DNA of 34,037 nucleotides from Candidatus Endomicrobiellum incisitermitis (lineage in GTDB: Bacteria > Elusimicrobiota > Endomicrobiia > Endomicrobiales > Endomicrobiaceae): NCBI GenBank assembly GCA_031275795.1, contig JAISOG010000034.1, positions 1 through 34,037 on the forward strand, in the 5' to 3' direction. A model generated the notes under the pieces. That model was not told where the DNA came from and did no database searches. It saw only the letters and a program-made list of their open reading frames with translations. The number at the start of each line of letters is the position of its first letter. Within the stretch, counting starts at the first letter, position 1. Positions 1 to 34,037 of this stretch are shown in pieces. The translations under genes and the position numbers were made by a program.

Positions 1-169
1 ATCGCTGTAAAGCTTTTTATGCTCAACGTTCTTTTATTAACGTTTAATCTTTTTCCTAGCTTTACTTTATATTCTTTCCCTCTTTTTCAAGTGGGTTGAT
101 GTGTTTGAACTTTTACATATTGAAATATCACACATATAAATATTTTTTTAATCTAATAGTTTAATTTTT

Positions 170-427
170 TTAAATATCATATTTAATTTTTAGAACAATT
201 TGTGCCAAAGCAAGAGAAAGCATGACAATATTTGTTACATAAATAGCAGGTTCTTTTAAAGATATCCCATAAATTATCCATAAGATATTGCTTATTGTAC
301 ATATTATAAACGTTTGAATAGAAACACCTTTAGCAGATTTGTTTTTCCAAGTTCTATAAACTTGTGGAACAAAAATTGCCATGGAAAAGAACCCTGCTGT
401 AAATCCTAGTATATCTAAAAAAAGCAT
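170..427 (-). CDS. SemiSWEET-type sugar transporter (MtN3/PQ-loop half transporter)
   Basis: An 85-residue protein with three hydrophobic segments (about residues 5-22, 38-54 and 62-80) and a PQ motif at P21-Q22 followed by the basic VYRTWKNKSAKGVS stretch. This is the pattern of bacterial SemiSWEETs, which work as homodimers and move small sugars through the inner membrane; the substrate cannot be read from sequence. The start is well supported: AGGAG (complement of 436-440) lies 8 nt upstream of the ATG. It overlaps the end of the flavodoxin/ferredoxin gene by 13 nt, so it is probably the last gene of the mnmG operon. Only 169 bases lie beyond it; there I saw only AT-rich DNA with AACGTT repeated at 25-30 and 39-44. 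Confidence 0.85.
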   Translation of the reverse strand: MLFLDILGFTAGFFSMAIFVPQVYRTWKNKSAKGVSIQTFIICTISNILWIIYGISLKEPAIYVTNIVMLSLALAQIVLKIKYDI

Positions 428-1212
428 TTTTTAAACTCCTGGTCGGTTAAAGCTCGGTACGTTTTTCTTAGTAAAAAAGATTTTATTGCTTTTTGAGGGC
501 AATAAGATATGCATCTCATACATATTTGACAATTTTGAGCTTTAAATATCGGGTAATTTCCTTTAATTACAATGTTTTTTGTTGGGCAGATTTGAGCACA
601 AAGTCCACATCTACTACATTTGTTTTCTTTAAGTTTAAATTTAACAATTTTTTGAAATAAGTTACTTTTCCACCTATCAGTTATAAAGCTTGTGATAGTA
701 AAGCATAATTTGAAAAACAGGTTTATTTTTATAGGTTTTGCATCTGTGTTAATTAAATTTTTTGCAAAAATTTCTATTTGTTTATAAGATTTTTCTCTTT
801 TTTTTATATTTTTGTTTTCTTTTTGTACAGCTATAAAATTATTGGGCATTAAGAAACCATTAGCTCCTACTAATTTATATCCTTTACTTTTAAGAATAAG
901 TCCAAAATTAGATGCTGCTTTTAAAGATGAATTGCCCATAGTAGTAAATACAAAAACTTCAGTAGTACCGACTATATTGTTAGGTAAAGCGTTTATAAAA
1001 TCTTTAACAATAGGATACGTGTTCCAAAATGCAGTAGGGAACCCTATACCTATTGTATGGGATAAATTTACTGATTTAGCATCAATTTTTGCCATATCAA
1101 ACACGGTTACTTTACAATTGTAACTTTCAAGAGTTTGGGCAATTTTTGATGCAGCAAGAAAAGTGTTCCCTGTACCTGTAAAAAAATATATATCAACTAT
1201 TGTGTTTTTCAC
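415..1212 (-). CDS. Flavodoxin-fold/ferredoxin fusion protein (EFR1-like)
   Basis: A 265-residue two-domain redox protein. The N-terminus carries an FMN phosphate-binding loop of flavodoxin type (FTGTGNT, residues 11-17). The C-terminus holds two 4Fe-4S ferredoxin motifs: C199-x2-C202-x2-C205-x3-C209 and C228-x2-C231-x2-C234-x3-C238. This is the architecture of the EFR1 group, presumed to carry low-potential electrons between an iron-sulfur donor and an unknown acceptor in the cytoplasm. The start is GTG at 1212, inside the end of mnmG (20 nt overlap), with AAAGG just upstream. The partner enzyme is unknown; co-transcription with a tRNA-modification gene may be only positional. Confidence 0.8.
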   Translation of the reverse strand: MKNTIVDIYFFTGTGNTFLAASKIAQTLESYNCKVTVFDMAKIDAKSVNLSHTIGIGFPTAFWNTYPIVKDFINALPNNIVGTTEVFVFTTMGNSSLKAASNFGLILKSKGYKLVGANGFLMPNNFIAVQKENKNIKKREKSYKQIEIFAKNLINTDAKPIKINLFFKLCFTITSFITDRWKSNLFQKIVKFKLKENKCSRCGLCAQICPTKNIVIKGNYPIFKAQNCQICMRCISYCPQKAIKSFLLRKTYRALTDQEFKKCFF

Positions 1213-2989
1213 TGACCTTTTGTTTACGCTCCTTTTTTTGTTTTTCCAGATGTATTGTTATTATAGCTATATCAGAGGGCTTAATAGCGTGTACTCTTGA
1301 AGCTTGTCCTATTGTTTGTGGACGTACTTGCATAAATCTTTGCTTTGTTTCTGCAGATAAAGAATCTATCTTGGTATAATCAAAATCAGCAGGGATCTTT
1401 TTATCTTCATTTTTCTTCACTTTCTTTGCCATTTTGTCTTGTATTTCAATATAACCTTCATATTTTTTATAAATATAAACTTCTTCTTTTGCTTTTTCTA
1501 ATGACCATGGCGATAAATCTTGGTCTGCTGGAAGATTATTGGTATCGTTGTTATATATATCATTTAAAGTGTTTCTATAAAGTTCAAATTTTTTATAGGC
1601 TTTATCAGAAATAAGTCCTATAGAATGTCCTATATCCATAAGTCTTAAATCAGCGTTATCGTTTCTTATAGATAGTCTATACTCTGCTCTAGAGGTAAAC
1701 ATTCTGTAAGGTTCGTCCATTCCTCTTGTTGTAATATCGTCTATTAATATTCCTATATAAGACTCGTTTCTTTTAAGTATAAGAGACTCCTTGCCTAAAA
1801 CTTTCAAAGCTGCGTTTACACCAGCTACAAACCCCTGAGATGCAGCTTCTTCATATCCTGTTGTTCCGTTAATTTGTCCACCTAAGAAAAGATTTTGACA
1901 AGTTTTTGTTTCTAAAGATTTTGTTATTTGTAATGGGCTTGAATAATCGTACTCTATAGCGTACCCATAACGTATAACTTTTGCGTTTTCAAGACCAGCT
2001 ATAGAATTAATCATCTGCTGTTGTAAATCAAAAGGAAGGCCGGTATATAAACCGTTTAAGTATACTTCATTTGTATTATATCCTTCGGGTTCTACAAAAA
2101 TGTGGTGGCTTGTTTTTTCTGGGTAGCGTTCAATTTTTTCTTCTATAGCAGGGCAATATCTTGGACTTTTGCTGTTTACTTCACCTATATCAATTGAAGA
2201 AAGTCCCAAATTATCTCCAACAATTTTGTGTGTTGTTGGGTTTGTGTATGTAAGCCAGCAAGAAAGTTGCTTTAAGTTTTTTCTCCAAGACTCTACTTCT
2301 GTAAAATGTGAAAATGGTTTTGGTTTTTCATCTCCGGGTTGTTCTGTCATTTTTGAATAGTCTATTGATAAAGTATTAATTCTTGGAGTTGTTGTTGTTT
2401 TGAATCTTCCAAGCTTTAATCCAGCATCTTGAGTTAGTGATTTTGAAAGATAAGAAGCAGACCTTTCATTGAACCTTCCTCCTTCAAAATACATTTTGCC
2501 AAGATGTATTGTACCTTTTAAAAATGTTCCGGTTGTAACTATAACAGCTTCTGTTTCTATTGTTTGGCCTGTAAGAATTTTAACTCCACAAACTTTTCCA
2601 TTTTTTACTATTAGGGATGTAGCCTCAGATTGCAATATGTCCAAATTTGATTGATTTTGAAGGGATTTTGACATTAAAACAGAATAGAGTTCTTTATCAC
2701 ATTGTGCCCTTGGAGACCAAACTGCTGGGCCTCTAGAACTATTTAAAATTTTAAACTGAAGGCCGGCATGATCAGTTATCCAACCCATTTCTCCACCCAT
2801 GGCGTCAACTTCTCTGACCATTTGTCCTTTGGCTATGCCTCCTATGGCAGGATTACAGGGCATTCTTGCTATAGAGTCAACATTTAATGTAATAACAATT
2901 GTTTTTAATCCCATTCTCGCAGAAGCTAAGGCTGCTTCACAACCCGCATGTCCAGCACCGATAACTACAACCTGGTACTTTCTTTCCAT
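1193..2989 (-). CDS. mnmG: tRNA uridine-5-carboxymethylaminomethyl modification enzyme MnmG (GidA)
   Basis: 598 residues, near the usual full length. With MnmE it builds the cmnm5/nm5 group at wobble U34 of certain tRNAs, using FAD, NADH and a folate one-carbon donor. Visible marks are the FAD dinucleotide fold GAGHAG (residues 11-16), the conserved PCNPAIGG block (44-51), and the C-terminal GQASRVHAIKPSDI segment (about 561-574), which resembles the MnmE/tRNA-binding tail of the family. The ATG at 2989 has a strong ribosome site, AGAGGAG, 4 nt upstream. A promoter fits at 3054-3026 on this strand. It heads a three-gene minus-strand operon. No mnmE lies in the window. Confidence 0.97.
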   Translation of the reverse strand: MERKYQVVVIGAGHAGCEAALASARMGLKTIVITLNVDSIARMPCNPAIGGIAKGQMVREVDAMGGEMGWITDHAGLQFKILNSSRGPAVWSPRAQCDKELYSVLMSKSLQNQSNLDILQSEATSLIVKNGKVCGVKILTGQTIETEAVIVTTGTFLKGTIHLGKMYFEGGRFNERSASYLSKSLTQDAGLKLGRFKTTTTPRINTLSIDYSKMTEQPGDEKPKPFSHFTEVESWRKNLKQLSCWLTYTNPTTHKIVGDNLGLSSIDIGEVNSKSPRYCPAIEEKIERYPEKTSHHIFVEPEGYNTNEVYLNGLYTGLPFDLQQQMINSIAGLENAKVIRYGYAIEYDYSSPLQITKSLETKTCQNLFLGGQINGTTGYEEAASQGFVAGVNAALKVLGKESLILKRNESYIGILIDDITTRGMDEPYRMFTSRAEYRLSIRNDNADLRLMDIGHSIGLISDKAYKKFELYRNTLNDIYNNDTNNLPADQDLSPWSLEKAKEEVYIYKKYEGYIEIQDKMAKKVKKNEDKKIPADFDYTKIDSLSAETKQRFMQVRPQTIGQASRVHAIKPSDIAIITIHLEKQKKERKQKVSEKHNS

Positions 2990-3025
2990 GAGACTCCTCT
3001 TTTTTATATTAAAAGTAATAGAAGA

Positions 3026-3054
3026 ATTTTATCTTTTTATATAGAAAAAAGCAA
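3026..3054 (-). promoter_or_regulatory. Predicted sigma-70-type promoter of mnmG operon
   Basis: On the minus strand, TTGCTT (3054-3049) and TAAAAT (3031-3026) are separated by exactly 17 nt. Transcription would begin about 30 nt before the mnmG start. Both boxes are imperfect and the DNA is AT-rich, so this is a prediction from spacing and position only. Confidence 0.45.
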
Positions 3055-3098
3055 ATAGTATAAGTTTTAAATTTAACGGTTTTTTCAATAATTTTTCA

Positions 3099-3128
3099 TT
3101 GACAAATATATTCAAAAAAACATAAAAT
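3099..3128 (+). promoter_or_regulatory. Predicted sigma-70-type promoter of the M50-trpS-scpAB operon
   Basis: A perfect -35 box TTGACA (3099-3104) is followed after 18 nt by TAAAAT (3123-3128), about 48 nt before the site-2 protease start. This is the best promoter match in the window. It lies back to back with the mnmG promoter, as expected for divergent operons. Confidence 0.6.
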
Positions 3129-3175
3129 AAAACATCAATTTTTTAAGTGTTGTAAATTAATTATAGGGAATCTAA

Positions 3176-3802
3176 ATGAAAGTTTTTGTATATATAGTTG
3201 TTTTTATTTTTTCAGTTATAATTCATGAAGTTTCGCATGGTTATATAGCTCATTTAAGGGGTGATGATACTGCGAAAAATCTTGGACGTATAACGCTTAA
3301 TCCGCTTGTCCATTTAGAACTTTTTGGGAGTATAGTTCTTCCTTCTATGCTTTTACTTATGAAAGCTCCTATACTTTTTGGCTGGGCAAAACCTGTCCCT
3401 GTAAATTATGCTAATTTAAAGAATCCAAAGTTAGATACGGTTACTGTATCTTTTGCAGGGCCTGCTTCTAATATATTGCTTGCTATATTTTCTGGTATTG
3501 GAATACGTTTTATTAGTCATTTTTCTGACGGTTTTTGTGGGTCAATACTAACTTTATTGTATGTAATGCTTAATGTAAACCTTATTCTTGCTGTTATAAA
3601 TTTGATACCAATTCCTCCGTTAGACGGTTCAAAAATTGTTGCTTATTTTTTGCCTAAAAATATTTCTAGAAATTATTTAAATTTAAATCCTTTTGTGTGT
3701 TTAATAATTTTATTTATAGTACTATCTTCAGGTTTAGTTTGGAGTTTTTTGTACCCTATGATTAATTTTTTTGTAACAAATTTGAGTGGTATTATTTTTT
3801 AA
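3176..3802 (+). CDS. Site-2 protease family (M50) intramembrane zinc metalloprotease
   Basis: A 208-residue, highly hydrophobic protein. The zinc/catalytic motif HEVSH is at residues 17-21 within the first membrane helix, followed by NPLVH (42-46). The third zinc-ligand region PIPPLDG has its Asp at residue 150. There is no PDZ domain, so it belongs with the short M50 proteins rather than RseP-type enzymes. Such proteases cut membrane-embedded substrates; the substrate here cannot be named. ATG at 3176 follows a TAGGGA ribosome site and a TTGACA promoter. It is the first gene of a run continuing into trpS (17 nt gap), scpA and scpB, a neighbourhood I recall for short M50 proteases in several bacterial groups. 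Confidence 0.9.
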   Translation: MKVFVYIVVFIFSVIIHEVSHGYIAHLRGDDTAKNLGRITLNPLVHLELFGSIVLPSMLLLMKAPILFGWAKPVPVNYANLKNPKLDTVTVSFAGPASNILLAIFSGIGIRFISHFSDGFCGSILTLLYVMLNVNLILAVINLIPIPPLDGSKIVAYFLPKNISRNYLNLNPFVCLIILFIVLSSGLVWSFLYPMINFFVTNLSGIIF

Positions 3803-3819
3803 AGTGACGAGACAATTTT

Positions 3820-4800
3820 ATGAATGACAAAAAAAGAGTATTGTCTGGTATGCGTTCTACAGGGAGACTTCATTTAGGTCACTATTTTGGGGCTTTAAAA
3901 AACTGGGTAGAAATGCAAAAAGATTTTGAGTGTTTTTATATGTCTTCTGATTGGCATGCTTTAACTACAGATTACCAAGATACATCTAAAATAGACGAAA
4001 ATGCTTTTGAAATGGTTGCAGATTGGATTAGTGTAGGAATAGATCCAAAACAGTCGGTTGTTTTTAAACAATCTAAAGTTGCTCAACATAGCGAACTATT
4101 TTTAATTCTATCTATGATAACGCCTTTGGGTTGGCTTGAGAGATGTCCGACATATAAAGAACAGATAAAAGAAATAAAAAATAAAGATCTTAATAACTAT
4201 GGTTTTTTAGGGTATCCTGTTTTAATGGCAGCAGATATCTTTCTTTATAAAGCAAATTTTGTACCTGTAGGAGAAGATCAGCTTGCTCATTTGGAATTTG
4301 CTAGGGAGATAGCTAGAAGATTTAATAATTTCTATGGAGGCGTTTTAATTGAGCCAAAAGAATGTTTAACAAAAGCCTCTAAGCTTTTAGGATTGGATGG
4401 TAGGAAAATGTCAAAATCCTATGGGAATTCAATTTTTCTTGGTGAGGAAGATGACATTTTGCAGGAAAAGATTAGGAATATGTTTAGTGATCCATTAAAA
4501 GTAAAAAAAGATGATATTGGTCACCCTCAGGGCTGTGCAGTATTTTCTTTTTATAAAGCATTTAACGCAGATTATATGAAAAGAGAACAAGAATGTAAAG
4601 CAGGTTCAATTGGGTGTATGTTATGCAAAAAGCACTTAATGGAAATACTTTCAGCATTTATGAAACCTTTTAGAGTAAAAAGAAAAGAAATAATTGCAGA
4701 TAAAGCTTATTTGCAAAAAGTAATTGATGAAGGAAACCAAAAAGCAAGTGAAGTTGCTCAGGAAACTATGAATGAAATAAGGCGTGCACTAAAGTTTTAA
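3820..4800 (+). CDS. trpS: Tryptophanyl-tRNA synthetase, predicted iron-sulfur type
   Basis: 326 residues, a normal length for this class Ic synthetase, which charges tRNA-Trp with tryptophan using ATP. The HIGH-type signature is HLGH (18-21) and the KMSKS loop is intact (196-200). The C-terminal domain carries C239-x19-C259-x6-C266-x2-C269. Thermotoga maritima TrpRS binds a 4Fe-4S cluster through C-x22-C-x6-C-x2-C at nearly the same positions, so this protein probably also carries a cluster for anticodon recognition; the first spacing is three residues shorter. The ribosome site is weak (ACGAGA). It lies 17 nt after the M50 gene and 15 nt before scpA, so co-transcription is likely. Confidence 0.96.
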   Translation: MNDKKRVLSGMRSTGRLHLGHYFGALKNWVEMQKDFECFYMSSDWHALTTDYQDTSKIDENAFEMVADWISVGIDPKQSVVFKQSKVAQHSELFLILSMITPLGWLERCPTYKEQIKEIKNKDLNNYGFLGYPVLMAADIFLYKANFVPVGEDQLAHLEFAREIARRFNNFYGGVLIEPKECLTKASKLLGLDGRKMSKSYGNSIFLGEEDDILQEKIRNMFSDPLKVKKDDIGHPQGCAVFSFYKAFNADYMKREQECKAGSIGCMLCKKHLMEILSAFMKPFRVKRKEIIADKAYLQKVIDEGNQKASEVAQETMNEIRRALKF

Positions 4801-4815
4801 AGTTAAGGAACTTAA

Positions 4816-5604
4816 ATGGTTTATGATATACATATAGACATGTTTGAAGGTCCATTAGATCTTCTTTTACATCTTATAAAGAAGAACGAACTTGAGATTA
4901 GCGAAATAAAAATAGCAGATATTACTTCTGAATATCTTGCCTATATAGGTTTAATGCAAAATTTGAACATTGAAATAGCCGGGGAATTCCTTGTAATGGC
5001 TTCTACACTTATGCAGATAAAAGCTAAATCTTTGTTGCCCTCAGGTAATGATTTGCAACAAGATGACGAAGATATGTTAGATCAGCTTAAAAATAGGTTG
5101 TTGGAATATCAAAAATATAAAGAGATTGGAAAGCTTTTATCCTATAAAGTTTTAGAAAATGCCCAAGTTTATTATAGACCAATGCCTATAATAAGCAAAC
5201 AAGACTTTGTTTTGGATGTTACGATTTTTGATTTATTAAATTGTTTTCGTAAGGCTTTGCTTACTGTCCCTGAAAATATAAAAGAAATTATGTATCAGGA
5301 AATTCCTATAGAAGTAAAAATTAGGGAAATTCTTGATATTTTAGAAGGGAAACAATATGTTTCTTTTACAGAAATACTAAAAAATCAAAGTTCGAAATCT
5401 GCGTTGATAGTCTGTTTTATGGCAGTTTTAGAGTTAATAAAAAATAAGCAAATTATAGCTAAACAATCTGAACTCTTTGCAGAAATACGAATTTACAGGC
5501 TTTATAATGAAGAGAGTGTTAATGTAGAAGGAATGGGGAATGTTTTAGGTTTAGTAGAGGAAAGAACTTCACAAAAAACTAGTAATGTTATAATTAAAGA
5601 TTGA
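4816..5604 (+). CDS. scpA: Segregation and condensation protein A
   Basis: 262 residues, normal length. ScpA is the kleisin that bridges the SMC head domains and recruits ScpB in the bacterial condensin. The N-terminal signature FEGPLDLLLHLIKK (residues 10-23) is typical. The central part is charged and helical, and the C-terminal winged-helix region ends near residue 235, followed by a short polar tail. The ATG is preceded by AAGGAA. scpB follows after a short gap, the usual pairing; smc itself is not in the window. Confidence 0.95.
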   Translation: MVYDIHIDMFEGPLDLLLHLIKKNELEISEIKIADITSEYLAYIGLMQNLNIEIAGEFLVMASTLMQIKAKSLLPSGNDLQQDDEDMLDQLKNRLLEYQKYKEIGKLLSYKVLENAQVYYRPMPIISKQDFVLDVTIFDLLNCFRKALLTVPENIKEIMYQEIPIEVKIREILDILEGKQYVSFTEILKNQSSKSALIVCFMAVLELIKNKQIIAKQSELFAEIRIYRLYNEESVNVEGMGNVLGLVEERTSQKTSNVIIKD

Positions 5605-5668
5605 GAATATGATAATATGCATGTTGTAAATGAAGTTTCTCAAATCGATGGTGTGCAAGAGGAAGAAG

Positions 5669-6268
5669 ATGGAAACATCTGAAGTCAAAAAAATTATAGA
5701 AGTATTACTTTTTGTTTCGGAAAGACCTTTAACTTTTAAAGATTTTAAAGATATACTAAAAACCGATTGTCCTGATATTTCTAATATAAATGACATTTTA
5801 AATCAATTACAGGATGAATGTGTAAAACTAAATAAGCCTTATGATATTAAGTTTATTGCAGATGGTTGGACATTTGCTACAAAATCAGAATATTCTAGTT
5901 GGATTAAAAAACTGTTAAAGGAAAAACCTGTTTTAAAGTTATCGCCATCTGCTTTAGAGACTCTTGCCATGGTTGCATACAAACAACCTATAACAAGAGC
6001 TGAGATTGATGAAATAAGAGGCGTTGAATCTTCGGGTGTCATAGATACCCTCTTAGAAAGAAAACTTGTAAAAATAGTTGGTAGGAAAGAAGCTTTAGGC
6101 AAACCTTTACTTTATGGAACCACACAAGACTTTTTAAAACATTTTGGGTTGGCACATTTAAGTGAATTGCCTCTTATTGAAGACGTGTCTGAAGATGTTT
6201 GTCAAACAAATGACATATCAGAACCAGAATTGTCACTTGGTGTTGTTGAAACAACTACTGAAAACTGA
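5669..6268 (+). CDS. scpB: Segregation and condensation protein B
   Basis: Winged-helix partner of ScpA in the SMC condensin. The second winged helix is recognisable in LSPSALETLAMVAYKQPIT followed by RAEIDEIRG and ending in GKPLLYGTT. I chose the ATG at 5669 (199 residues) because AAGAGGAAG lies just upstream and the protein then starts at the usual first helix (METSEVKKIIEVLLF). A longer form from ATG 5630 adds 13 residues (MKFLKSMVCKRKK) without a clear ribosome site. The acidic C-terminal tail is variable in the family. It ends this operon; 164 nt separate it from the kinase. Confidence 0.94.
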   Translation: METSEVKKIIEVLLFVSERPLTFKDFKDILKTDCPDISNINDILNQLQDECVKLNKPYDIKFIADGWTFATKSEYSSWIKKLLKEKPVLKLSPSALETLAMVAYKQPITRAEIDEIRGVESSGVIDTLLERKLVKIVGRKEALGKPLLYGTTQDFLKHFGLAHLSELPLIEDVSEDVCQTNDISEPELSLGVVETTTEN

Positions 6269-6432
6269 AACAACAGTTAAAGAAACTTCTTTATCATTGA
6301 TTACTAAGTATAATTATTGTTTTTGGTTTAAATTTGATTAATATTATTTTTATTATTACAATAATAACGATATGTACATATTGATACAATAGTCACTACT
6401 TGAGTAAAAATCTAAGCAAAAGGTAAAGGTTA

Positions 6433-9400
6433 ATGCTTGATAATCAATCTCAAAAAAGCTTGAGTATTAAATTTGTTATTAATGGACAATATGTAAGTGT
6501 AAGAGAAATTGGGGTTGGTGGTTTTGGTGTTGTATGGCAAGTATATGACTTTAGTTTAAAAAACTATGCTGCTTGCAAAGAACTTTTAAGTCATTTTTCT
6601 GAATTGAAGTTTGTTGAGATGTTTTACAAAGAGGCGTTAATTGCCAAAAATATTGTACATGCAAACATTGTAAGGGTAGAACATTTTTGGAAAGGCGATA
6701 ACGGCTCTTTTTATATTTTAATGGACCATGTCAATGGTACAGATCTTGAAAGTCTTATAAAAAGATGCAATGAATACCAAATAAAAATACCGTGGGAATT
6801 TTCTATTGTTATTTGTATGAGTATTCTTAGAGCAATAGATTATATAAATCGTGTTGCTATAGATCCTATTACAAATAAACCGTATGGTATAGTTTACCGT
6901 GATATTTCTCCCGGGAATGTATTACTTTCTTTTGAAGGTAACATTAAGTTAAGTGATTTTGGTATTGCAAAAACTGCAGACGATCTAAATACTAATCTAA
7001 AAGAATCAATTTTAACTGGCAAATATTCTTACATGTCTCCTGAACAAATAAAAGGATCTGAAGATATAGACCATAGGTCTGATATATTCTCTACAGCTGT
7101 TGTTTTGTATGAAATGCTTACAGGTAAGCAGCTTTTTTCTGGTAGTATTTCTGAGGTGACATCTTGTGTGTTAAATAGAGAGTTCAACGGCACTCTTTTA
7201 GATGGGTTAGACTTACCTACTGAAATTGGAGAAATTCTTTCGAAAGCTCTTCAAATAGACAAAACTGTACGCTATGAAAGAGCTATTGAAATGTACAGGG
7301 ATTTAAGACGAATTTTAAAAGGTATAGGTGAAGAGGATATTATTTCAGATTTTTCATCTTTTATTTTAAAAATAATGGAAAAAGAGTTTAATGATTCTGT
7401 TACTCTTTCAAACTTTGTTAAAACGATTGATATGAATATTGTAAGAAATGATCCCTCTGTCACTAAGATTAATACTACAGATTTTGTTGCAGGCCAAACA
7501 AATGTAGGAACTAGAAGTCCAGATGCTAAACAAGTTGATAGTGAAAATAATAAAAATGGGCAAAAAAAGTATTCACAACCGCAACCACGGGTTGAATCGA
7601 AAGGAAAAACTATTTTTGAGGAAGTTGATGATTGGTTTAAGAAGAAAATAGTAAATTTAAAAGGCATTTTAATAAAAGTCTTAATAGGTATTTTAGTTTT
7701 ACTTTTTGCCTGTTTGATTAGTGACATTTTTTTACAAATTACACCGATAGGTGAATATATTTATAAAAGGATTAACCGTTCAGATGTTATAATCACTACA
7801 ATTCCAGAAGATGCAGTTGTTTCGCTAAAAACAAAAGAGGGCGATACCATTATTGAAAACGCAAGTTCAAGAAAGCCTATTGCTTTAAGAAAAATTCGTC
7901 CAGGGTCTTATGTTGTTAGTGCTATCAAGCCAGGCTTTAGTCCAATACAACGAGTTATTACGGTAGAAAACAAATCTCATAAGGAGCAAGAAAAAATAGA
8001 ACTTGTATTTGATTTTGATTTGAACGTTATTTCATATCCTAACAACGCAGATGTCTATGTAGATGGTAATAAAGTTGGGAACGCTCCGTGCAAGGTACAG
8101 CTTTCTGCAGGTGGAGCACATGCTGTAAGGCTTTCATTGCCAGGCTTTTCTGATCTTGGTTCTGACGCAAAGGAATTTAAAGAAGGCCAATGTAACATAG
8201 ACTTAACTAAATCCAGCCAGGAAGAAATTTTTGCTGGAGTAGATAAAGAGTTTTGGGATATATTGTTACAAAGTCAGGGAAATGATCAGTTGTTTAGTAT
8301 AAGTGGCCATTTTTATAAAAAGATTACTTTTGACACGAATCCGGAAAATATGACTTTACAAATATACGGCGAACCAAAACCTAGAGGTATTACGCCAGTT
8401 ATCGTGAGATTAAAAGAAGGTGATTACAAGATTGAAATTCTTGATATAAGTGGTAAATATTCTGAAGTTGTAGAAGAAATAAAAGTGTCTTCTTCTACTC
8501 AAGAACAACAAATTATTGATATGCGTAAGTTGGTTACGTTTAGAGTAAAAGCTAAAAATTCATCGGTGTTTTTTAAAGCAAAATTGCAGATAGAGCGTAA
8601 ATTACCAGAAGGCGATATTCGTATGCAATCTAGCAATATTGTTAAAAGTGATAGTCAAACAAAAGAAAGTGAAGTGTTGAAAGACAATAATTTATCTAAT
8701 CAAGAAATTAATGCTTCTAGTAATGTTGCAGTAAATGTGGAAAATGCTGATCATGGAGAAAGTTCTTATACATCTTCTACAAATGTAGTAAATAATGAGA
8801 ATTTTCAGCAGCCCATAGATTTGCAAACAGATGTAAATAAAAATAAAACTTTAAATGTAGAAAATCAAGTTGTTACTTCAACTGATAATATCCATTTACA
8901 AAATAGTTCTTCAACTTTAAATACAGAAAATGCGCAAGATCAGGTGGCTCAGAAAGTAGCAGAAGAATCAAGTGAAAATGAGTTAGATAGTGACACAGTA
9001 CATGATGTGAGAGAGATAAGTGCTAATAAGCCCCTTTCTTTATCTTTGCCTATTGGTATATATAAATTTACTTTTTTTGCAGAAGGATTTGAGCCTTTTG
9101 TTAAAGATGATGTAGATATTGAAAAAATAAATTCTATAAGTGTTGAGTTATCTACTGCAAAAATTCCTTTAAAACTAAAAATTTCATATATCAATAACAA
9201 TGGTAAAAGAGTACCTATTTATGGTGCTGCTGTTTGGGTTGACGGTGTAATGTTAGGTAAAACTAATCAAGAAGGGGATTGGAACTATAAATTTGCAAAA
9301 AGTAAAGTTGTAAAAGGGAAAATTATTGCTAAAGGATTTGTAACACAAAATTTTACTGTTTCTTTGACAAATGGTAATGCTAATGTTAACAAGATAACTT

Positions 9401-9639
9401 TAATTTCAAAGAAAGATTCTTTGCCTATTAATGAAAATATTGATGTTGTAAAAGACAGAGTAAAACAAGTTTCTAAGAGTAGACATAATAAACAATTAGA
9501 TAAGAAAGCAGCTGCAACAACTACTACAAAAGATGGTGAACGTACAGTAGTTTGTTCGTATTGTGGGTATGTTAATGTAATTCCAAAAGGTAGAAAGTTA
9601 AGATTTTGTTTAAATTGTGGTAAGCCTCTTAAATACTAA
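6433..9639 (+). CDS. Transmembrane Ser/Thr protein kinase with PEGA domains and C-terminal zinc ribbon
   Basis: 1068 residues. The N-terminal Hanks-type kinase (about 20-300) has the glycine loop GVGGFG (27-32), ATP-binding Lys49, catalytic D157 and N162 in YRDISPGN, and the DFG Asp175. The usual HRD-K is changed to YRD-S; Ser at the Lys position also occurs in other bacterial kinases. A membrane helix at about 410-434 is followed by two PEGA-type beta domains (about 450-518 and 526-594), a third similar unit (631-683), an Asn/Ser/Glu-rich low-complexity stretch (about 730-856) and a final beta domain (910-993). The end is a zinc ribbon, C1041-x2-C1044 and C1059-x2-C1062. Zinc ribbons normally sit in the cytoplasm, whereas one membrane helix would put this one outside. 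It leads the FHA/PP2C/response-regulator/PorV operon. ATG follows AAAGG. Confidence 0.9.
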   Translation: MLDNQSQKSLSIKFVINGQYVSVREIGVGGFGVVWQVYDFSLKNYAACKELLSHFSELKFVEMFYKEALIAKNIVHANIVRVEHFWKGDNGSFYILMDHVNGTDLESLIKRCNEYQIKIPWEFSIVICMSILRAIDYINRVAIDPITNKPYGIVYRDISPGNVLLSFEGNIKLSDFGIAKTADDLNTNLKESILTGKYSYMSPEQIKGSEDIDHRSDIFSTAVVLYEMLTGKQLFSGSISEVTSCVLNREFNGTLLDGLDLPTEIGEILSKALQIDKTVRYERAIEMYRDLRRILKGIGEEDIISDFSSFILKIMEKEFNDSVTLSNFVKTIDMNIVRNDPSVTKINTTDFVAGQTNVGTRSPDAKQVDSENNKNGQKKYSQPQPRVESKGKTIFEEVDDWFKKKIVNLKGILIKVLIGILVLLFACLISDIFLQITPIGEYIYKRINRSDVIITTIPEDAVVSLKTKEGDTIIENASSRKPIALRKIRPGSYVVSAIKPGFSPIQRVITVENKSHKEQEKIELVFDFDLNVISYPNNADVYVDGNKVGNAPCKVQLSAGGAHAVRLSLPGFSDLGSDAKEFKEGQCNIDLTKSSQEEIFAGVDKEFWDILLQSQGNDQLFSISGHFYKKITFDTNPENMTLQIYGEPKPRGITPVIVRLKEGDYKIEILDISGKYSEVVEEIKVSSSTQEQQIIDMRKLVTFRVKAKNSSVFFKAKLQIERKLPEGDIRMQSSNIVKSDSQTKESEVLKDNNLSNQEINASSNVAVNVENADHGESSYTSSTNVVNNENFQQPIDLQTDVNKNKTLNVENQVVTSTDNIHLQNSSSTLNTENAQDQVAQKVAEESSENELDSDTVHDVREISANKPLSLSLPIGIYKFTFFAEGFEPFVKDDVDIEKINSISVELSTAKIPLKLKISYINNNGKRVPIYGAAVWVDGVMLGKTNQEGDWNYKFAKSKVVKGKIIAKGFVTQNFTVSLTNGNANVNKITLISKKDSLPINENIDVVKDRVKQVSKSRHNKQLDKKAAATTTTKDGERTVVCSYCGYVNVIPKGRKLRFCLNCGKPLKY

Positions 9640-9674
9640 ATTAACAATAATGACTTGTTGCAAGGAGAAAGTTT

Positions 9675-11861
9675 ATGTCCTTGTTGCTGCTAAAGAAAAA
9701 AGAAGAAATTTTAAGTGAATATGTTTTAAAAAGAAAAGAAAAAATTTTTATTGGGAAGAAAAAAACAAATGATATTGTTATAAACGATTCATTGGTTTCA
9801 GATAATCATTGTACTCTAATTTTAAAAAATGACAAATACTATATTAAAGATCAAAACACAATATCAGGTACTAAAATTAATGGCAAAATTATTGTAGAAC
9901 AAGAGCTTCTTTATAATGGAGATACTATTAGTATAGGTACTTATACATTAGAGTATTGGCAAAAAAATTCTATTTCAGATAACAAGTATTATCTTTTAGG
10001 TGTTTATGGTAAATTTGAAGGTAAAAAGTACTTTGTAAAAAACGGTGATACGTTTATTGGTAGAGAACTTTTTACTCCAAAAGGAGGAATAGAGAATGAC
10101 ATAATATTAGAAAATGACAATACAGTTTCTAAGGGACATGCTGTAATTTCATTTAAAGATGGTAAATTTTTTGTGGAAGATACTGGTAGTACTGGAGGAG
10201 TTGCTGTAAATGGTTTAAAAATTGGGCAATTTGAAAGTTTTGCTATACAAAGTGGTGACGAAATATCTATTGGAAGGTCTATTTTTAGATTTGTAAATTC
10301 TAGCAATGAAGATTACTCCTTCCCACAAAAACAACAGATATTTTTGTTAAGAATTATAAAACCTTTATCACTTGCCATTACCATTTTAGTTACTTGTGCA
10401 TTTTTATTTTTTGCATTTATTTCAAACCAAAAACTTTCTGTTATGAAATCCTATGATGAAAAACTTACATTAGAATTAAATACAGCTTTTAAGAAAGCCA
10501 TGGTCTTAAAGTCGTCTCTAGAAGATTATCATAGAACCCCTACTCCAGCAATTGGAGACATTTTAAATAATGGCAATAATGCACTTATAGCTCTTACTGG
10601 TTCTGGTTTTTTATATGGTTGGGATTTAAGTACAGGGAAGGAATTGTGGAATCATATAGAAGTACTTAATTTAGATATTGGATCTCCAATGATTGCTGAT
10701 GTAAATAACGATGGAGTAAAAGATATAATTGTAGTGTCGGCCACTTCTATGCTTTATATTTATGATGGACAAACTGGGAATTTAATAAGAAAAGAAGTAA
10801 TAGGTGGGGAAATTGCTGGGCTTACACCGTTGATAGCTGATTTAACTGGTAATGGTAAGATGGATGTAGTTGTATGTTCTCAAGAGGGTACTGTTAGTTT
10901 TCTGTATAATGTAGGGCATGATAAAGAATATGAAAAGATTATAGAGTATGTTGAGGGTCCTTTATATGCAACGCCGGTTTTGTGTAATAATAAGAATGGT
11001 GTACCTATAGTTGTTGTTGCAAATAATAGAGGGAAAATTTACTTTATAAATGGTAAATCACGTGAAAAGAAAATGTTGGATTTACTAGAGAAAACAGGTA
11101 AAGAGCATTTTATTGTAGCTGCTCCAGCTGTTGGAGATATAACAAAAAATGCTATTTCAGATATCGTAGTGCAAACAAGTCATCCTCAATATGTTAGTGC
11201 AATTGATGTTACTAATTTAAATGTTTTATGGACTTTTTTAGTTGAACCTGCTCCGCCATTAAACTTGGAATATACTGCATCGCCTTTAATCTCTAATGGT
11301 GATGTATTTGTTGTTTCTGCTAATGGAAGTGTATACAATTTAAAAGGAAAAACAAATTATCCATCAGGAGAACTTTTGTCTAAACTGGATATTCCTGATG
11401 CAAAGAGAATAATATCTAGTCCATCCAAGTATGATTTTGACAAGGATGGATATGATGAATTTGTTGTTGGTACAGAAGATGGAAGGATAGTAGTTGTTAA
11501 AAATAATATTAAAAGACAAGAACTTGAAATTCTTGCTGAGATAAAAGCCAGTAATACTCCTATAACTTCATCTCCTTTAATTGCTGATGCTTTTGGTTCT
11601 GGTAAGCTAAATATCATATTTGCAAATGCGACTAATGCTTTACAAATCATAAATACAAATTCAAAAAGTCTAAAAAACTTTTGTCCATGGCCTATGTATT
11701 TAGCTGATCCTTCTCATACAGGCCAGGGGACTCCTCAATCTAAAATCAAGTATTATTTGATGTTTTACTCATCTGTCTTAATTTTTGTTTGTTTTGTGTT
11801 TTTTAAAATTTTTATATTAATAAGAAAAAAACTTAAAAGGGTTAAGGTTAAATTTTTGTGA
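9675..11861 (+). CDS. Double-FHA protein with membrane-anchored extracytoplasmic propeller
   Basis: 728 residues. Two FHA domains, which bind phosphothreonine, occupy about 22-95 and 113-212. The second keeps the GR and SKGH core; the first has GK and SDNH, so its phospho-binding may be weaker. A membrane helix (about 224-250) leads to a long repeat region (280-680) with FG-GAP/PQQ-like blades, marked by recurrent phrases such as DVNNDGVKDIIVV and DFDKDGYDEFVVG, which look like Ca-binding loops. A second helix (about 692-716) returns to a basic tail. The predicted topology is therefore FHA inside, propeller outside. It follows the kinase by 35 nt with AAGGAG before the ATG, and overlaps the phosphatase by 4 nt. 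It is the natural cytoplasmic reader of the kinase; the propeller ligand is unknown. Confidence 0.85.
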   Translation: MSLLLLKKKEEILSEYVLKRKEKIFIGKKKTNDIVINDSLVSDNHCTLILKNDKYYIKDQNTISGTKINGKIIVEQELLYNGDTISIGTYTLEYWQKNSISDNKYYLLGVYGKFEGKKYFVKNGDTFIGRELFTPKGGIENDIILENDNTVSKGHAVISFKDGKFFVEDTGSTGGVAVNGLKIGQFESFAIQSGDEISIGRSIFRFVNSSNEDYSFPQKQQIFLLRIIKPLSLAITILVTCAFLFFAFISNQKLSVMKSYDEKLTLELNTAFKKAMVLKSSLEDYHRTPTPAIGDILNNGNNALIALTGSGFLYGWDLSTGKELWNHIEVLNLDIGSPMIADVNNDGVKDIIVVSATSMLYIYDGQTGNLIRKEVIGGEIAGLTPLIADLTGNGKMDVVVCSQEGTVSFLYNVGHDKEYEKIIEYVEGPLYATPVLCNNKNGVPIVVVANNRGKIYFINGKSREKKMLDLLEKTGKEHFIVAAPAVGDITKNAISDIVVQTSHPQYVSAIDVTNLNVLWTFLVEPAPPLNLEYTASPLISNGDVFVVSANGSVYNLKGKTNYPSGELLSKLDIPDAKRIISSPSKYDFDKDGYDEFVVGTEDGRIVVVKNNIKRQELEILAEIKASNTPITSSPLIADAFGSGKLNIIFANATNALQIINTNSKSLKNFCPWPMYLADPSHTGQGTPQSKIKYYLMFYSSVLIFVCFVFFKIFILIRKKLKRVKVKFL

Positions 11862-13285
11862 AAGTTTCTTACTATGCTAAAACAGATATTGGACTTTTAC
11901 GAACAGAAAACCAAGATTCTTATGGCATAGGTGAAGATTTTTATGTAGTTTGTGATGGTATGGGTGGTGGTGTTGCTGGAGCGTTTGCTAGTCAATTAGC
12001 TGTTGAAGTTATTCTTAAGTCATATAAGACTATAAATGATGAACAGGTAAGAGACATTATTGGTGATGATCTTGCTAAAATAGGTAATGATATAAATAGT
12101 GCTATACCTATTGTAACGGTTATGCTTGCAAATAGAATGTTATATAATCTGACTATTAAATATAGAAAGCTTGCTGGTATGGGCACTACAGTTGTAATGT
12201 GTAAAGTTGATAGAGAGTACAATATATTGAATGTTTATCATGTAGGGGATAGTAGATTATATAGAATTAGAGAAGGAAACATAAAACTTCTCACGAAAGA
12301 TCATTCTAAAATAAACGATTTGTTAGATGGAGGGAAAATAGCAGAGTCAGATATAAAATTTGTAGAGAATCAAAGCATTATTACAAGAGCCTTAGGTATA
12401 GCTTCAAGTGTAAAAGTAGATTATCAGCAATATGATTATAAGCCTGGCGATTTTTATATTATGTGTAGTGATGGCTTAAATGGTGAAATTGATGACAATT
12501 CAATTAAAGATATAGTTAATAGAAATAGTGCAGGTTTAGCTTTTACTGTAAACGAGCTCATATCATCTGCAAACCATGCAGGTGGAAAAGATAACACTAC
12601 AGTTATTGTGTTTACAATAGATGATGACGGCCAGCCTGTTAAGTTGTCCAAAGATATTCAGAAGGATCCTTTGTCATTTAGTGTTGATGATTTAGAGAAA
12701 AATTTATACGAAGATAGGATTTTAAAGAAAATATCAAAGAAATTAACTGTAGAAATACCAAAAAATCTGATAAAAGAAAAAAAATTAGAAAATATTTACA
12801 TATACATATATGTAGTTGCTTTTATAACGTTGTTAACTTTTTTTGGATATTATTTCTTTGCTAAGAAAAATGAAAAGAAAATTTACAATGAAAAGTTAAA
12901 TGAAGTTTCCGGTATAATACTAAACATAAGACATTTAAAAAAGGATAAACTAAAAACTATTATGGAAGTAGATAATTACCATTATAGAAGGCAATTGTTG
13001 GAAGAGGCTAAAAGTTTTTACAAAAATTATTCTTTTAATTTTATTAATGCTATTGTCTTTATTGAAGAAAAGAAAGGGTATAACAAATTTATTGCTTTGT
13101 CAGGAAGTTATCCTATAAAGATTTATCTACCTGTTGGAGAATATAGAATGTTGTTAAAGTATCCAAGATATAGTTTAGTTGATAACAATCTCAATATTGT
13201 AAAGTATTTGGATTTATCAATAAGCTTAACTGGTGGACTAGAAGAAAAAGTAATTTTAATGGTTCCAAATAGTTTAGGAGAGTAA
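11858..13285 (+). CDS. Membrane-anchored PP2C-type Ser/Thr phosphatase
   Basis: 475 residues. The N-terminal domain is a PP2C/PPM metal-dependent phosphatase: ENQDSYG (17-23), DGMGG (33-37), GMGTTV, HVGDSR with D131, a CSDGLNGE block, and the final GGKDNTTV with its metal-binding Asp. It should reverse phosphorylation by the kinase encoded two genes upstream. Unlike the common soluble PrpC/Stp form it has a membrane helix at about 312-335 and a roughly 130-residue outer domain whose end (LSGSYPIKIYLPVGEYRML) recalls PEGA-type beta units. The start is GTG at 11858 in a GTGA overlap with the FHA gene, implying translational coupling. The response regulator begins 4 nt after the stop. Confidence 0.92.
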   Translation: MKVSYYAKTDIGLLRTENQDSYGIGEDFYVVCDGMGGGVAGAFASQLAVEVILKSYKTINDEQVRDIIGDDLAKIGNDINSAIPIVTVMLANRMLYNLTIKYRKLAGMGTTVVMCKVDREYNILNVYHVGDSRLYRIREGNIKLLTKDHSKINDLLDGGKIAESDIKFVENQSIITRALGIASSVKVDYQQYDYKPGDFYIMCSDGLNGEIDDNSIKDIVNRNSAGLAFTVNELISSANHAGGKDNTTVIVFTIDDDGQPVKLSKDIQKDPLSFSVDDLEKNLYEDRILKKISKKLTVEIPKNLIKEKKLENIYIYIYVVAFITLLTFFGYYFFAKKNEKKIYNEKLNEVSGIILNIRHLKKDKLKTIMEVDNYHYRRQLLEEAKSFYKNYSFNFINAIVFIEEKKGYNKFIALSGSYPIKIYLPVGEYRMLLKYPRYSLVDNNLNIVKYLDLSISLTGGLEEKVILMVPNSLGE

Positions 13286-13289
13286 ATTT

Positions 13290-13655
13290 ATGATTCAGAA
13301 TAAAATATTGGTTGTTGACGATGATGTAACATTTTTAGACTCTATAGATATGATTTTTTCTGCTAAAGGGTTTGAGGTTACAAAATTATTAGATCCAAAA
13401 AATATTTTTGATACATTAGAAGAAGCAAAACCAGATATAATTTTATTAGATGTAAGTTTTCCTGAAAATAGTGGTTTTGATGTCTTAAATAAATTAAAGA
13501 CTCATTGTAGATTTTCAAGTATTCCAGTTATTATGATAACAGCAGATGTGACAGTCCATATAGATAAAGCGTTTGCACAGGGTGCAGATGATTGTGTTTT
13601 TAAACCTTTAGCTGTTCAAGATATTATAAAAAGAGTGTCAAGGCTAATACAATGA
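13290..13655 (+). CDS. Single-domain response regulator (receiver only)
   Basis: 121 residues with a complete receiver domain and no output domain. The acidic pocket is D10-D12, the phosphoacceptor is D54 in ILLDVSFPEN, the switch Thr is T84 and the conserved Lys is K105 in FKPL. A stand-alone receiver acts by protein contact, like CheY or Spo0F. No histidine kinase lies in the window. Its place inside a Ser/Thr kinase-phosphatase operon (4 nt after PP2C, 4 nt overlap with the next gene) suggests cross-talk between the two phosphorylation systems, which is inference. Confidence 0.93.
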   Translation: MIQNKILVVDDDVTFLDSIDMIFSAKGFEVTKLLDPKNIFDTLEEAKPDIILLDVSFPENSGFDVLNKLKTHCRFSSIPVIMITADVTVHIDKAFAQGADDCVFKPLAVQDIIKRVSRLIQ

Positions 13656-15406
13656 AAAAAATATATACTGTGTTTTTAATATGTGTATTTCTAAACCCTA
13701 TTGATATTTTTGCAGGTAATAATATTTCTTCAGATAGAGTTTTTTTTCTAAATTATGATGCACAATCTTGCGCTATGGGAAACAGTATAGCTTCTTTTTC
13801 TAATAATTCATTTTCTTGTATAAATTCTCCTTCAACAAATTTTAACTTTTTATCTAAAAGAATGGATTTTTCTTTTGTTTCTTTGCTAAGTAATACATAT
13901 ACTGGAGCGTATGCTATAGCTGTGCCATTTTCTTTTGGAAATTTTACTTTGGCAGGTTCTTATAATAGGTACCCTTCTAAAACTATTTATGTTAACCAGG
14001 AAAATTATATAAAAGAGAACTTTGTAATGTATTTGAACTACGTATTATCTATTTTTAAGTCATATCCAGTTTATGACAATATTGGTGCTATTGGAATAAC
14101 AATTAAAGGTTGTAAATTAGATTTTAACGATATTTCAAAAGTTATATATTCTTGCGATTTTGGAGCACATTATAAACTTCATATGATAGATGATGGCTTT
14201 TTTGCTGTAATGACTGTTAAAAATATAGGAAATAATAAAATTAATTTGGAAGGTCAAAATTTAATAGAAAGTCTTGAAAATTTTGATTTTGCTTTGAGAT
14301 ATAATTTCAAAGGAATTTCTAATTTTGCACTTGTGGCAGACATGATTAAATTTTTTAATGATTCCAATATAGGTTATGCATGTGGGGCTGAAATATCTCC
14401 AATATATCCTGCAACATTTAAAATTGGATATACGGATTATAATAATGGTTTTTTAAAAGGTGTTACAACTGGTATTTTTTTGAATTTTGATTTATTTAAC
14501 ATAGGTTATGCTTTTTCAGGAATTAATAGTACCGAGGCAAAACATACTGTAAATATGGGCTTTATGTTTGGTGGTATAAGAGATATGAACAAAGCATACA
14601 AGTATTATTTAGGCGTTAATTTTATTAATGCAAAAGATGCCTATAACAAAAAAGATTTTATTAATGCTAAGCAAATGTTTGAAAATATTCTTGCCGTATA
14701 TCCAACCCATGAACCTTCTAAAAAATATTTGCAAAAAATTATTTATGAACTTGACGTACAAGAAAAAGCTTTAGAAGTTTCTGTAAATAAATTTTTACAC
14801 AAAGCGCAAAAAGAATATGAAAATAATAATTTAATTAAAGCAAGAATTTATTATAAAGAAGTTTTAGGTGTAGATACTGCTAACGCACAAGCATTAGAAG
14901 GAGTTGCTAAGATAGATAAAATATTAAAAGAGATAAGCATTGATGAAAATGCAAAAGCAAACGCCAAAAAAATTATATCTTTATGGCAAGAAGGTGTTAA
15001 ATTTTATAATGAGAAAAACTTTGTTTTTGCAAAAGAAAAATTTGAGGAAATTGTATCTATTGATTCTAAAAATCCAGGAGCAATAAAATATTTAAATCTT
15101 ATTACAACTCAATTGTCTAACATAACTGCAGTACAAGCTAAGGTAATTTTTGAGCAAGGAATGCGATATTATAACGAGAAAAACTATAAAGAAGCTGCAA
15201 AATATTTTAGTGCAGTATATGTTATAAATCCCAATATGGGCGAAGCAAAAAAATATTACATACTTTCTAAAAAAGCGTTAAAAGAAAAGTATGATGATAT
15301 AGATTTATTTAAAGATAAAAATTCTCTTGACTTTAGAGTAGAAAATAATCCGCATACTTCTAAAAACAAAAATATTATACAAAAGAATATTAAAAGAAAA
15401 CATTAA
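13652..15406 (+). CDS. PorV/UPF0164-like outer-membrane beta-barrel protein with C-terminal TPR domain
   Basis: 584 residues. A signal peptide (about 1-20, ending near IFAG) is followed by a region like the PorV/PorQ and UPF0164 barrels: an early CAMGNSIASFSNN motif that aligns with the family's GMG-A phrase, then alternating strands to about residue 310. From about 315 to 560 there are TPR-like helical repeats (AYNKKDFINAKQMFENIL; KFYNEKNFVFAKEKFEEIV; RYYNEKNYKEAAKYFSAVY). The tail is Lys/Asn rich. The start overlaps the response regulator stop (ATGA). The likely place is the outer membrane with TPRs in the periplasm, making it a candidate partner of the outer domains encoded upstream. The family call is moderate; the TPR call is firmer. 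Confidence 0.72.
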   Translation: MKKIYTVFLICVFLNPIDIFAGNNISSDRVFFLNYDAQSCAMGNSIASFSNNSFSCINSPSTNFNFLSKRMDFSFVSLLSNTYTGAYAIAVPFSFGNFTLAGSYNRYPSKTIYVNQENYIKENFVMYLNYVLSIFKSYPVYDNIGAIGITIKGCKLDFNDISKVIYSCDFGAHYKLHMIDDGFFAVMTVKNIGNNKINLEGQNLIESLENFDFALRYNFKGISNFALVADMIKFFNDSNIGYACGAEISPIYPATFKIGYTDYNNGFLKGVTTGIFLNFDLFNIGYAFSGINSTEAKHTVNMGFMFGGIRDMNKAYKYYLGVNFINAKDAYNKKDFINAKQMFENILAVYPTHEPSKKYLQKIIYELDVQEKALEVSVNKFLHKAQKEYENNNLIKARIYYKEVLGVDTANAQALEGVAKIDKILKEISIDENAKANAKKIISLWQEGVKFYNEKNFVFAKEKFEEIVSIDSKNPGAIKYLNLITTQLSNITAVQAKVIFEQGMRYYNEKNYKEAAKYFSAVYVINPNMGEAKKYYILSKKALKEKYDDIDLFKDKNSLDFRVENNPHTSKNKNIIQKNIKRKH

Positions 15407-15488
15407 AATTTCGCAAAATGTTATGCTGAGATTGATTTGTGCAAGAATTACTTTTGTAGGCTTCATACAAGTCTTTTAAAGGGAACTA

Positions 15489-15611
15489 ATGTTCCGTTTT
15501 ATCTATAACCCTAAAATCGTAAATGATATTGGTTTTGAATGGGATAGCGGTCTATATGTAAACCCAGTTGCACTTGAATATGCTGCAAAATTTTTAAGAG
15601 AACTTTGTTAA
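15489..15611 (+). CDS. Possible 40-residue ORF of unknown function before glgA
   Basis: The ATG at 15489 opens a 40-codon frame, MFRFIYNPKIVNDIGF onward, ending EYAAKFLREL-Cys, with AAAGGGAA upstream and an in-frame stop just before it. The residue mix is protein-like and ends in a helix-like segment, but I do not recognise a family. It could be a real small protein, a remnant of a larger gene, or chance. It ends 12 nt before the chosen glgA start. The rest of 15407-15622 shows no terminator or promoter I can defend. Confidence 0.25.
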   Translation: MFRFIYNPKIVNDIGFEWDSGLYVNPVALEYAAKFLRELC

Positions 15612-15622
15612 GAGATATTAAA

Positions 15623-17098
15623 ATGAATATTTTAATGGTTGCTTCAGAGTGCGTTCCTTTTGTAAAGGTTGGTGGTTTGGCAGATGTTGTTGGAACATTG
15701 CCTAAATATTTAAAAGAGCTAGGACACAATGTGAAAATTATTTTGCCAAAATATAAAAGTATAGATGGTAAAAAATATAATTTACAAACACTTCCATTTA
15801 GATTAAATGTTCAGGTAGGGAAAAGTACTCAGAGCTTTAGAATAAAATATTGCAAGACAAAAGATAAAATAGAAGTATATTTTATAGAGAATATGCATTT
15901 TTTTAATCGTATTGGAGTATATGGTAATGCTGGTTTAGATTATAGCGATAACAAAGAACGATATATATTTTTTTGTAGAGCAGTTTTAGAATCTGTTAAA
16001 GCTTTAATGTTTAGACCAGACATTATACATTGTAATGATTGGCAAACAGGATTAATTCCAGCATATCTTAAAACAAATTTAAAAAACGATGGATTCTTTT
16101 GGAGTACTTCTTGCGTATTTACAATACATAATATTGCTTATCAAGGGCAATTTAGTGCCTCTACAATAGAAGAAGCTGGTTTTTCTTGGGAAGATTTTAC
16201 TCCAGATAAGTTAGAATATTATAATAGTGTAAATTTTATGAAGTGTGGTATTGCTATGGCTGATGCTGTTTCTACTGTAAGTCCTACTTATGCAAAAGAA
16301 ATAAAAGAGTTTAATGGAAGAGGTATGGAGGGTGTGTTAAATTCTAGACATGATGAAATTTATGGTATTTTAAATGGCATAGATTATGATTATTGGAACC
16401 CTTTAACAGATAAATATATAGCAGCAAATTATGATAAAAATAAATTAAATAACAAAAAACTATGTAAAAAGGATTTACAAAAAAAATGTGGTTTTAAAGT
16501 AAGTGATAATATGCATCTATTTGGTTGTGTTTCAAGGCTAGATAATCAAAAAGGTTTTGATATCATAATAGATGCATTGTACAGTTTAAAAGATTGTGAT
16601 ATGCAGTTTGTTATTTTAGGCTCAGGTGATAATGAGATAAGGGATAAGTTAAAGAAAGCTGCATTAAATATGCCAAAAAAGGTTGCTGTATTTTTTGATT
16701 ATGATGAAAAACTTGCACATAAAATTTATGCAGGCTGTGATAGTTATATGATGCCTTCTAGGTTTGAACCTTGTGGACTTAGTCAAATGATAGCTTTAGC
16801 TTATGGGACTATTCCAATAGTTAATCGTACAGGTGGACTTGCAGACACTATAGAATACTATAATCATTTCACAAAAGAGGGAAATGGTTTTGTGTTTAAT
16901 ATAACTTATGGTGAAAATTTTGTCCAAACAGTTTTAAAGTCAGACAAAATATTTAAAAACAAGCAGAACTGGAATACTTTAATGTTAAACGCTTTAAACA
17001 GTAATTTTTCTTGGGATAAGTCTATTTTTAAATATGAAAAAATGTATAATAACTTGGTTGTAAATAAACTAAAAGAAACAATTTTTAGTAGAAGTTAG
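15623..17098 (+). CDS. glgA: Glycogen synthase (ADP-glucose type, GT5)
   Basis: 491 residues, full length. GlgA adds glucose from ADP-glucose to the non-reducing end of alpha-1,4-glucan in the cytoplasm. The start region MNILMVASECVPFVKVGGLA is diagnostic, with the ADP-glucose-binding K15-x-G-G-L. Further marks are HCNDWQTGL, FTIHNIAYQGQF and the C-terminal catalytic segment PSRFEPCGLSQMIAL. A TTG 18 nt upstream would add six residues, but ATG 15623 matches the family start exactly. Other glycogen genes (glgB, glgC, glgP) are not in the window. ftsX follows after 18 nt, so the two may share a transcript without a common job. Confidence 0.95.
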   Translation: MNILMVASECVPFVKVGGLADVVGTLPKYLKELGHNVKIILPKYKSIDGKKYNLQTLPFRLNVQVGKSTQSFRIKYCKTKDKIEVYFIENMHFFNRIGVYGNAGLDYSDNKERYIFFCRAVLESVKALMFRPDIIHCNDWQTGLIPAYLKTNLKNDGFFWSTSCVFTIHNIAYQGQFSASTIEEAGFSWEDFTPDKLEYYNSVNFMKCGIAMADAVSTVSPTYAKEIKEFNGRGMEGVLNSRHDEIYGILNGIDYDYWNPLTDKYIAANYDKNKLNNKKLCKKDLQKKCGFKVSDNMHLFGCVSRLDNQKGFDIIIDALYSLKDCDMQFVILGSGDNEIRDKLKKAALNMPKKVAVFFDYDEKLAHKIYAGCDSYMMPSRFEPCGLSQMIALAYGTIPIVNRTGGLADTIEYYNHFTKEGNGFVFNITYGENFVQTVLKSDKIFKNKQNWNTLMLNALNSNFSWDKSIFKYEKMYNNLVVNKLKETIFSRS

Positions 17099-17116
17099 TT
17101 TAATAGAGGTAAAAAG

Positions 17117-17845
17117 TTGGGAAAGATAATAGCTGATACTATAAGATTTTTAAGTATAATATTTTTAAGCTCATTTTTTATTTTGATTTTAAATTATTAT
17201 TATCAAGTAGAATCATATGTTTCTTCTCTTTACGATGAGCTAAATATTGTTGTATTTTTTAAAAATGATATTAAAGATATCAACGTAATTACAGATGAAA
17301 TAGCAAAGAAAGAGACTTTGTTTGTTAAAGAGGTAGTTGATTCATCGCAAGCGTATTTAAAAGCTTTAGAAAGAAACCCTTTTTTAAAAGATATATCAAC
17401 TCTAGATGATGTAGAATTTATTGGTAGCTATGCTATTGTTTTGCCAAAAGCAACTTTTGATGAGAATTATTTGCTAGAAGTAAGGAAAAATATAGAAGCT
17501 ATTGATGGTGTTGATGAGATAGTTTTTGATGCGTATTCTTTTAATCAATATAGAAAATTGAAAAATCTGTTAATGTTATGTCAAAAAACATTTTTTTATT
17601 TTTTTATTGTTGTTGGAGTTTTAGTTGTTTTTAAAATTATTTTTACTATTTTTGTACAAGAGTCTGCTATAAAAAAACTTGTTCGAAAATTTTGTTTTTA
17701 TTTTATGGCAACTTCCTTGGGTTTTTTTATAATTTGGATGTTGAGCATATTTGTTCAATATGATTTGTCGGTCAACAAACCACTAATTTTATTTGTGATA
17801 CCTTTTGTAACTGTATTTGGATTGATATTTGATAATAAGTTGTAA
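17117..17845 (+). CDS. ftsX: Cell-division protein FtsX-like permease
   Basis: 242 residues, somewhat short for FtsX. The layout fits: a cytoplasmic N-terminus, a first membrane helix (about 8-28), an outer domain with the FtsX-type opening DELNIVVFFKND, then three helices (about 150-180, 190-215 and 220-238). FtsX and the ATPase FtsE form a MacB-like complex at the septum that does not transport but controls peptidoglycan hydrolases. The start is TTG at 17117 with AGAGGT 6 nt upstream. The usual upstream partner ftsE is absent; glgA sits there instead. The next gene is EnvC-like, the known FtsX partner in proteobacteria, which supports the call. Confidence 0.8.
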   Translation: MGKIIADTIRFLSIIFLSSFFILILNYYYQVESYVSSLYDELNIVVFFKNDIKDINVITDEIAKKETLFVKEVVDSSQAYLKALERNPFLKDISTLDDVEFIGSYAIVLPKATFDENYLLEVRKNIEAIDGVDEIVFDAYSFNQYRKLKNLLMLCQKTFFYFFIVVGVLVVFKIIFTIFVQESAIKKLVRKFCFYFMATSLGFFIIWMLSIFVQYDLSVNKPLILFVIPFVTVFGLIFDNKL

Positions 17846-17858
17846 TGATATTGATAAT

Positions 17859-18971
17859 ATGAAAAAAGTATTTTTATTAATTTTTTTGTTGTTTTATTCA
17901 AGTTTATCATTTTCTAAAAATTCTGATTTAGAGATAAAGTCAGAGCAACTATCTAAAGTAAAGAAAGCTATTCAATCAAAAAAACAAGAAAAACTTAAAC
18001 TTATTATTCAAGAAAAAACTTTTAAAAAGGAGCTTGACGAATTAAATAAAAATATTGTTCTTACAGAGTTAAAGCTTAACCAATGCCTAAAAGACATAGC
18101 AGTAGCGGAAAAAAATCTTAAAAAATCATCTAAACTATACAATATTGCTTCTTTAAAAAGTAAAGAGTGCGATAAAAGTATGCAAGATGAAATGAAGTTT
18201 TTTAATAGAATAACCTTTATACTACCGTATGAAAGAAACCCTCTTGAGTATAAAATAAGACAAAAACTTTTAGAAAATAAAAAAGCAAAGTATAAAATGG
18301 CTAAAGAAGAATTAATTAACTCTTCTTTAGATTTGAAAAAGTGGCAAAATGCAAAAGATATGCTTTTAAATCTACAAAAACAAGAGCAATCTTTAGTCGA
18401 AAAACATAGAAGTATGATAGAGAAAAAAAACGAACTTTTAAATACAACATCAGGTAAACTTATAGCTGCAGAACAAGAAATAAAGGCTTTAAATGATAGC
18501 GCAAAGAGTATGCAGGATTTGATAAATAAAATTATTTCTTCAACTAAACAAGAAAGTAGTTTGCCTGTTGAGAAGAGTTTGCAAGAAAAAAGAAAAAAAT
18601 CTTTACCTTGGCCAGTAAATGGTAAAGTTGTTGTAAGTTTTGGTAAAAGTAAACACCCTCACCTTGATACTTACGTGATAAGTAATGGAATAAAAATTAA
18701 GACTATAGATTTTAATAAAGTGAAAAGTGTTGCTTCTGGACAAGTTGTTTTTACTGGTGTTTTTCGTTCTTATGGTAAAGTTGTTATAATAGATCATAAA
18801 GGTTCTGTTTTTTCTATTTACGGTCTTTTGGATAATATTTATGTTAAGGAGAATCAGAAGATATCTAAAGGGGAAGTTCTTGCTAGTGTTGGTAGAGGGA
18901 AGGATAATGTGCTCTATTTTGAGATAAGAAAAAAGAATGTAGCAGAAAATCCTATCTTATGGTTAAGATAA
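17859..18971 (+). CDS. envC: EnvC-like septal amidase activator (coiled coil plus degenerate LytM/M23 domain)
   Basis: 370 residues from ATG 17859, which gives a clean signal peptide (MKKVFLLIFLLFYSSLSFS). A TTG 30 nt upstream would spoil it. Residues about 30-230 are a long Lys/Glu/Gln-rich coiled coil; about 250-368 are a LytM/M23 fold. The zinc ligands of active M23 peptidases are missing: the HxGxD position reads YVISNGIKI, the middle His position reads YGLL, and the final HxH reads LYFEIR. This is the situation in E. coli EnvC, which cuts nothing but activates amidases AmiA/B when held by FtsEX. Position directly after ftsX fits. It is therefore a periplasmic regulator rather than an enzyme. 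The target amidase is not in the window. Confidence 0.85.
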   Translation: MKKVFLLIFLLFYSSLSFSKNSDLEIKSEQLSKVKKAIQSKKQEKLKLIIQEKTFKKELDELNKNIVLTELKLNQCLKDIAVAEKNLKKSSKLYNIASLKSKECDKSMQDEMKFFNRITFILPYERNPLEYKIRQKLLENKKAKYKMAKEELINSSLDLKKWQNAKDMLLNLQKQEQSLVEKHRSMIEKKNELLNTTSGKLIAAEQEIKALNDSAKSMQDLINKIISSTKQESSLPVEKSLQEKRKKSLPWPVNGKVVVSFGKSKHPHLDTYVISNGIKIKTIDFNKVKSVASGQVVFTGVFRSYGKVVIIDHKGSVFSIYGLLDNIYVKENQKISKGEVLASVGRGKDNVLYFEIRKKNVAENPILWLR

Positions 18972-19000
18972 GGTTGGAAAGTGTCATTTTGGGGAAATAA

Positions 19001-20284
19001 ATGCAAAAAATAAAAAAAATGTTTCTTTTTTTTATATTAATAAGTTTTTGTAAAGTGTCTGTTTTTGCACAAACTGATGAGACATATGAAAAATTGGGTA
19101 TTTTTGTAGATATTATGGAAATTATAAACGCGAACTATGTTTTAGAGACAAAACCTAAAAGTTTGGTTGTTAACGCAATAAAAGGTATGGTTGGTTCCTT
19201 AGATCCATTTTCACAGTATATGGAAGAAAAAGCCTACAAGGATATGCAAACAGAAACAGATGGTTCTTATGGTGGTATAGGGTTAAGAATTATGATGAAA
19301 AATGCAAACTTAACTGTTGTTTCGCCTTTGCCAGGTACGCCAGCTTATAAAGCTGGTATTTTGCCTGAAGATAGAATTATAAAAATAAATGGTAAGTCTA
19401 CTGTTGGTATGTCAAGAGACAAGGCTGTTGACATAATGAGGGGCAAAGTAGGAAAAAAGGTTAAACTTACTATATCCAGAGGTAGAGACAATAAAGAAAT
19501 AGATTTTGAACTTGTAAGAGAAAAGATAAAAATAGAAACTGTTGAGTCTACTGTTTTGGACGGAAATGTTGCCTATGTTAGACTTACAGAATTCAATTCT
19601 CAAAGTGCAGATGATATACAAAAAGTACTTTTAAATTGTGAAAGTCAAAATATGAAAGCTTTGATTTTAGATTTAAGAAATAACCCTGGAGGTCTTTTAG
19701 AGTCTGCATTAAAAATAATTAGTATGTTTATGAGTGAAAGAAAGTTAGTTCTTACTACAAAAGGTCCAGATCAAGATAGTAAGAAAGAGTATTTTACTGA
19801 AGGTGGAGGAGTCTTTTTTGATCTTCCAATTGTTATACTTGTAAATAAAGGATCGGCTTCTGCTTCTGAAATTGTTTCTGGTGCAATGCAAGATTTTAAG
19901 CGTGCGTTAATAGTTGGTTCAAACACTTTTGGTAAGGGTAGCGTTCAAACTGTTTTCCCTTTGTCTGATGGTACAGCATTAAGACTTACTACAGCTAAAT
20001 ACTATTTGCCGTCTGGCTGTCCGATTGACCGTTCAAATGAAAAAGAGGCAAAAAATGGTATTACTCCAGATATTAATGTCGATGTTACTATAGAAGAAGA
20101 AATTAAACTTTATGCAAATGCTGATGTGTTGTTTAAGAAAGATAAGGATACTAAAAAAGGTTTAAAAGATAATAATTTAGAAGATAAAGCTTTAAACAAG
20201 GCTTTGGAAATAATTAGAGGAAACAAAGTTATGGAGACTATAGAAGCTTCTAGGGTGTTATCTACCTTACATAAGAAAAAATAA
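19001..20284 (+). CDS. ctpA: Carboxy-terminal processing peptidase (S41, CtpA/Prc family)
   Basis: 427 residues. A signal peptide (about 1-23, ending VFAQ) is followed by an N-terminal cap with LDPFSQYM, a PDZ domain (about 85-165, including GGIGLRI and PGTPAYKAG), and the S41 serine protease core. The catalytic Ser lies in GSASASEI (284-291) and the catalytic Lys is K312 in TFGKGSVQ. Such enzymes trim C-termini of periplasmic proteins; several degrade or mature peptidoglycan hydrolases. ATG follows GGGGAA. It lies 29 nt after envC, an order (envC-ctpA) also seen in many proteobacteria, and is probably co-transcribed with the ftsX-envC pair. Confidence 0.95.
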   Translation: MQKIKKMFLFFILISFCKVSVFAQTDETYEKLGIFVDIMEIINANYVLETKPKSLVVNAIKGMVGSLDPFSQYMEEKAYKDMQTETDGSYGGIGLRIMMKNANLTVVSPLPGTPAYKAGILPEDRIIKINGKSTVGMSRDKAVDIMRGKVGKKVKLTISRGRDNKEIDFELVREKIKIETVESTVLDGNVAYVRLTEFNSQSADDIQKVLLNCESQNMKALILDLRNNPGGLLESALKIISMFMSERKLVLTTKGPDQDSKKEYFTEGGGVFFDLPIVILVNKGSASASEIVSGAMQDFKRALIVGSNTFGKGSVQTVFPLSDGTALRLTTAKYYLPSGCPIDRSNEKEAKNGITPDINVDVTIEEEIKLYANADVLFKKDKDTKKGLKDNNLEDKALNKALEIIRGNKVMETIEASRVLSTLHKKK

Positions 20285-20311
20285 TTAATAATTTTTTGGT
20301 TTGGAGAGTAT

Positions 20312-20758
20312 ATGTCAAGTAAGGAAAAGAAAGAAAGTTTATGGGTCAAACTATATATAATTATGCTGTTTTTTTGTGGGATAGCCATATGGTTTTGCGT
20401 ACAGCCTATAAAAAAACAAGAAATTTCTATTGACATATTTATAGAAAAAAGGATTGCTGAAACTTTAATTAAACGAGGTGCAACTCAAGATGATATATTA
20501 AAACAATACGTGAGAGAGAGAAAAGTTATTGGCGCTAAATGGAACGAATTTTATAAAGTAATAAAGTTGAAACCCAATCAAAGTGTGGAGTTTTTTCAGG
20601 AAGATTTTAGAAAAATTGCAAGGGATATGAAAGTAGGTCTAAGTAAGTTAGATAATATAGATGGTTCAACTACTTATAGATTTTACTCTCCTGATAGAAC
20701 GTATTCCAATATAACTGTTGTTCCTGTGAAATCTTTAAAAAATGGATATAAAAAATGA
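20312..20758 (+). CDS. Uncharacterised single-pass membrane protein at the yibQ position
   Basis: 148 residues of unknown function. A short basic N-terminus and one membrane helix (about 12-30) are followed by a soluble part of about 115 residues that should lie outside the cytoplasm. It has a helical segment (IDIFIEKRIAETLIKRGA) and a strand-rich end (TTYRFYSPDRTYSNITVV). No catalytic motif is visible. In many bacteria envC and ctpA are followed by yibQ, a divergent polysaccharide deacetylase. This protein holds that place and might correspond to the N-terminal region of such a protein without its deacetylase domain; that is a guess from position. The stop overlaps tsaD by 4 nt (ATGA). GGAGAG precedes the ATG. 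Confidence 0.7.
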   Translation: MSSKEKKESLWVKLYIIMLFFCGIAIWFCVQPIKKQEISIDIFIEKRIAETLIKRGATQDDILKQYVRERKVIGAKWNEFYKVIKLKPNQSVEFFQEDFRKIARDMKVGLSKLDNIDGSTTYRFYSPDRTYSNITVVPVKSLKNGYKK

Positions 20759-21777
20759 ATATTCTTTCTATAGAAACCTCTTGTGATGAAACTTCTGTTG
20801 CAGTTGTTTCAAATGGAGGAGAGGTAAAATCTTTGGTAATTTCGTCGCAAATATCTATACATGCAAAATTTTTTGGAGTTGTTCCAGAACTTGCAAGTCG
20901 TGTACATATAGAAAAAATAAATCCAGTAATAGCTAAGAGTTTACGTAGTGCTAAGATTAATTTTAATGATTTTTCAAAAAAAATTGATGCTGTGGCTTTT
21001 ACTGTGGGTCCTGGTCTTGCTGGTACGTTACTTGTTGGTTCAGTTGCAGCAAAATCATTAGCAAGTGTATATAAAAAACCGCTGATACCCGTAAATCATT
21101 TAGAGGGGCACTTGTACTCTTCTTTTATTGAAAATAAATCTTTAAACCCGCCATTTTTGGCTCTTATAATATCTGGTGGCCACACAGAGCTTGTTGTAGT
21201 TGAAGATTTTGGTAAATATAGAGTCTTAGGTGTCACAAGAGATGATGCTGTTGGTGAAGCTTTTGATAAAGCTTCAAAAATGTTGGGTCTTTCATATCCA
21301 GGTGGACCGATAATTGATCAAAGAGCTTCAAAGGGAGATCCGTTGTCAATTAAGTTTACTCGTCCATATTTAAGAGATAGTTGGGATTTTTCATTTTCTG
21401 GAATTAAAACATCGCTTTTAAATTATCTTAAATCAAATCCTATAAAAAATGAACAACATTTAAACAATATATGTTCTTCTTTTAGGATGGCAATAGCTGA
21501 GACTTTGATTTTTAAAACTTTTAAAGCTGTTAAAGAATTTAATTTGAAAAAAATTGTTTTAGGTGGTGGAGTAAGTTCTAACTCTTTAATAAGACACATG
21601 TTTTTAGAGAATGGTAAAAAGGATAAAATAGAAATTTTTATTCCTTCTCCAATATATTGTACAGATAATGCTGCTATGATTGGTTGCGCAGCATACTTGA
21701 AACAAAGGAAATGTGGGTTAAATTATAACAATTTGCAACTAAAACCATCTCCATCTCTTATTTTATCTAACTGGTAA
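20755..21777 (+). CDS. tsaD: tRNA N6-threonylcarbamoyladenosine transferase TsaD
   Basis: 340 residues, full length. TsaD moves the threonylcarbamoyl group from TC-AMP to A37 of ANN-decoding tRNAs, working with TsaB and TsaE. The ASKHA N-terminus LSIETSCDETSVAVV, the metal-binding H115-x3-H119 in NHLEGHLYSS, and the ISGGHTELV nucleotide motif are all present. The C-terminal metal Asp sits in PIYCTDNAAMIG. Translation probably couples to the preceding gene through the ATGA overlap. tsaB, tsaC and tsaE are not nearby. Confidence 0.97.
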   Translation: MNILSIETSCDETSVAVVSNGGEVKSLVISSQISIHAKFFGVVPELASRVHIEKINPVIAKSLRSAKINFNDFSKKIDAVAFTVGPGLAGTLLVGSVAAKSLASVYKKPLIPVNHLEGHLYSSFIENKSLNPPFLALIISGGHTELVVVEDFGKYRVLGVTRDDAVGEAFDKASKMLGLSYPGGPIIDQRASKGDPLSIKFTRPYLRDSWDFSFSGIKTSLLNYLKSNPIKNEQHLNNICSSFRMAIAETLIFKTFKAVKEFNLKKIVLGGGVSSNSLIRHMFLENGKKDKIEIFIPSPIYCTDNAAMIGCAAYLKQRKCGLNYNNLQLKPSPSLILSNW

Positions 21778-21792
21778 GTCGTATTGATTAAA

Positions 21793-22764
21793 ATGAATAA
21801 ATTAACTATAGGTAACATAAAGTTTTGCAGTAATATTTTTCTTGCTCCGATGGCAGGTATTACGGATTTGCCATTACGTCTTCTTGCAAAAGAAGGTGGA
21901 GCAGGGTTAGTATATACCGAAATGGTTTCAGCTAAAGCTCTTGTTTTCCATGATGAAAAGACAAAGAGTCTTTTGAGAATAAAGGATCAAGAAAGACCAG
22001 TTGCCGCACAAATATTTGGCGGGGAAGCTAATAGTATGTCTGAAGCTGCAAAAATTGTACAAGATATAGGTGCTGATATTATTGATATTAATTTAGGTTG
22101 TCCTGTACGAAAAGTAGCTAAAGCTGGAGCTGGAGCAAGACTACTTGCCAATGAATATCTTGTAGCTAAGATTTTAGAGTCTGTTGTAGGTAATGTGAAT
22201 ATTCCTGTTACGATTAAAATACGTATAGGACTTTTGCCAGGTCAAAATGTGGCTAAAGAAATTATACATATAGCACAAAGTACTGGTGTAAAAATGGTGG
22301 CAGTGCATGCTAGGTATGCATCTTTAGGACATTCAGCTGAGCCTGACTTAGAGGCTTTTGCAGAATCTTGTTCTGATGCAAAAATTCCAATTGTTGCAAA
22401 TGGTGGTATTGTTGATGAGAAAACTGCCCAAGAATTTATGAAAATACCAAATTGTTCTGGTTTAATGGTTGGTCGTGGTGCTGTTGGCAATTATTCCATA
22501 TTTAAAAGATTAGAGAGTTTTATTGCATCTGGTAAAACTTTACCAAAGGCTAGTAGAGAAGAAAAAATTCAATGGTTAAAAAAACATGTTCAATATTCAA
22601 TTGATAATTATGGTATAAAAAAGGGATTACTTGTTTTTAGGAAAGTTGCACGTTATTATATTAAAGATTTTCCTAATGCTTCTAAAATACGTTGCATGGT
22701 CAATACAATGGCTAATTTAGATGATTTTAATACAATATTAAAAATCTTAGAGGCTTTGCTATAA
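21793..22764 (+). CDS. dusB: tRNA-dihydrouridine synthase (DusB type)
   Basis: 323 residues. A FMN-dependent TIM barrel that reduces specific uridines in tRNA with NADPH. The N-terminus FLAPMAGITDLPLR, the catalytic C103 in INLGCPVRKV, and the FMN-phosphate motif GLMVGRGAVGNY are intact. The ATG at 21793 gives the usual start; a TTG 9 nt upstream is in frame and cannot be excluded. It begins 15 nt after tsaD, so this is a small tRNA-modification pair. A hairpin 20 nt after the stop (22784-22813) may end or process the transcript. Confidence 0.94.
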   Translation: MNKLTIGNIKFCSNIFLAPMAGITDLPLRLLAKEGGAGLVYTEMVSAKALVFHDEKTKSLLRIKDQERPVAAQIFGGEANSMSEAAKIVQDIGADIIDINLGCPVRKVAKAGAGARLLANEYLVAKILESVVGNVNIPVTIKIRIGLLPGQNVAKEIIHIAQSTGVKMVAVHARYASLGHSAEPDLEAFAESCSDAKIPIVANGGIVDEKTAQEFMKIPNCSGLMVGRGAVGNYSIFKRLESFIASGKTLPKASREEKIQWLKKHVQYSIDNYGIKKGLLVFRKVARYYIKDFPNASKIRCMVNTMANLDDFNTILKILEALL

Positions 22765-22783
22765 TCGGGACTGACATCTTAAG

Positions 22784-22813
22784 TGGTATTAACTAGCTAC
22801 AGGACTAATACCA
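22784..22813 (+). other. Inverted repeat in the dusB-secA intergenic region
   Basis: TGGTATTA (22784-22791) and TAATACCA (22806-22813) are perfect 8-nt arms around a 14-nt loop. No T-run follows, so it is not a typical intrinsic terminator. It could be a weak terminator, an RNA-stability element or part of the secA leader. The remaining 190 nt before secA are very AT-rich with one TATAAT at 22946-22951 that lacks a good -35 box. Confidence 0.4.
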
Positions 22814-23003
22814 AATGGATAACTAAACCCATCATATATATTATTTTCTACATTACTCCCTGCGTTCAAAATTATCAAATAATACAATAACAATAAAACA
22901 AAAATTGTGAAATTTTAAGATATTTAAAATGTTTAAAAATAAAGCTATAATTAAATTTAAACCAAATGTTAAAATTTAAAATTATAAGGCAAGGTGGAAA
23001 CTA

Positions 23004-25613
23004 ATGCTAAAAGCTATTCTTGGTTTAATTTTTGGTTCTCAAAATGAAAGAGATATAAAAGCAATAAAGCCTATTGTGGAGAAGGTTAATGCTTTAGAGA
23101 TGACTATAAAGCAACTTCCAGATGAAGGTTTGAGAAACAAAACGATTGAATTTAGAGAACGTCTTGCAAAGGATGAAACCTTAGATGACATTTTACCAGA
23201 AGCTTTTGCTTGTGTTAGAGAGGCTTCTGTTAGAACAATAGGTTTAAGGCATTTTGATGTACAGATAATAGGTGGATATATTCTGCATAAGGGTAAAATA
23301 GCTGAAATGAAGACAGGTGAAGGTAAAACTTTAGTTGCTACTCTTGCTGCATATTTAAATGCTTTGCCTAGTAAGGGTGTACACATTGTAACGGTTAATG
23401 ACTATCTAGCAAAAAGGGATAAAGAATGGATGGGGGTGGTCTTTGAAAAGTTGGGACTTACAGTTGGTAATGTTGGACATGAGACAAAAAATGAAGAAAG
23501 AAGGCAAGCTTATAATTGTGATATAACTTATGTTACTAATAATGAACTTGGTTTTGATTATTTAAGAGATAATATGGTTACCTCAAAAGAGGAAAGAGTT
23601 TTACGTCCTTTAAATTATGCAATTATAGATGAAGTTGACTCGATTCTTATTGATGAAGCAAGAACTCCACTTATTATATCTGGAGCTGCAGAACAGTCTA
23701 CTGATAAGTACTATATTTCAGATAGAATTGTCCCTATGTTAAAAGGTAGAAAAGTTACAGAAAGTGAAGAAATAAAGGCAAAGTATGATAATATAGATTT
23801 GTCAAAAGGTTATGACTATCTTCTTGACGAAAAAAACCATTCTGTAGTTTTGACAGAGCAAGGTATTTTAAAAGCAGAGAAAATATTAGGTGTTAAAAAT
23901 ATTTATGATGATTTACAATCTGAATGGGTCCATCATATAACTCAAGCTATAAGAGCACATAATTTATATCGAAAAGATGTTGAGTATGTTGTAAAAAATG
24001 GAGAAGTGATAATAGTTGATGAGTTTACGGGTAGACTTATGCCTGGAAGAAGGTGGTCAGATGGACTTCACCAAGCTGTAGAAGCAAAGGAAAATTTAAA
24101 AATTGCAGCTGAAAACCAGACTCTTGCTACTATAACTTTTCAAAACTTTTTTAGAATGTATAAAAAAATATCAGGTATGACAGGTACAGCTTCAACAGAG
24201 TCTGCAGAATTTTGGGAGATTTATAAGCTTGGTGTAATAGAAGTGCCTACAAATAATCTTATGAAGAGAAAAGATTATCCGGATGTTATTTACAGAACAG
24301 AAAAAGAAAAGGATAAAGCTATAGTTAACGAAATAGAAAAATCTTGGAGAAAAGGTCAACCTGTACTTGTTGGAACACGGTCAATAGAAAAATCTGAGAA
24401 AATAGCTTCAATGCTTAGGCAAAGAGGGGTTCCTCATCAGGTTTTAAATGCAAAATATCATGAACTTGAAGCTCAAATAATTTCAGCTGCTGGAGCTAAA
24501 GGAGCTGTTACTATAGCTACAAACATGGCTGGAAGAGGTACAGATATTGTTCTTGGTGCTCAAGATCAATTGCAAAATCAAGAAGTTAAAGATTTAGGAG
24601 GATTACATATAATAGGGACAGAACGTCATGAATCTAGAAGAATAGATAATCAGTTAAGAGGACGTGCGGGCAGACAAGGAGATCCGGGGTCTACAAGATT
24701 TTTTCTTTCTATGGAAGATGAACTTATGCGTCTTTTTGGTTCAGATAGAATGACTGTTATGATGCAAAGATTTGGGTTAAAAGAGGATGAAAATATTCAA
24801 CATCCGTGGATAACAAAAGCTGTAGAAGGTGCTCAAAGAAAAGTTGAAGGTATGAATTTCGATATAAGAAAACAACTGATAGACTTTGACAATGTTATGA
24901 ATAAACAGAGGGAAGTTATTTATAATTTAAGAAATGAAATTCTTGAAGGTGAAGATATTACAGATGCTATAAAAGATATGATTAATGAATCGATAGAAGA
25001 AAAACTTGATATGTGGGCATCTGCAAAATATTCACATGAGTGGGATTTTCCAAGTATAGATGCATGGCTTTTTAGAAATTTTGGTATTAAGTATGAAACT
25101 GGAAATAAAGATGAAATAAGTTTTTTGACAAGAGAAGCTTTCTTTAAAGATATTTATGATAAAGTTTTAGAAGTTTATGAAAAAAGAAAAGAGAAACTTA
25201 CTCCAGAACTTATGGCTCAGATACAAAGAATGATTCTTTTGCAAATGATAGACTCTTCTTGGAAAGATCATCTATACGAGCTTGACCAATTAAAAAGAGG
25301 TATAGGTTTTAGAGCTTATGCTCAAAAAGATCCTAAAATAGAGTACCAAAAGGAATCTTTTGCTTTGTTTGAATCTATGATGAAAAGAATTAGAGAAAAT
25401 ACCATAGAGTATATTTTTAAGGTCCAAGTAAATATAAAATCTCAGCCACAAACTAACACGAGTGGTTCTGAAGTTGTAAGTTCGAGTTCTGTTTTTAAAA
25501 ATAAAGAGACAACAAACTCCAAAAAGATTAATGATTTAAACAAAATTGGTAGGAATGAGCTTTGTCCCTGTGGTAGTGGTAAAAAATATAAAAAGTGTTG
25601 TGGTTCAAAATAG
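23004..25613 (+). CDS. secA: Protein translocase ATPase SecA
   Basis: 869 residues. SecA drives preproteins through SecYEG using ATP. Walker A is KTGEGKT (K108-T109), the DEAD-type box is DEVDSILIDEARTPLI, the second nucleotide fold has TNMAGRGTDI, and the helicase arginine region is QLRGRAGRQGDPG. The C-terminus is the zinc/SecB-binding tail CPCGSGKKYKKCC (from residue 854). The N-terminus MLKAILGLIFGSQNERD is standard. AAGGTGG lies upstream of the ATG. It stands apart from its neighbours with a 239-nt leader and probably has its own promoter. Confidence 0.98.
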   Translation: MLKAILGLIFGSQNERDIKAIKPIVEKVNALEMTIKQLPDEGLRNKTIEFRERLAKDETLDDILPEAFACVREASVRTIGLRHFDVQIIGGYILHKGKIAEMKTGEGKTLVATLAAYLNALPSKGVHIVTVNDYLAKRDKEWMGVVFEKLGLTVGNVGHETKNEERRQAYNCDITYVTNNELGFDYLRDNMVTSKEERVLRPLNYAIIDEVDSILIDEARTPLIISGAAEQSTDKYYISDRIVPMLKGRKVTESEEIKAKYDNIDLSKGYDYLLDEKNHSVVLTEQGILKAEKILGVKNIYDDLQSEWVHHITQAIRAHNLYRKDVEYVVKNGEVIIVDEFTGRLMPGRRWSDGLHQAVEAKENLKIAAENQTLATITFQNFFRMYKKISGMTGTASTESAEFWEIYKLGVIEVPTNNLMKRKDYPDVIYRTEKEKDKAIVNEIEKSWRKGQPVLVGTRSIEKSEKIASMLRQRGVPHQVLNAKYHELEAQIISAAGAKGAVTIATNMAGRGTDIVLGAQDQLQNQEVKDLGGLHIIGTERHESRRIDNQLRGRAGRQGDPGSTRFFLSMEDELMRLFGSDRMTVMMQRFGLKEDENIQHPWITKAVEGAQRKVEGMNFDIRKQLIDFDNVMNKQREVIYNLRNEILEGEDITDAIKDMINESIEEKLDMWASAKYSHEWDFPSIDAWLFRNFGIKYETGNKDEISFLTREAFFKDIYDKVLEVYEKRKEKLTPELMAQIQRMILLQMIDSSWKDHLYELDQLKRGIGFRAYAQKDPKIEYQKESFALFESMMKRIRENTIEYIFKVQVNIKSQPQTNTSGSEVVSSSSVFKNKETTNSKKINDLNKIGRNELCPCGSGKKYKKCCGSK

Positions 25614-25686
25614 ATTTACTGCGGGTTGTTCAAATAATAGAAGTATAATTACAATATCTTATAATTAGAAGCGGTGCCATAGCAAA

Positions 25687-27291
25687 ATGAACACGTGTTT
25701 GATAAAAACTAAAGTGATTGTGAGTAATTTTATAAAAAATTATAGAAATATTATATTTTGTTGTATTACAGGTTTGCTAGCTGTAGTTTCATTTCCAAAG
25801 TTTAATTTATTTTTTTTTGTATATATAGCATTTATACCGTTACTTTTTGTAATTACAAGAAATGATTTTAAAAAATCATTTCTTTATGGTTTTATAGCAG
25901 GGTTTATTTTTAATGCTTGGGGTCTTTATTGGCTATTGCCAATGTTAGAATTCTACACAGGTTCACATTTGCAAACGATTGTGAGCTCTTGTTGTTTGTG
26001 GGCATATTTATCTTTATATTGGGGAGTTTGGGCATTATTCTTTTCTTTTGTTTATATAAATACGAGAAAAATTAAAAATATAATATTTGCTAACATTGTT
26101 GCTATTATTTTTGGTTCATGTTTATGGGTGGTATTAGAATATATAAGAACATATTTTCTTACAGGGTTTCCATGGATGTTGATTGGATACTCACAATTTA
26201 AATTTATTGAACTTATACAATTATCTGAAATTTGTGGTGTTTATGGTATATCATTTTTAATTTTATTTTGTAATTTGTGTTTTTATTTTTGGATTAAAGA
26301 AAATCAAGAAAAGTATTTATATTTAGCATTATTTTTTGTTTTAATTTCATTAGTGTTTGGGGCAATAAGAACAGAAAAATTTACTTTTTTTGGGGAGGAA
26401 GAGTTTTCTGTTGCTATAGTTCAATCTAATATTGATCAAAATCGTAAATGGGATGAAGCGTATAAAGAGCATATTTTGGATATATTAAAAGATTTTGCTG
26501 TTAAAATTTCTAAAAATAAAACAGATTTGGTCCTATGGCCAGAAACAGTTTTGCCTGGGTATCTACCTATAGAAAAATATATTTATGATAGTGCTAAAGA
26601 TATAGCAAATATTGCAGGTGGATTTAATATAGTTGGTTCTAATTTTTTTGAAAAAGATTTGTCTTATAATGCTACATTTGCTTTTGAAGATAATGGAAAT
26701 TGTATTTTTGTTCATAAAAAGAACCATCTTATTCCTTTTGGAGAATTTATTCCATATAAATCTTTTCTTGCAAGATTTTTTGGTGTTTTAAATCAAATGG
26801 GTGATTTTACTAAAGGGAACGATACTCAAGTTTTTAGTAATGGGAAAATGTATTTGGGAACTACAATATGTTCAGAAAATTTTTTCCCAGAAATTTCTAG
26901 GTATTTTGTTCTTTCTGGAGCAAAAGTTCTTGTAAACCAAGCAGATGATGCTTGGTTTTTTGATACAGCAGCTCCTGAGCAGCATTTTATGATGAATGTA
27001 TTTAGGGCTGTAGAAAATAGAAAATCAATGTTGATATCTGCTAATTCTGGTATTTCTGGGATAATTGATGCATCTGGTTTTGTTGTAAGTCAAACGATGT
27101 CTTCAAAAAGAGTTTTACTAAGAGGAACATTCTTACAAAATGATTTTCAAACTTTTTATACAAAACATGGGGATATATTTGTGTATGTTTGTGTATATAT
27201 AAGTTTGTTTATATTTTTTATAATGACAGTATTACATTGTATTAATTTTTTTGTAAAAAATAGTAAGTTTAAAAGAGGATTTTTATGTTAG
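25687..27291 (+). CDS. lnt: Apolipoprotein N-acyltransferase
   Basis: 534 residues. Lnt adds the third acyl chain to lipoproteins in the inner membrane, a step typical of diderms. Six to seven membrane helices fill the N-terminal 215 residues, then a nitrilase-like domain follows, with a last helix near the C-terminus. The triad is readable: E286 in WPETVLPGY, K345 in HKKNHLIPFGEF, and C395 in TTICSENFFPE. The ribosome site is poor. Two TATAAT boxes (25644-25649, 25660-25665) lie upstream without a convincing -35. The stop overlaps the start of prfB by 7 nt, so the two are probably coupled. Confidence 0.95.
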   Translation: MNTCLIKTKVIVSNFIKNYRNIIFCCITGLLAVVSFPKFNLFFFVYIAFIPLLFVITRNDFKKSFLYGFIAGFIFNAWGLYWLLPMLEFYTGSHLQTIVSSCCLWAYLSLYWGVWALFFSFVYINTRKIKNIIFANIVAIIFGSCLWVVLEYIRTYFLTGFPWMLIGYSQFKFIELIQLSEICGVYGISFLILFCNLCFYFWIKENQEKYLYLALFFVLISLVFGAIRTEKFTFFGEEEFSVAIVQSNIDQNRKWDEAYKEHILDILKDFAVKISKNKTDLVLWPETVLPGYLPIEKYIYDSAKDIANIAGGFNIVGSNFFEKDLSYNATFAFEDNGNCIFVHKKNHLIPFGEFIPYKSFLARFFGVLNQMGDFTKGNDTQVFSNGKMYLGTTICSENFFPEISRYFVLSGAKVLVNQADDAWFFDTAAPEQHFMMNVFRAVENRKSMLISANSGISGIIDASGFVVSQTMSSKRVLLRGTFLQNDFQTFYTKHGDIFVYVCVYISLFIFFIMTVLHCINFFVKNSKFKRGFLC

Positions 27292-28371
27292 AAAAACAAA
27301 AAGAAAGGATATATGCTTTAAGGAGGTCTCTTTGATTTGGATGCAAAAATACAAAAAATTAAAGAGCTTGAGGTAAAAATATCTGATTTAAATTTTTGGA
27401 ATGATCAAAATAATGCAAAAAAAATTATGTCACAACTTGACAGTTTAAAAGATTTAAACCAATCTTGGACATCTATGAAAAATCAAGTGCAAGATTTAAT
27501 AGATTTGAAAGAGTTGGCTGTTTTGGAAAATGACGAATATACTTTATCTGAAATAGAAATAAATACTAAAAAGCTTGAAAAAGAGTTGTCTGCTTTTGAA
27601 ACTAAAACAAAATTAGGCAGCCAGCATGATAAAAATAGTGCAATTATGTCTATACATGCTGGGGCAGGGGGTACTGAATCTTGCGATTGGGCGCAAATGC
27701 TTGTGAGGATGTATTCTCGATGGGCTGAAGATAAAGGTTTTAATGTAGATGTTGTTGATAGTTTGGATGGGGATGAAGCAGGTATTAAGAGTATAACAAT
27801 GATTATAAAGGGCGAATATGCTTATGGATTTTTACAGTCTGAAATTGGTGTTCACAGGCTGGTTCGAGTATCTCCCTTTGATTCTAATAAAAGAAGACAT
27901 ACGTCTTTTAGTTCTGTAGATGTTATTCCTGAAATAGACGATAATATAAATATTGTTATTGAAGATAAAGATATTAGGATTGATACATATAGGGCTTCAG
28001 GTGCTGGAGGGCAGCACATAAATAAAACAGACTCTGCAGTTAGAATTACACATATTCCAACAGGTATTATTGTTCAGTCTCAAAATGATAGATCTCAAAT
28101 AAAAAATAGAGCAACAGCTATGAAACTTTTGAAAGCTAAACTTTATGAGCTTGAACAAGAAAAACAAAGAGCTTCTTATGAAAAGCATTATAATGAAAAA
28201 GGGGCAATAGAATGGGGTAGTCAAATACGGTCTTATGTTTTTATGCCCTATCAACTTGTCAAAGACCACAGAACAGGTTATGAAAGTTCTCAAATTAACT
28301 TGGTGATGGATGGGGAAATAGATGGTTTTATAGATGCGTATTTATCTTGGAAATTGGAGAAAAAGGATTAA
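27285..28371 (+). CDS. prfB: Peptide chain release factor 2, programmed +1 frameshift
   Basis: RF2 releases peptides at UGA and UAA. The gene starts at ATG 27285 (MLEKQKERIYALRRSL), meets an in-frame TGA at 27333-27335, and continues in the +1 frame as DLDAKIQKIKELEVK; a single base (27333) is skipped. The full product is 361 residues, the normal length. The stop-recognition motif is SPF (196-198), specific for RF2, and the peptidyl-hydrolysis motif GGQ is at 241-243. Taking the downstream TTG (27337) as the start would lose the N-terminal helix. Regulation is autogenous: low RF2 makes the ribosome pause at TGA and shift. It overlaps lnt by 7 nt and is probably the last gene before a sparsely coding gap. 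Confidence 0.97.
27321..27335 (+). promoter_or_regulatory. prfB +1 recoding site (internal Shine-Dalgarno plus CTT TGA)
   Basis: AGGAGG (27321-27326), three bases (TCT), then the slippery CTT followed by TGA. E. coli has AGGGGG-TAT-CTT-TGA, so spacing and slip codon are identical. The internal Shine-Dalgarno here is a perfect AGGAGG. This is the standard RF2 autoregulation signal. Confidence 0.96.
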
Positions 28372-28699
28372 ATATTTCAGCAAGCGTTTATTTTTTTTAG
28401 ACTTTTTATTGTCTTGATAAAATGGGCTCATTATATGATTTAATTTGCAGCGTATCTTATACAACTAGTAGGTACTATGCTAGATTGTTTTAGTATTACT
28501 TCATAGACTTTGCGACTAAAAAACTTTCTCTCTTCGCACAGAATAATACAAAAAAACGCTTTTGAGGCACACTTTTTTAGTCTTGTCTTAACTCCTAGCG
28601 CTCTTCTTGCATAAACGATTGAAATCAACAATTCGCCAGAGGATGCTGTAGTTTAAAACTGTAGAAGTACACGAGGTCTAAACCACGGAAGGATTTGTC
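28372..28699 (+). other. Intergenic stretch without a recognisable gene
   Basis: About 330 nt follow prfB. A 63-codon minus-strand frame (28440-28631, TTG start) crosses it; its translation (VYARRALGVKTRLKKC and onward) has no motif I know and no ribosome site, so I do not call it a gene. A small stem AGTAC/GTACT (28667-28671 and 28704-28708) encloses a GGT-CTAA-ACC hairpin and the AAGGA ribosome site of the next short ORF. No intrinsic terminator is evident after prfB. It may hold a decayed gene. Confidence 0.4.
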
Positions 28700-28816
28700 T
28701 TGAGTACTCTAGATGTTTCTGACAATTTAAAAAAAGTAATTAGGGGTGCGAAGAATTGTGAAATTCAAAAAAAATCAATTTTTAAATGTGGTCAGTTTTG
28801 TTTTGAACAGTTCTAA
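28700..28816 (+). CDS. Possible 38-residue Cys-containing peptide before the ABC exporter pair
   Basis: TTG at 28700 has a good ribosome site, GGAAGGA at 28687-28693, 6 nt upstream. The frame reads STLDVSDNLKKVIRGAKN after the initiator and then a segment with Cys at positions 20, 30 and 34. Its last 71 nt overlap the ABC1 gene in another frame. The first half is amphipathic and leader-like. It might be a secreted peptide precursor, a leader peptide controlling the exporters, or an N-terminal piece of ABC1 separated by a frameshift. The overlapped second half may be only a frame shadow. No known precursor family is recognised. Confidence 0.25.
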   Translation: MSTLDVSDNLKKVIRGAKNCEIQKKSIFKCGQFCFEQF

Positions 28817-30548
28817 GTCACTAGTCTTTGCTGTATTTTTTCAAAAATTAATTGTAGGGCTCATCCCTGCTTTTATGGTTATATCAATTTCAAAATTTAT
28901 AGATACGGTTCTTAGCGTTTTTAACAATAAGTTAGATATAAAAAATGTTTATCCGGCACTGTTTTCAATTATTGTTTTATTGTTTTTTTCGTTGTTATCT
29001 GAAAAAATAATTTACTTTGCAAATATTAAAATCACAAACAAATTAAGAATAAATTTATCGAGTTTAATATTCAAAAAATATGCTAGTCTAGAGTATAAAC
29101 ATCTGGAAGCTCCAGAAACGACAGATTTAATTTTGCGATGTACAATGGCGCCCGAAACTAATTTAATGACTACATTTGAAAATATTTGTAATTTTTTTTC
29201 TTTAGTTTTAACAGTCTTAAGTGTGGTCGTTATCGTTTTGTCTTATGTTTGGTGGGTAGGCATTTTATTAATTGTTTTTTGTATCCCATTGTTTAGAATT
29301 GCACTTAAAAGTGGCAAAGCAAATTATCAGGCCAATGTAGAAGTAACTAACTATAATAAAAAATATTTATATCTGTCTGAGGTACTAACAGGAAGGAACA
29401 GTGTAGAAGAAAGATATCTTTTTGGTTTTGAAGAACTTTTAAATTCCAAGTGGAAAGATAATTTTGAGAAAGCAAGAAAAATTTTGTTTATAACTGAATT
29501 TAAATGGTTTGCAAAAATGAAATCGGGAAGCTTAATAATGTCTGTTATAGCATTAATTACTACTTTAACGGCACTTCCGGCAGTATATGACGGTAAAATT
29601 TCTATTGGAATATTCATTGCAATGGTAAGTACAGTTTATGCGTTAGTCAATAGAATGGCGTTAGAATTTACTACTCTAGTTGATAACATTACAAAAGGAT
29701 TATACTACACAAGCGATTTACAAGAATTTTTAAATTTGAGCGAAGATGAAGGTGCTATGGTCAAACCTAGTGCTAAACCTTTACAATTAGAAAAGATAGA
29801 ATTTAAAGATGTTAGTTTTAAATATCCAAACACAGATAAATATGTTTTAAAAAATTTTTCACTTACTATCGAAAATGGTAAGCATTATGCGATTGTTGGT
29901 ATAAATGGTGCAGGAAAAACAACAATGGTGAAGTTATTAACAGGTCTTTACAAAGAATTTGAAGGACAAATATTAATAAATCAAAAAAACATATCAGAAT
30001 ATACTCCTGCAGAATTAAAATCGCTTTGCTCTATCGCTTACCAAGATTTTTCAAGGTATGAGACTACTTTAAATAAAAATATCGCCATTGGAAATATAAA
30101 TAAAATGATAGCTGAAAATGCCGAAGAAGATTTTAATAAAGCTGTTGAATTATTAGAATTAAATGAATTAATAGATACTCTTCCACAAAAATCTGATACA
30201 CACCTTGGAAAAATAAAAAAAGACGGAGTAGACCTCTCGGGCGGACAATGGCAAAAGATAGCAATTGCAAGACTTTTTAATAATCCTGGTGCGCTTAAAA
30301 TACTTGATGAACCTACGGCAGCTTTGGATCCTATTACTGAAAGTAAACTTTATGAAAAATTTGAAAAAGTTTTTAAAGGCAAAACAACTTTATTTATTAG
30401 TCACAGATTAGGTTCAACAAAACTTGCAAATGTAATTTTCGTAATCAACGATGGTAAAGTACAAGAAAAAGGAAATCATGAAGAGCTTATGAATTTGAAC
30501 GGCACTTATTCTCTGCTTTATAAAAGTCAAAGGAGCTGGTACGACTGA
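28746..30548 (+). CDS. ABC exporter half-transporter 1 (fused membrane and ATPase domains)
   Basis: 600 residues from GTG 28746 (GTG 28758 is also possible). The first 320 residues hold about six membrane helices of exporter type with no N-terminal C39 peptidase domain. The ATPase has Walker A GINGAGKTT (385-393), signature LSGGQWQK (from 497), Walker B ILDEP and the switch His in FISHRLG. The motor appears intact. The stop TGA shares one base with the ATG of the next ABC gene (TGATG), so the two should form a heterodimer made in equal amounts. The substrate is unknown; with a PPTase downstream, a peptide or carrier-made metabolite is more likely than a simple drug, but that is inference. Confidence 0.92.
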   Translation: MRRIVKFKKNQFLNVVSFVLNSSKSLVFAVFFQKLIVGLIPAFMVISISKFIDTVLSVFNNKLDIKNVYPALFSIIVLLFFSLLSEKIIYFANIKITNKLRINLSSLIFKKYASLEYKHLEAPETTDLILRCTMAPETNLMTTFENICNFFSLVLTVLSVVVIVLSYVWWVGILLIVFCIPLFRIALKSGKANYQANVEVTNYNKKYLYLSEVLTGRNSVEERYLFGFEELLNSKWKDNFEKARKILFITEFKWFAKMKSGSLIMSVIALITTLTALPAVYDGKISIGIFIAMVSTVYALVNRMALEFTTLVDNITKGLYYTSDLQEFLNLSEDEGAMVKPSAKPLQLEKIEFKDVSFKYPNTDKYVLKNFSLTIENGKHYAIVGINGAGKTTMVKLLTGLYKEFEGQILINQKNISEYTPAELKSLCSIAYQDFSRYETTLNKNIAIGNINKMIAENAEEDFNKAVELLELNELIDTLPQKSDTHLGKIKKDGVDLSGGQWQKIAIARLFNNPGALKILDEPTAALDPITESKLYEKFEKVFKGKTTLFISHRLGSTKLANVIFVINDGKVQEKGNHEELMNLNGTYSLLYKSQRSWYD

Positions 30549-32329
30549 TGAGCAATTTTCAAAAAAAAGTTAGTGTGAAAAATTTTGTCACATCAATACT
30601 CAGGGTTTTAAAAATGGCTTTTAAAGCAGGTCCTTTATATATATGTATTAACAATGTAATTGCTATTATTCATGGCCTATTGTACGGACTTATAACGCTT
30701 GCAATGCAATTATTTTTTGAATCTGTTATTAGATGTATTCAAAATAAAAATGGCTTAAATGAAGCGATTTTTATGGCATTTGTTCTCTTTGCAGTGGTTA
30801 TACTCGCCCACACAGTAAATGGTTTAAATAACTTTATGGGAACAAGTTATTTTAAAAAAGTAGTAGGTGCTTTAAATCAGAAAATAAATATTAAGTCTTC
30901 AAGAATCGCTCCTATTTCTTATGAAAACCCGAGCTTGCTTGATGATATTAATAAAGCCACTCTAGGAGCAAATAACAGTTTAGGGCTATTATTTACTGTC
31001 ACTACTATCTTTTCTTACTACACTCCGTATTTCTTATTTATGTTTATTTATCTTTATAGACTTAACCCCTTTTTGTCTTTATCTCTTGTAGTCATTTTCA
31101 TTCCGGTTGCTCTTTCGCAATTTTTAAGAAATCTAATATTTTCTAAGTTAGAAGATGAGATCGCACCTATAAGGCGTGAAACAAATTATTATAAAACAAC
31201 TCTAGCTGAAAAGGAAACTCGAACTTTAGGTGCTTTTAGCTTTTTTGAAAACTTGTATATTTCTTCTTTAAATTTATTTAATAAAATTACATGGAAAGTA
31301 GAAAAAAAATCAGGGCTTATTGAACTAATAATGCAAATTATTACACTTGCAGGATATTTGGGCGTTTTATATATATTTGTGTCAACACTCTTGCAAGGCA
31401 AAATTTCTGTGGGTGCTTTTGCAGCAATATTTTTTTCAATGAATATTATGTTTAACACAATGGATACAATAATTTCTAAACACATAGCTAATTTGACACG
31501 AAACATGGGGACAATAAACAATTTTTTGAATTTTTTAGATATGCCTGAAATTGTAGATTCACAAAAAGCTCAAGATGAGAATTTGGACATAAATTTAAAA
31601 AACGTTTGTTTTAGTTATCCAAACAGCAAAAAAAATGTATTAAATGATATTAATTTAAATATAGAATCTGGAAAAACAATCGCTATAGTGGGTGAAAATG
31701 GTTCCGGGAAAACTACCCTTGTTAAACTTATTTTGGGATTATATACACCAACTTCAGGAAATGTAACAATAGGCGGTTTAGATACAAAAAACGTTTCTTT
31801 AAAAAGTTTGTTCAAAAAGTCATCAGCTGTTTTTCAAAACTTTCAAAAATATAAAATGACTTTGTTGGAAAATATTATGATCAGCGAAATAAACTCTGAT
31901 GATAGCGAAAAAATGAATGATTCTCTAAAAAAAGCAGGACTTTCTTTAGATGAAAAAGTATTTCCTCAAAATTATGACACCATGCTTTCGAGAGAATTTG
32001 ATGGTGTAGAATTATCAGGAGGACAATGGCAGAGAGTGGCAATTGCTAGGGGATTATACAGGACGCATGATTTAATTATTCTCGATGAACCCACGGCAGC
32101 TATAGATCCGCTTGAAGAAGCTAATTTATATAAAAAATTTGCAGAGATTTCAAAAGTAAAAACAGCAGTGATAGTTACTCATAGAATTGGTTCGGCAAGA
32201 ATTGCAGACAAAATTGTAGTTATGGATAAAGGGCAAATTTGTGAAATAGGTACACACGATGATCTAATTGATAATTGCGGGAAGTACAGTAATATGTTTT
32301 TAGCACAATCTAAATGGTACACAAAGTGA
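30548..32329 (+). CDS. ABC exporter half-transporter 2 (fused membrane and ATPase domains)
   Basis: 593 residues, built like the preceding half-transporter but clearly divergent from it, as expected for heterodimer partners rather than a recent duplication. An N-terminal exporter membrane domain of about 320 residues is followed by an ATPase with Walker A GENGSGKTT, signature LSGGQWQRVAIARG, Walker B LIILDEPTAAIDP and the switch His in VTHRIG. Both nucleotide sites thus look competent, unlike exporters with one dead site. It starts on the TGATG overlap and its end overlaps the PPTase frame, giving a tight three-gene unit. Confidence 0.92.
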   Translation: MSNFQKKVSVKNFVTSILRVLKMAFKAGPLYICINNVIAIIHGLLYGLITLAMQLFFESVIRCIQNKNGLNEAIFMAFVLFAVVILAHTVNGLNNFMGTSYFKKVVGALNQKINIKSSRIAPISYENPSLLDDINKATLGANNSLGLLFTVTTIFSYYTPYFLFMFIYLYRLNPFLSLSLVVIFIPVALSQFLRNLIFSKLEDEIAPIRRETNYYKTTLAEKETRTLGAFSFFENLYISSLNLFNKITWKVEKKSGLIELIMQIITLAGYLGVLYIFVSTLLQGKISVGAFAAIFFSMNIMFNTMDTIISKHIANLTRNMGTINNFLNFLDMPEIVDSQKAQDENLDINLKNVCFSYPNSKKNVLNDINLNIESGKTIAIVGENGSGKTTLVKLILGLYTPTSGNVTIGGLDTKNVSLKSLFKKSSAVFQNFQKYKMTLLENIMISEINSDDSEKMNDSLKKAGLSLDEKVFPQNYDTMLSREFDGVELSGGQWQRVAIARGLYRTHDLIILDEPTAAIDPLEEANLYKKFAEISKVKTAVIVTHRIGSARIADKIVVMDKGQICEIGTHDDLIDNCGKYSNMFLAQSKWYTK

Positions 32330-32934
32330 GGAGTTTACACATTATAGAGTTGTTCTATGTAAAAACGAATGCGAGTGAGTTTAACAGCAGAATAGAAAAA
32401 GCTAGAACAAATAGTTTATATGCCGAACTATTGGTTAGGTATTTAGCATGTAAGATTTTAAAGATTCCAAATAATCAAGTGATTTTTAAAAGAAATTTTT
32501 TTGGTAAACCTTATCTTATTAACTATGATAGTTTTTTCTTTAATGTTTCTCACAGTGAGGATTTTGTGATTTGCGTTGTCTCATCTAATGAGGTAGGAGC
32601 TGACATTGAGAAAATAAAATCTAAACCATTAGAAATCACAAAAAAACTTTATAATCTGCCAAATGAAAACGAAAGCTTAGATAATTTTTATAATAGGTGG
32701 GTTAAGGAAGAAAGTTATATAAAATATCTGGGCAAAAATATGAAGTTTTCAGCAAAAGCTGTTACTTCTTTAAAACAGGATGTTTGCTTTAAGAGGTATG
32801 ACATTCATCCTGGTTATAAAATTTCAGTATGTTCAAAAGAAAATATATTTTCAGAAAATATTTTTTCAGTAGATAAAAAAATTCTCGATGATTTTTTTAA
32901 TCTTAATAGAGGAGATATCAATGGAAAACTTTAA
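32314..32934 (+). CDS. 4'-phosphopantetheinyl transferase (Sfp/AcpT superfamily)
   Basis: 206 residues if begun at ATG 32314. The enzyme moves phosphopantetheine from CoA to a Ser of carrier proteins. Signature residues are in GADIEKIKSK (G95, D97, E99) and WVKEESYIKYLGK (W129, K131, E132, K137). The length suggests a single-domain Sfp-like form rather than AcpS. The start is open. GTG 32326 overlaps the ABC2 stop as GTGA, while an ATT at 32341 sits 7 nt after a GAGGAG site and would give IELFYVK, close to the usual family start. No carrier protein, NRPS or PKS is in the window, so the substrate may be the fatty-acid ACP or a distant synthase. Operon with the ABC pair. Confidence 0.9.
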   Translation: MVHKVRSLHIIELFYVKTNASEFNSRIEKARTNSLYAELLVRYLACKILKIPNNQVIFKRNFFGKPYLINYDSFFFNVSHSEDFVICVVSSNEVGADIEKIKSKPLEITKKLYNLPNENESLDNFYNRWVKEESYIKYLGKNMKFSAKAVTSLKQDVCFKRYDIHPGYKISVCSKENIFSENIFSVDKKILDDFFNLNRGDINGKL

Positions 32935-33034
32935 TAGAGTTAGAAAAATCCTATTCAAAATATTTGTATGGAATGCTAGAAGGTGTATATGGCAAATTAA
33001 AAATAGCCGTGATAGCTTAAACGGTTAAGCGAAG
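32921..33034 (+). pseudogene. Frameshifted short gene remnant after the PPTase
   Basis: ATG 32921 has a strong AGAGGAG site just upstream and overlaps the PPTase end by 14 nt, as a fourth operon gene would. Its own frame gives an unconvincing run ending at a stop near 33028. Dropping one T at 32929-32932 moves it into a much more protein-like frame, LIELEKSYSKYLYGM and onward, which itself stops at TAA about 33018. It looks like the start of a lost gene. I do not recognise the family. A small perfect hairpin, GCTTAA/TTAAGC with loop ACGG (33015-33030), lies at its end. Confidence 0.35.
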
Positions 33035-33095
33035 TAGAGTAGTTAAGTGCTGTAAGGTGTTTAATTTACTTTGCCTAAAAATTTTATGATAAGGA

Positions 33096-33355
33096 ATGAA
33101 TATTTTCGATTTTGCTTGGATTATTGCTATAAATTCAATTACAGGAACATTTTTTAATATTAAAAGAGAGTGGTTTGTTTTTATTTAGGGAGAATAACTG
33201 TAATAGTTCACTTTATAATTGATCTTCAAAATAAGCAATATGGCAGAGCATTTTTAGATATATTTTTGTTAAGTATAAATATCTATGGTATAATTACCTG
33301 GACAAAGAAAGAAAAAACGGAAAATGGTAATGCACAAATTGATTTACAAGAATAA
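33096..33355 (+). pseudogene. Short PnuC-like membrane transporter, frameshifted
   Basis: ATG 33096 with AAGGA upstream opens MNIFDFAWIIAINSITGTFF-NIKREW, then stops at a TAG near 33183. The reading continues one frame over (from about 33170) as YLGRITVIVHFIIDLQNKQY through YGIITWTKKE to the TAA at 33355. One missing T in the GTTTTTATT run would join the two into about 86 residues with three hydrophobic stretches. The INIYGIITW end resembles the ysiYGwynW phrase of PnuC-type nicotinamide riboside/NMN transporters; short PnuC-like proteins of this size exist. It is either a recent pseudogene or a sequencing error in a homopolymer. The family call is moderate. Confidence 0.55.
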
Positions 33356-33410
33356 TTTCTATTGCACAAATAAAGATTTTGAATTGTCCAATGCAGATTT
33401 TCTAAATTAG

Positions 33411-33521
33411 AAGTTTTTAGCCTTAGATTACTATTCCGGCGGATGCTTAACCCATGGTTACAGATATAACTTTTCGGCAACGCTTTTTGATGTATATCAA
33501 TACACAGTAAATGGGGAATAG
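33411..33521 (+). pseudogene. glyA: Serine hydroxymethyltransferase (GlyA) remnant
   Basis: A 36-codon open stretch between stop codons reads FLALDYYSGGCLTHGYRYNF then SATLFDVYQYTV. It matches the conserved SHMT block (LDLxxGGHLTHGxxxNFSGxLYxxxxYxV) around the substrate-binding HLTHG, with the first His changed to Cys. The same frame extends upstream to ATG 33330 but is broken by TAG 33408. Nothing of the PLP-lysine region or the rest of the enzyme is seen nearby. It is a fragment with no function of its own. A working glyA should exist elsewhere in the genome. Confidence 0.6.
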
Positions 33522-33747
33522 GTAAGACTAAAGAAAAGGTAGAAGAAGTTGTAAAAAAGAAAGAATGTAATGTAGATAAATTTATCAGTTAGGGCGTACA
33601 GTTCCAAGGCAAGGAGGTTGTTCCATTGATCCCAAAAATCCATTAAATATAAATAAAGGTAGTCTCAAAATTTTTGCAACTAAGAATAATAAAAAAGATT
33701 ATGCACTGATTGATGAATATATAGCAATTCAGAGAATAGAACAATAA
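33521..33747 (+). pseudogene. Broken reading frame, unknown family
   Basis: Two protein-like pieces follow the GlyA remnant in successive frames. The first, KTKEKVEEVVKKKECNVDKF, stops at TAG 33590. The second starts about 33586 as LGRTVPRQGGCSIDPKNPLN and runs to TAA 33747, ending in DYALIDEYIAIQRIEQ. Each change of frame corresponds to one lost base. I do not recognise the protein. It may be a separate decayed gene. The remaining bases to the terminator at 33878 show nothing coding. Confidence 0.35.
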
Positions 33748-33877
33748 TTACAATATTTCCCGTTTATAGTAAACACTGTAATGGGTAATGAGAAATTAAA
33801 ATACTATATAATATTTAAATAACCTGATAAGTCATGTAAAAGTGGATTGAGGCAATAATTTTGTTCCTACTAAAAAA

Positions 33878-33918
33878 AAGGAGCAGGCATATATACTTAA
33901 CCTGCTCCTTATTTTTTT
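33878..33918. terminator. Strong bidirectional intrinsic terminator
   Basis: AAGGAGCAGG (33878-33887) and CCTGCTCCTT (33901-33910) form a perfect 10-bp stem with a 13-nt loop, followed by A and seven T. On the minus strand the stem is followed by a run of eight T, so it also ends the convergent OmpA/Pal-type gene. It is the only textbook terminator in the window. Confidence 0.93.
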
Positions 33919-33929
33919 GTGGGTTCGCC

Positions 33930-33950
33930 AAGTACGAATTATTTGTACTT
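33930..33950. repeat. 21-nt near-palindrome downstream of the OmpA-type gene
   Basis: AAGTAC (33930-33935) and GTACTT (33945-33950) flank a 9-nt centre that is itself partly self-complementary (AAT/ATT). It lies between the convergent gene's stop and the terminator. There is no T-run, so it may only add stability to the transcript end. Confidence 0.4.
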
Positions 33951-33964
33951 CATCACTTTATTGC

Positions 33965-34037
33965 TCACTTTCCCACTACTCTTGTTACTACTCTTCTATT
34001 TTTAGCGTGAGCTTCTTCACTGATTCCTGTATCTTCT
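33965..34037 (-). CDS. C-terminus of an OmpA/Pal-type peptidoglycan-binding protein (partial)
   Basis: Only the last 23 codons are inside the window: EDTGISEEAHAKNRRVVTRV then VGK and a TGA stop (33965-33967). SEEAHAKNRRV is the conserved end of OmpA-like domains, including the Arg that helps bind diaminopimelate in peptidoglycan. Whether it is a Pal lipoprotein, an OmpA barrel or a MotB-like protein cannot be told from this piece. It is transcribed toward the shared terminator. Confidence 0.7.
   Translation of the reverse strand, partial: EDTGISEEAHAKNRRVVTRVVGK

Follow-up and report, generated by a model that had tools for sequence, protein, structure and literature searches.

The mycobacterial PknB/PstP system is built on PASTA kinases and comes with FHA proteins. 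Its transmembrane kinase and cognate PP2C phosphatase are co-transcribed (PMC6213207), and in Mycobacterium tuberculosis PknD, a membrane-bound signalling protein, the sensor is an extracellular beta-propeller (PMC6213207). A kinase, a PP2C and an FHA reader are encoded with a secretion apparatus in the T6SS, which PpkA, PppA and Fha control post-translationally (PMC3953482). The type IX secretion system (T9SS), reported from Bacteroidetes only (PMC4793230), is controlled by PorXY-SigP, with the relay from the surface provided by PorA, a CTD protein (PMC7712824); its receiver PorX binds the core subunit PorL (PMC5005315).

We analyzed a 34,037-nucleotide stretch (the window) from the 1.24 Mb genome of a termite-gut symbiont (G000) and focused on five genes at positions 6433-15406: a Ser/Thr kinase, an FHA protein, a PP2C, a lone receiver and a PorV-TPR protein. 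In contrast to the T6SS pathway, the reader and eraser here are membrane proteins with ectodomains, no T6SS component was seen in the operon, and the partners are a PorV/SprA-type outer-membrane system and a receiver domain. Compared with PknB/PstP, the locus has PEGA rather than PASTA units, a propeller on the FHA protein, an outer-membrane protein and no cell-wall synthases; compared with PknD, the propeller belongs to the FHA reader and not to the kinase. SprA-like, PorV-fold and sorting-domain proteins are features the genome shares with T9SS-bearing organisms – though SprA and PorV are remote homologues that fall below cut-offs, and the proposed regulator is a Ser/Thr kinase.

The sequence-only reading knew of no described system with this exact make-up. 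A writer/reader/eraser trio in one locus is already known from the T6SS and mycobacteria; a kinase-FHA-PP2C set paired with PorV/SprA was not found described in the literature searched. Nor did that literature describe T9SS-like export in Elusimicrobiota, or include any relevant paper linking SprA, PorV or type IX secretion to Endomicrobia or Elusimicrobia. The main text of an mBio 2024 Endomicrobia genome study does not mention 'secretion', 'two-component' or 'signal transduction'.

Gene layout and protein domains

All five open reading frames are intact, and ORF calls confirmed the previously reported spacings of 35, -4, 4 and -4 nt. Coordinates and supporting evidence are given in Table 1.

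Table 1. Features of the five-gene locus (window coordinates).
Feature	Position	Strand	Basis or remark
Hanks-type Ser/Thr kinase with PEGA ectodomain, 1068 aa	6433..9639	+	Pkinase 1e-34; PEGA 4.6e-24, 3 stretches
Kinase domain	6490..7275	+	Gly loop, Lys (CKELL), YRD catalytic loop, DFG, SPE
Kinase single TM helix, aa 411-429	7663..7719	+	Hydropathy 2.95
Kinase PEGA-containing ectodomain, approximate limits	7765..8592	+	Domain search
Kinase C-terminal CxxC...CxxC Zn ribbon	9547..9636	+	Extracytoplasmic by topology; kept in relatives
FHA-FHA-TM-propeller-TM protein, 728 aa	9675..11861	+	Domain search; hydropathy (two TM)
FHA1, canonical Arg replaced (K/S/N)	9747..9938	+	Alignment of relatives
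FHA2, Arg130/Ser152/His155/Asn179 invariant	10053..10274	+	Alignment of relatives
FG-GAP/PQQ-type beta-propeller, approximate, between two TM helices	10512..11744	+	Domain search; hydropathy
PP2C/Stp1-type phosphatase, TM + ectodomain, 475 aa	11858..13285	+	NCBIfam Stp1 E 4e-60
Phosphatase PEGA-like ectodomain	12905..13270	+	AF2 model; hhalign to kinase PEGA1
Stand-alone receiver domain, 121 aa, phosphoacceptor Asp present	13290..13655	+	Response_reg E 5.5e-22
PorV-type outer-membrane barrel + C-terminal TPR, 584 aa, signal peptide	13652..15406	+	AF2 pLDDT 81; Foldseek

The kinase carries the Hanks-type motifs, which are conserved in relatives with YRD in place of HRD, and accounts for the only Pkinase match in the genome. 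Its kinase domain was best matched by PASTA-kinase and other general STK models, but the PASTA-kinase model NF033483 scored 166 bits against a cut-off of 450 and aligned to the kinase domain only. The ectodomain yielded PEGA and no PASTA repeats, and we therefore rejected membership of the PASTA/PknB group. The Zn ribbon, placed after the ectodomain, had been absent from the sequence-only reading.

No second FHA protein is encoded in the genome. FHA1 lacks the canonical phosphate-binding arginine, while FHA2 has it in 23/23 relatives along with the other phosphate-site residues (Ser, His and Asn); FHA2 is thus the likely phospho-Thr reader. Neither this difference nor the second transmembrane helix at the protein's C terminus had been noted before. 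TagH and similar models scored below cut-off and from the FHA domain alone. Because these were FHA-domain cross-matches only, and no T6SS genes were seen within or beside the operon, either in the window or in relatives, membership of the T6SS was rejected.

The phosphatase gene has a GTG start and overlaps the FHA gene by 4 nt. Its product, with one transmembrane helix by hydropathy, contains the invariant motifs DGMGG, GDSR, SDGL and GG.DN, consistent with Stp1/PstP-type metal binding, and scored 203 against the NCBIfam Stp1 cut-off of 230. PstP was the closest fold to its AF2 model (1txo, E 6e-22), and PppA (6jkv) was among the fold matches. A genome-wide PF00481 count gave zero despite this real PP2C and was discarded; NF033484, used instead, identified it as the sole Stp1-type match in the genome. 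Profile-profile alignment by hhalign matched the phosphatase ectodomain to the first PEGA unit of the kinase (P 1e-5), at least as well as one PEGA unit matches another, which bears out its description as PEGA-like. Topology and domain matches thus support the earlier claim that writer, reader and eraser each have an extracytoplasmic domain.

The receiver is one of four in the genome. It stands alone here and is a tandem double receiver in f3, f4 and f6; a tie to a DNA-binding output was rejected on the basis of these arrangements. Consistent with the proposed PorV identity of the fifth protein, the best PDB matches of its AF2 model in Foldseek were the T9SS translocon chains 8gl6_F (E 7e-9) and 6h3i_F (E 1e-8), with a TM-score to target of 0.60-0.64, and the model shows a FadL-like barrel as in T9SS PorV, the mark of the PorV/PorQ family. 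At the sequence level, Pfam gave no PorV identity, the window protein did not reach PorV_fam, a PDB sequence search returned TPR proteins only, and the G136 ortholog matched PorV_fam with E 6e-11, below the curated cut-off.

The envelope-division genes ftsX-EnvC-ctpA lie downstream of the operon. Scanning the AT-rich region for promoters yielded as many candidates as shuffled sequences did, and the result was not used.

Conservation and gene loss in relatives

Twenty-seven relatives, all Elusimicrobiota and most of them Endomicrobia, have the FHA-PP2C-receiver-PorV order intact, an identity of order that excludes a chance arrangement, and the 4-nt FHA/PP2C overlap is kept in 31/33 intact relatives. 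Gene layout and conservation show computationally that this is an operon. Because the genes are not scattered in close relatives, the claim of a single operon and single functional unit is strongly supported. Comparisons with G060 and G050 gave dN/dS values of 0.14-0.38 for the FHA, PP2C, receiver and PorV genes and 0.09-0.17 for the kinase domain, indicating that the operon is under purifying selection in the window's lineage.

Most relatives have four more genes between the kinase and FHA genes, encoding a fibre-like protein, a type IX sorting-domain protein, a PorV/PorQ protein and a coiled-coil protein. The sorting-domain protein scored above the TIGR04183 and Por_Secre_tail cut-offs, and the fibre-like protein weakly matched the Bdello mosaic adhesive trimer N-domain (E 2.9e-5). 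A kinase ectodomain-CTD-PorV-coiled coil-FHA-PP2C-receiver arrangement was also found in G006, which lies outside the order and class. These comparisons indicate that the fuller operon has nine genes, four of which the window's clade has lost to arrive at its reduced five-gene form. The earlier statement that the five genes complete the set therefore does not hold.

Broken operon copies occur in G062, G082, G118 and G170, and many members of the window organism's genus have no copy. The kinase of this genus may be undergoing decay, since in G029 its HRD motif has lost the arginine (YCD) and in G050 its ORF is split. The operon forms a series – nine genes in gut and aquatic relatives, five in the intracellular-symbiont genus, then pseudogenes and complete loss – that is useful for asking which surface control an endosymbiont still needs.

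T9SS-like components elsewhere in the genome

The genome encodes a SprA-like 1769-aa ORF (SprA HMM TIGR04189, E 3.6e-40, 137 bits against a cut-off of 200). While phmmer with one SprA-like sequence found no match, a ten-sequence family profile searched against the PDB matched SprA alone (E 1e-30). With four proteins above the TIGR04183 sorting-domain cut-off, the genome has both a SprA-type translocon, by homology only, and sorting-domain cargo. GldM searches gave no match in 10 genomes, and the control was likewise silent.

A second PorV-TPR gene directly adjoins the SprA-like ORF, and a third lies 3' of a response regulator. Relatives have HK-RR-(RR-GGDEF)-sigma factor-PorV-TPR-CTD at this third locus, resembling PorXY-SigP with PorA (PMC7712824). 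PorV-TPR genes are thus paired with phospho-signalling twice, given these HK/RR genes. SprA-like genes also occur in many genomes of the phylum that lack the kinase operon, so the operon is not required for SprA-type export.

Proposed function and alternatives

We give about even odds to the operon being a trans-envelope Ser/Thr phosphorylation switch, one by which events in the periplasm or at the outer membrane are coupled to T9SS-like surface-protein export. Export is the probable target because the operon in relatives also carries surface-protein and export genes. The sequence-only reading had suggested such a link; it is strengthened by the SprA-like, sorting-domain and PorV genes in the genome, by the PorV and sorting-domain genes inside relatives' operons and by the PorV-TPR gene adjoining a response regulator at a second locus, and the coupling itself is still one that we infer. 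In this mechanism, the kinase PEGA ectodomain, the FHA-protein propeller and the phosphatase PEGA-like ectodomain would meet in the periplasm, probably together with the outer-membrane PorV protein through its TPR domain. The balance of kinase and phosphatase activity would follow from the status of export or the surface layer; FHA2 would bind phospho-Thr on the kinase or another partner to assemble a signalling complex, which the phosphatase would reset, and the lone receiver would feed in phosphorelay input. The output would adjust use of PorV-TPR with SprA. Ectodomain contacts, phospho-Thr target, direction of control and receiver role are all putative. Most relatives have cargo-type genes (fibre-like and sorting-domain) and a dedicated PorV within the same operon; the window's clade has lost all of these, and its core presumably acts on cargo from other loci.

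Several observations run against an export switch, among them the SprA-like genes of genomes that lack the operon and the signs of kinase decay in the genus. The genome analyzed here no longer has the operon's sorting-domain and extra PorV genes, its SprA-like and PorV matches both fall under curated cut-offs, and PEGA ectodomains, being of general occurrence, would suit other envelope cues too. The operon could instead encode a general envelope or cell-wall status kinase with a PknB/PASTA-like role, the trio sensing periplasmic or peptidoglycan state and regulating envelope growth and PorV-TPR being an outer-membrane partner and not an export component. The PstP-like phosphatase fold, the best matches of the kinase domain, the downstream division genes and the retention of the core after cargo-gene loss all fit such a role. 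We nevertheless regard it as unlikely, as PASTA units are missing, the operon of most relatives holds surface/export genes and not peptidoglycan synthases, and the PorV-TPR paralogs are encoded alongside SprA and sorting-domain proteins.

Less probable still is that the operon builds and polices one surface fibre or adhesin layer, with the trio as an assembly checkpoint and the window's clade holding a narrowed remnant. The weak adhesin match of the fibre-like protein, the presence of its gene in most relatives' operons and gene losses that track intracellular life are consistent with this, but purifying selection still acts on the core genes in the absence of the fibre genes. That the locus is a decaying relict without present function in this endosymbiont lineage is very improbable: the broken and missing copies and the damaged G029 and G050 kinases would suit it, yet the five window ORFs are intact, dN/dS is well below 1 and the FHA gene's value is comparable to those of housekeeping neighbours.

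Extending the export switch to the phylum, we tentatively propose, at somewhat short of even probability, that T9SS-like export in Elusimicrobiota uses a SprA-like translocon, several PorV-TPR shuttles and sorting-domain cargo, and that individual PorV-TPR modules are under their own phospho-signalling, one under an HK/RR/sigma set and one under a Ser/Thr set. The latter would be a membrane-spanning kinase-FHA-PP2C-receiver set, with writer, reader and eraser all sensing the periplasm. If true, this would be a T9SS-like system controlled by Ser/Thr phosphorylation, and SprA/PorV-type export would have its own, independent version of the kinase/FHA/phosphatase logic of the T6SS. Since the genome has a sole kinase and a sole FHA protein, its phosphoproteome should be small and directly testable.

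Domain architecture of the operon

On re-examination, the five open reading frames (window 6433-15406, forward strand) and their spacings of 35, -4, 4 and -4 nt exactly matched the sequence-only reading, and domain searches bore out the gene set as a Hanks kinase with a PEGA ectodomain, an FHA-FHA protein with an FG-GAP/PQQ propeller, a PP2C phosphatase, a receiver (REC) and a TPR protein. Hydropathy bore out a membrane helix in each of the first three proteins (kinase, one; FHA protein, two; PP2C, one) and identified a signal peptide in the last. The two helices of the FHA protein put its basic C-terminal tail back on the cytoplasmic side; the kinase's single helix would place a conserved Zn ribbon, which follows the ectodomain, outside the cytoplasm. 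FHA1 has lost its phosphate-binding arginine in every relative examined and FHA2 keeps the full phosphate-binding site in all 23 relatives – making FHA2 the likely phospho-Thr reader. Genome-wide, the operon encodes the only Pkinase, FHA and Stp1-type matches, together with one of four receivers.

Two tentative assignments gained support. The PEGA-like unit claimed for the phosphatase resembles the kinase's first PEGA unit in a profile comparison (P 1e-5), and in an AF2 model the TM helix is followed by a distinct domain rich in beta structure. PorV identity, originally a guess with no Pfam match, is backed by an AF2 model (mean pLDDT 81) in which a beta barrel precedes TPR helices and whose two best PDB matches are T9SS translocon chain F (8gl6, E 7e-9; 6h3i, E 1e-8).

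The window comprises an entire contig (G000:C9) of a 1.24-Mb genome in 49 contigs. Because its FHA protein is 92% identical to that of the nearest named relative, Candidatus Endomicrobiellum roisinitermitis, the organism is an Endomicrobiellum-type member of Elusimicrobiota. Members of this genus are described as living inside termite gut flagellates as endosymbionts (PMC11257099).

Ancestral association with surface and export genes

A profile search (E 1e-30 or better) identified the FHA-propeller protein in 43 of 248 sampled phylum genomes, distributed across four families of one order (f1 and three more) and, alone outside that order and its class, genome G006. The claim of a single operon held up in a gene-order search across Elusimicrobiota, which found FHA-PP2C-REC-PorV-TPR unbroken in 27 relatives; the 4-nt FHA/PP2C overlap is retained in 31 of 33 intact relatives. 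In most relatives the kinase and FHA genes are separated by about 4-7 kb containing four genes, with the full set detected in 23. All four are absent, by loss, from the window species, G029, G060 and G050, and were lost separately in G005 (two changes on the label tree), so a kinase directly beside FHA is the derived state. Sequence, structure prediction and conservation define an operon that encodes a kinase, a reader and an eraser in the membrane, a receiver, and a PorV-TPR of the outer membrane, and that was ancestrally accompanied by surface and export genes.

The G006 order is PEGA ectodomain-CTD (C-terminal sorting-type domain) protein-PorV-coiled coil-FHA-propeller-PP2C-REC-REC-FHA/GAF/cyclase, with the kinase domain truncated by the contig end. 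The FHA-GAF-adenylate/guanylate cyclase gene following this operon suggests cyclic-nucleotide output in that lineage.

Features and their locations
Feature	Location	Remark
Kinase C-terminal Zn ribbon, CxxC...CxxC	window 9547-9636	after ectodomain; conserved
Fibre-like secreted protein		between kinase and FHA in relatives; weak match to mosaic adhesive trimer N-domain
Protein with C-terminal FlgD-Ig/type IX sorting domain		between kinase and FHA in relatives; above Por_Secre_tail and TIGR04183 cut-offs
PorV/PorQ protein		between kinase and FHA in relatives
Secreted coiled-coil protein		between kinase and FHA in relatives
SprA-like ORF and adjoining second PorV-TPR	L072 3156-10223	G000:C15
PorV-TPR two-component locus	L073 2258-5508; L132 1796-8198; L133, L134, L136, L139	
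FHA-GAF-cyclase gene	L036 655-2265	G006
Anomalous kinases of G029 and G050	L042 7463-10678; L044 4624-7760	
Adjacent ABC exporter genes and the short gene after them	window 28746-32934	

Type IX-like export genes and a proposed role

The TXSScan survey reported T9SS as restricted to Bacteroidetes (PMC4793230), yet 209 of 248 genomes of this phylum carry SprA-like genes. The window's own genome encodes a 1769-aa ORF resembling SprA, the T9SS translocon (TIGR04189 137 bits, E 3.6e-40, under the 200-bit cut-off), and a profile built from ten SprA-like phylum proteins, run against every sequence in the PDB, hit SprA and nothing else (E 1e-30). Directly adjoining this ORF is a second PorV-TPR, homologous to the window copy (E 1e-14), which overlaps a gene with a CHU_C/CTD-like tail. 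Four proteins of the genome score above the cut-off for the type A sorting domain of T9SS, one a subtilase beside a PorV gene. The SprA-like and PorV assignments represent remote homology.

A third PorV-TPR (718 aa, G000:C3) lies between an OmpR-type response regulator (RR) and a short CTD protein – a reduced version of a locus that in relatives reads histidine kinase-(RR-GGDEF)-RR-sigma-70 factor-PorV-TPR-CTD protein. PorV-TPR proteins are thus paired with phospho-signalling at two loci: with a two-component set here and with the Ser/Thr set in the operon.

Among genus members listed, all seven with an intact FHA gene carry a SprA-like gene and no SprA-negative member has an intact operon – though this co-occurrence is confounded by shared ancestry and genome reduction. 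We propose a periplasmic sensing step in which the ectodomains read the state of export or of the surface, probably via the TPR domain of PorV-TPR. FHA2 binding to phospho-Thr would assemble a complex that PP2C resets, the receiver would contribute two-component input, and the output would be tuning of T9SS-like export.

Kinase-PP2C-FHA modules are already known. PASTA kinases are as a rule transmembrane and co-transcribed with PP2C (PMC6213207), and the T6SS threonine phosphorylation pathway provides an established precedent for the kinase half of the proposal (PMC3953482). For the export half, PorXY-SigP controls T9SS, with a surface CTD protein relaying to the sensor kinase (PMC7712824), and a receiver protein binds the core subunit PorL (PMC5005315). 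A search of the open-access journal literature found no paper linking a Ser/Thr kinase and FHA to type IX secretion, nor one on SprA/PorV in Elusimicrobiota. The putative T9SS-like coupling is the more novel reading.

Constraint and loss within the genus

Low dN/dS against G060 and G050 shows that the operon is constrained where intact (FHA, 0.14-0.19; PP2C, 0.18-0.23; PorV-TPR, 0.21-0.26; kinase domain, 0.09-0.17), with the kinase ectodomain evolving faster (0.34-0.38). Four genus members (G062, G082, G118 and G170) carry a broken operon, and in many others none was detected; the broken copies mark a loss gradient among flagellate symbionts. These copies (L038, L039, L040, L041) adjoin intact scpAB and, in three, glgA. 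In the G029 kinase YCD replaces the HRD-type Arg-Asp, and the G050 kinase ORF is split within the ectodomain; these anomalies suggest erosion in the genus, with assembly error as an alternative for the split ORF. Elsewhere in the window, two adjacent ABC exporter genes are followed by a short phosphopantetheinyl transferase-like gene.
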